Source: Antedon mediterranea
Lineage: Eukaryota; Echinodermata; Crinoidea; Comatulida; Antedonidae
Length of the DNA: 64,000 nucleotides
NCBI RefSeq assembly: GCF_964355755.1
Contig: NC_092678.1
Location: forward strand, 5,304,922-5,368,921
Reading direction: 5' to 3'
A program made the position numbers and the translations under genes. Under the pieces are notes generated by a model, which did no database searches, had not been told where the DNA came from, and worked only from the letters and a program-made list of their open reading frames with translations. Shown one piece after another: positions 1 through 64,000 of the stretch (position 1 is its first letter; every line of letters begins with the position of its first letter).

Positions 1-124
1 ATGGCAATCATACAGTATCAGAGCCGTCCCCTTGAAAGCTTCACTACCCCTCATTTTTTTAAAATATTAGATTTTCCAAAACCTTCAATTTTCAGTAATA
101 CAATTGATAGCAAACATATTGTAC

Positions 125-3100
125 CTCTAATACAACGATAACATGTCCATTGGCTAAGCTGCTTAGCATGTGAGTCATTTGGCCATAACATTCAGGGTTC
201 ACAAGATATCCACCCTAAGCGGAAAATATATTGAAAAAAATGAGAAATATTAGTACATATTTGAAGCTCTGTCTACACTTTTAAACTTTATGTGACAAAA
301 AATGTGAAGTGACCATATGTGGACATTGTGATATCACTACCATATTTGGGCACATCATATTTTGTTGTCTCATAAGTTTGATAGTGTAGACAGAGCTTTA
401 GAAACATTCTGGCTTGTTTATAAAAGGGCAAAATGTACAACATTGATTGAGGACATTGTCACAAACTGAACAGTTTATATTAAACAATCCCCAGAACTTT
501 ATTTTCACACTTACCAATGGATCTCCCAAGGCAGCATCAAAGCCTGCAGATACAAAGACCAAGTCAGGAGCATACTAGAAAAGGAGGAAATACACACAGA
601 TAAACAGTGGTCTTATAGTATAATACTTGTCCTGTAAGCAAGTGATCAGGGGACCGAATCCAACAGTTATTCGTTAGTTACCGAGTTGTTTGATATCATT
701 AATATGTATAAAAAATGAGCAACGCTTTTCCAGAATCATTTTTTTGTGTTATTACACGTTATACACACAAGTTGACCTTTGAAATTTCAAAATGTGTGCT
801 ACACTTTGTTCTGGTAGTATACGAAGCACTGGATGGGGTTCACATGTATTTTTCTAGGCATGAACAGCTTACCTCATAGGCTACAGGCATGATGATTTTC
901 TGAAAGGCTGCTAAATACTCAGCATCTCCCATTTTAGCCTAAAAAATATTGATACAAAAAATGTAACTACGTTTAAATTATATCCTGGAATTCAATAAGC
1001 ACCAACCCGCAATAATTGGGGGCTTTTCAATTTGTGATGACCTATGGCCTATCTAGGTCAGGTTAAATGATGCCGCAGCTCGTCACCTGGACTTTGTCGA
1101 GGTGGGGAGCGAAGAAACACAATGCAAATTGAAAGCTTTCCGAATATTAAAGTCTTACCCAATTCCAAGCAATGTTAATGTTAAACCCAGCTCCTTTATC
1201 TAGTCCAACTTTATCAGGCTCAGCTCTACTGGAAGCTGGAAAGAACGCTCCTTCATCATAACGATGCAGAGAAATATACAACACACTCGGGTCCTTGTCA
1301 AACATGTTTTGAGTACCGTTACCATGGTGAATGTCCCAATCAACAATTAACACCCTTTAAAATATATAAAATACAATGAAAGGATGAAAAAAAAAATGAA
1401 TACGTGAGGTAAATAAGTGAAATGAGAAGATTGAGGAAGAAACTGCAAAATGTAAAGAGCAATAGCCTGTCACAGACATATTAATGTACTGTTTTTAGCC
1501 GGTCACCTTCAGCAGACTAGGTTCTTTTTTCAGCCGTTTGTTTGTATCTTTCTTTGATTCATTTTTTCTTTGTATCTTTTTTCTTTGTTTTTATCTTTCC
1601 TTTTTTCTGTTATTGTTTTTATCTTTCCTTCTTTCTATCTTTCCTTCTTTCTTTCTTTGTATTTTTCTTTCTTTGTTTTTATCTTTCCTTCTTTCTATCT
1701 TGCCTTCTTTCTTTCTTCGTATCTTTCTTTTTTTGTTTTATCTTTCCTTCTTTCTTTTTTTGTTTTTATCTTTCCTTCTTTCTATCTTTCCTTCTTTCTT
1801 TTTTCGTATCTTTCTTTTTTTGTTTTATCTTTCCTTCTTTCTTTCTTTGTTTTTATCTTTCCTTCTTTCTTTGTTTTTATCTTTCCTTCTTTCTTTTTTT
1901 GTTTTTATCTTTCTTTCTTTCTTTTTATCCTTCCTTCTTTGTATCTTTCTTTCTTTGTTTTATTTTTCCTTCTTTCTTTCTTTGTTTTTATCTTTCCTTC
2001 TTTCTTTCTTTGTTTTTATCTTTCCTTCTTTCTTTTTATCCTTCCTTCTTTGTATCTTTCTTTCTTTGTTTTATCTTTCCTTCTTTCTCTGTTTTATCTT
2101 TCCTTCTTTCTTTCTTTGTTTTTATCTTTCCTTTTTTCTTTCTTTCTTTGTTTTTATCTTTCCTTCTTTCTTTCTTTGTTTTTTCTTTCCTTCTTTCTTT
2201 TTTTGTTTTTATCTTTCCTTCTTTCTGTTTATCCTTCCTTCTTTGTATCTTTCTTTCTTTGTTTTTATCTTTCCTTCTTTCTTTGTTTTATCTTTCCTTC
2301 TTTCTTTCTTTGTTTTATCTTTCCTTCTTTCTTTGTTTTTATCTTTCTTTCTTTCTTTCAACACATTAAAATGCAACTAAGTTGCAAACGACAAATCTAA
2401 TATACTCACCAGCTGGTCTAGTTTTTTTTTTTTTTTGCTTTTTATAGGTTTTTTAAAAAATGTTTTGGCACCTTTCTTTCATGTAACAAGTCCACATCCA
2501 AAGTCTCAAAAACCTCTTTTTTTTTGTTATTTTAACTGAGTATGTATTGGACAAAATATAGCGACATGTAAAATTAAATTAATTAAGATTAAATTAATTA
2601 ATAAATTGTTTTCATACCTTTTGACACCATACATTTGTTTGGCGTATTTTGCAGCAACGGCAACTGTGTTAAATATGCAAAAACCACATGCAAACTTCTC
2701 CTCAGCATGGTGTCCAGGCGGTCTACAGCAAGGAGAAATACAGCAAGCGATCAATGTCCATAGATTAAGAAAAGAGATTTTGTACACACAGATGAATTAA
2801 TATTTATGACAAGCAAAACGAGCGGAGACGTTAAGTGGAAAACAAAAATATAGAATCTATGTTATTTTTCATGACCATTTACACAAAACGTGGAGCGGAT
2901 GGGTGGTTGAGCGGAAACCAGCTCAGGATAGATACAGATTGTACATGGGACAAGCATGTGGTATTCCGCTTACCGTTACCGCTTGCCTGCGTAAATTAGC
3001 CTTAAGGAAACACAGTGGCTTACCTTACTATTGCGGTGCCATTAACAGACTGTTAAATAGAGAAAGAGAAAAAGCAAGTAAATAAATACTGTAAATAAAT

Positions 3101-6100
3101 ATGTTGTGTAAAAAAACAACACAATATATAAACAAACACAACTGCGACAAATAAAAATGATGGATCATAATCACATCCGGTTTTAAAAATGACTTTCAAG
3201 TATATAGTTTGTTTGTGCCAAATTAAAAATATTTTATTACCTTGCCTGTGAGGACATCATCCACAATTGTTAGGACGCCACCAAGTGCCAAACGTGCACA
3301 AGCATAGGTATCCTAAGACATACAAATTAGACTATTATTAATTATTAACTAATAATTATCAAATTAACTTTAAATACAGAAAATATAATAATAAATTACA
3401 TCCTCTAAAACTGGACTCTCAAAAGATAATGATGCTAATTGAGACAACTGAACAATGGTGTCTGGAGTGGCCCAGTCTGGTTTGGGAAGATGATATGTCT
3501 CCAGACTGTTGTGTATCATTGTGTAAATTTAATTAATTAAAGCAAAAGAGTTTGCGGTCAATGAATAGAAAAACGACGAATAAATCACTTCTCAGTTAAT
3601 CAACGAAATTAAAAACTGAGATAATGAATAATTGATAGAATAACAAGAAAAAAAGATTAATATCAAATTACAGATTAGTTATTGAAGTGAAAATCTTCAA
3701 AGAAATTGCCAACAAAAATACATAATTTATAACATGAATTTAGTAACTGAATGGATAACATTTGATTAACAAAATGATCGAAAAAAGAAAAAAAAATCTG
3801 AATATTACAAAATATGGAATGAACATATCTTTGAATGAATGTGGGATAAATAAAAAAAAAGTCTTACTGGGTGAAGATATATTGATTCATAATTTTCTTG
3901 TTGTTTTGCTAATTCTCGAAAAGACATTGATTTTGTCTGTTCCATAGTTTCTATGTAATCAATACTGAAAATAATAATAGTTAATTCTTATATAGCGCAT
4001 ATAAGCAAGCTCTCAATGCACATAAATTAAAATACTGAAGTGACAATAATTTAAATTAATGAAATGCATTATCATCCAAAAGTTAATAATAGAATATGCC
4101 AACAAAAACTTTCCCAACTTCTTCAATATCAGTTTCTTCAGTTCCAAGTAATAATTTCAAATGTTATTTTTAAAAACACTTTATTTGTGAAACTTAACAT
4201 TTCTTTAAGACAGTTTACTACTGCATTTGTATATAAAGTTCATTCTCGATTATAAGTTAATTACCAGGAAAATTTAAATTTTAAATATCTTACTTGTGGC
4301 ACAATTCAATTTCTTGGTGTACTGCATATCTAGCCTAAATTATTTAAAAAAAAAAATAAAAAATTAAAACATAGTGATATCACCTACTTAGGTATTATTA
4401 CATTTAAACGTAGACATAGCATTCTCTGAAGTCTGTAATTTGAGAACTACATGTAAGAATGTGTGTATCTATAACTCTAGAATCCTTGGGGAGGGTAGGT
4501 GTTGATGAAATAAAAAAAAAACATATAGAAAGTATTATACTGGCAAACGGCGGCATCTTTCTACAAGTCCAAGTGCTTCATGTTTCTCAAATATCCACGA
4601 CACTCTTTCAGGTCGTTCTGGATGGTTACTGGAAAAAGAAAAGAAATTAAGAAATGAAAGAAGTAGAAATACTTTTGATTGTGGAATTAGGAATTTGAGA
4701 TGATTGTCCCATCTTTTTTATACTGAGGAAAGACACTTTACTATAAGTTTACCTATCTTCACCAGGTGTACAAATAGGTACCTGGTACCTGCACTGATTA
4801 CTGCAGCTTTAACATAATTGAAAGTATCCATACATATTTGATTCAATAGGTAATAGTTAGACGGTATTATACTATTAACAACAATATATAAATACTTACA
4901 ACACTGTGTGATGTAACCTCATTCTATCATCATATACTAAGCATGTCCTGAAAGATTAACAAAAAATAGACTGAACACCAAGCTCAAATATGGTAGTGAT
5001 ATGCCCAAATATGATAGTGGTATGCCCAAATATGGTAGTGATATGACATCATCATGTCCATATATGAGCACATCACATTTTTTCACATGTTTGATAGTGT
5101 AAGACAGAACTTAACGGAATAAATCAAAGTAGAATTGTTCAGTCAAGGATGTAATAAGATGACCTAGATAAATATACATGAAATTATCAAAAACATTTAA
5201 CTGATGGAACTTAAGTCTCATCACAGACATGTCTGTTAATGTCCGTTTCCCACTAGGCAAATCAAACATTCCTCAGCTCTGATTGGTTTTTATATTGCAA
5301 AAGGTAGATGAAAAGATTTCCAATTTATGCAAATAAAATCACCTGGTGGAAACAGGCTTTAACAACAAATGGCAATAAAGGGAAGTAATTCTCCACTGAT
5401 GAATGAAAAAACAAAAACATTTTATCAAAATACAATAATCAGACAGATCACACAAGGGCAAACATTAACGAAAATCTTACCTGTATTTTGGTACTGTAAG
5501 CTGAATTTCTGCCATCATGTTGGCGAGCGTCTTTATAGGGTCTTCATTGAAGCCGCTACTTACACTCACATCTTTATCTGTATACACTGCAATATTAACA
5601 TCCACCTTAGATGTATCTAGAAAACAAATCCATAAACAAGTACAGTGTTAACAACCTTACCTGTACATTTAGACAACTTTCAATATTTGTTGTGAGGTGG
5701 TTTCCCGAAAGATCGTAAAATCAAAACGGTACTGGGTATGAATATTGAATATTGAAACGTGGCAGGCTGAAGGCGCTTGATCTTTGACAAGATTGCCTAC
5801 ATTTCTAGTATTTTAACCTTACAATACTTGTGTTGTATATTCAGGTACAGCCGCTCCATAATCTCTTTGCTTTTCTTCCTTATATCTAAATTAACATAAA
5901 ATTATTTATACTAACAAACATTACTGTTTATATGCCTAATATGTTTTACATCTTTAACATATTTTCATAAACATCCTCATATCGTACAACGACTCGTAAC
6001 AAATTTTCTCAACTTTCTATCATCTAAAAGTCGTAGTTAGTCATGTCTCGGGTCACATTCTATGGTCACCGTACAGATAGGCTACTACATCAGTACTTCT

Positions 6101-9100
6101 ATGAATGGATGACTAGTTGGTGACAAGAACGCTAGTTGGTCATACCCAGTACCGTTTTGATTTTACGATCTGTCGGGAAACCACCTCACAACCATCACGA
6201 CGTAGATAGTACGCGAGCGAAGCGAGCGTACCATCTAGTTTAGACAACTTTAAATATTTGTTATCTCAACATTATATTTGTGTAAATGTTTTGTTTTTTA
6301 CCTTGATGTTGGAAACATTTCCAGAATGGTTTGATATTGGCAATTGTCTCTAAAATGCTATCAAATGACCTGTTATAAAAGAAAACAAAAATATTTCTCA
6401 ATCCTTGTAATCTTTGAATGTATTCATTATATAATTTCATTCATTCAAATGACTATAAAAAACTATAAAATAATTGTGTGTTTAATTCAGCTAACACCAT
6501 GTCTGCAGTATGTTAACTTAAAAAACAGTATAAAATGCTTGTTGGACTTAATGCAAGTGCTTGATATAAAAGCAGAACAAAATAAGTTATCTAACTATTA
6601 TATAGAAAATGACCTTACTTAATTTGTAATTATGTTTATGCTATAAAATATATGTAAATGGAATAACATTAGTAGAAATGTATGTTGAACATAAAAGTAT
6701 GTATTTAGTTGAAAAATAAATTATGTATTTAGTTGGAAAATAAATTATGGATTAAAAAAAAGAAAGAATGTAAATACAGTACTCTAAACATAATATGTTT
6801 AACTGTAAATAAACAAAAAAAGTTAAGTGTTAAAAGATAATAATGAAAAAGATGAACTCAAAAAGAACTGTACTGTAAAATTATATTATGTATTAATGGA
6901 ATAAAAGTGGGATGAACCCACGTAAGACAAAAAGAAAATGACCTTACTTTTTATTAACTTGTTTTTGTGGCTGTAACTGTGGACAAACATCTCCAAGTAA
7001 AGTGCGTACAACCATTGAAATGCTTTCTGATAAACTCTCTAAGCAGTATCCACCCTAATGATAAGAAACATCATCACAGCAACTACACAGGGATTTAGCT
7101 AGTCTAGGGATGGGTGTCAACAAATTATGGGTGAGGGGAAATAAACGGTACTTAGCGGTTTCTTGCGTACTGTGACAAAATTTGTCACAATCATATAGCA
7201 CAATTAAAACTACTAGATGGTACGCTCGCTTCGCTCGCGTACCATCTAGGTCGTGCCCACAGATGGTTCTCGAATACACAGTAATTTCAGCGTAGCAAAA
7301 CTGGCGATTTCAAATGTACGTACCGCAGGACTATAATACATTGTCGTTTACAGAAACGAATAAATAGACACGATGATTTATTTAGTCAACTAAAATTAGC
7401 ACCCTGGGAATTACTTCCGAAGGAGAAACTTATCAAAATGAGTCCAAATTTTTGATTTGGACTCATTTAAAGAAACCAATTTGTGTTTTGTATGTAACAT
7501 TAGGGTTGAGGGATGGGAAAGCAGATAGGTACAAAGAGGAACAATTTTTAAATATATTCTTTATCCACTCAGTAACGAAATATTTTTTTCGTGTTTTATA
7601 GGCCTATAAATAATATACCTCTAAATACAGTAAAACATTTGCGATTTAATACTTTGTTAAAACTGTCACTGTCATAATCGATTGAAATATTAAAGTACAT
7701 GTCACGATACACCACTACGACATTTATTTTATTGGTAATTATTAATTAATACAAACGTTGAGAAGGAACTGTCAGTATAAAGTGTATTTGTATATAATAA
7801 TGTGTTTATATATCTAACAGTAGATCCTAACCACAATCTCAGTAATAAAGTTTATCTGTATATATTTTTATATTACATCTAACAGTACGAACATTCACAG
7901 TAAGATATGTTCGATTCAAATGAGGACTAAAAATAGTTAATAGGTATTTACAGTATTGTCAAAGTATTGCAATTTTATTCTCAAAGGGCCCATATATTTA
8001 CCTAACATATGTGTTAAACCAAGGGCTCATAAATTTACCTACTTGTGTTAAACCAAACTCTGGCAGACTGAGAGATTGGGATGTTCCATTCAGCGCAAAT
8101 CAATACATTTGTATAATCATATATTAAATCTATCAAAATAGTATTTTTTTAAGAAAATCGGCCTGTCTTCAACATTATGATGGTGTACTCTAGCTGTTCA
8201 ACCGTTTTCAGCTATTAAAAACAATTATCGTAGGAGGAGATAGGAAAATGCGAAGCCTCCTCGCATTTTTGTGGCGGGTATTTTTCAAGATGGACATCCA
8301 TTAGACAGTGTATACCACGATCGGAAAACACCCCTATTTGGGGCAAATCGTTGAACCTAAATTCGTTTTAATTGTCAATAACTAATTATCTAACTTAATT
8401 TAATTAGTAAACAGGGTTACATCAGGTGGTTAAAACCAGTACCGAAAGTACGAACCAACTTTATATACCATCGAGTAAAAATTCTAGAAGTAAGGCGCGA
8501 TTTACCGAATTTTGCCCTTACGTAAATTTATATATAGATGAGTACATAAGGTGGATTTGAACCCAGGTTCTGTCTTTATGGACAACTATAACTTAAAACT
8601 TAAAAGTGCTTTTATGATGAACTTATGGTTGACCTAAATGTTGAAGGGTTACTCACCTCTAAAGCACAGCAGACTTTGCCATCTGCTAGGCCCATTATCA
8701 TGCTCATCAGATGAGCATAACATGCTGGGCTAACTCGCATGAAACCCTACACCAAAAAAAAGCATGTAATATAATACTTAATAGTCCATATAATTTAAAC
8801 AGATCTCTATCTACTAATATTAAATGGAGTAAGTGCAGAATCTGTTTCGGCTTCAGGCTTTACTCACTCTTTATTATTCATTGGTGCCCAAATAGTGCCC
8901 AAATATTATTATTACTTAAAATAATTACTTTATTTTAAAGATACCTTTTCTCAATATTGTTTCTTAAACTTTAGAAGCTAGACAGCTCTGTAATTTTTAC
9001 AAATTTTAAATCGGCAAATTAGAATGTCATACCTCTGGATCGCCAATTGATGCATCCACTCCACACGCTACTAAAACCAGTTGCGGATTGTACTAAAAAG

Positions 9101-12100
9101 ATCAAGCAAAATTAAATACATTACAAGACATTCCTTAAGTCAATAAAACTATTACCAAAAACTGTCATTAAGAACAGCAGTACAGTCATTTAAAAACTAC
9201 AGCAATCAAAGAACTGATTTAACTTAACTTTAGATCCAACCTATTGCTATTTATTTAATATTTGTTTAAGACATCATCACCTCATAAGCTATTGGAAGAA
9301 GAATTTGCTAAAACATAATCACCTCATAAGCTACTGGAAGAAGAACTTGTTGAAAGGCGGCTAGATATTCTGCATCCCCCAACCCAATCTATCAAAGACA
9401 ATTATTATACTGTTTATGATAAAAAGATTGTAATAATAATAACATTTTTGCACAAACAAATAGAGCAAAATACAGAGTAACATAATAAATATACAACCAA
9501 TAATAATATAATGCAAGAAAGAGAAAACACAGCAAGCAAGTTTAGAAACATATCAGTGAGTAAAGCCTTGTTTACACTATCAAACGTGTAATAAAAAATA
9601 GTGATGTGCCCATATATGGACATGATGATGTCATATCACTACCATATTTGGGCATATCACTACCATATTTGGGCACATCACACTTTTTTGTCAAACTAAA
9701 TTGATAGTGTAGACAGAGCTTAAGGGACTCCCTAGGTATGTTTATTCAGATTTCTTCTGAATCATTGTCTTCTTCTTCTGTTTCCAAATTATGTTGGTTT
9801 ACTAACCTCATTCCAATGGATGTTAATATTGTAGCCCTGTCCTGCTCCTACACCCATGTACTTGGAACTACTTACTAACCTCAATCCAGGGGATGTTAAT
9901 ATTGTAGCCCTCTCCTGCTCCTGCACCTATGTACTTGCAACTACTTACTAACCTCATTCCAAGGGATGTTAATATTGTAGCCCTCTCCTGCTCCTACACC
10001 TATGTACTTGCAACTATACTAACCTCATTCAAGGGGATGTTAATATTGTAGCACTGTCCTGCTCCTACACCTATGTACTTGCAACTACTTACTAACCTCA
10101 TTCCAAGGGATGTTAATATTGTAGCCCTGTCCTGCTCCTACACCTATGTACTTGCAACTACTTACTAACCTCATTCCAAGGGATGTTAATATTGTAGCAC
10201 TGTCCTGCTCCTACACCTATGTACTTGCAACTACTTACTAACCTCATTCCAAGGGATGTTAATATTGTAGCCCTGTCCTGCTCCTACACCTATGTACTTG
10301 CAACTACTTACTAACCTCATTCCAAGGGATGTTAATATTGTAGCACTGTCCTGCTCCTACACCTATGTACTTGCAACTACTTACTAACCTCATTCCAAGG
10401 GATGTTAATATTGTAGCCCTGTCCTGCTCCTACACCTATGTACTTGCAACTACTTACTAACCTCATTCCAGGGGATGTTAATATTGTAGCCCTGTCCTGC
10501 TCCTACACCTATGTACTTGCAACTGCTTTCTATTAAGTTAGGCCAGGATGTCTCATGTCCATATTGATGAATAGAAAAATATAAAACACTAAAAAAATAA
10601 TAAAAAACAACAGATAAAGATCAAAATATAACAAATAGTGTTGCTCTTTACTTCTCTAATAATTAATTATGGAAAAATCTAATCCTTATTGTATATATTA
10701 TTTTGTGAGTTAAAAAAAACTGATTCTTTGAAGGTTTATTTATTACTGATTTTTCCCCTTAAAATAAAAATTGATAATACAATCTGTGTACTTGAATTTA
10801 AATAAATATTTATAGTTGAGAAAATACATCACCTCATATAGAAAAACTAGTATGGCTAGTATGAGGTTTTTTTAACTTTTTTAAACTTACTGTGGCATAA
10901 TGTACGATTTAAACTCAATAAAGATTACCTTGGATCATCTTCAAACATTTGTTGGAGACCTTGTCCATGATGAACATCAAAATCAACTATTAAAATTCTA
11001 GATATGAAGAAAACAACAAGAAAAATACAAACAATTTTAATTTATGTTATTTCAACAAACAACCCAGGAGTTGCATCAACAATAGTGCACCATGAACTAC
11101 AACCCATGGAACAAACCCAGGAGTTGCATCAACAATAGTGCATCATGAACTACAACCCATGAAACAAGCTTGAACAATACATAAAATATAAAACGGTCTC
11201 ATTGTATAGATTCATATTGTGAAAGTAGAGTGTTTGATGTTAATATAAAGTTTGCGGTACACCACATGTATTAGTTCTGAAAAGAACTGTTGAGTTTCTC
11301 GACGTTTCGATCAATATACTTTGATCGTCCTCAGGAGTGAGAATGGAGTGAGTGTTTGAATCAGTTTAATTTTAAATTGCAGAAGTTTTAGAAAGGTCGG
11401 ACCATCAAAACTTCTAATAGAATAAGTACTGATGCTTATCAGAAAAAGTAAAAATATCTTTAGAATAATTTTAAGCCACCGTACCTCTCCAAATTAAACT
11501 TGTGTTTAACTTGTCGTGCAGCAAGTGCAATATTGTTGAAAATACAGTAGCCATTTGGTACACTTTCTTGTGCATGGTGACCAGGAGGCCTAAAAAAAGC
11601 AAAGTTTTGTGTGTCGAAATATTTCAGTTATTAATTTATTTTATTACAAAAACAAGAATCATATCAGAGGAAAAATGAAAGTTTGTACATACCTGACAAG
11701 GGCAATACCATTTCGCAACTAAAGAAAAAAATATATTAAGTGAGAGTTAGCACAAATAAAAAATATAAATAGTGTGGAAAGGAAATAATTCAATAAATTG
11801 AATGAGTGGGGTGTGACATAGAGTGAAAAAAACAATGTAAAATAACACCACAAATTATGACACGAGAGTCTGTATAATAGATCAACTAAACCACTAGAAG
11901 CAAGAGTGAACCTTGACCTCAAATAAACATAAGGACTATTAATAATGACATGAAGTGCTACAAAACTGTCTAATAGTTGCTTCTTTTCACAAGGGAGACG
12001 AATTTGTTTTTACAAGTTTGATCTTATGACCAAAAGGAAGGCATTAATTAATCAAGTGGCACAATGTTCCAAATATAACCACGGACATGTTATCATTATT

Positions 12101-15100
12101 AAGTTAATTATCACTTGATCACCTATCATATTTCACATTTCATTTATAACTGATAATGGTGATCATCTCTACCTTTAATAAATTTCATAATTCCAAATGA
12201 AACTTAATACATAATCCATTATAGCAAATGAATGCACTTTTCATGAATATGTTAGCGTTTCAACATCCAGTAAGCTGATTGATGAATATTAACTTGAAGA
12301 AGTCAACTAGATTACATGTCTACAAGATTTCAATGTAATTTGGCATTTCGTCTGAAATTTATGTAATAGATTTCTGAAAAGACGCACTCAATAATCGCAT
12401 TGTAATTCATATTGTAATGTAATCACAGGTGTAAACAACCACAATTCAATTACCAACCGGTTTTTTTTTTGTAACATCATACATCATCAACTTTCCTTGC
12501 ACAGAATCACAGAAAAGTTAGTGTGTATTAGACCAACAGTACCATTTAGATTTCGATCATTCTGGAAATTTCCTCACGACTAATAGGGATCATTTTACGG
12601 TGTACCAATCATGGTGGAGCTGCTATGGGTCTGTAGCGATTGGTGTCGAGAGAACAGTTCATAATACATTTACATTTTACAATGTTTGAAGAAGATTAGC
12701 TAATTATTTTTAAGTAAGCAGATTACTCGGTGACCTTACCTCCACTCTTTTGTACGTACCTCGCCTTTTACTACTTTTGTTGTTAGATCAATAACTGATC
12801 CTGCTGACAAACAAGCACATTCATACGTATTCTATAAATTAAAAAAACTATTTATTTAAATTTCAAACAATAAACAAAATCAAATAGTTATTTTGTATGA
12901 TGTTGTCTTTGGTTCAAAGACAACTGAACTAAGTATTAATTGTACAGCATAATATTTATACAAATAATAAGATGTAATACAATAATGACTAACATAATAA
13001 TCTCATACCTTGCCAATGTAAACACATTCCAGATCATCAAAGCCATCTACGTATTCTTTTAATTGTTCTTGAGACATCGTAGCAGTGGATCGTATTTTGT
13101 ATATATAATCTTGACTACAAATAATCAATATTGTAGTGTTAAATTTTAAGTTCTAACAAAATCAAACGTCCTTCCAAATATGGAACCACTCAGTGGCAAA
13201 TATAGATGGAGCATATATTTTTAAAATCTATATCAAATTTACAAACAATTTAGATATGTACTTTAGTATTAATAACATGGTCATTTATATCCATTTTTAC
13301 ACCTACACCCCAATAATGTGGAATCTTTCGATCTGCGGCTGCCCTAGCTTTTATTTTCAACTTAAGTAAATCTGTATTTTGTATTCTGTATTTGATAAAT
13401 GGAGGTAAGTGACAAATATTTGTATCTCTGCTACATAAAAACAACTTTAAAAGGGTTTTACCAGAGGAATCAAATTACCTATGGCATATGAGTAACTCTT
13501 CATTGGTAGCCAGTCTTGCCTATAAAAATTAAAACACATAGAAAATTAAAAGACAAAGAAATATCAAGTTATCTTTATTCTGTTTTCTGAAACTGGTATG
13601 AAAACAAAATTGGTTATTTTATATATAAAACTGTAATAATACTATATTTATGCTACGAAAACAAAATTTATTGAACAATACAAGTTATTGGATTCCAAAA
13701 ATAATCAACATAAACACAATTTCACTGACAGATAAGTTATTACTTAGCAATAAAACTGGCAGAAAATAATTAAACTTGAATTGAGCGATGAAACAATTTT
13801 CCTATAAACTTAGAAAATTAATATTCGCTACTAAAAGTTAGCCCAGGGGAAAAGCAATAAGTGATAGTTGTAGAATATTGTTAAGATTATATTTACTAGT
13901 TAGTAGGCTTGTATTCCAAACGACAAATTTCAGAAGAAAACATAACATTTAAAAAAAATGTTTTATTTTTATAAGTAAAAACTAGCACTGGCAGTACATA
14001 TAGAAGACAATCAAAATGTTGACAAATTGGAATCAAATATTTAAAAAGATCCAAAGTAACTAAAATGTGTTGATAACAAACTTCTGCACATACTCAGTAC
14101 ACAAATGCTGTTGTGTAGCTCCTGTATCATTTAGCAGACAATAAGACATTTATATGACATACTGTAATGACAGGCACATATTTACATACTGATGGTTTTG
14201 TTTTTAATTATTGAGAAAACCTCAATATTATGAATGATCATAAATTAATCAGTTTCTCTTAAAAACATTTCTAATTCATCTGGATTTTGATAAATAATAT
14301 TAAATTAAGTCATTTATGGAAACGTTAATTTCTCTTCAATATAATTACATTTAACATTAATATTTAAAAAGAATCTAGTCCAATGTTTGTGGTCATCTGA
14401 AGCAGAAAGATAAAGCAGATGGCCTCTCAAACAAACACAGAACAAACATTATTTGCCAAAAAATGAAATATGAAGAAGTTCTGGGTTTTTGGGCTGCAGG
14501 GAAGAGTGAAACACTTGATTATTTTTACTCTTGCCTGGTTTGAGTTAGTCCGATTTCCTACAGTACATGTATTGGGTTTGGGCAGGGAAGAGTGAAATAC
14601 TTGATTATTTTTACTCTTGCCTGGTTTGAGTTAGTCTGATTTCCTACAGTACATGTATTGGGTTTGGGCAGGGAAGAGTGAAACACTTGATTATTTTAAC
14701 TCTTCCCTGGTTTGAGTTAGTCTGATTTCCTACAGTACATGTATTGGGTTTGGACAGGGAAGAGTGAAACACTTGATTATTTTTACTCTTGCCTGGTATG
14801 AGTTAGTCTGATTTCCTACAGTACATGTATTGGGTTTGGACAGGGAAGAGTGAAACACTTGATTATTTTTACTCTTGCCTGGTATGAGTTAGTCTGATTT
14901 CCTACAGTACATGTATTGGGTTTGGGCAGGGAAGAGTGAAATACTTGATTATTTTTACTCTTGCCTGGTATGAGTTAGTCTGATTTCCTACAGTACATGT
15001 ATTGGGTTTGGGTAGGGAAGAGTGAAACACTTGATTATTTTTACTCTTGCCTGGTTTGAGTTAGTCTGATTTCCTAAAGTACATGTATTGGGTTTGGGCA

Positions 15101-18079
15101 GGGAAGAGTGAAACACTTGATTATTTTTACTCTTGCCTGGTTTGAGTTAGTCTGATTTCCTAAAGTACATGTATTGGGTTTGGGCAGGGAAGAGTGAAAA
15201 ACTTGATTATTTTTACTCTTCCCTGGTTTGAGTTAGTCCAATTTCCTACAGTACATGTATTGGGTTTGGGCAGGGAAGAGTGAAACACTTGATTATTTTT
15301 ACTCTTGCCTGGTTTGAGTTAGTCTGATTTCCTACAGTACATGTATTGGGTTTGGGCAGGGAAGAGTGAAATACTTGATTATTTTTACTCTTCCCTGGTT
15401 TGAGTTAGTCTGATTTCCTACAGTACATGTATTGGGTTTGGGCAGGGAAGAGTGAAACACTTGATTATTTTTACTCTTGCCTGGTTTGAGTTAGTCTGAT
15501 TTCCTACAGTACATGTATTGGGTTTGGGCAGGGAAGAGTGAAACACTTGATTATTTTTACTCTTCCCTAGTTTGAGTTAGTCTGATTTCCTAAAGTACAT
15601 GTATTGGGTTTGGGCAGGGAAGAGTGAAACACTTGATTATTTTTACTCTTGCCTGGTTTGAGTTAGTCCAATTTCCTACAGTACATGTATTGGGTTTGGG
15701 CAGGGAAGAGTGAAACACTTGATTATTTTTACTCTTCCCTGGTTTGAGTTAGTCTGATTTCCTACAGTACATGTATTGGGTTTGGGCAGGGAAGAGTGAA
15801 ACACTTGATTATTTTTACTCTTCCCTGGTTTGAGTTAGTCTGATTTCCTACAGTACATGTATTGGGTTTGGGCAGGGAAGAGTGAAATACTTGATTATTT
15901 TTACTCTTCCCTGGTTTGAGTTAGTCTGATTTCCTACAGTACATGTATTGGGTTTGGGCAGGGAAGAGTGAAACACTTGATTATTTTTACTCTTCCCTGG
16001 TTTGAGTTAGTCTGATTTCCTACAGTACATGTATTGGGTTTGGGCAGGGAAGAGTGAAACACTTGATTATTTTTACTCTTGCCTGATTTGAGTTAGTCTG
16101 ATTTCCTACAGTACATGTATTGGGTTTGGGCAGGGAAGAGTGAAACACTTGATTATTTTTACTCTTCCCTGGTTTGATTAAGTCCTACCTGTAGTGGTAC
16201 ACAGCGATCAAGTAAGCCATATTCAGTCAATTTCTTCTGAATTGCATTAAGACGTTCAGGACACTCTAATTTTCCATGCTCACTAAAAAAACAGTACAAG
16301 ATACCTTTGAGACTATGTCATTTTCATCGAGTTTCTATGTTTCCTCTGAATAGAGGTTGCTGGCAGTATTAAATTGGTTCACATGAAAGTGTCACTAATA
16401 TTATTCGTGTTTCTAATGTTAAAAATGTAATTTTTGGGCTGGTGGTATTTAAATAGAGGAACACTTTCATCGTTTTAAAATCTTCTCAGTATTTAAGGTA
16501 ACCCTGTGTAACGCTGCTAAACGATTAACTACATAGTTTTTTTTTTAGGATTTAAAAAAGTTGTGATTAAATTGCAAAGAAAAATAATGAATACATTAAA
16601 AAAGTATCAGGAAGCACAAAACTAACGTCAGCATCTTAAATGTTTAATCAAAATTATTTATAGATTAATGTATGTGTATTCAAATAATTGTTTATAGTTA
16701 AAACAACAAATGCATAAATAAATAGAGTAGACTACGCAATACTAGCAATAAATCATCGTTTTATCAACATGCTTTCACAGATTCACCAAACATCAAAAAT
16801 TGTTCTCAAAGTTTAATTAAAAAAACAACAATTATTGCACCAAACAACTTAATCTCTTTAATATTAGCAGTTACTTAATACTCAGACCATGCAAACCTTA
16901 ATCATCTTATTTTTAAAGCTTTATTTATAAATTTTAAATCTTTAAAATTGATGAAAAGAAACTATAGATTGATTTACAAAGGATTAGTGAAGAATGATGA
17001 AAAATCACATTTAAACTGAAAAAAAAAATATGTTTTTCTTCTATTTTAGCATGGATAGTTTAACTGGTATATTCTTTGTATGTTACTGTATATTACAGTA
17101 CTGTACAGTACTGTAGATTAAATTAATTGATTCTTTGAAAAGCAGTAACAGCATTAAAACAACCAGAGAATTTTATATAAAAAAAAGATTAGAAAACAAA
17201 ATTAAAGTTTATATAATTATTACAGAAAAAACCTACCTTCCAAAAGGGCATTTATGGAGGAGAAACATCTCATCATTGACAATACCAGTGCTGAACAAAT
17301 ATAAAAAATAAATAAATAAAAAAGTTTTCATTTTTTTTTTATAATTATTAATTTATTGGTTACAATTTTATTTTCAGGTTATTTATTTCTATTTTGTGTA
17401 AGACTACCATTATTATTATTATTATTATTTAACAATAACATAAAATATCTATAATCTAAAATTGAACCAACTGTAGAGTACTGTATGCTTACCCTTTAGG
17501 AACACTATTTTCATTTTCTTTTACTTCCTGCTACAGTGAATAAAAAAGGGGAAATTGCAATTGTATTGAAATGTATCCAATTTATAAACAACAAAAGAGG
17601 TTATAATATTTTGAAAAAAGTTTTGTTCTAGAATTCGAGTTTACTAGTCAATCTCTGGCCTACTTCCTTTGGAATTTTATGTCCATAATGTTTTAAATAC
17701 AATTTTACTGATTAGTAATGTATGGTACATTAAACATAGTTAACGTACTTCCAAAATCAAACCTACATCAGCGTTGGTGCAAATTGGTATTTTAGGATAT
17801 TTTAGGTCGGTTTTGTGGAAGTTGCTTAAAGTTATATTGTTAATTCCTGGTGAAATTGTTTCTCTTTTTATTTTTGTAGGATTTGTATATGGATGTAAAA
17901 TCCAAAATAAAGAAAATGAATGAATTAATTAATAAAATAAATTTACTGCATGTATATGATTACATATTGTCTGTATAATATGAACTATAACAATTTAAGA
18001 AAAAGTATTACTATTTCAAACAGACCTTTTGATCACTTCTTTTTGTTGAAGAATCCGGTTTCTTTCGTTCACCCTCCAT
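125..18079 (-). CDS. HDAC6: HDAC6-type histone deacetylase, two catalytic domains, 3' end outside window
   Basis: Class IIb zinc deacetylase; in other animals HDAC6 acts in the cytoplasm on tubulin and other proteins. Coding exons in transcript order: 18079-18026, 17530-17493, 17290-17237, 16282-16189, 13519-13479, 13114-13009, 12831-12760, 11718-11693, 11589-11485, 10997-10929, 10588-10462, 9388-9323, 9092-9033, 8746-8657, 7054-6948, 6369-6302, 5885-5823 (optional), 5616-5481, 4947-4900, 4628-4541, 4334-4294, 3964-3868, 3312-3241, 3049-3024, 2722-2618, 1354-1159, 938-873, 574-515, 214-125. All have GT-AG borders and phases join to 755 codons. The start is the first ATG after a likely 5'UTR acceptor and gives [11 protein letters not shown]. 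Two complete active-site motif sets favour HDAC6 over HDAC10, whose second domain is inactive. The final GGY exon and any ubiquitin-binding zinc finger would lie beyond base 1. Confidence 0.93.
263..400. mobile_element. MITE, family 1 copy a
   Basis: Short element with inverted ends: AAGCTCTGTCTACACT on the left and its reverse complement in GTGTAGACAGAGCTTT on the right. It lies in an HDAC6 intron. Two relatives occur at 4980-5115 and 9564-9720. The interior shares CCATATTTGGGCACATCA with the other copies. No coding capacity. Confidence 0.7.
1538..2369 (+). repeat. Pyrimidine microsatellite, TTTC/CTTT-rich, about 830 bp
   Basis: Imperfect array of TTTC, CTTT and TTTTTATCTTTCC blocks in the HDAC6 intron between the exons ending at 2618 and starting at 1354. 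One strand is almost pure pyrimidine, so the HDAC6 pre-mRNA carries a purine (GAAA-type) tract. All three plus-strand reading frames stay open here, giving long Phe/Ser/Leu-rich translations that are artefacts of the repeat. Confidence 0.95.
3400..3505 (-). CDS. Candidate mutually exclusive HDAC6 exon
   Basis: A 35-codon open segment with an AG acceptor and a GT donor, between the exons at 3868-3964 and 3241-3312. It starts with a T that completes the AA left by the exon ending at 4294, and it ends in phase 0, exactly like the canonical exon 3868-3964. It can therefore replace that exon but cannot be added to it. Its C-terminal end SFESPVLED aligns with NYESIYLHP of the canonical exon and recalls the DCPVF-type motif at this place in class I deacetylases. 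Its length (106 bp) equals that of the matching domain-1 exon. It could also be a decaying exon copy or chance. Confidence 0.45.
4980..5115. mobile_element. MITE, family 1 copy b
   Basis: Related to 263-400 and 9564-9720 by its right end (TTTGATAGTGTAAGACAGAACTTA) and by three tandem CCAAATATGGTAGTGATATG-like segments. The left inverted end is eroded. Located in the HDAC6 intron upstream of the exon at 4947. Confidence 0.55.
5668..6261. mobile_element. Inverted-repeat element flanked by 23-bp direct repeats, spanning an HDAC6 exon
   Basis: A 23-bp sequence (TTTAGACAACTTTCAATATT...) at 5668-5690 recurs at 6239-6261 with one mismatch. Immediately inside the left copy, 5691-5740 is the inverted complement of 6141-6190 (49 of 50 bases match; starts TGTGAGGTGGTTTCCCGA). 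Between 6191 and 6238 is a further palindrome (6204-6238) related to those at 7213 and 56330. Single diverged ends of the same TIR occur near 47308 and 12540. The candidate HDAC6 exon 5823-5885 lies inside the inverted repeats. The superfamily is not clear. Confidence 0.75.
5823..5885 (-). CDS. Candidate optional HDAC6 linker exon inside a transposon-like element
   Basis: 63-bp open segment with an acceptor (TTTAG) and a donor (GTAAGG), encoding [21 protein letters not shown] in the linker between the two catalytic domains. Both ends are phase 1, so the flanking exons (ending at 6302 and starting at 5616) also join in frame without it. This makes it a natural cassette exon. No similarity to known HDAC6 linkers was recognised, and linkers vary widely. 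A second reading frame is also open, so coding evidence is modest. Confidence 0.4.
7213..7249. repeat. Palindromic repeat, first of three copies
   Basis: Near-perfect palindrome AGATGGTACGC-TCGCTTCGCTCGCG-TACCATCT. A copy at 56328-56364 shares the following CACAGATGGTTCTCGAATACA. A third, without that tail, is at 6204-6238. It looks like the end structure of a repeat family that also includes 7491-8539. Confidence 0.6.
7491..8539. repeat. Dispersed repeat, about 1.05 kb, copy 1 (HDAC6 intron)
   Basis: Starts TATGTAACATTAGGGTTGAG and ends near ACGTAAATTTATATATAGAT. A copy with high identity lies at 57856-58885, with an extra partial copy at 57484-57855. It has no long open frame and contains a run of short direct repeats (TATCTAACAGTAG). 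Probably a non-autonomous transposon; the class is unknown. Confidence 0.8.
9281..9307 (-). pseudogene. Partial duplicate of an HDAC6 exon end (cryptic mini-exon)
   Basis: 27 bp encoding QILLPIAYE with its own TTTTAG acceptor and GTGATG donor, just downstream of the true exon 9323-9388, whose last nine codons encode QVLLPVAYE. It arose by a local duplication covering the exon end plus donor. If also spliced it would add nine residues in frame at a helix end, so it is more likely a cryptic or alternative site. Confidence 0.6.
9564..9720. mobile_element. MITE, family 1 copy c, TAA target duplication
   Basis: 157-bp element beginning AGCCTTGTTTACACTATCAA and ending TTGATAGTGTAGACAGAGCT, flanked on both sides by TAA (9561-9563 and 9721-9723). 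A three-base TWA target duplication is typical of PIF/Harbinger transposons (family knowledge). Two tandem CCATATTTGGGCA blocks lie inside. Located in an HDAC6 intron. Confidence 0.75.
9805..10534 (-). repeat. 73-bp minisatellite built from an HDAC6 exon end and its splice donor
   Basis: Ten copies with the donor positions at 9805, 9878, 9951, 10022, 10095, 10168, 10241, 10314, 10387 and 10460. Each unit contains the coding end [16 protein letters not shown] followed by the donor GAG|GTTAGTAAG and about 12 intron bases. Only the first copy in transcript order (donor at 10460-10461) continues the upstream exon 10588-10462. Units in the middle alternate GTAGCCCTG and GTAGCACTG on the plus strand, a two-unit higher-order pattern. 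Because 73 is not a multiple of three and each unit has an in-frame TAG after the donor, use of a later donor would break the protein. Confidence 0.92.
11058..11167. repeat. Tandem duplication, about 55 bp, two copies
   Basis: AACCCAGGAGTTGCATCAAC followed by AATAGTGCACCATGAACTAC occurs twice with few differences. It lies in the HDAC6 intron next to the exon 10929-10997. No function is visible. Confidence 0.8.
11288..11345 (-). ncRNA. Degenerate hammerhead-like motif
   Basis: On the minus strand: CTGAGGA, one extra C, a 6-bp stem GATCAA/TTGATC with loop AGTATA, then GAAAC and GTC. This matches the order of a hammerhead core (CUGANGA, stem II, GAAA, UH). Stem II is not flush with the core (C opposite C) and stem III would be only two base pairs. 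Hence either a decayed copy or a form that works only as a dimer. It is in HDAC6 sense orientation, within an intron. Confidence 0.35.
14482..16178. repeat. 86-bp minisatellite, about 20 copies
   Basis: Unit reads GGGTTTGGGCAGGGAAGAGT, then GAAACACTTGATTATTTTTA, CTCTTGCCTGGTTTGAGTTA, and GTCTGATTTCCTACAGTACA with TGTATT. Each unit has inverted GGGAAGAGT/ACTCTTCCC arms able to form a hairpin. The array ends within about 10 bp of the splice donor of the HDAC6 exon 16282-16189. The repeat also contains GTAGGAAATC, resembling that donor (GTAGGACTTA). Confidence 0.95.
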
Positions 18080-19230
18080 TTTGTTTAAATCACCAAGCCT
18101 GTAGCCAGGATTTTTACAAAGGGGTTCGTTTTTTCTACAAAATGAGCAAACATTGTCATGAGCAAGGCCTATTTTATCATCTGCATCTTCATCTGCTAAT
18201 TAGGTATACTGTAGTTTAAAAACGGCACTACAGGTAATTTAAAAGGCCTCTCAAATCAAACCCTACTTTAGTTTGTGAACTTTATTCAAATCATAATGTT
18301 TTAGTAATACTAAATAATGTGTAGAATAGTGAATTTTATAAAAAAAAATTAAAAATAAAATATATACAATGATTATTTGCAGTGATTATTTACAGTAATG
18401 ATATAAATAAAACTAGATTTAATTCGTCACTATGGCGAATTATAGGTTACTGTATATGCATTGATTTAAATAAAGATAATTGATTTTTAAAAGATATATT
18501 GATTGATTTCCTCAGAATCTTTAATTAATTTTTGATTGCACACCGTGAAAACATAATCTGGCCATAAGGAATATACTATGAAAAATTGACTTAGCTAGAT
18601 GAAACTGATATCAAGATAATTGACGGACAAAAAGTGCTAAGGAAATAAATAAATAAATAAAGATCCTGACAGAATCATTATATGCAGAGAATAGTGGACC
18701 AACAGTAACATGTTGTGGAGTTGCTTTAATGGTATTGGATGCTTCCCTATCCATTGATTCATACATAATTTTTACATTTAACCTCTATGAATTATACATT
18801 CATATTTCGAAATAGAATGACATTTAAGAGTCAGCTTCATCATGCAAGAATATCAACAATTAATTCAACATACTAGCAACATATTAATATTTCTAGTAAA
18901 TTTATTTATAAAAATACCGGTACTAGACCTACTACTGTAGTACAGGGTACTTACTAACTACCAACAAAAAGGCAAAATATTTAGGGCCTAGGCCTAATAA
19001 TAATAGAGAATATTATATATATATATATATTATATAAAGTAGATTAATTAATTAGGGCCATTAGGCTATTATAAAAAGGCAAAATATGTAGGCCTAGCCC
19101 TAATAATAGAGAATATTATATATGTATATATATATTCAGGTTGAAATTTTCAGACCGTTTGGATAGAGTGCTCAATACCAAGGTAGAGCATAAATAAATA
19201 AAATAACAGCAGAAAACTTGGTTACTTCAT

Positions 19231-19305
19231 TGTTTTAATCACTACAAATTTGTTTCGTACGACCAGCATGTAGCTGGCCGCACTCTTCAGGTGAAATATA
19301 AAACA
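19231..19305 (-). ncRNA. Type I hammerhead ribozyme motif (left arm)
   Basis: Mirror image of the motif at 19485-19559. On the minus strand, CTGAAGA comes from 19290-19284, stem II spans 19283-19257 with loop TACAT, and GAAA comes from 19256-19253. It has the same sense as HDAC6, so it would be transcribed within the first intron of the pre-mRNA. The opposite arm is its near-perfect complement. Ribozyme folding and long-hairpin folding would therefore compete if the whole palindrome is transcribed. Confidence 0.72.
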
Positions 19306-19484
19306 TAAGTGACACAGTTGTCTGTTTGTCTCATAGTGCTTAATAGAAGTGAGTCATCAGGAAGTCGTATACAATATTTGTTTTTCTAATTTGCATATTT
19401 TTTTTTTCTAAAACAATAGGCTATTGTATACGACTTCCTGATGACTCACTTCTATTAGGCACTATGAGACAACTGTGTCACTTA

Positions 19485-19559
19485 TGTTTTATATTTCACC
19501 TGAAGAGTGCGGCCAGCTACATGCTGGTCGTACGAAACAAATTTGTAGTGATTAAAACA
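19485..19559 (+). ncRNA. Type I hammerhead ribozyme motif (right arm)
   Basis: CTGAAGA at 19500-19506; stem II of 11 pairs (19507-19517 with 19523-19533, two G-U) closing a TACAT loop, with the canonical G-C base; GAAA at 19534-19537. Short stem III is ACA/TGT around AATT (19537-19546), then A19547 as the cleavage-site base. Stem I is 4 pairs (TCAC 19496-19499 with GTGA 19548-19551), an unequal internal loop, then 6 pairs (19485-19490 with 19554-19559). All conserved core positions (CUGANGA, GAAA, UH) are present. The internal loop in stem I opposite loop II is what fast natural hammerheads use for tertiary contact. Antisense to HDAC6. Confidence 0.75.
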
Positions 19560-21218
19560 ATGAAGTAACCAAGTTTTCTGCTGTTATTTTATTTATGTAT
19601 ATATATATATATATATTATATAAAGTAGATTAGGCTATTATATTAGCATAATAGTAAACCTAGGCCTAGAACTACAGAGACTAGACACACCAACAGGTCG
19701 ACTTCCCGGTCCACATTCCTTCAGTCAGTCATTCCTAGCAGAGAGACTACTGCTAGCCTCCTAGCTAGTTAGGCTACTCTAGCCTATAGGCCTAGGCCTA
19801 GCTAGGCCTACTAACCAGCTAGCTAGGCCTAGCCTCTAGTTAGTAGGCCTAGGCTTAAACTAATAACATTTAGCCTATTTTATTGCAAAATACACATAGT
19901 TTTTAATAATATTATGGGTCTAGATAATAACATAACAATACTTACTTCCACAATGTGTGTAGGACCCTAGGGCGAGAGAGACGTGCAGCGCAGCTCAGAT
20001 GCGTTGTTATTGATTGGTTGTATTCTTTCGATAATCGATAAACAATCGAAAAATAGCGCCGCCTATTGATTTAAGATTGACAAAAAACAACTAAAAAATG
20101 TTTTCTAATTTGCATATTTTTTTTTCTTTTTTTATTTATCTATTTATTTTTTTGGAAAGTTATTTATAGTTTAATTACTATATTTCAATTTAAAAACTGA
20201 ATAATTAATTCTTTTATGAAAATGAAGGTCCAATTATGCTGTCTTTCCTTTTGCGGATCAGTAGGCCTATCCTCATCTGATAGATGGATAGATAAACAAA
20301 TGAATATAGAAAATAGTAAACGAATGGATAATATAAAACCGATTGGTGGATGAATAGATAGATGAACAGCAAGTACATTCAAAGTCAGCTCTATCGCCTA
20401 GATACTTTAATACATAAATGAATGAATGAACAGTGTTAGGATGGCAAACAAACACATACTGCATGTTATAAAGGTAGGCATAGGTGGAAACTGGATAGTC
20501 TGTTCAGTAAGGCAGAATGAAATTATCAGGTAAACTGCATTTATTACTACCAACATCATTTGCGTCAGTAAAATCATCTTTAATTTATTGAACTTGAGTA
20601 TAATTGCACTATTGTTTCCTATTAATGGTGGTAATGGCGTTTATTAGTAATTGTAGCGTCTTCATTTGATTATAATTCGATTGGGGACTTATAATTAGGG
20701 GTGTATCGTCATAATTATCTTTCAATGTAGGCGATTATCTGCAGCGTCATTTGGTGTATCTACTGAAACAATCATTTGATGAGTTAGTCAATTCTCCCGA
20801 CGTCACCACCTCGTAATGGTTTATCATGTTCTAAAGTAAGCATAATCAGCTTTAACAAACACAAATAATGTCGCTACATTTATACGTTGGTACTTAATAA
20901 TAATTATAAACACCCAAACGTCCGTACTCACACAGCTCAAAAGCCTGGTATTAATAATTATTAAGAATACACTCGATTGATCTTTGTGTTACTGGCTGAT
21001 AACACGTCATTACATAATTACTTAGTAATTCTATACATTATAGGCCTAGTTATTAATAATTTACGACCGTCATTTTTTTTAACAGAATATCACGCTGATG
21101 GTTTTGTAATAAAGTATTACAGGTTTCATTATTTATATTCATATTTATTAAGTTATTAAACAGTATGTTTCTATTCAGGATATGAGACGAGTTAATGATA
21201 AATGATATCACAGTGTAA

Positions 21219-21595
21219 AGGCTCATTTAAACTAGGATGGTAACTGTCGACGATAAATAAATGAACGTACATTTTTCTTATATAAATCAAAAGAAATTAG
21301 GAAAGTTTTTTATCCTAGACTATTATAGGATAGCCATTTATGTCAACCAATTTAATTCAATCAAATGAAAAAAAAATTTACATTTAAATGATTATTGTTC
21401 TTTACTAATCATGACGTCATTTGATTGGACTTTTAAATATATTATTTTCATCAAAGGCAGCAGAAATGGTTATCATAATAGTAGTTCTCCTAATATGAAA
21501 ACTTGTCAAATTTCTTCTGTTTAATTAGCAAACAAACAAAAAAACATATTTATCTAGTTATCGTCGAACGTTATCACCCTAGTAGAAACTGTTAT
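21219..21595. mobile_element. Diverged MITE, family 2
   Basis: Begins AGGCTCATTTAAACTAGGAT and ends with the matching inverted TTATCACCCTAGTAGAAAC. The interior follows the order of the element at 21750-22144, including TGACGTCATTTGATTGGAC. It is an older, mutated copy. Confidence 0.65.
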
Positions 21596-21749
21596 CATTT
21601 CAGGTTTTGCGTTAATACGGAGGCAGGTTACGTAATTAGGTTACGTAATTATTATTCAATTTTTACATAAATCTATATTCTATACGCAAGACCAAAATGC
21701 ATTGCGAAGAATGTAATATTGGTTTAGTTACGTCTGAATTTCGACCTTA

Positions 21750-22144
21750 AGGCCCATTCACACTAGGACGATAACGATCGACGATAAATATATAAGCATG
21801 CATTTTTTTAATATAAAACAAAAGAAATTAGAAAGGGTTTCGTTCTAGGACTATAGGATAATCATGTATGCTGTATTTGATAAAAATAATATTTTTGAAA
21901 ATTCAATCAAATGACGTCATGATCAATAAAACAATAAAATCGTTGTATTGTAACGATATTATTGCTCTTACTAATCATGACGTCATTTGATTGGACGTGT
22001 GGAAATATTATTTTCATTAAAGGCAGCATAGATGGTTATTCTATAGTTCTAGAATGAAAAGGTTTTATATTTCTTTTATTTTATGTATGAAAAATGCAAA
22101 TTATTGTCATCGTCGATCGTTATCGTCCTAGTGTGAATGGGCCT
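21750..22144. mobile_element. MITE, family 2, TTA target duplication
   Basis: 395 bp with inverted ends AGGCCCATTCACACTAGGAC at the left and GTCCTAGTGTGAATGGGCCT at the right, extending inward through ACGATCGACGAT. TTA flanks both ends (21747-21749, 22145-22147), the duplication expected of PIF/Harbinger-type elements. It contains paired TGACGTCA (CRE-like) sites. No coding capacity. Confidence 0.85.
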
Positions 22145-22178
22145 TTACTCACTCTTATTTTGCACTAAAAAAAGATCA

Positions 22179-22551
22179 TTGACGTAAATAGGAATAAAAC
22201 AAAGTTAAGTTTTAGAGTATTGTATAAACAGGCAATGTTAATATTGTCCTGGAAAAACAGTATGAAAAGGTAATTGATGTTCGTTTAGTTACAATTAAAA
22301 ACAGTAAAACACAAAATGATGTCACTGATTTCCTGTAGTCTGTGTTCGTACGTATATTAAACTTATTGACGTAAATGGAAATAAAACAAAGTTAAGTTTT
22401 AGAGTATTGTATAAACAGGCAATGTTAATATTGTCCTGGAAAAACAGTATGAAAAGGTAATTGATGTTCGTTTAGTTACAATTAAAAACAGTAAAACACA
22501 AAATGTCACTGATTTCCTGTAGTCTGTTTTCGTACGTATATTAAACTTATT
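22179..22551. repeat. 188-bp tandem duplication
   Basis: The segment starting TTGACGTAAATAGGAATAAA and ending CGTACGTATATTAAACTTA occurs twice head to tail with few differences. No gene or known element recognised in it. Confidence 0.9.
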
Positions 22552-23691
22552 CAATATAAGCTTGATTAAACTAAACAGAATCTTGTATGTACATTCCTTT
22601 GATGATGATAAGTGTATTACTACACACGGTGCTTTGTATCTTGTTCCTTGGCATGTTCAGTTTTTATCGATTTTAAAAGGCCTTCGCGGGTAGCACCTAC
22701 GCCTACCCGACAACAGAGAATGAAAACGATACGCTACAATTAAACGGGTTTTGTAGGCTTGCACATTCGCATTATTAGACGTATCAGAATGTTACTCAGA
22801 AAAAAAAGTCATTTGAGGTGTTATGGTCGATCAAGTCAACGTACTATATGTCCCCAGTCTATATCTATAAATGTTTACATTTCGCTCCATTCAACAAACT
22901 TTTTCAAGATGTCAAAAGCGAACTTTATTCATTTACGGGCATGCTAAAATGTTTCTGAGCATGCATAGAATAATAATAGTGTCGCGTCGTCAAAACGAAT
23001 GGTCGAATTTGATGAGAGGTATGTTTAATAAAACGATTATGATAAACAAACAAATACACATTTTCAGTGACGTGGTAATACCACGGTTTATTTAAAATGC
23101 AAGAAATCTATATTTTTAAAAAAGTGTATAGTGGCAAACTATCTCTTAAAATCTCATATTTCTCTAAAACTTATGGCACACAAATGTGATACACAAACAT
23201 TGAGGCAATAGGAGGTATCTGGTAAAGATGAAACTAATTTGGATTAAAGAAGCGGGTTTATAGCTTTTTATAAAATTTAGAAGCAAGATTTTTATATACT
23301 AAAACTAATAGTATAAATCATGTTGTTGTTTTGCCTGGATCTTTCTTTACATCAAATGCCTATTTTATTTATAGCTTTCAGAAAAGAGGCAACTAATGTT
23401 TTATTAAGGTCCATATATTAATAATTTAACTTGCTTATTGTCCTCCATATTGACATTCATCATTCACAATTAATCTTTCTTGACAGTAGTGCATAGGCTT
23501 TGTGTTGGTTTTAAAGCATTTAAAGAAAAAAGTAACATTCCAATCGCCTTAATTCAGAATTAACCGTTTCCTGTTTTACTGTCTGCTCACTAAAAACCCA
23601 GACTGCAGTGAAAAGACCAGTTTGATTCTCAGCTGGTGAGTAGGCCTAGGCACTTGGTCGGCACGTACAAGTCATCAAACATCTTCACGAG

Positions 23692-26600
23692 TTAACCTTC
23701 AATTTGCTCTTTTATCTCTAAATCCACAATTAGCTGAAATGAGAATATTAAAATCATAAAATATATCATATAAATCATACTTTTCATGCCCATATGTAAT
23801 GGCGGATTATGTGCCTTTGATTTCATTTTCCAGTGGATTTGCTACTTGAATTTCGGATTACAGTCAATTACATATTGTTTGTTTTCATCACATAATATTA
23901 TACCTCAAGTACAATTCTTTGAAGCTCTGGTCGAAGTTTATTAAAATGTTGAACTAACGCCGATTGAATTGAGGACGAGGCTGTCTCATCAATTTTTTCT
24001 TGGTTTTCCATCAATCCACTAATTTCGGATCCTGTCAAAATAAAAAGATAACATTCTTTCCTGTACATTGTTAATGTTCAAAAGGTTGAGGTTAAAAAAG
24101 GCTGTTAATTTAATCACAAAAGATAATCAATTAGACGCCGCACGTGTTTCTAATATTAAAAGTATGGCTGTCTGTTTTATCTCGTGTATTGGAAAAACAT
24201 GCATACTATTATAGACCAAAAGATTGAGAGAATGGGAGCAGAGAATCGGAAAAAGAAGACAAAAACGCAGGTAAAGGGACGACATCATATCAGAATAGAT
24301 CGGCATCCCAAAAGAGAAAGGCATGTTGGCGAGAGCTGGGGATGATGGAGCTCAGGTAAGGTAGGGTAAAAATGCCACATGCACTAGCGCAGAACTGCAT
24401 TGACGAATTGCATATTTTTCATAAGATTGCTTGTTTTTTAAATGTATGCAGTGATGCATTATATCATTGTGGTCTTGTATAGGAATATATTTCAGATCTG
24501 TTTATCCGAGGAAATGAAGAACATTGTCCAAAATCATCTCTTGAGTTGCCGTGTTCCTCAATAATGATGATGATGAATGATGAGATGATATTACTGATGT
24601 GAATGAGAAGGAAAGAAAAAGGAGGATGACGCCGAATATGACGATTATGTAATGTTGATTCGGCGGTGGTCATGTAATGTTCCTAGATACGGTAGCCATA
24701 GGCAACCAAGTAAGTTATAAACCTACTCCGCATTTAAAATGAAATAAGAGATTGCGTGATTCGAACAGTGCTGTCATTTACATCAAGAGAGAATTATGTA
24801 CCTAGTTTAGCGATCTTAGTAGTACAGTACTATTCAATCATATAATCATAGAGGGATTGAGATAATTACTTTATCTTATCTACCATCATTAGAAGATTAT
24901 CTTATATGGTAGTAATAACCCTTTATAATCGAAAACGATTCTATCTATATTTTAACTGACATAACATTTGGAAAACAATACTTCAACTTTGACAGCTTGA
25001 AAAGACATGATACAGCGATCAAGTGAATCAATTAGTTTAGTTGCTATTGCGATATATTCACTGGCATGTTATCCGAAACACAAACGACCAGGCCTAGGTG
25101 TAATTTAAATGAAAATGTTGGAGCCGAATTATGATACAGCATCACAAATGCGCACATTCAATCACTAATGACAAGGTACAATTATTATTTAAGGACGTAC
25201 AATTCAGAATGTAATAATATAGGCCTATATGCCTTGCAATTGTTTCCCTCTATTTGATTAGTACAGTTTATACCTTAAATATGTTTCTTGTTATTTTTCT
25301 TTCAATAACAGAATATAATCCACGTGGCAGTAAGTAATTTTCTACTGACGTCATACAGAACGTCAATCATTGTCCATAACTCAATAAGATGTATTTCAAC
25401 AATTTATTTATAGATTAATATGCTTTCAGATATAGACAGATCATTGTAAAGTTAAGTTGAAAGACTCAGAATTTCTAATGATTACGTAGACCTACTATAA
25501 GCTCGATTTCATGAAATGTTTGTGCCCTTAAGGATCACACTGGTTCTGTGTGATGGATGGTTTGAAAGTTAACAGAATATTTTATTCTGTTTTTTAATGC
25601 AGAGAGTTTTTAGCTTGTGGCTTTCTATAATTAGTTGGGAATTGTTCAGAAAGTATAAACAAACATAGTAAATAATATTTCAACCAAGTTTTCATTACAA
25701 ACCATATTTTAGTTCGTATATGAACACCACACCTCCTATAACACTATAACAAATCTATCCGGAATTGATAAAAACACACAAGAACCCCGAAAACATTCCA
25801 TTAGTAAACAAGTCACAATGACAACTTTCGCTGCCAAAACTGTCGCTTATAAGGGAATCATGGTTCATAAGAATAGGCTGGGGGCATTGTATCGGGTAGC
25901 GCTGCTGTGGAACCTACACAAGTAATTACCAAGTCTAAATTAAGATTCTTTGAGCTTTTAGAAAATGATTTATGTACATAAAAAAGATTTGTTACATACA
26001 CAATATACATACAGAAATTGTATGTGAAATGAATATTTTTTTTAAATAGTATTAAATTGGTTGTACTTATACTTAAAGATGTATTTTCCTCCTTAAAAAT
26101 AATTGTTATAATTTTGTTGGTTCAATATGTCATTTTAATGTCACATAATAGTTATCTAAATTGACCAAAAATTTAATCTAAACAACATTTATTTACCTGA
26201 AAAAACTGTCAAATTGGCTGCCAGCCAATAGATTTTTAGTTTTTTCAAGTTTCAATTAGTAGAATTTAACCATTTATTATGTTAAGTAAAAACTTTTTTT
26301 TTTCTACAGAAGTGATTGACTTTATTAAACTATACAAAATAATCTATATTCAAAGCATGATTTAATTAATCTTTATTTTCATGTTTTTGGGGGACAATAC
26401 ATCTTTAAACAGAATTAAAAGAGTAATTTAAATTTTATTCATAGACGAAATTTGACGAACTCATAAATATAAACTAGAAAGAATTAATTGTGTGTGTGTT
26501 AATTTTAATCCATACATCGTGTTTTCCGAGAATACCACTTGTTTTTCAAATTCCCACATCAGTTACATAAAAATGGCACCGCGTATCTAAAACGGTCATA

Positions 26601-29600
26601 ACAACATTAATTGATAACACGGTTTCGTCATTCGTTGCGTCATACGCGCCCGTCAATCGATTGAAAGTACGCCACGTATAACTGTTTGAAAATGGAATGT
26701 AATTTGAGATATAGTGCGCGAATGGTGAATCAGACTCTTTAGAATATAGGATAGCCGAAGGCCGTACTACTAAACTGGCACTTAAGCTCCGACGATGGGG
26801 CAATCATTTATTCAGGTCTTATGCATGTCAAACAACTAATCGTTTATAAGAGCCATCATCATGGTTTTATTATCTAATACAAGAGGTGAAAAAAAATGAA
26901 AGTGCTACATTAATTCATCTTATCCATATCTTAATACGAGTTTATACGGTAATAACACTTTCACTACTCTCGTCTTTATATAATTTAATGTTTCTTATGA
27001 TGCATTGCTTTTATTTCAACCAACACTGCGCGATCAAATAAGCGCCGCGTGCTAATTGCGTTACGTTTCAACGCTTGTGCGGGTTGCGCTATCTTGAATG
27101 TAATTACGGACAAATGCATAATTATTATTCATTAAAAATCGCTTAATGAAAACAAAGCACTAATTACTTCATCCTTAATAAAGAAGAAGAAAATGTATTA
27201 TAATCTATGCATTATTGTAGTTTAGATTGGGAAGAAATAAATGGGTGAAATGTTTTATTTCAACTTATAATTCCTGTATTAAATGCAACATCACATTAAA
27301 GTATACCTCGCTTGTAATAATAAAATATAGTCTAGTGTAAACAGTGGATCACCTAGATAGTATGTGGTTATTACGAACTAATTACCATCAGTATAAGCAT
27401 TAATGTTACCGATGATGTAAAAGAATAAAATATAAAACAAGAATTCGACGCGCGCGTGCAAAATCCATAGGATATTAAACATCATTCAAACGGACGTGTC
27501 ATAGTAGTACGCACGTGCAAAATTACGTTTTTCGTGAGCCTAATCTATATTAAAGGAAGCCGGTTTAACATACCTTTTTACATTTAATTGTTTTTATGAC
27601 CGATACAATTTTAACTTGAAACTACATATTTTTAATAATAGTATTTAATAGTCAATTGGATTTAATACATCTTCAAAATGTATTTAAATGCCTATGTTTG
27701 AGGTCATACTATCCAGGACAAACAAATATAAAAATAGTAATAGTAGAAATTGAATATATCATAAAAGTTTAATTCATAATATTCCTTCTCTTGCGTATAT
27801 TCTGTGGGCCTTTTCCTGGTGTCATTTGACAAAAACATTTCAGGTATTTTGACAACTCTAAAACCTACTATGTTTTGCTGGAAGACAGGATAACAATTTC
27901 AGGAAAATATACTTACTTTTTCCCAACGGTTTACCACATAACTTTGCACATTGGCTTCCAGAAAGTCTATGTTCTATGCAAATATTAGCACAACCTGCGT
28001 AGGCAACTACAAGAAAAGAGATAAAAAATCATGTTTAATACAATACCATATATAACAAAATACGACAAAAACAATGGTCATATTTTATCGTCGTATCGTA
28101 TATTAAGTTTGGTCATTAATGATTAATAATCCTCCTCGTCTTATCCGATTGTCTTATATAAACAGGCAGTGCGTTGCCAGGATTATGACGTCATGAATCA
28201 TAGCAAAAATATCCAGTCCAGTTTTCTGTCATATTAAATTGTGTATACACGTAAATAATTTAAACAATGTTGTGCTTAAAAAACGAAATTAGTATTAACA
28301 TAAAATATCGACCGATCAAGGTTAATACTGATTATTGGACACAAGACACCAACACAATCTTGCATTTTTGCTGTTGCTTTTGTTGTGTTTTGAAATAATG
28401 AAATAAAAAGTATAAAAACCGCAGTAGTATTTACATAATGAACTTGATTGCGTAATGATTTAGACAAAATAAATACATAAACGAAGCGCGAACGCAAGTT
28501 ATTTGACCAATCACAAGCGATGGATTATCAGAATTCTCGCGTGTAATTAACTTGCTTGCGTTGCGTCCTGGGTGAACCAATCAGTATTTTTTTCTCTAGG
28601 ATCTTGCATGTGACAAGAAACTTTGTTTCTTCTAGTACAAGATCATAATGTATTGTTATTTGCCATAAATGAAAATGAAAAAAATTGTTCAAAGAGAAAA
28701 AAAAAATGTGTTAATTGATAACGCAGGTATAAAGAAAGGTATATAAGATTATAAAAGAAAGAAAATGCATTAACGTTAACATGTGTGCGAAACCATTTTA
28801 ACACCATTATTAAGAAGAATGATTGAAAAGGCGAGTCTACTAAACAAAATAATGCATTTTACACTTATTCTTGTTTTATACAAAAATCATTAGTGTAAAA
28901 ATGTGAAACTAATAAGTATTTATTTTCAAGCAAAAGTAAGAAGTAAAAAAGAAAAAAAAATTGATAATTGATAATGTATGTACAAAGAATATAAGTATAA
29001 CTAATATATAAGATTATAAAAGAAATGAAATGCATTGATGATGACATGTATAAAAAATAGAAAATAATTATGGTGAATAATGATAATAGGTATAGAAATA
29101 AATACAAAAATCATTAGTAATTCAAACAGATGATAACAAAAATGCAATTGTATAAACGTATATTACTGTTTATATATGATGTTTGTTTGAAATAAAAGTC
29201 GGATGCTCCCACATAAAGAAAAAAAATAAATGAAAATACTAAATGTTCTTGAAATGAAATGAAAATATTTAGGTCATCTTGTAATACACTTTTCCTAACG
29301 TAGTTGTAAATAAAAATTGATATGACATTTCAAATATAAATTACCCGATATTAATACTTTAAATTACGGTAATACAATTAATGAATATACCATAAATGAT
29401 TTATACAATTACTAAATATGAAAATATTTTCCTAAAACAAAAGAAAAAATGTATGAATAAATGAATAAGTTGCTAGTCTTAAATTACCGAATGTAGATCG
29501 GTTAGATAGAAAAGGAACAACTTGAATTGAATTCAGCAATAATGGCTTTATTTTCATGTGATTGACGTGGACTACAGTGAAGCTTGGTTTCCACTAGAAC

Positions 29601-32600
29601 GTAACGCAAGGACGTAAACGCAACGCAAGCGTTTTAACCAATGACAAGCCAAGTTATAGACAGTTAGCAATCACAAGCGATGGCTTATTTGGTCAATTCA
29701 CTTGCGTTGCGTTACGTCCTTGTGTTGCGTCGCTAGTGGGAACCACGCTTAAGAGAACAATATCCATTGTTATTTTTATACTACAATATTAAACATTTTA
29801 AAGATAATTAATACCAGGGAAGAGTGTTCTTTGGTAATAATATCCCAAGAAATATGAACATTTTGAATTTACATAATGTAATTTTACTGATTAAAATTCG
29901 TTAATCAAACTGTAAATGACAGAAAAAATATTAGAAAAAAAAACAAAATGCCTAAAAAAAATATATGTACGAAAAATAAAATTTTACAAATTTTGATTTA
30001 AATGTTTATATATCAAATTGTAAATGACCGAAAAAAGATTAGAAAAAAAAACGAAAATGAGAAAAAAATATTATTGTATGAAAAATAAAAATATCGTCTT
30101 GTCAACTGTTAATTACTTTATTCTTTTTCAATGTTTTATTTCCGAGTACTCTTTCATCTATTATTGTTCTTTAAGAAAAATTTAAAGCCATTGTGACATT
30201 AGAAATGTTGATTTAAAACATAATGCGTCAATCAATTCTGTTTAAGTAAACAACATAACACAAGTTAACTGTCATTGACATCATGACATGCATACAAAAA
30301 CGTGCGTGTAGGACTAAATGGTTTTCATCAGTTATGGAACGTGCGCGTAGGCCTAAATGGTTTTCATCAGTTATGAAACGTGCGCGTAGGCCTAAATGGT
30401 TTTCATCAGTTATGGAACGTGCGCGTAGGCCTAAATGGTTTTCATCAGTTATGAAACGTGCGCGTAGGCCTAAATGGTTTTCATCAGTTATGGAACGTGC
30501 GCGTAGGCCTAAATGGTTTTCAGCACAACGGGCTCGTAGGCCTAAATGGTTTTCATCAGTTATGAAACGTGCGCGTAACCTAAATGGTTTTTATCAGAAC
30601 GGGCGCGTAAATGAATGTTTCGTTTTGTGATGTCACGGACTTTCGAAACAATAGTACAAACAAAAATATAATTTCGGATACGTGGCCATGAGAGATAAAA
30701 CATTACGAATGAAAACCTTTGATGAGATAACTGGGAAAGTAATTATACCATTATTAAGTGTAGGCCTATCCTATATATCTTATTATTAACCTACAATTAC
30801 CATCATTGTGATGAGGAAAACAGCTGTATGTGTGCCTTGGTAAGATACAACTCACAAAGCCATCATCGTAATAAGACCATGCTCAAATAAATTAAGTATT
30901 AAGTAAACATTACAAGTAAAGTGTCATCTCACAACATCACACTTTGTGTTTACCTAGTTTAATTATCCAATTATGTGTAATATATCACAAGTTATTAGTA
31001 TATTCACAAGGGAAAGTACGCAGAAAAACTCATTTACACTCATTTGACACGAACGTAAACAACGCTTGATGATAAAATTGGTGAAATTGATCCCATTTGA
31101 TGCTGGTATCAAACATTACGAATAATTGCATTCGATGTACATTGCGCTTATTCTTTGTAAAACGCTATACATGGCAACTATTACTACGTGAAAACAATAC
31201 GCAACCTACAGTGGAAGTAATACCAATAATAACAAGTTAACAGCGCATGCTCAATAGAATAAGAAAAGGGTTTTTAAAAAGATATCTCTTTTAACCATAT
31301 AATTGTACATACATGTTTATAAACACATTTTTAAAATATGTGATCTTTGTATATCTTTTGTCATTTTCATTTATTTTTTCATTTATTCCACATTTATTTA
31401 GTCATCAATTACAGTACATCATAATTACAGTACAACTGAAAACAGGGATCCTGCATAAAAAGCTGTAGCTTCGTTTTTTTGTAGGACCCTTTTACATAAG
31501 AACAAGTATATAGAACTTAAATAAACAAAGGTGTTGTTAATCAGCATAATATAGTGATAAAAAGATTTTTTGACCTGTTTTTTTATACATTTATTTTGTT
31601 TCTTTAAGATAACCGGTTTATTACCACCATTACAAGTGAATTCTTTCCACAATTTTGGTCCATATATGTGTATAAACTGTTGACTCCATAAATGGAATAA
31701 TGAATAAAAATGGGCTAAACCCACGAAAGAGAGAGAGAAAAAAAAGAAAAGGGTCATGCAATTGCAGAATTTAAATTTAAGTTCCTTAACCATCAGTGTG
31801 TGTATACATTTTGATCAATATGATGGTGTGTGCGCCACTGAAACCGTTATCGCACCTCACCCAAATCAACCCACCTTTCATCCCACCCACTTTCAGCCCT
31901 ATCATATCAGTAAGTTATTAGTGAAAAAAAAAACTCTAAGGTACTATTACTAAACTATGGTACAGTAAACATTGAGAAATTTGAGATTAGCAACAACTGC
32001 CTTGTTATTTGAAGTTATTGTATTTGCTCTGTTGTTCTTCTTTCAATATAATACACATCAAACGACGACTAACAATCATTGCGTAGCATAATTATTCATT
32101 AATGAAGAACTGATCAAACATCAAAGTGACGGCAACAATATAATCTATTGTGTTTCGCTGTAAATATAACAATGTAGCTATAATTCTATTATTAATAAAA
32201 ACGCGTAGAAGTAGTAATATGATATGATAATAGATACTTAGAGTGACATCGTTAGTTTTAACAACCATACATGACGCACCAGGTTTTTAAAGAAACGACT
32301 TTGACCATATCTAATTTACTTTTATCATTCTTTATATAAAAATTGCCGAGAGATACCATTAACACATATAACAGTACCTGAATGGACAGCGTAAAACGGA
32401 CATGTAACTTTAGAAGAACACATCGTTATTACTACCTGACACACAGATACATTATAGCTTGTAATTACTACTTTCTCAATTTGTACATGGTTGAAAAAAA
32501 AAACCAACACAATATTGATGCGCGCGCTCAAACAAAAACGCGAAAGTGTTCTTCATGCTGCTGTCACTTTGACAACATTGCGGATTAATCAACATTAGTT

Positions 32601-35525
32601 ATGTTAATAGTTATAAACAAGTAATAATACCACGAGGCAAATGACTGCAGGGATAATCAAAACATTTCGAAAATGTTAAATAGATAAATTTAGTTTAATA
32701 ATCAGAATGCAAAATTCGATTTATAAGATTACTTTTTCTATAACCACTAGTTAACAATTATTGAACTATTTAAAAATGAAATGATTGAATATATAACACA
32801 GTAAGACCAAGGTGTTAGGTGTTATAGGAATACTGTTTCACTTGAGACCACATTATAATATGAATAGAGACATTTGTAATAACATGCTACAGGTCCCTCG
32901 ATGAAACAATACAATAAAATAGACACGGTTATGAGATCATGTTCCTAATAAGAGAACTGTATATAAACCTATTATAATGACACTCTGTAAATTATAGAAT
33001 AAAGCTTAGTTCACATTTCGACGCAACGAAAGTAGAGCGCGCGCGTACTGCTATCAGGACGCGGTGGATCATCCACTTCTGCTTGTTCGTACGGTTGGTA
33101 GTACTTCTAGTTCTTCTGTTTTTATCTGGCTGATCATAGAAACAAAATGCTTCAATAATACAAGTATTGTTTGTATGAGGTTATATGTTTCATTTTATTT
33201 ATTTTACTATACCTTCCGGTTTTCCTTAGAGAAATGTCTAACTATTGATTACATGATTTTAATGATGAGCGCATCAAATAGCATGGTCGGAAATTAGTTT
33301 AGCTTCAAGCTACATAATCTCTAATACATATTTTAATGCATTTATGATCTTATTTTAAATGTTGCATTATGCTTTTTGATTCTTCTTCAATCCATGTTAA
33401 TATAAACGCTATAGCCGCAGGGTGTAAATAACAGCATTAGTAATGTTCTTAACAACAAACGACATTAAAGGCCATGGGTAAATAACGCATTCCATAGACC
33501 ATGACTGCTTCCGACTTTAGGACGCGACGCAAGGACGCACACGGCGCGCAACGCAAGTCATTTAGCCAATCACAAGCGACAGATCACTGACTGAAGTGTA
33601 ACATAACCGAATGATCATTTTCTTCTCTTTTTTTGGTACGCACTTGCAAACGTTTCTGGTAAGAATGTTTAATATTTGATTTAATCGAAACATCCCCGCT
33701 GGCTTGCCACCAACATCTCAAAGATGATCCTATCTTAATGACATAAACATTAATACAAATATACATAACATACAGTATTTGCATTATTCTAATACGCATA
33801 CACATTACCATCATTAAAAACGCGCGCGTAAAAATATCGTTATAATTGCATCGACGTGGAAAAGTTGTATTCAAATCTTTATTTAATGTATTAATGTTTC
33901 ATACCACATATCACAAAGACTCCTAAAGAGTGTTGGAACATATTATTAATATCATTCCTACTCTTAATTAAAAAAAATAAATTTTTTTATATTAAACATA
34001 ATCTTATTTAAAGTCTTTTCTAATTTATAATGACACTTAAAAGCTGTAGGGATAACATTGCCATTGATAATAAATGGCAAACTGTTTAAACAACGGTCCT
34101 CCTGAACGATCTTATTATTAATAATAACTATCTCGTTTATATTGATTTATTTGACGCCTAAAGGCACTTATTATTACTATTGTAGTTCGACAACTTACCG
34201 TACAAAATCGAAAAGAAAATTTACTGTACAAGCGGATACAATATTTAATCCAGTTAAAAAAAACTGTCTATACTTTGGCCTAAATATATTTGTTTTAAAT
34301 ACATTGTTTTAGTTAATATTTGTATAATATCGTACGATTAAGATCCTAAAGACTTAAATCTAATGAAGTTCATGAAATACTCTACTTCGATTAAAGTAAA
34401 AATAACCATTTTCACACATCACGAACGAAATGAGACAGCTAACACATCATACTGCAATTACATCATTTCCAAGTGAATAACTTCACGCATTCAAACAATA
34501 ATAATCCTATATAATTTGTTAAAATACCTTTAGTACGGAACATTTAAAAAAAAACCGTTACCCTAAATTTCGAAAGGTATATGGCAAACAGTAGCGAATT
34601 AATTCCCGTGATAGAACTACAATAGGAAGTCCTAAGTTCTTTTAAATACTCCAAAGAAGAAAAGTTACCATGCTGAAAAAAGGGTCAAGCTGAAGGTTTA
34701 AATATAATTGGCAGACGATAATGAAACGAAAATCGCACACAATCGTTGACGCGCGAGTGCGTATAGCTGGTATTGACATTGACATTGATAACCTAGCAGC
34801 TCGCGTGGTAACATTGATAATCTAGTACGCTCGCGTGGTAACATTGATAATCTAGTACGCTCACAACGGGATATTGAGAGATTGGTACGCTCGCGTGGTA
34901 ACATTGTTAATCTAGTACGCTTGCGTGGTAACATTGATAATCTAGTACGCTAGCGTGGGGATATTGATAGACTGGTACGCTCGCGTGGTAACATTGATAA
35001 TCTAGTACGCTCGCGTGGTAACATTGATAATCTAGTACGCTAGCATGGAGATATTGATAGACTGGTAACCTCGCGTGTTGTCATTTTCATCAGACGATAG
35101 TTGAATAACAAGGTGACTTATTTAATAACACACGAGATATTAGTTATTATTCAAGGTCCCCGATGTAATATTTTTTTCATAAGTAATAATAAAACTCGTC
35201 ATAATTTCAGCTAATGAAACGATTCATTTGACGTGTTATTACACTTTACAACCCTCCTAATTTCACACATTTTCCAGATGATTATCATCATTATTGATCT
35301 GAAAATAAGTCGTTTATAATAACGTGTTTCGCATTGTAATAGTGACATCAAAGAATTGAGTAAGAAATATATGGAGCAGTATCCCCGTCTACGTTCATTA
35401 TTGCTTTCATTGTTGTGATGATATTTTACTTTACACAATTAAAAACTGATATTTAACTTACCTGTACTTAAAGTTGATATCCCTAAAATAACAATTACAA
35501 CATACGTTAGATGTCTAACCTCCAT
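23692..35525 (-). CDS. Secreted peptide-hormone-like precursor, four exons
   Basis: Coding exons 35525-35462, 28006-27917, 24031-23904 and 23733-23692 join in phase to 107 residues. The first exon starts MEVRHLTYVV and gives a hydrophobic signal peptide; cleavage after VAYA (residue 25) fits the small-residue rule. The next 24 residues hold four cysteines spaced CX3C-X9-CX3C and end KPL, followed by GKR. A glycine before a dibasic site normally means C-terminal amidation plus prohormone cleavage, so a 24-residue, two-disulfide, leucine-amide peptide is predicted. The GKR codons span the exon 2/3 junction. The rest (about 55 residues, rich in Glu, Ile and Leu) looks like a helical spacer with no further cleavage sites. 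I do not recognise the family. The CX3C pairs suggest a helical hairpin. Confidence 0.7.
24040..27900. other. Intron of the peptide-precursor gene without further genes
   Basis: AT-rich intron between exons 2 and 3. Open frames at 24127-24673 and 26546-26803 show no protein signature, conserved splice sites or domain. Nothing else stands out. Confidence 0.5.
28480..28580. mobile_element. Eroded CCAAT-bearing MITE, family 3
   Basis: Contains GCGCGAACGCAAGTTATTTG, ACCAATCACAAGCGATGG and an opposing CTTGCTTGCGTTGCGTCCTG, the interior pattern of the family 3 elements at 29581-29749 and 36722-36900. The ends are lost. Confidence 0.55.
29581..29749. mobile_element. MITE, family 3
   Basis: 169 bp. 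Ends AGCTTGGTTTCCACTAG and CTAGTGGGAACCACGCT are inverted repeats, with inner GTAACGCAAGGACGTAA and CCAATGACAAG/ATCACAAGCGATGG blocks. Flanks are TGA and TAA, so the three-base duplication is probably mutated. Located in intron 1 of the peptide-precursor gene. Confidence 0.75.
30300..30605 (+). repeat. 39-bp minisatellite that stays open in one frame
   Basis: About eight units of CGTGCGCGTAGGCCTAAATG plus GTTTTCATCAGTTATGGAA. Since 39 is divisible by three, the plus strand reads RARRPKWFSSVM-E/K repeatedly (open frame 30283-30630). Units alternate GGAA and GAAA, so codons alternate Glu and Lys, a 78-bp higher-order unit. It lies inside intron 1 of the minus-strand peptide gene. No promoter or splice support for a protein was seen. 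Confidence 0.85.
31425..31793 (-). pseudogene. Possible LINE ORF2 C-terminal fragment
   Basis: Minus-strand frame contains IYGPKLWKEF followed by a Lys-rich segment (CIKKQVKKSFYHY). This resembles the GPKLWNSLP...FKKxLKxxL pattern at the end of many CR1/L2/jockey-type LINE proteins. The plus strand carries ATGGGCTAAACCCACGAAAG, similar to 3'-tail fragments near 6900 and 29195. Short and weakly supported. Confidence 0.35.
34782..35080. repeat. 30-bp minisatellite, about ten units
   Basis: Unit GGTAACATTGATAATCTAGT plus ACGCTCGCGT, with variants GGGATATTGATAGACTGG. The 30-bp period keeps a minus-strand frame open (34698-34934, MLPRERTRLS repeats), which I regard as a by-product. It lies about 450 bp inside intron 1 of the peptide-precursor gene. 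Confidence 0.85.
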
Positions 35526-36721
35526 TTTAAGAGAAGTAAATAAGTAAGTAAATATTATACACAAACGACTTCTTTTTACTATTTACAGGAGGAGGAGGAC
35601 GAGAATAATAATAAAAGTCCGGTGTTAGCGCTATTGTATCTACGACTGAATTTGTATGTATTTCACTCGACGTTTAAATCCCATTATTGTAATATGTCAC
35701 GTGATCAGGTATCCTGCTAATCTAGAGCGTGGATTGGTGGATATCCCGGAAGTTTCAGCAATGACCGTAAAATTACGAACGCTTTTCTTAACAATCTTTA
35801 TTAAACAATCTTTATTAAATAAAATAGCCACGTGATTAAAAGTTACGCTTTCTTATCACGTTACGTCATTGATGATCACGTGTGGCAAACATTTTGCTGT
35901 AGGAGTGTTGGAGATTACATGTTCTATTTTTACTGACCTTTAGGCCTATATAATACCTACTTTTAGTTAATGTATTTACAGTGTGGCCCACACAAAAGAA
36001 ACCTTGTTGTAAATAATATTGACAGTTAAAGACGCTAGGGGTAATCCTAAATAGAAAATCTTAACATTGGCATTTGTTTACTCGCATTTTCAAAATGTTG
36101 AAACCTCACCTTCAAATAAGCGAACACTATTGACTTTGATGACCTTACGTGGCAAAACGCCGATATTGTTTGAATAATATTTTTAATTTTGTATATTTAT
36201 TGTCTTAACGATACTTCCCTTATCTACACGCGAGCGTACGGAGTTGGCCGATGAATCTTTACGTTTGGTTCCCACTAGGACGCAGCGTAAGGACGTAAAA
36301 CGTAAAGGTATATTTTCTGCTCAGTTTTGATATAGAATGTGAAATTGATATTACGTTGTGTCGTTACGTTACATTGCGGCAAGACTTTTTTTTCCAGTGT
36401 GAACGAAGCTTTATTTACAGTCAAACAAATGCATAATTACTTAATCGACACAAAAATAGTAAAGCAGATGAAAAGAGTGAATTTCCGCGTGCTCTTTTGG
36501 AACAGTAACGTGTCGTTTCGCGACACTTTTTTTTCCTCTTCGGAAATTAAACCCCTCATTCTCGGTTCCATCATTGGAGGCTTATTCAACACTATTTTAC
36601 GTATTACACGCTCCAACGAACGCAATCCGGTAATTATCTTCCCTATACAGATGTTGAGTTCGAAAATAAGACAATCATGAATGATAATATGCACAACCTG
36701 AATAGATACAATCGCTTCTTA

Positions 36722-36900
36722 AGCTTGGTTCCCACTAGAACGTAACGCAAGGACGTAAACGCAACGCAAGCGTTTTAACCAATGACAAGCGAAATTATAG
36801 ACAGTTAGCAATCACAAGCGAATAAGCCATCGCTTGTGATTGGTCAATTCACTTGCGTTGCGTTACGTCCTTGCGTTGTGTCGCTAGTGGGAACCACGCT
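36722..36900. mobile_element. MITE, family 3, TTA target duplication
   Basis: 179 bp, ends AGCTTGGTTCCCACTAG and CTAGTGGGAACCACGCT, flanked by TTA on both sides (36719-36721, 36901-36903). The interior is a near palindrome centred on AATCACAAGCGAATAAGCCATCGCTTGTGATT, with inverted CCAAT boxes. Best-preserved member of the family here. Confidence 0.88.
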
Positions 36901-37449
36901 TTATGCGTTGGTGTTTATAATAAACCAAAAACTAAATATAGACCGTTCTAGATTTTAGCCCTATATTCAGAGAAATATTTCAACAAAATGAAAATGTTAA
37001 TACTGACATTTATGAAACAAAACAATGCATTCTTCTTTAACGTACAAACCTTGTGGTCGGCGTCACTTCCTGTTATCTACAAGGAAATTACGAAAAATAT
37101 CTACACCCCATTATTTTAAATTTAATAACTAAAATGAAAACTATGACATAACACGCTGGCAACTATAATACATTACAAAAGTAGTAGAGTTCATTGACCG
37201 TAAATTAATTAAAATAGAATCAATTAATATTTCTTGATCAATTTTTATTACATAATACTGTATAATTTAGTAATAATTCATATAGTTTTATTACTCGTGG
37301 CTATGGTAACATTTAAATTTTCCATGTATTAAATTTCCGAAAATTTATTTTAATAAAGTCATAACTGCCAAATAATTGATTTTTGCATTGTTTATTTTTA
37401 AATAAAAACATTGACAAACAATCTTTGTAAGGAAGCGTTTCAATGCATT

Positions 37450-37595
37450 AATTAGGCTAGGATATGCAACGCGAGGCGGGGCGTACGCGCAACGCAAGCG
37501 AATTAACCAATGACAAGCGACAGTTGTGATAATCCCTCGCTTGTGATTGGTCAATTACTTGCGTTGCGGCGTTTTAGTGGGAACCAAGTTTGATA
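37450..37595. mobile_element. Diverged family 3 MITE
   Basis: Shares AACGCAAGCGAATTAACCAA, TGACAAGCGACAG, CTCGCTTGTGATTGGTCAAT, TACTTGCGTTGCGGCG and the end TTTTAGTGGGAACCAAG. The left end is eroded. Other partial copies: 33010-33060, 33510-33590, 36260-36305, 37985-38065, 38350-38400, 39525-39660. Confidence 0.7.
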
Positions 37596-40500
37596 GCAGA
37601 ATAAGACCATCCCTTTTTCTGTTTCGGGTTATAATTTTGAGCAAAATAATCCAGATTACTCAAGTTTGGTAAGAAATGAAGGAAAACATCTGATAAGAGT
37701 TGACGTCATTTGTAACTATGTTATTTTATGTGCAAACAACATTCCAGTAATAATTAATAATAATAAAAAAAACACGCCGAAATTAAATTCTCAATTTCAT
37801 TATTATGTATTAATAATTCTCAGAGAATTGTGATATAAAGCGGTTAGTAAACAATAATGATTGATTTTATAAAATGAACGAGTACGGCAACTACAACACG
37901 TAGGTGGAATGCGATGAGACGGACGGGCGGGCGGCAGGAACTGGTTGACGTCATACGCAACTGAATAATTATTATTAAAGAATCTAGGTTCCCGCGACGA
38001 GGTATGCGCAACGCAAGTACGTTGACCAATCACACAGTTACATAACGGTGCGGTTACGTCTATTACACCTCAATGTCCTACATGATGTAGGCACATGTTT
38101 TTGCGCCAAACTACTCGATAGGTGGTACGTCCGTAGTATTGTGGCGCGTCGTGAAAAGGAAAACAGACAGATAATCGTAATACTTCGGGTACGACTCATG
38201 TTACACAATTCCGGATCAACTCCGCATTTTTGCTGGCGGTGTAAAAGGGGTTTAAGTTGCTAATTAGCTGATCATATGGACTCATCTTCCTTTATCAATT
38301 CAAGTCATACGCCGTCATAGAATTAATCAATGGTATTATATAATCAGTCGATTATTGTGATTGGTCAAATTAGTTGCGTTACGTGTACGTCATTGCGTCC
38401 AAGCTAAAATAATTATTTAAACTTACTTACTTGTTTCTTAATAACATCCACTTGAAAATAATAATTGGCCAAACCATTATCATAATACTTTCTTTGCGTC
38501 CATTCAAAAATTCACTTTCCGTTTTTAACATCGTTGACTGCTGCGAAACTAAAACAAAACTATAATCAATATGGTAAGAGTTTTAAAAATGATTACGTCA
38601 TACAGGCAAGATGACGTCCTAAATGTTATTACGTCATACACTCAGTAGGCCTACCTAAAATGCTTATAAAGGTAATTTGATATGTTAAATATTCTAATAA
38701 TAATTGTGTAATGTGTTATTATGATGAAATGTTTTAAAATAAACATGGTCATCTTTTAAATTATCGATGAGGTTAAAAGGTCAAACGTCAGTGACAGATG
38801 ACGTCACAAGGAAAATAATCGTTGAAAAACAACATTGTTTACTCACTTGTTTACGTAACTCCGGATATAACATAGTTGACTTATATTAATGTGATTTGCA
38901 CTCTTCCACTTCTACGTTTAGAGAAATACAGCTCATTGAGCTATGACGCGCTCACGACGCTAAAAAAACGTTCATTATTGCACGCGGGCGTTTATGCTCT
39001 TCATAAAGTAGCATTTCAATAAAGATATTTTTCAGTAAAATATCTTTATGATGGATAACATATTATTATATAATTTATGGTTTTTCCATAGTATTATTAT
39101 TATAAGAACTAGCTATGATTGTGACGTGGCGTTTAGAGTCTAGCTGGATAATGTCTATGGGATTAACTGGATTCCCAAGAGTATTCTGGTCGCTATAGAA
39201 GGTAATTACTGAGGTAATTGATTCAGAAATGGATATCGCCACAATTTGTTTGAAAAATATGAATAAAACATGAATATTTTAATTTACGTTACAGTAGACT
39301 TATGTTAATTATATTTTAATTAAATTGATTGAAAAGTTTTTCTTTTGAAATATAAATATTCTATTCATTAAAGTTAATCATACTACTACTCTTATGAAAA
39401 TGTAATCAATTTGGATTGCATCAGTAGGTATACTAGTTTTCTCGGGTGATAGTTATTTTTTTTTAGGTTTATCAAGAACAGTTGACAAAAGCTAATGTAA
39501 ATGCATTACGTCATCCCTAAAACATTGCTTGGTTCCCAGGAGACGGACGTAGGCCCTAAACGCAAATTGACCAATCACGGCACGATGACAGATGATCCAT
39601 CGCGTCGTGATTGGTCAAATTTCTTGGAGTGCGCTTACGTACATACGTACTGTATTGGGAAGCTTAAAACTGGCATTGGCAATAATATTCAATGTCATGA
39701 CACGTCACATATCACCCCACTTGCCAAGTCCACCCACAAAGCCACCCACACTTTTAATAACCTCCACGTCTCACAGTGGCGAAACATTTGTTTCATCGAT
39801 ATTTGAACGCGAGACTCAAATTTTGCGTCTCTTCCGACTGGCATGTAACGAATATAGAAAACAATCTGTATAATGCTATTCTCGTTCGTTTTATGAGGAA
39901 CATTTTTTTGTCATTACTTTACGACGCCCAGCTGCAGTTTGATTGTAGGACCAAATTACACCGTCGTCCGATACATTGTAAAACAATACTGCTAGTAGCG
40001 CAGACTTCGCACATCATTTTTACTGCTGTTAATTTGGGAATTGAAAAACTCATGATGATAAATGTATGCAAGTTATTCTTCTTCATTTCTATCAATTCCG
40101 ATTCTAAAATAATATTTGTCTGATGTCGATGGTTTGTTTAATGATTTTATAGGTCAATGTTACCTGTTAATACTTTTGTCTTATTCATGTTTTCATGAAC
40201 TTTATTTTTATAGTATCTTTAGTCCGCTCTTTTATTTATTTTTCAATCAATCAGCCAACTGTTTTAAAAAATACCAAGTTTATGCGCGCGTTCAACAAAC
40301 GCAGACATTTTTGTTCGCAGAGTTTTGTTGCCACTGGCAATGGCGCTATAAAAATGAGAAACGAAAGATACTTGTTATGAAATGACGCTCGTATTAATAT
40401 TATGTTACCATTTTAAAGAAAAGTGATATCAACTTATTTATATCGTGATACAACTAATTCATTTTACAAAATGCATTAAATTCATAAACTGCAGTATCCG

Positions 40501-42984
40501 ATAAAGCTTTCTTTCGCGTTGCCACGAAATTTAATACATATATAACTTCTACGATAAATTATCAAAATTATATTTTCAGAGAACATAAGACGAGTGATAT
40601 GGTGAGCATTTTCAATTTACCTGACACATTATTGTTGTGATTCACTAATTTTGGTGCATTATTGTTTGTGTGCGCATAATTGGGCGTTAAACCATTTTGC
40701 GTGAGCTAGTAGAAAAGAATAAGAATTGAAAAAATGTATTTTCTTCCTATATAAAACAATGAGTAAAACATGTCATCCTGAAAACACAAAATTAGACCTG
40801 CGCGCGCGGGGGGCGCGCGCTCAAACGTTGATGAAACTGGTACGAATGCTCTACGACGCGGGCGTAAAAATTGTGACGATAATATGTCATAGTTGTGTAT
40901 CTCAAAGGGGGGCGTACATCTGACATAGAATTCAATATTTCATAATGGTTTCTTTTCTTGCGTCGTATACCCTTTGCCATTGGCTTTATACAGGTGTTCA
41001 AGTTCGTGCTAAAACGCCCTTAGACAGCGTACAACTAGACCATCACTATCTGTATATGGACATAACATACGTTGTACTTGCGCCTAAAGGAAGATTTATT
41101 GCAAGTTTGCACATTGTCTGGTTCGTTAGCCTGATAAAGAACAATGCCACCAACTAAGCTGTTAAATCAATTCTTAATTTGATGAAGATGTAGCAGCATA
41201 CTTAGGAAATTAAAGTTGTACAAATCTTGATTGTGTTTAAATATTGACAATATTCTTCCGCATGTCGAGTTTAAAATACCGTCACTATAAAACTGCACAA
41301 TTTATGTTGCTATTTTTTTCTAAGGTTTTTCATATTGTGCGAAAGCAAGAAGTAAGACATTCAAGCACTGTAATGTAGTAAAGGCGAGTTTAGGAGGCGT
41401 AAAATAAATAATTTCTTAAGTCCCATTACAATCCATAACCAAGATGATGATAAAAAAATAAATCGACGACTAAAAAAGATACTTGATATGGGCATTACAC
41501 AAAATAATATGGTTAACACTACGAAACCATTAACTCGGTATACAGTAGACCAGGGAAGACTTACGTTTACTTGTCTGCTGTATATATATAAAAAAAACTG
41601 TACACACATACGTTTATCACTAATTTCACACCTTAACTCTTGGCGATGAAAAAAGGGGGTTTGAAGGGAAGACAGAAAAATGCATTAAGGGAGTTTGATG
41701 GAAACAGAAACTGCATCAAGGAAGTTTGAGGGAGACAGAACAATGAACCATGGGAGTTTGATAGGGAGTGTATTGAAGAGAGATGTGGGTAGATGAAATC
41801 AAACATTACCCTACCAAGCATCATAAGATTTTAACTTAAAAACCGTTTTGTATTTTATTACTAATATTGAAAATAGATAACTGTATCAAAAGCAAGCAAG
41901 ATTAGAAGTATGATTATGTACATTTTACGACATAACGTACTACACTAATGGACGTTTGTTAATCTCTATTTTCAATTAACGTATATTTTCAATTTTGATA
42001 ATTGTTCAACTGCTTTCGCTTATATACTATTTTAATTTTTTTTTTACTTTCGAAAATTTAAATTGATTAGATGGTTGGAGTATATTTAGTGCTGAATGCC
42101 TTTACAAATGTTTTATTTCAACTAAAATAAACACAAGTAGTAACATTAATTTAAAGTACAGTAGTATAACATACATACAGTACTTCTAAAATGATTTAAT
42201 AATACATTTTGTATTGTTTGTAGTACTATAGTTCATGAATAAAACATTAGTACATGTAAATTCGATTTTAAAAGACGAATTATGCAATCAATTTAACATT
42301 CGACGCCAGAGTTACTATCTTTTTCTCCAGTTTTAATGGAAGGGTCACCAGCGATCAAAACGCGACACCGAGTCGATCCGAAACAATTAAGTGTACTACA
42401 AAATACAGAAGTGCGCATGCGTACATATTCGCTATGCGTTGCCAGGGGCGAATATAAATTAAAATTCAAACTAGAACACTGAGCTTTGTAGGATAGGTTT
42501 GAACCGAAATCTATCATATCAAAGTAAGACTGATATTCGTCAGGAAAACGAACAGTTTACGCATGCGTAGCAGGAATAGCTGAACGCATGCGTATAAGTT
42601 AATTTGTCTCGATGTGTCACTGTCATTTAAAGCGTCGTAGTGCAGGAGAAAATCATTTAAATATCAATGCTCATACTTGCCGTTGGCCACAATTATTTTA
42701 GCGAGTGTTTGAGAGCCAAATATAATAAGAATAGTAATAATGATCATCACCTTCGCGATTATTTAAAGTACGTGTTTGACAGGCTATTGATACGTACATT
42801 TCAATCATTCCATTCACGGAGAATCAAAAAACAATGTACAAGATACTTTACGGGTTTATCATTCACAACATGACATACAATTTTACAAATTACTGTGTAT
42901 ATTTTCACAGGTGAGTGACACGCATGGCAAATTAGAGAACTTGATAAAATGAATGGATTGTAAATAATTTGATGAGAAAGCAAG

Positions 42985-43044
42985 TGTCATGCACTGACGA
43001 CAAGATCTAATAAGATCGAAACAGTACTGTCTGCAGATTGGATA
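42985..43044 (+). ncRNA. Hammerhead-like motif with GTC cleavage triplet
   Basis: CTGACGA at 42994-43000, then three extra bases CAA, a 5-bp stem GATCT/AGATC with loop AATA (43004-43017), GAAA at 43018-43021, and stem III ACA/TGT around GTAC. C43031 gives a GTC site, followed by TGCA (43032-43035) pairing with TGCA (42990-42993) as stem I. All core boxes and stems I and III are intact. The CAA bulge at the base of stem II departs from the consensus and may impair activity. Confidence 0.45.
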
Positions 43045-43124
43045 TATATATATATTACAGTATTATTTTTTCACGTTGCACTACGCGCTTTTAGAGTAGT
43101 TGAAATTGGGACCTTCTGAAACAA

Positions 43125-43245
43125 GTTGTTGAATGTATCACTTAATAACCAATCATAAGCGATGGACAATTCGAATTGTCACTTATGATTGGTCAATTTA
43201 CTTGCGTTGCGCGTACTATATTGCGCTGCGTACTAGTGGTGTCAC
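43125..43245. mobile_element. Diverged family 3 MITE
   Basis: Near-palindromic AACCAATCATAAGCGATGG / CACTTATGATTGGTCAATTT flanked by TTGCGTTGCGCGTACTA and CTAGTGGTGTCACG. Same interior design as 36722-36900. Confidence 0.65.
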
Positions 43246-45605
43246 GATAATGAGATCACTTTCATAAATTACTAATGTATCGATAGTTGTTTTTTGTATT
43301 GATATACACGTTAATTTGTACATTCTATCGCGCGTATCATACTTGGGGTCGGGGAGGGGAGGGGTTATCAGAGACGAGACATCAATAGAAATATTCTCGT
43401 ATTACACCTTCAGGATACAGGGCAGCTTAAACACATCAGGGCATTAGGAAGGTAAAATCCACCTGCGAAATGAGCAAGTTGCAATTAATCAACACAGCCT
43501 AGACGAAGCAACATCTCTCTCTGTATGTCACAATTTATAATAAACAAGACATACAACTGTCGATAATTTTCTAGTGTTGCCATCCGCTTTTATTTCCGAT
43601 AATTGTCACTTTAAAGTTATTAGGATTGTCGTTCTAATTATTAGAGTAAAGATGAAATAAATCTGCGAAAGTTAGGAAAATCGCTAAACTCAAAGCTTGA
43701 ATATCTGTTGCGTAATACATCCGGGACACGCTCTGGTGACGACGCATGGTGCAGGCTGGCGTATTTTTTAATATAATAATATATTGTATTTAGAAACAAT
43801 TATGGCACAGACTCCCCCACTACAGATGGTATGACAGAAAGGTAATTTCTAGATTGATGGAAACTAAAAGGGTACAAAAGGACGGACAAACGGAACGTGT
43901 GTGGCGGCAGAGTGATTTTAACACATCATGTGGTCATGTATGTGGCACGTGAAAATAATGTTACGATGCACCCATGACTAACATCCACTGTGATAATGAA
44001 GCATTTGACCAACATCTGAATGTCTTCTTATAATATACAAGACAACTACAAATGTCCCTGTGTCATGTAATTTATACTGTCTGGCATCTACTAATCATGA
44101 CCTAATAAATGTATTCATTAATAAACCTTTATCTCACAATCATTAAAAACGTTCTTGCAATTGTGTCGGGTGCAACTCTTTGTCTGTCTTAGACCAAATG
44201 AATTTATATTACTTGCGTTTCTCTTGTATACGGTTATTGAAATTGATTTTGACCAATGAGCAATCGTGTTGAAGACGCGCCACGCGCGAATAAACTGCTA
44301 TTGCGTCTAACATTCTGCGCATGCTTAAGTGTTTTTTGGGGTACGCAGTGACTTTTTGACTCGCGATAACTGCGCACCAGTCGAGTGGCGTGATAACGAG
44401 CGGACGCTATATAAATATAATACGAGACGAGCATACCAGAAAATGATTTTTAAAAATTGTTTGACAGACTTTTGCGAATGATTTCTGAATGACCAGAAAT
44501 CAAACAATTAATGCACTCGAAGCATGCATCCAGTATGCTGTTAATATACCTAATAAGATACAGTATGCTTATACCTGAGTTTATACTAAGATTATAGAAC
44601 GAATTAAAATGGCGATTACAATGTATTATCATAAAGCTAAAATAATGTTATGCATTCTTTGTGGCAAATAACACAGAGTAGATTATACAGAGTTATGTTA
44701 GACAATGTACATACGTGTGCTTTTATTATTTTTAATGAATACACTGTATGTGTACAAAAGGCGTCTTATACGTTATCTTATTGAATCGCACGATGGGTTG
44801 CATTACAATGCGCTTGCATGCACCAGTATTTAGGAGATGCAACTGCGTATATTAAACCCTGTTTATTTCGAAATGAAGAGGCGAATTACGGAAACAATGA
44901 ACACGTTACTACGAAAACACTTTCTGACGAAAAAAAAAGGAATTAAAAATCAACCAGATAATTAAGCCACAGACAACATCTTTCCGATCAAGTTATCATT
45001 TAAAATATTAATTCCTTATCGCAGTCACGTAATCAATATATCAACATAACACACCCCATCCGCATGAGGGCAGTCTGCGTCAAACTGCTATCATCATATC
45101 AGGGAAGATTCTCTCTCTTTCCTGATCATACATCATACTTACACGAAGTAAAACATTACTCTATCAAAATAAGTACTCCATTAAATATAAGGACTCATTT
45201 TTTTTTCAAAACTCAATAGACATCTTGATTAGTTAGCTGTAGAACATTTTAATAGAACATACATTATATCAGATCGATCGCTAGCCGAAATATTTATCTA
45301 TCGAGGGGAAAAAACACACATAAGAAACATGTATAATATGCTCATAAAGTAAATATGTTTCTGTTGAAACTACCATTATTTAAGTGTCGCTTTGGTGTTG
45401 GATATTGTCACATCATCTTGATGATAAAAAAAAGCATACAATTCATAATAAATGTGTCAAATAAGCAAGTGATGTTTTAAATTTCTTGTTGGCGGCAATC
45501 GCTAGTATTCACTGTTGAACTCATGAAAAACATGTCATGATAATTTACGCATCATTTCACTTGTTTTCAATATTTTCCAAATTGCTTGTAAAAAACTGTG
45601 TAGTT

Positions 45606-45687
45606 TCACTCGGGCCTGGTTTCACTCAGACCTAGGTCCACTCAGGCTTAGGTCTACTCAGGCCTAAGTTCACTCAGGCCTGGGTCG
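45606..45687. repeat. 17-bp tandem repeat, about five units
   Basis: Units of the form TCACTCAGGCCTAGGTC repeat with small changes between 45606 and 45687. No associated gene. Confidence 0.85.
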
Positions 45688-46027
45688 ACAGAATAAAGAA
45701 ATATAACTGTACTGCAAGCAACCAGTTATAATACTGACGAACATTTCTCAAAAATAATATGCAGCAGTCTCTTCTGATGTTTGGTATAAAACTATAAACT
45801 TATGATAAATATTGGTAAATACTGTTTTTGGGGGAAAAAATCTTCAATGAAACATTCTTCAAATTATTTGAAAAGTTGTCGTTGATACTTAATCATATCA
45901 ATAATAATCAATCATAATCAATATCAGCAACCTAGAAAGAAAGGACAAAACATGCTCTGATAATCTAGCAAGCACACTAGATGTTGAGCTCTTACATTGA
46001 TGACGTTTGATAGCTGAGTCATCATCT

Positions 46028-49000
46028 TCAAATATACTTGTCTTTAACATATCCTTCTTGTAGAGGGTAACTTTGCAGCAACTCATCCTCTACGTTTTCA
46101 AGCGCCCATTTGTGATTAGCAATTTCAAGCGCCTCCCATTCAGCCTAGAAAATGTATAGATAAATATCCTAAATACATTTTACGTTTGCTGCAATTCTGC
46201 AATACTAGAACAGGGATGTCACCAGCATTTTGGAGTGCCAGTCGGCAAACTTCCACGGGGGTATACCCCGGGGGTGGCCGTTATTTTAGCGAAAACAACA
46301 AGAATTAAGAAAATAAATAACAACAAATCGTGTCAGGTCTTGGCCTAACCTTGTACCCCCGGGGAGTCGCCGTTATTATTCGCGAAAACAAAAAAACGAT
46401 TACGAAATAAATAGCAACAGATCGCGTCAGGCCTAGCCTTAATGTGGACACTACTTTACTACCACTAGGCCTAGCCAAGGCTTAGATAGATGCCCCAAAA
46501 TCTGAATGCCACAAAAACAGGCGCTTCCTTATTGAGGCCTAACCCCTAATCAAATACTGTAGATAAATTATTAACCTAGACCACGTATGAATTATGACGT
46601 CGTTTGATGCTGTCTGAATTGGCCTTTAATGTGTTTCTCCTTACCTTGAATGCCTTGCCCATGTCAGGGCCTGGACCCATTCCCATCGGTGACTGCATTT
46701 GTTGTTGCATCATACGGGCTTGATCGGCAGCTGCAAGAAAGATTTAATTAATCACTGTGGGCGATAATAACCACTGATGTATTTCACTATAGGCAAGTAT
46801 TTAAAAATTGGGTTTTATGTGAATTACAAAATGCTTTTTAATTGTTTAAATAATTGTAGTTTTAACTTACCATTATTTTCTCCAAGTACTAATGAATACA
46901 CTGATCTTAGGCCGAAGACATTGAGAAAATACCAGCTAGCCGAGCTGACCCAAGATGCATCTAGAGACGCAAGTTCAACACCTCGTTGCAACATTGGTTT
47001 AAATCGTAGAGTAAGCGGAAACGGTACTTTTGCTGTAATAAACAGACAAAGGAAACGAATAACGATTGTTGCTCATGGCACATACTAGATTGTTCCATTT
47101 TTAGTTAAAGGCAAAATGGAACTTTTAAGTTTATTGACGAGTGTCCGACTTTAATGTTGTTTGTATTAGAAGAAGAAAATAAAGAACAATTGTTGCTCAT
47201 GTCAATCAAAAAAAAGAACAAAATAATTGGTTGTTCTATATTTATTTAAAGGAAATAACAATGGAACTTATCAGTGTTCAACTTTAATGTAGTTTGTAAT
47301 GTCGTTAGGTGGTTTCCCGATTAATTGTACGATCAAAACGGTACTCGAGGAACATGATTTATGAAGGTCATCACCGCAATAAACTTTACTTCACCAAGTG
47401 TTTCGTAACCATACAAACCTTTAAACAATATTCTATCACTGATAAATTATAAAACATTTTTATACTGAAAATTATAAGGTTTTCGTACTGATGACAAAGC
47501 CAGAGAATGCCCAGTTGATCCAGCCTCCAATAACAATCATCGGCAGAATGTTGGTAAGGTTACCTTTCATCATGTCAGTCATCATACTAGGATCTGAAAC
47601 AAAAAGGATGCAATATTAAAACAAAAATATATATATTTGTAAAATTTTATATTTACTTTACATTCAATATATTTATTAATATTTTTTTAAAATTTATTTA
47701 TTTTTGAAATAAGGATGTAAGCTGGTATAGAAAAAAAATTAAAATCAGATGGATCAATGAACCAAGTTAGTTATTGGACAATAACATTTAGAGGTTGAAA
47801 TGATATTTGTATATGATGTTCAGGTCTTGTGGTCCTTTAATTCAATTTAGTAACATTTCTTCAATAATGGAAGAACAAATAATACAAGAATATTAATAAA
47901 CAATTAAATAACAGTAATACAATACAAAAACAAGAAAAGGTAAATTAGACAAAGGAATGCCATCATTTGAAAAAGTTTCAATCAAGCAAAAAAAAGGGAT
48001 TAACGCATTTGTTTCATAGCCAGAGGCAGAACTTGACAGGGTAGTGCCCCCACAATGTAGCCAAATATACACAGACACAGGAAAAGTCCCTGTGATATTT
48101 GTGCAGCTTTCAGCTTACCTGTCATTGGGTTTTTCATCGCTGCACCTTCTCTCTTTTCAACCTTAAAGAATCCTTTTTCAGAATCATTGAAATAATACTT
48201 CCTGATTGTGAATGACTAAAACAGACAAAAACAATTATTTTATTTATTTTTATATAATTTATAATATATTCATATGTTATCTTACTATACTAGACTACAG
48301 TAATATGAGAAAAGTGGAAATGATAATTTTCAATTTCAAAGTTTTCCAAATCAAATGAGGCACATTTTCTTCAACAATGATTTGCAAAGAAACAATTTAA
48401 TCTTAAAATCACATGGTTTTTGTTATATTTCACCCTAAATCAGTAACAACATTTTAAAATGTAAAAGGAAATAATTTAATACAAAAATATTACATGTTTT
48501 GGAATAAATCGTCCATTTTCTCGAAGACATCGACTTCTTATAAGAGCTTGTCTGTTAAATAACAATAAAAAAGAAATATACTATTTTAATAATATTATTA
48601 CCAGTACCGTATATATCAAAAAGAAAATAGGCCATACTTATTTTTATTTTAAAATTTTTCTAGGCCCTAGGCCTAGCCTAGCTAGGAGGCTACCTCTACG
48701 GTACTAGCCGATCCCTCTAGCCTAGGCCTAAATTAACTAATTAGACCTAGCTAGGCTTGTTTGTTTCTTTATTTCCATTCACAACAAAATAAAACCATTA
48801 ACATACATAAATATTCATTACAAAAATGAAAGAATGGAAAGGGGGAATCTCTGAAGCACAGCTTATAAGTAGAAACCCCCTGTTACAAAACAGTTTATAA
48901 ATAGTAATATGAAAAAAAGGCACAACGGCATAGGCAAACAAAATGTAACTTTTAAGAAAGTTTCTTGTTTTTTTCTTTATCTTAAAAAGAGAAAAAGATT

Positions 49001-51256
49001 TCTCAGAGAGTAAGATGTAATTGTAAAAAGAAAAACCTGTTCTAATCAGAGTATTGCAAAAGTAATTTATTTTTGTATTTTATTTTAAAAGTTATAGGAT
49101 TCTTAAGTAACTTAAGAGTCTCAGGTATATCACGCCAAAGTTCAACCCCTTTACTAACTAAACTTAATGATTTTTGAGTGGTTCTTTTAAATTGTGGGTA
49201 GAAATGGTGTTTTTGTCGCGTGTATTTATCGTGGACAGCTGAGCATAAATGAAATTATTTTGAACAATCACTGGGAGTAAGTTATGAAAAGCTTTATGCA
49301 TTAGAGAAACGGTATATAGTTTTATTAAATTATAAAGATCAAGAGTTTTAAAAAAATTAAAAATTGGTTTACTTGGACTGGTGTATGGGACTTTCATAAC
49401 AAGTCTGAGTGCCTTTTTTTGTAATATGTATAAACAATTTAAATTAGTTTTAAAGGTATTACCCCAGACTTCACAACAATATGTAAAATAAGGCAAAACT
49501 AATGAATTATATAATTTAAATAAAGCTGATGTATTTAGTAAATGTTTTACTTTATAAATAATTCCAATACTTTTAGAAATTTTGGAATGAATATATTCAA
49601 TATGATACTTCCAATTTAGTTTTCCATCAATAATACTGTAACTCCTAAAAACTTTATTTTATTTACCCGTTCAATTGCAACACCACTAATAACTAAATTG
49701 GTTGGTTCATAATTGTTTTTGCGACTAAAAACAATATACTTTGTCTTACTATGATTCAACGTCAATTTATTTACCTTAAACCAAGTATCAATTTTTTTTA
49801 GCTCATCATTAATAATATTACAGATACATTGCAGGTTCTTACCAGAAAAAAGTATATTTGTATCATCAGCATAAAGCGTGTATTTCAATAGGGAAGAAGC
49901 ATTACAAATGTCATTAATATATAAAAGGAATAAAGTGGGCCCCAAAATAGATCCCTGTGGGATGCCACATAAAATGTCTGCTAATTCTGAGGTGGTATCA
50001 CCACGTATTGTCACAAATTGTTTTCTGTTAGAAAGATAATTTTGGATCCATTTATTGGCAATTCCACAAATACCATAAGCTTCAAGTTTTTTTATAAGGA
50101 TATTGTGGTCGATGGTATCAAACGCCTTTTTTAAGTCAATAAAAATTCCGATTGTATAGTTAGACCTATCCATCTCTTTAAGTATATACTCGGAAAAGTG
50201 AAGCAATGCATGGCTAGTGGACATATTTTTCCTAAAACCAAATTGTCCTGGGGCGGATTGCTATAAAACAGTCTTAACTAATGGTCTTAACTCCCCGATT
50301 AAAGACGGCTTTATCTGATAGACGGTTTTACTAAAGCCACCCCTGTTAGACCATTGCTATAAAACAGTCTTAGATAAGACCGCGTAAAGTAACAAATTGA
50401 GGGCGTACTTTGCGCGTAGAATACCAAATAAGGTAATGTTCGTCACGCTTGTTAAATTCACAATCATAACAGTACGTACATTTCTACGCAAGAAAATCTA
50501 TTCTAGGGCTATATAAGAATAAAATCACCGTTATTATTTGATTTAACACTTAAAACTCGTTCTATTGGTTGTCTTTGACGATAAATAATACGTAAAAGCA
50601 ACAAAAAGAAAGGTTTAAGACTGTTTTAAGAATCCTTCGAGTAGGCTTTAATTTTAGAGACCGTTTACAGGTTAGACCGCGGTATAGCAATGGTCTATAA
50701 AATAAGACTACTTGCTACGTCACGAATTATAGCCGGCTAAGCGCTAAGACCGGTTATAGACTGCTTATAGCAATCCGCCCCTGAGTATAGAATATTAAAT
50801 TTGTCAATAAATTTCAAAAGACGGTTGTTAAATAATTTTTCAAAAATTTTAGAAAATTGGGGCAGCATTATTAATAATACTTTAATTGTTTTAGGAAATG
50901 GTTATTAAAAGCCTAGATGTCTACATTTAATAGTCAGCTTCTTCTCAGTCCCCAATCTAAAAAGTGAACCTAGGCTAGGCCTCGACTAGTTTGTTGAGCG
51001 GCTGATAGCTGCTCAGCCAGTCTCGCTGGCGATCGAAATGAATGGTATTGCTAGCTAGGCCTACTAGGCTAGACCTAAGCTAGAAAACATAATTTAGATT
51101 ATCCTACCCGTCGCTCACTTGCTGTAATTCAACTTTCTTCTGACTTTGAAGTAGTATGCTTACATAATGTCGTATTATTCCAACAAAAAATGTTATAAAA
51201 ACGATGGGCAAAACAACCCAAACTCTAATATTTGAGTCCAAAAGTAACTCAGCCAT
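46028..51256 (-). CDS. EMC3: ER membrane protein complex subunit 3
   Basis: Core subunit of the ER membrane complex, which inserts transmembrane segments into the ER membrane; distant relative of the YidC/Oxa1 insertases. Exons 51256-51108, 48551-48494, 48215-48119, 47593-47489, 47032-46871, 46730-46645 and 46144-46028 join in phase to 257 residues, close to the 261 of the human protein. The protein starts [20 protein letters not shown] (first membrane helix). Diagnostic stretches are [52 protein letters not shown] and [20 protein letters not shown]. The C-terminus is divergent but in frame, ending KDKYI and a TGA. No missing exon. It is divergent to, and about 1.7 kb from, the DED gene at 52932. 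Confidence 0.95.
46255..46440. repeat. Imperfect tandem duplication, about 100 bp
   Basis: CCCCGGGGGTGGCCGTTATT...GCGAAAACAACAAG followed by TCGTGTCAGG is repeated as CCCCCGGGGAGTCGCCGTTA...GCGAAAACAAAAAA and TCGCGTCAGG. Located in the last EMC3 intron. Confidence 0.75.
48760..50905 (-). mobile_element. 5'-truncated non-LTR retrotransposon (CR1/L2-like LINE), interrupted
   Basis: Reverse transcriptase segments in EMC3 intron 1, same strand as EMC3. In order: [19 protein letters not shown] (about 50880-50790), [51 protein letters not shown], the catalytic YADD in [10 protein letters not shown], then after a frameshift near 49620 the tail [14 protein letters not shown] and [17 protein letters not shown]. 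Defects: 5' truncation, the frameshift, and a 530-bp MITE inserted in the RT. Not mobile. Confidence 0.88.
50251..50780. mobile_element. MITE nested in the LINE, CTG target duplication
   Basis: 530 bp with perfect 16-bp inverted ends GGGCGGATTGCTATAA / TTATAGCAATCCGCCC, flanked by CTG at 50248-50250 and 50781-50783. Removing it and one CTG restores continuous RT coding sequence ([12 protein letters not shown]), so the insertion is precise and younger than the LINE. A second TTGCTATAAAACAGTCTTA lies inside at about 50353. The three-base duplication suggests a Harbinger-like transposase source, but CTG is not the usual TWA. Confidence 0.9.
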
Positions 51257-52931
51257 TCGCTCTTTTCTTTTTTCAATCGACGAAAGAGAGGAGAAAACAA
51301 ATAACCACACACACACGAATTTAGGTCTAAACTATAGAGTACGCTGTTTGATCTAAAGTGTGACACGCCAAATATGCATTACAGTTTTCCTTTCCTACAA
51401 ACTTGTTTATCATGAACATGTATTGTAAACTCACACAAATGCAGCATCACCTACAGCGGCGCGGAAACGGGTCGGGAAGAGGGGAGGCTGGTCAGGGAGA
51501 GCAACTGATCTCCCAAAATAAGTAAGCTAAAAATGACACAAATTTCTTTGATATTCTTTTCAACATTAGTCTTAGCTCGTTTCGCAATACAAACATGCGT
51601 GTCAAAAACAGCCTTTACACGATAGGCTAATCTAGAACATTTTAATGCAAAAGTTCTCCGTTAATGTGTTATGAATGTTTTAGTAACTTGGCATCTGAAA
51701 ATAATATGGTCATTATTTGGCTACGCTTTGTTCATATTGTGTCATTCATCGTGAAAAAGGCGTATTTCTAGTGGAATTATTCGCGACCCTGAACCTCTAT
51801 CATATCAAAATATCCCGGCGGTCGGATCCAGTAGCGATTGCTTTGCGCTACCATTTTTGAAAGTCAAAATTAGATACAAAAACAAAAATAGACACGCCTC
51901 CGTACACTGATGATGCGCAAAGGGAGCGAAACAGAGCCAGACTGTCTGCCTCCTTAATATTATTAGTCCGCCGTATCAGAAATCCTGCTGGACCGTCACC
52001 GACTCCCTTCGGTCTCGAATTTGAGCGCCATTTCTATGACGGAGTTGCTGCATGGCCCCAACGGGAAATGTTTGTATTTATTTTTCGTGTAGGGTGTCAT
52101 TTTCGGGCCAACTAGACAAGAGTCATTTTATCATGAAATGTATGTGAAAGTTAAGTACCATTTCCAACCATCTATGTGTCATTTGCCTAAAATTGCCGAG
52201 TCCGAGCCCCCATCCCCTATTTAAAGATCTAGGATATACCCCTGAACCCTCAAACACAAACTCCCCCCTCCACCCCCACCCGACTTCACCAAAGACACAT
52301 TATTTTACAAACCCTAGTATCCTCTTTCTAAAATCTTAGATGAAATGTATTAAAAAGTGTAACAGACAAATAAGCGTAGTCCCTCTCCTTCACGAAATTG
52401 TAGGCCTATTTATGATAATAGCAATACGACTTTATCAAGAACGGACGCGATATCCACAATGTAAAACCCCTGAAGCAACAACAATATCGTAATGTTGTAT
52501 TTATTCAAACTGGGGTCATGCGTGCTTTCTATTATATGCATAATATGCATATCAATAATATTAAACGGTTAACCAATGATCAACTACTTCCTGAAATATA
52601 TAGGCCTAAAAATGAAGCGCCATTCAACGGATGGTATCCTCTTTCAGAAAATATTGTAGATTTAGCTTTAAAAAGAATATAATATAGTCTAGTGTAGAAA
52701 ATATAATAATAATAATAATAAATTTTGACTCATACAGCGCATAATGTATAATCCTCAATGTGCTTACAATAATTTTTAAAAATAACAAGATATGTAGATT
52801 AAAATACAAAAATAATAATAATGGAATAATTGTGGAAATGTCGTCATACAAAACCGTTATCAATTCACCCGTAACAATTACTGATACTTTGGCAGCGATC
52901 TTGATCGGTAGATAAAGACAAACTGCACAAA
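51257..52931. promoter_or_regulatory. Divergent promoter region between EMC3 and the DED gene
   Basis: Head-to-head spacer. It is more GC-rich near 51780-52080, including GCGCCATTTC at about 52025 (YY1-like). From about 52335 onward the sequence is nearly duplicated upstream of the second DED gene (60822-61398), so it probably includes that gene's promoter. No coding sequence seen. Confidence 0.5.
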
Positions 52932-52998
52932 ATGTCGGCTTCCGTAAGTATACAGTTTTGTATTTACCATTCGGGCCTACTAATGCATTAGTTGGTGT
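52335..52998 (+). repeat. Duplicated 5' segment, copy A
   Basis: Matches 60822-61462 with high identity and small indels: GTAACAGACAAATAAGCGTA, GTCCCTCTCCTTCACGAAAT, TATATGCATAATATGCATAT and so on through the MSAS start exon. It defines the upstream part of the tandem duplication that created the two DED genes. Confidence 0.85.
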
Positions 52999-55900
52999 AT
53001 AGATCAATCTACACTAACATGATTTGCACATAAAGTTATCACTTTGCTAATAATGATTATATTAATACTATATATTAATCTGGGTGGGGCACGTACGTTC
53101 GATGCGCTGTATGATGAGGGTAAAAGAACGGTTTCTTTGGTCTATGGTTTATGGTGTTCTAAAAAAAATTTACTCCTATAATTGAATTCATCCTGATGAT
53201 GGTACAGCATTAATCATGTTTTTTTTTCTTCCTCTTATTTACACATATAAAATATAAGATTGTAAATAAAGCATATCAAGGAAAGGGCTGAAAAGTTCAA
53301 CCCCTTAACATTAAAAAATAGTTAATAAATAATAATTTAAGGGCTATTTTTCTAACAATTACTATACAGTACATAAAACATTTTTTAAACAAACTTTCTC
53401 TTCGAATATATAATTCTCTTGTAGAAATAAATAAATATATTAAGAAACAAATGTGTTTTTTTGTTAAGAAACCTTAAATCATCTGTGATATAATTTAATA
53501 GCTTTGTTCCAGAATACCTGATATAATGCTGTCCTATATTATTTCTATATTTTGGTATATATACACATTTTCTCTTTGAAAGATCATTAAAAAACAACTG
53601 CAATCCATGTTTTTCAAAACAAAATACGACTTTAAATCGATAAAATAAAGAGCAATATCGAAAAACTAATTAATTTAGTTGTTAATTTGTGTTTGGTATT
53701 TCTAGATAGGAAGATCACTAATTTATTGTTTTTATTATTCAACATCCTAATGATAAGAAATAAATACAAACGACGCTAGTGTACCGTAATTACCAAGGTA
53801 TATTTCTTTTAATTCACTATTTCAGAAAGACTTTAATGACTTGCTTTATAATGTAAGCCGTAAATACGAAGGAAGCAAATTGAAGGAGCTAAGATTTCTG
53901 CTGAATGACCATTGTGATGGATCGACGTTGGCTGATAAACACGGAGGAGCATTCGATTTGTTTCGTGAACTCGAAACCAAAGGTTATATTTCAAATGATC
54001 CTACAGATGTAGAGATTTTGCTAGACACTGCGGAGGAAACCGAAACGGCTGATGCTTCAAAATTAATCAAAGCTTTTAAAACGAAGTATCCAAACATGGA
54101 GACAGGCTACGAGTATACAAAGAATAATCAAATAACACCATTTCGCAAAAAACTTCTAAAAGTTATAAAGAAAAATACAAATGGGGTACAATCTATGGCT
54201 GTCATTTACAAGCTAGGACATGTTCCGTTTGATAGTAAATGGGATTTCATTTTCAGACTTGAGAAGGATTGTAAACTGATTAACACACCAGACTCACTGA
54301 AAGAATTTGCAAAATGTTTGTCTGAAAATGCGTCAAAAATACTTCTCGGTATGTGACGTGTAAACATTATTTAATGACAAGTTAGAGAATAGTTTCAGTT
54401 TATTTATATTTACCAACATACAGTGTAATCATGATTTTTAACAATACAGTAATAACTTGTGGCAAGTAGAATTGGATACTGAAAAGACCCGGTAACCATT
54501 GTGATTACCCAATACTGAAATTAGAAAAATCATTCATTGTTATTTTGTGCAGATGATTATTGATAGGATTAATTAACCATAATATGGTGGGATTGCATTA
54601 TTATTGGAATCTTTTTCAAAAAACACATTTTATGCAAGTGTATACAATATTTAAACTTATTGTTTCAGGTACATCGCAGCCAGGTACATCGCAGTCAGGT
54701 ACATCGCAGTCAGGTACATCGCAGCCAGGTGCATTGCAGCCAGGTACATCGCAGCCAGGTACATCGCAGCCAGGTACATCGCAGTCAGGTACATCGCAGT
54801 CAGGTACATCGCAGCCAGGTGCATCGCAGTCAGGTACATCGCAGCCAGGTACATCGCAGTCAGGTACATCGCAGTCAGGTACATCGCAGTCAGGTACATC
54901 TACGGAATCTCCAAACACTACTAGAGACGGAGGCGCAAGTCAAGAAGGTAGAAATACACATCAATACACGTACAACTTTAATATTTATTATTTATTGGTA
55001 TAAAAATTCATTTATTAATATACAATTTTTGGCTTCTACAATTGTTTCAGGTACATCTAAGGAATCTCCAAACACTACTAGAGACAGAGGCGCCAGTCAA
55101 GAAGGTAAAAATAAAAAGTGTCAATGTTTACCATATTTTACACAATAATTGCCTTTTAAAATAATTTCTTCAAACTTTCCTATTTCTGTAATTTCTTTTT
55201 TTATTTAAATAAATTAATTTAATTCAGCTTTTTCAATTTCTATAAAATAAGAAGCTTAACTATATCACAAATATCTATATAATGGTTTTTTTCTCAAAAT
55301 CAACCAATCTTGCTAAAACTATTCATAGACACAGTGTAGATGATGATACCTCATAAACACTCACCATTGAAAATTAATTATTTATTCGTCATTTCAGATG
55401 AGACTGATAACCCAGGTGCTGCAACAAGTACTACACCTATGGTAATAAACGATACGGATAGGTATAATAACATAGCATAAAGCTACATAATGTGTATATG
55501 TTAATGTGTACTTCGTTAATCTTTGATTACCTTTTGAGTGCAATGTTTCGTATTTGCTATATGCGATATTTTATGTTTAACTTCAATGTTTTTATATAAT
55601 AAATTGCGATAAAAAAGTATACTAAACAAGTTAATAAGGTAATCCCACACAAAACTATCAGATCTTGTATAATTCCCATGGTGTTCTAATTATGTCTACT
55701 ACACATTAACACTGGCGAAGGCAAAGAAAGACGTCCCTATATATTTTTGTTAACCCCAAGAGTTTGCCCAAAAATTGATCTGCACCGTATTTTTAGTTAT
55801 ACTAACATGTAACTAATTTTATGACAGAATGTTGCCTGCCTGTTGTAGTCTTTTTCCATGGCCATCTGGGGATCAAAAGAAGAGTTTGAAGGTTAAACAT

Positions 55901-58900
55901 TAGTTTTTAAACAAATTGCCAGAGTACGTGTTTAATGCTAATGGTTTTTATTTTATGAATAGGAAACCTCCATTTGAAATAAGACAACTGAACGGGATTA
56001 AAAAATTGATCGAAGGTAATTTTCAACTAACAATACACAATATAAAATATATGTAAATGTGAAACATTATATTACAAATCCAAAGGCAAATTATAGAAAA
56101 TAATGACAATGCTGTGGGTATCAGTGGCTGGATCTCAATGGAGATACAAAAAACAAGGCCATATACATGGCTGAAGTCGCGTGCTCAAGTTAGTGTTTAC
56201 CGACCAACCGACCGACATAGTGAGCTGTATAGTCGCGTTGCACGCGACTAAAAAAGCGAAAAGTAAAACAGCCAGAAAAGTTAGCAGAGCCCTTCATCAG
56301 TGCATTAATTATATGAATTATATGAACTAGATGGCACGCTCGCTTCGCTCGCGTACCATCTAGGGGTGCTCACAGATGGTTCTCGAATACAGTAGAATCC
56401 ACGGACGGGGACTTTTTTGGGACACTAAACAAAAACGGAAGTGTCCCCCTAATTGGGGTATTCAGAAATAGAGACAACAAAACCAATACTGGATTCCATA
56501 AAGGACAATTAATTTATGTGGATTAAAGAAATTAGGGAGAAATGGAAATGTATGTACGGGAATTGGGCGGCACGTGGTGGTGGTGATGGAACCGCAGTAA
56601 TAAAGTTGATTGTATTTATATATTATAAGAACCAAACTAAATAAATAGACCTAGACATTCTGCGAAATGGAAATCGGAAATTCAAGCTCCTATTCAGTGA
56701 AAAATTAAACTGTAGTCTACCTAAATATTTAGGGCAAATCATCGGTTGTGGTGTTGAAATTCCTGTAAACATTTGTGTGAACCAAACTGGGTCGAATTTC
56801 TGTCATGAGTACTGATTTGTTGGCCTGTGATTTATGACGCCTAAGGGATCTATCTAGACTTATTTTTTAGAATAATGTACGTACCTGTCAGATACAATTG
56901 TCTTGTGTCGTATAATAAATAAGTACTGTAATAGTTACTGAAGTTACTATTACAATCTCGTCAATGAAAACACGAAAATGTATATGCACTTACTTATGAA
57001 AACGTATACAGTATTATACTCAGTTATTGAAACAGTAGGTTTAAAAAAGTTTCGTTTGTCTGTAAAATGATGTAATCAAGCTGTTTACACGAGTCTTAAT
57101 TTATAAGCACATCAATAATAAAATAGTTTATCTATCCTGTAATTGGCGAGATTATGGTCGCTGTTGAATGAAATAAAGCCAATCGGTATCATATTTGTAC
57201 AGAAACGTTTTCGCGGCCGAAGGGTGTAATACCTAAATTCGTTGTATTATCGTCAAGAACTAACTGTAACTAAACTTACATAGAAAGTAGGGTATCATAA
57301 ATTTGGCCTTAGCACTCGGGGGAGTGGCTAAGATGAAGTCCGTGGGACTACTAAATATAAATTGTAATGAACCTCGAGGGACATAAATAGGAATATTTCA
57401 TGTTTCATTATCAATGTATAATAAATGGAAACTGTTTACCGATTCAAATAATAGAAATTGGTTTTTAACATTTTCCGAACCTATTGCAAGTTTATTCTCA
57501 AAGGGCCCATATATTTACCTACCGTATGTGTTAAACCAAGGGCTCATAAATTTACCTACAGTACTTGTGTTAAACCAAACTCTGGCAGACTGAGAGATTG
57601 GGATGTTCCATTCATCGCAAATCAATACATTTGTATAATCGTATATTAAATCTATCAAAATAGTATTTTTTAAAGAAAATCGGCCTGTCTTCAACATTAT
57701 GATGGTGTACTCTAGCAATCTATCAAAATAGTATTTTTTAAAGAAAATCGGCCGGTCTTCAACATTATGATGGTGTACTCTAGCTGTTCAACCGGTTTTC
57801 AGCTATTAAAAACAATTATCGTAGGAGGAGATAGGAAAATGCGAAGCCTCCTCGCTATGTAACATTAGGGTTGAGGGATGGGAAAGCGGATAGGTACAAA
57901 GAGGAACAATTTTTAAATATATTCTTTATCCACTGAGTAACGAAATATTTTGTTCATGTTTTATAGGCCTATAAATAATATACCTCTAAATACAGTAGGC
58001 CTAAAACATTTGCGATTTAATACTTTGTTAAAACTGTCACTGTCATAATCGATTGAAATATTAAAGTACATGTCACGATACACCACTACGACGTTTATAT
58101 TTTTGGTAATTATTAATTAATACAAACGTTGAGAAGGAACTGTCAGTATAAAGTTTATTTGTATATCTAACAGTAGAGCCTATCCACAGTCTCAGTAATA
58201 AAGTTTATATTTTTATATTACATCTAACAGTAGGAACATTCACAGTAAGAAATGTTCGATTCAAATGAAAAATAGTTAATAGGTATTTACAGTATTGTCA
58301 AAGTATTGCAAGTTTATTCTCAAAGGGCCCATATATTTACCTACCGTATGTGTTAAACCAAGGGCTCATAAATTTACCTACAGTACTTGTGTTAAACCAA
58401 ACTCTGGCAGACTGAGAGATTGGGATGTTCCATTCATCGCAAATCAATACATTTGTATAATCGTATATTAAATCTATCAAAATAGTATTTTTTAAAGAAA
58501 ATCGGCCTGTCTTCAACATTATGATGGTGTACTCTAGCCGTTCAACCGGTTTTCAGCTATTAAAAACAATTATCGTAGGAGGAGATAGAAAAATGCGAAG
58601 CCTCCTCGCATTTTTTTGGCGGGTATTTTTCAAGATGGACATCCATTAGACAGTGTATACCACGATCGGAAAACACCCCTATTTGGGGCAAATCGTTGAA
58701 CCTAAATTCGTTTTAATCGTCAATAACTAATTATCTAACTCAATTTAATTAGTAAACAGGGTTACATCAGGCGGTTAAAATCAGTACCGAAAGTACGAAC
58801 CAACTTTACATACCATCGAGTGAAAATTCTAGAAGTAAGGCGCGATTTACCGAATTTTGCCCTTACGTAAATTTATATATAGATAAAAATTACTACATAT

Positions 58901-59479
58901 ATCTATTATTCTGGAATTCTATTCTGAAGTAATACGTTTCCAATTTAAGAATCATTTTTAAATGTATTCACAATTTCAGTTTATATTCCATAAAATAGAT
59001 AACAATATAAATTATTTTATGGATAGATGATCACAAAATTGAAGACCAAAGTTTGAAAAAAATATACTACGCGTTATGAACATTCACAACAACTTCATTT
59101 TGAAATACCTCGGACAAAAATCTTTCTTTTTATTTCAGATCATAAACAGTGGTTTCAACTATGTTGGTGTGGTTCAGGGATCCTGTTGATAATTACATTT
59201 GTCGTAGAATTTGTGATCATTTATCGTACTTCTTCAATAGCGGGACCTATAGTTGTTTTAACCATTTCTATACTACTATTTTTAGTTTTTATTATCTTGT
59301 CGTTCATTCTTGGTGGAGATTATGCAAAATGTATCGGTTTTATTGCAACAGTTGTAACCATAATACCAACTTGCTTTGCGTTATATTTCTTGGCGAATGA
59401 GATAGCACGTAATAATAGTAACGAAGGTATAACAACACATTTACCGTCGATGTCTAATGAAACAACTGTGGTTAAGTAA
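52932..59479 (+). CDS. Membrane-anchored tandem death-effector-domain protein, copy A
   Basis: Predicted exons 52932-52943 (MSAS), 53826-54348, 54669-54947, 55051-55104, 55398-55461, 55963-56015 and 59139-59479; all GT-AG, phases agree, 441 residues. Residues 6-85 resemble a DED (LLYNVSRKYEG, LKELRFLLNDHC, AFDLFRELETKGYI), comparable with FADD and caspase-8, but no clear RxDL motif. Residues 105-178 look like a second DED (WDFIFRLEKDCKLI, DSLKEFAKCL). Then 15 PGTSQ-type pentapeptides (179-253), a Ser/Thr linker, and three hydrophobic helices near 340-357, 364-386 and 393-412. There is no signal peptide, so the DEDs should face the cytosol. Likely an adaptor in death or innate immune signalling (inference). 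The MSAS exon is supported by identical placement in copy B. Confidence 0.78.
53220..53620 (-). pseudogene. LINE 3' fragment in intron 1 of DED gene A
   Basis: Minus-strand frame contains GQHYIRYSGTKLLNYITDDL and then FLNIFIYFYKRII. This matches the usual RYxGPKxWNxIPxxL...FKKxLK end of LINE ORF2 proteins. It is absent from the matching intron of copy B, so it inserted after the duplication or was lost from B. Confidence 0.5.
54669..54893 (+). repeat. 15-bp coding VNTR (PGTSQ linker)
   Basis: 15 perfect-length units of GGTACATCGCAGCCA / GGTACATCGCAGTCA, each giving GTSQP or GTSQS, with two variants (GALQP, GASQS). Every unit junction reads CAG|GTACAT or similar, which resembles both a splice acceptor and a donor; the exon's own acceptor is one of these. 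Copy B has only about four units. Unit length divisible by three keeps any length change in frame. Confidence 0.95.
57484..57855. repeat. Partial copy of the 1.05-kb dispersed repeat
   Basis: Same sequence as 58310-58600 and 7966-8268 (TTTATTCTCAAAGGGCCCAT, ACTCTGGCAGACTGAGAGAT, TCGTAGGAGGAGATAGGAAA). It contains a small internal duplication of about 60 bp (CTATCAAAATAGTATTTTTT). It is fused head to tail to the full copy at 57856. Confidence 0.85.
57856..58885. repeat. Dispersed repeat, about 1.03 kb, copy 2
   Basis: High-identity copy of 7491-8539, from TATGTAACATTAGGGTTGAG to ACGTAAATTTATATATAGAT. Small indels only (for example 58150-58265 is shorter). It shows that the family is dispersed across unrelated introns. 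Confidence 0.88.
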
Positions 59480-61398
59480 CAGCCATAACATTTGTCGTAA
59501 CTCAAATGTAACTAAATAAGATATAATACAAGAATAGATAGTAATTTGTAGGGATAGAAGGTCTACAGAAACAATCAATTACCGATCTTATGTAATGTAA
59601 GTCACTGGATACTGGCACACAAGTATAACATTCACCTTTGTGCACACTCTAACTATCAACAACAATGGTTGGATTGCATTATTTGTTCTTAATATCTCTT
59701 GGTAATAGTAATTGCTGTTTGTTCATGATTTCTTTTTGTGATATTTCATTATGCTTAAAGTAATTATGTTATAAAAAATGTATTTATAGTTTAGTGCGTT
59801 TTGTAGTTTTTATTTTTTATAGGCTTGTAATAAATAATATCAGCTTGCAGTGTACTTTAACTTTGACTACAATAGGCCTAAATGCTTTCTCGAATCAACT
59901 CTGTTGTAAGTAGAAGTGGGTCTATTACTTCTACAAAGGGTAATAAAATAAAAAATAATGATAAAAACCTAAAACCTGCCCCGAAACTACTAGTCCAGCG
60001 TGGGTGGATTAAAATTATACCTTTCAGCAAGAAATATTTATATTGCACTTTAAAAAAGGGATGGTATAGAAACATCTGATAGCTTGATAAAAGATGATTT
60101 TTGTATACAGTTTTGAAAATATTAAAAGATTAAGTAATATTGGACCATTAAGGAAATTCTATTCATATCGGTTATAAAATGGAATGGACCTGGTATCATA
60201 TTTATGTATCCTAGTTATGAAACGAGTCAGTCTAATAATTAGACACATTGGATTACAAGATAATAAATAAGATGGCGTCTAATAAATCTTACTTTGTCCT
60301 TATTTTGTCTTCAGGATCTCTTATCAGTCTATACAAAATGGGGAAACAGAAAAAGTACTTTTCTAATTAAATTTCAAAAAGTTATATTGGCTTTTATGAT
60401 AGTATGAACAACAAAATAGGCTTGGACACGATTTTACGATTTTACAATGCAGTACTGTGCATGCATTGATAACTGTCAATAATAAGGGCAAAAACAAAAA
60501 CTTTAACAAATGTGAAGTAAATTCCTCAAAGACGCCATACTTGTTTTTATGGTAATAATATACTAGTCAAATATAGCCCTATTAATGTGCATAAAAAACA
60601 CCAGCCATAAAGTAAAAGAGGCACAATTATAAACAGTATTGAAAAATAACTATATATTATAAAATACAATATTATTCGTTCATAAAATTAAGTACGTTAT
60701 TATTATTATTATTATTATTATTATTTAAGATTATTATTCTTATTATAATCAGACAATTGAAGAGGGAATGCTCAACATCAAGTACATAAGCTGTTGCACT
60801 ACGTTTCTAAAAAAAAACAAAATCTTAGATGAAAGTGTAACAGACAAATAAGCGTAGTCCCTCTCCTTCACGAAATGGTAGGCCTATTTATGATAATAGC
60901 AATACGACTTTATCAAGAACGGATCACGCGATATCCACAATGTAAAACCCCTGAAGCAACAACACTATCGTACTGTTGTATTCACAATTGTTCAAACTTG
61001 GGTAATGCGTGTCTTTCTATTATATGCATAATATGCATATCAATAACAGTAAACGGTTAACCAATGATCAACTACTTCCTGAAATATATATAGGCCTAAA
61101 AATGAAGCGCCATTCAACGGACGGTATCCTCTTTCTAGAAAATATTTTAGATTTAGGTTTAAAAAAAAAATAATATAGCCTAGTCTAGATAATATAATAA
61201 TAAATAATTTGGACTTATAAAGCGCATAATGTATAATCCTCAATGTGCTACACAATAATAATGGAATAATAATAATGGATAATTGTGGAAATGTCGTCAT
61301 ACAAAACCGTTATCAATTCACCCGTAACAATTACTTACTTTGGTAGCGATCTAGTATGCAAATATCATTGATCGGTAGATAAAGACAAACTGCACAAA
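59480..61398. other. Spacer between DED genes A and B
   Basis: 3'UTR and intergenic sequence. A possible polyadenylation signal AATAAA is at 59829, about 350 bp after the stop. A 65-codon frame at 59882-60079 has no recognised features. An ATT microsatellite lies near 60695-60725. From 60822 the sequence duplicates 52335-52998. Confidence 0.55.
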
Positions 61399-61462
61399 AT
61401 GTCGGCTTCCGTAAGTATACAGTTTTGTTATTATTTACTATTTGGGCCTACTAATTATATTT
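60822..61462 (+). repeat. Duplicated 5' segment, copy B
   Basis: Counterpart of 52335-52998, including the exon ATGTCGGCTTCC followed by GTAAGTATACAGTTTT. Shorter in the ATAATA stretch and with scattered indels. Confidence 0.85.
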
Positions 61463-62806
61463 GGTGTATAGATTAATCTACAAAACAAAAATATAAAGGT
61501 AAAGGTAAAGGTAAAGGTATTCATATTTGTCCTCAAGCTTAACTGGAAACTGAGGAAATTCGGATTAGGCCCTCACATAAATTATTCATTTGAAATTTGG
61601 GTGGGGCACGTATCTTGGGCGCGTTGGTTCCATTCTTCATTTTTTTGCTGTCGACCTCTTTCCTGTTATTTAACTTCTCCTGGTGAAAAGATCATAACAA
61701 CATTGCATACTACAGATATGTCGATAATTTCTTCAAAAGAAAATAAGATTTAAATAGACAAAATAAAGAAAAACATAATTAAAAACTATTGAATTGAGTT
61801 GATTTTTGTTTTGATAGCAATGTTTTCTATACTAGGCCAATACCATTGTCAATATTGCGCGGTACTCAGATGGGAAGATCACTAAACTTATTTCCTAATT
61901 AATTATTCATGATAAGAAAATAATTCCTAAAAACGATCTCGGTGTAATTGCTAAAGTATATCTTTAATTCACTATTCCAGAACAACTTTGATGACTTGCT
62001 TTTTGATGTAAGCCGTATATACGAAGGATACAAATTGAACGAGCTAAGACTTCTACTGAATAAGCGCTGTGATGGAGCGACGTTAGCTGAAAAACGCAAC
62101 GGAGCACTGAATTGGTTTCGTGAACTCGAAGCCAAAGGTTATATTTCTAAGGAACCTACAGATGTAGAAATTCTGTTGTCGTTGCTAACGAAACAGAAGT
62201 GACTGACGCCGTATCCTTAATAGACGATTATATAAAAAAACATCCAAACAAGAAGGAAAACGTTACGAAGGGCCTACCAATCACACCATTTCGGAAAAGA
62301 CTTCTAAAAGCTGCAAAAGCAAACCAGAGGGATGTACAACTTATGTCTCCTGCCTACAAGAAGCTCCAAAATATAAAATTTGACAATATTTTTGATTTCA
62401 TTTTTAAACTTGAGCAAGGTTGTGAACTGGAGGAGGAGAACCCAGACACAATAACAAAGTTTGCAAAATGTCTGTCAGAAAATGCTTCAAAAATACTTCT
62501 CGGTAAATATTATTTAATGACAAGTAAGAGAACAATAATACAAAAATAGAGTAATAAAAACTTATGGCATTTAGGTATGGAATTGAAATTGATATAGAGA
62601 GTTGGCATAACCAGAATGAACAACAAGTAGAATTGGATACTGAAAAGAACCGGTAGCTATATTACCCAATACTGAAATTAGAAAAATCATTTCCTTGTTA
62701 TTTTGTGATAATTATAATTCATATGATTAATTCAATAGAATAACCATAATATCGTGGGATTGCATTATTATAGGAATCTTTTTAAAAAACAAGGCCAACA
62801 GCCATT

Positions 62807-62905
62807 AAGTCGCGTGCTAGAATGCATAGTGATACCGGACCGACAGACAGACCGACCGACCGACCGACATAGTAAACTATAGAGTCGCGTCCACGCGACT
62901 AAAAA
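62807..62905. mobile_element. Small inverted-repeat element with GACC/CCGA tract
   Basis: AGTCGCGTGC on the left and GCGACT on the right enclose a CCGACAGACAGACCGACCGA simple repeat. A related element is at 56173-56255 in copy A's intron 6. Located in intron 2 of copy B, where copy A has none. Confidence 0.65.
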
Positions 62906-63236
62906 CATGCATTTGATGCAAGTGTATACAATAGTTAAACTTATTGATTCAGGTACATCGGAGCCAGCTACATCGCAGTCAGGTACATCGCAGTCGGGTA
63001 CATCGCAGCCAGGTAGGCCTACGTCTACGGAATCTCCAAATACTACTAGAGACAGAGGCGTAGAAGGTAAAAATAAAAAGTGTCAAATTACCTTGAATTA
63101 CCTTCAAATGTTTTACACAATAATTGCCTTTTAAAATAATTTCTTCAAACTTTCATATTGCTGTAATTTCTTTATTTACTTAAATAAATTAATTTTATTT
63201 AAAAAAATTAATTCTCTTCTCCGTCTCAGAACGTAC

Positions 63237-63461
63237 GTGGCGGAGAAGAAGGTAACATTCGAATACTACTATAGTTTTCAGTCAATAATCCAACCTGCTC
63301 TTATCGGGTCCTTAATATTTATCAGACAATCTTTCTTTAACAAGTTCAAGCGAATTTATTTATATAAACGCTACCTGAAACAATTACCAACAATAATACA
63401 TGGAATAGTTGACCATTGCTTCAATCTTATCGATAATGTGGAAAACAAGGAGATCATTTGA
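63237..63461 (+). other. Open segment of unknown nature in DED gene B intron
   Basis: 75 codons beginning GTG (VAEKKVTFEYYYSF), rich in Ile, Phe and Lys, preceded by a pyrimidine-rich CCGTCTCAG acceptor-like site at 63220-63229. It has no counterpart in copy A. It could be a fragment of an inserted element or an extra exon, but no family is recognised and no donor clearly fits. Confidence 0.25.
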
Positions 63462-64000
63462 AAACTATGATCTTGATAATATTAAAAACGTCATTCCTAT
63501 TAGGCCTACTGTAATTTTATTGTGATTTATTTAGGCCCCAATTAGTTCAATTAAATTATTCGAAATAATTAATTCAGCCTCAGAATATCTAGTGATTTCT
63601 TCAGTATTACACAATCGTCTGATTTTTTCAAAATTACTTTCTTTAAGACAGTGTATATAATTACACCCTCACCATTAAAATAAATTTCATTTGTCATTTC
63701 AGATGAGCCTGATAACGCAGCTGTTGCCACAAGTACTACACCTATGGTAATACACGATAGGTATAACTAACATAGCATTATGCTATAGTAAACAATTATT
63801 AGGGTAATCCCACACAACTAAACCGTTATATGTTACTTATGTTGCACTTATTTACAGGAGGTTATACAAATTATTATATTAATTAAATAAATCATTATTT
63901 AGGGGGAGACCTACAATACGCGCTATGGTTTGTAAAACCTAAGTTGTCCGAAAGTGAAATTACTACATAGTATTTTCATATCCAGTTGAGCCATATAATA

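What the first reader, a model, noticed from the sequence alone, without database searches (positions are those of the whole stretch)
52932..59479. Predicted membrane-anchored tandem-DED protein with a pentapeptide-repeat linker
Seven predicted exons join in phase to 441 residues: two DED-type domains, a 15-unit PGTSQ linker, and three C-terminal membrane helices with no signal peptide. Known DED proteins (FADD, caspase-8/10, cFLIP, DEDD, PEA15) are soluble. I know of no DED-DED-repeat-3TM protein, so this could be an undescribed receptor-proximal or organelle-anchored death-fold adaptor. Family assignment rests on pattern similarity read by eye.
Basis: partly seen in the sequence, partly recalled or inferred. 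Interest (0 to 1): 0.85.

Follow-up and report, generated by a model that had tools for sequence, protein, structure and literature searches.

The report
Membrane-anchored death-effector-domain gene family
In an unnamed animal genome, a gene joins a protein-docking domain of the kind used in cell-death signalling to a three-helix membrane anchor; five neighbouring copies share the design, within a very large family in which the same front end is followed by different back ends.

Summary
The seven-exon gene is real in sequence: all exons join in phase to 441 residues. The first domain is a death effector domain (DED): Pfam E 7.2e-8 for the piece, 33 bits, under the curated 35.9; profile-profile probability 98.1% against 15 DEDs of the same genome. 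The second 'DED' is unproven: probability 0.4%, Pfam DED in 1 of 57 members at E 0.13, one weak structural match to a caspase-8/cFLIP DED assembly (Z 3.0). The DED-to-membrane join is well supported without RNA. The six membrane-exon matches at E <= 1.5e-5 lie 1.3-5.3 kb downstream of DED exons, same strand, in one array; 6 of 6 keep a phase-1 TTTATTTCAG acceptor; none has an ATG before its first helix. The DED exon has at least 149 copies, followed by NACHT, TRIM-like, filamin-NHL or membrane exons. DED expansions with variable tails, some membrane-linked, are published (PMC8195603), so this is a new variant of a known kind. The likely role, inferred, is a membrane-tethered DED docking platform in innate immunity.

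The parts
52932..52943 (+). exon 1, MSAS, start codon; no signal peptide
   Evidence: the same 12 bases followed by gtaagt recur in copy B at 61399-61410
53826..54348 (+). exon 2, phase 0 in, phase 1 out: the constant module of the family
53826..54089 (+). death effector domain (residues 5-92)
   Evidence: Pfam DED 7.2e-8, 33 bits, under the cut-off; HHalign 98.1%; lacks the RxDL motif
54120..54347 (+). second conserved helical domain (residues 103-178), unassigned; possibly a diverged DED
   Evidence: 57-row alignments A2, A5; HHalign 0.4%; VIA-align Z 3.0 to a caspase-8/cFLIP DED assembly
54669..54947 (+). exon 3: 15 GTSQP/S-type repeats plus TESPNTTRDGGASQE
55051..55104 (+). exon 4, near-repeat of the end of exon 3
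55398..55461 (+). exon 5 (DETDNPGAATSTTPMVINDTD)
   Evidence: counterparts in copy B and, by eye, in L015
55963..56015 (+). exon 6 (KPPFEIRQLNGIKKLIE)
   Evidence: the region aligns to copy B at 69% identity; a motif search found it in no other member
59139..59479 (+). exon 7: membrane exon and stop codon
59159..59224 (+). membrane helix 1 (approximate)
   Evidence: hydropathy
59240..59311 (+). membrane helix 2 (approximate)
   Evidence: hydropathy
59330..59398 (+). membrane helix 3 (approximate); the C-terminal tail after it holds NNS and NET sequons
61399..61410 (+). copy B exon 1
61981..62502 (+). copy B DED exon, with a one-base frameshift near 62181
62953..63066 (+). copy B linker exon with about 4 repeats
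63703..63760 (+). copy B exon 5; its exon 6 region and membrane exon lie beyond the window end

Best explanation
It is a protein-coding gene of an animal innate-immunity type family. The protein has an N-terminal death effector domain, a second helical domain, a flexible Ser/Thr/Gln/Gly/Pro linker and three C-terminal membrane helices, probably with the N-terminus in the cytosol and the C-terminus outside or lumenal. I think it works as a membrane-tethered docking platform: the DED pairs with DEDs of partners (DED-NACHT sensors, DED-TRIM proteins or the two-DED caspase of the same genome) and concentrates them at a membrane, much as MAVS does with a CARD (MAVS is recalled). Shown here by sequence: gene structure, identity of the first domain, recurrence of the architecture, a large family in which the DED exon is followed by different exons. 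Inferred: that all these exons are spliced together, topology, partners, membrane identity and the signalling role.
For: In-phase seven-exon model. DED by Pfam, by PDB profile search and by HHalign; four modules of the family pass Pfam's own cut-off in the genome scan (C10:20257167, C8:13490919, C10:20330213, C10:20339550). The 6 membrane-exon matches at E <= 1.5e-5 all lie downstream of DED exons in one array, with the same phase-1 acceptor in 6 of 6 and no ATG before helix 1 in 6 of 6. Copy B aligns in the same order along the gene. Topology hints: 5 of 6 N-flanks of helix 1 are net positive and one is neutral; every sequon found (4 of 6 sequences) is in loop 1-2 or in the C-tail, both lumenal if the N-terminus is cytosolic. 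dN/dS is below 1 in 7 of 8 comparisons, which are not independent. The genome holds a caspase domain at C2:9118468 about 6-7 kb from two DEDs on the same strand (9124736, 9125305). Of 149 DED modules, 27 are followed within 12 kb on the same strand by a scored NACHT, against 4 preceded by one.
Against: No RNA or protein evidence. The RxDL motif, seen in 10 of 15 chosen DEDs of this genome, is in domain 1 of 0 of 57 family members, so canonical DED contacts may be missing. The window domain scores under Pfam's cut-off (33 bits; 32.4 bits). The second domain is unassigned. dN/dS of 0.57-0.68 between A and B is weak constraint, and one membrane-exon pair gives 2.69. Copy B has a frameshift, so part of the array may be decaying. 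The loop between helices 2 and 3, cytosolic in this topology, has no net charge in 4 of 6. The DED-exon donors of L016 and L019 were not examined. No partner was tested.
Confidence: 0.5

Rival explanations
1. The three-helix part is itself the effector: clustering of the DEDs assembles the helices into a membrane-disrupting oligomer, so the protein is an executor of cell death rather than an adaptor.
For: The membrane exon stands where other members have NACHT or filamin-NHL exons. [quoted passage not shown] The membrane exon has no Pfam match at E <= 0.01.
Against: No amphipathic or pore feature was tested; three ordinary hydrophobic helices suffice for anchoring.
Confidence: 0.15
2. A decoy or brake: a DED without a catalytic partner that sequesters DED proteins at a membrane, in the manner of cFLIP (recalled).
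For: No enzymatic domain found; the RxDL motif is absent; many copies with divergent sequence.
Against: Nothing specific was found in its favour over a platform.
Confidence: 0.15
3. The gene model is a false fusion: the DED exons and the membrane exon belong to different genes, or the locus is a decaying copy.
For: A 3.1-kb intron separates exons 6 and 7; copy B has a frameshift; no RNA data; about 57% of the array lies within 6 kb downstream of a DED exon, so position within the array alone says little.
Against: Six recurrences with conserved phase and acceptor; in L015 the gap is only about 0.8 kb; no ATG before helix 1 in any of 6; copy B in the same order.
Confidence: 0.08

Closest known systems
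Lineage-specific DED + TRADD-N expansions with variable tails (PMC8195603; section 11 and passages seen)
   Same: Constant module with a DED, many copies, variable C-terminal domains including TRIM and STAND NTPases, a low-complexity linker in the amphioxus members; the Crassostrea virginica members have a transmembrane helix.
   Different: Here the second constant domain is a different, helical one: no TRADD family is among the 25 families shown (39 and 33 matched in all), and only 2 PF20694 matches pass E 0.001 in the genome. The membrane part is a C-terminal three-helix module instead of an N-terminal receptor.
Caspase-8 / cFLIP tandem DED
   Same: Caspase-8 is the best death-fold match of the family profile, some chains aligning into the second domain.
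   Different: No caspase domain; RxDL absent; second domain not confirmed as a DED; membrane-anchored.
BAP31 / BAP29
   Same: Membrane-bound half (PMC3742741, abstract passage; three helices is recalled) and a region called a variant DED.
   Different: [quoted passage not shown] the order of parts is reversed.
MAVS (recalled, no call)
   Same: N-terminal death-fold domain, long linker, C-terminal membrane anchor.
   Different: CARD instead of DED; one helix instead of three.
Amphioxus hybrid death-fold genes (PMC2575513, passages)
   Same: DED-NACHT and other shuffled combinations.
   Different: No DED with a C-terminal membrane module in the passages seen.

Membership tests
Death effector domain (PF01335), domain 1 | sequence profile of the six-helix DED | tested here: met
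   Pfam 7.2e-8 for the 98-aa piece, but 33 bits, under the curated 35.9; 45 of 57 members match DED at E <= 0.1; HHalign 98.1% over 81 columns; four other family modules pass the cut-off
Death effector domain (PF01335), domain 1 | RxDL motif of canonical DEDs (motif recalled) | tested here: not met
   0 of 57 members in domain 1; 10 of 15 chosen DEDs of the same genome have it. So: a DED homologue of a derived branch, not a canonical DED.
Tandem-DED class (second domain as a DED) | second DED detectable by profile or fold | tested here: inconclusive
   HHalign probability 0.4%; Pfam DED in 1 of 57 at E 0.13; low-confidence model (pLDDT 63), VIA-align Z 3.0 to 8ym6_I, Foldseek nothing at E <= 0.001
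DED + TRADD-N expansions | TRADD-N domain after the DED | tested here: not met
   window module: only DED at E <= 0.1 and no TRADD match in its second domain at E <= 1; 2 genome-wide PF20694 matches
Caspase-8/10 | Peptidase_C14 domain in the gene | tested here: not met
   no C14 match within C9:5.36-5.49 Mb; DED is the only family at E < 1 in the 441-residue model
Pentapeptide-repeat proteins (PF00805-type, recalled) | A(N/D)LXX repeats | tested here: not met
   Pfam scan of the repeat exon gave CfAFP, GETHR and Extensin_1, all below their cut-offs
Membrane proteins | insertion in a membrane with N-terminus in the cytosol | not testable with these tools
   hydropathy, flank charge and sequon positions only

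The most novel reading that the evidence does not exclude
A class of death-fold executors in which an N-terminal DED module directly gates a C-terminal three-helix membrane-disrupting module: an animal gene family that skips caspases and gasdermins and turns DED clustering straight into membrane damage, produced by swapping tails behind one DED exon.
Probability: 0.12. Interest if true: 0.8.

Novelty: new variant of a known kind. Interest (0 to 1): 0.5.

Why it matters
It adds a DED family with a C-terminal polytopic membrane module and shows one genome with at least 149 copies of a DED module followed by different tails. Two neighbouring genes, C and D, have sister DED exons (support 100/99) but different exons behind them, membrane versus NHL with weak filamin, which makes tail exchange in a death-fold array directly testable. 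It also gives an undescribed conserved domain paired with a DED, where the published expansions have TRADD-N.

Tried and rejected
AlphaFold of the whole module, window rows only: mean pLDDT 45, not used for fold search. The second domain alone: pLDDT 63, pTM 0.49; Foldseek gave nothing at E <= 0.001, and the one VIA-align row with Z >= 2 of 17 chains aligned (Z 3.0) is too weak to claim a fold. Pentatricopeptide-repeat designs top the PDB sequence lists, above caspase-8, but they are sums of weak single-repeat scores and were rejected. NCBIfam gave two matches far under their cut-offs. COX1 was sought to place the organism: no match; a paper search with the genus Antedon found none; the species is left unnamed. 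A TIR reading of the conserved exons in L020, L021 and L023 was considered by eye: no Pfam match and no PF01582 match in the array. The filamin search (150 of 203 candidates scored) did not list the filamin-like exons of this array, so it was not used for counting. The dN/dS of the L016/L019 membrane exons (2.69, Fisher p 0.034, 1 of 8 comparisons) was not taken as positive selection. On the DED tree the membrane label needs 3 changes, so one gain without loss is not supported; it is nevertheless clustered (0 of 500 shuffles as low). L016 and L019 sit on long branches there and copy B is partial. In script 64 the loop 1-2 of L015 was cut at the wrong place and is not used.

The listings of the searches on this question showed me no described DED plus C-terminal three-helix protein; they cover open-licence PubMed Central papers only and I saw titles and abstract starts, plus the three papers named. 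No collection of animal genomes could be searched, so the spread of the architecture is unknown.

Full report
What is there. I rebuilt the gene from the window: seven exons between 52932 and 59479 with AG/GT borders, starting in phases 0-0-1-1-1-2-1, give 441 residues and a stop. The linker carries a 15-bp minisatellite of 15.7 copies. Exon 7 holds three hydrophobic segments.

Is domain 1 a DED? Yes. The 98-residue piece matches Pfam DED at E 7.2e-8 (33 bits, curated cut-off 35.9). With 57 family members aligned (56 modules taken from the loci I had fetched, plus the window), 45 of 57 match Pfam DED at E <= 0.1. An hmmsearch of solved structures lists 35 sequences up to E 10, headed by repeat-protein artefacts, and among them caspase-8 (1.4e-5), FADD (0.049), cFLIP (0.067) and PEA-15 (0.25) in the DED register. 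The N-terminal half of the alignment against 15 DED stretches of the same genome (15 that I chose from the 36 marked over Pfam's cut-off, none from this family) gives HHalign probability 98.1% over 81 columns. Four modules of the family are themselves over the cut-off. The RxDL motif is in domain 1 of 0 of 57, and in 10 of the 15: a derived branch.

Is domain 2 a DED? Unproven. The same HHalign test gives 0.4%. Its profile lists 4 PDB sequences up to E 10, none a death fold. Pfam gives DED for 1 of 57 at E 0.13. A low-confidence model of it (pLDDT 63) has one VIA-align row with Z >= 2 (Z 3.0, 3.6 A over 56 residues), to a caspase-8/cFLIP DED assembly, and no Foldseek match at E <= 0.001. The domain is conserved (2 invariant and 9 nearly invariant columns in 57 rows) and may be a diverged DED. 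In L016 and L019 the match to the window module ends after about residue 116.

Does the membrane exon belong? A genome search with exon 7 gives 7 matches at E <= 1: 6 at E <= 1.5e-5, and one on contig C6 with three stop codons at 0.07. The 6 lie at C9:5364059, 5369411, 5376566, 5399709, 5404950 and 5434991, starting 1.3 to 5.3 kb after the start of a DED exon on the same strand. A second search with a diverged member gives 5 matches, all among these 6. The acceptor TTTATTTCAG in phase 1 is kept in 6 of 6. A phase-1 donor after ILLG was seen in 10 of 11 array genes examined; the eleventh, C, has a possible phase-1 donor about eight codons later (inference), and the donors of L016 and L019 were not examined. 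The open frames of the membrane exon have no ATG before helix 1 in 6 of 6. Copy B aligns in order from 52501 to 59900, including the regions of exons 5 and 6 but not most of intron 6. About 57% of the array lies within 6 kb downstream of a listed DED exon, so position inside the array is not strong by itself; phase, acceptor, missing ATG and the ordered copy carry the argument.

The family. The DED exon query gave 150 matches, 150 of 325 candidates having been scored, so this is a lower bound; 149 after merging the two halves of copy B. They sit on ten contigs, 57 on C4 and 32 on C9. Of 149, 27 are followed within 12 kb on the same strand by one of 103 scored NACHT matches, against 4 preceded by one. 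On C4 at 5.79-6.09 Mb, 3 (L005, L011, L012) of the 8 cluster loci read have RING/B-box-type or filamin-like frames downstream, judged by eye within the 1.5 kb held. In the C9 array, gene D (L014) and L022 have NHL repeats (Pfam 4.6e-10 and 7e-13), and L014 and L020 a filamin match under the cut-off. Genes C and D have sister DED modules (100/99) but a membrane exon and NHL exons behind them. So one exon, with a repeated exit phase, is followed by different tails; that they are spliced together is inferred.

Topology and selection. Helix-1 flanks are net positive in 5 of 6 and neutral in 1; the sequons, found in 4 of 6, are in loop 1-2 or the C-tail; the loop 2-3 is neutral in 4 of 6. This fits a cytosolic N-terminus but is a hint. 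dN/dS is 0.37-0.68 in 7 of 8 comparisons and 2.69 in one. Copy B's DED exon carries a one-base frameshift.

How it probably works (inference). A cytosolic DED module on a flexible leash from a three-helix anchor would concentrate DED partners on a membrane. The genome holds plausible partners: a caspase domain at C2:9118468 about 6-7 kb from two DEDs and DED-NACHT neighbours. The alternatives, membrane effector and decoy, are not excluded.

Comparison with print. PMC8195603 (section 11 and passages) reports marine-animal expansions with a constant DED plus TRADD-N and variable tails, among them Crassostrea virginica proteins with a transmembrane helix and intracellular DED. Here TRADD-like_N (PF20694) has 2 matches at E <= 0.001 of 50 candidates, so the partner domain differs. 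PMC3742741 (passages) removes BAP31 as a true membrane DED. PMC2575513 (passages) gives DED-NACHT in amphioxus, sea urchin and Nematostella. The verdict is a new variant of a known kind.

Noticed in passing
window 61399-64000, continuing beyond the window (L013): A second copy (B) of the gene in the same order, with a one-base frameshift in its DED exon and only about 4 linker repeats instead of 15.
   Followed up: yes
C9:5401433 and 5403524 (L015, L016); C9:5432653 and 5433499 (L019): Two DED modules in a row precede one membrane exon: either two genes or one protein with two modules.
   Followed up: partly
L020:1553-2056, L021:1998-2531, L023:1435-1902: A conserved exon (VVSDD...MVLVGFTSNPMT...) behind DED exons with no Pfam match at E <= 0.01; looks TIR-like by eye only.
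   Followed up: partly
L023:2860-3354: A TRADD-like_N match under the cut-off (21.6 of 23.7 bits, E 1.9e-4) about 2 kb behind a DED exon of the same array.
   Followed up: no
G000 C5:22033627-22136900: Eight Peptidase_C14 matches on one strand within about 100 kb: a caspase-type cluster.
   Followed up: no
G000 C3:17144891, C3:25187799, C4:16658379, C9:14107698: Four pairs of DED matches with identical scores on three contigs, and C14 matches 57-106 kb away, four of them with one identical score: nearly identical dispersed copies.
   Followed up: no
window 49167-50260, minus strand: Reverse-transcriptase-like open frames (YADDTNILF motif), a retroelement fragment, read by eye.
   Followed up: no
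window 57463-57784 and 58307-58600: A stretch of the 3.1-kb intron 6 is repeated within the intron; a related 37-bp repeat lies at 7984-8056. It may be mobile-element sequence and explain the intron's length.
   Followed up: no
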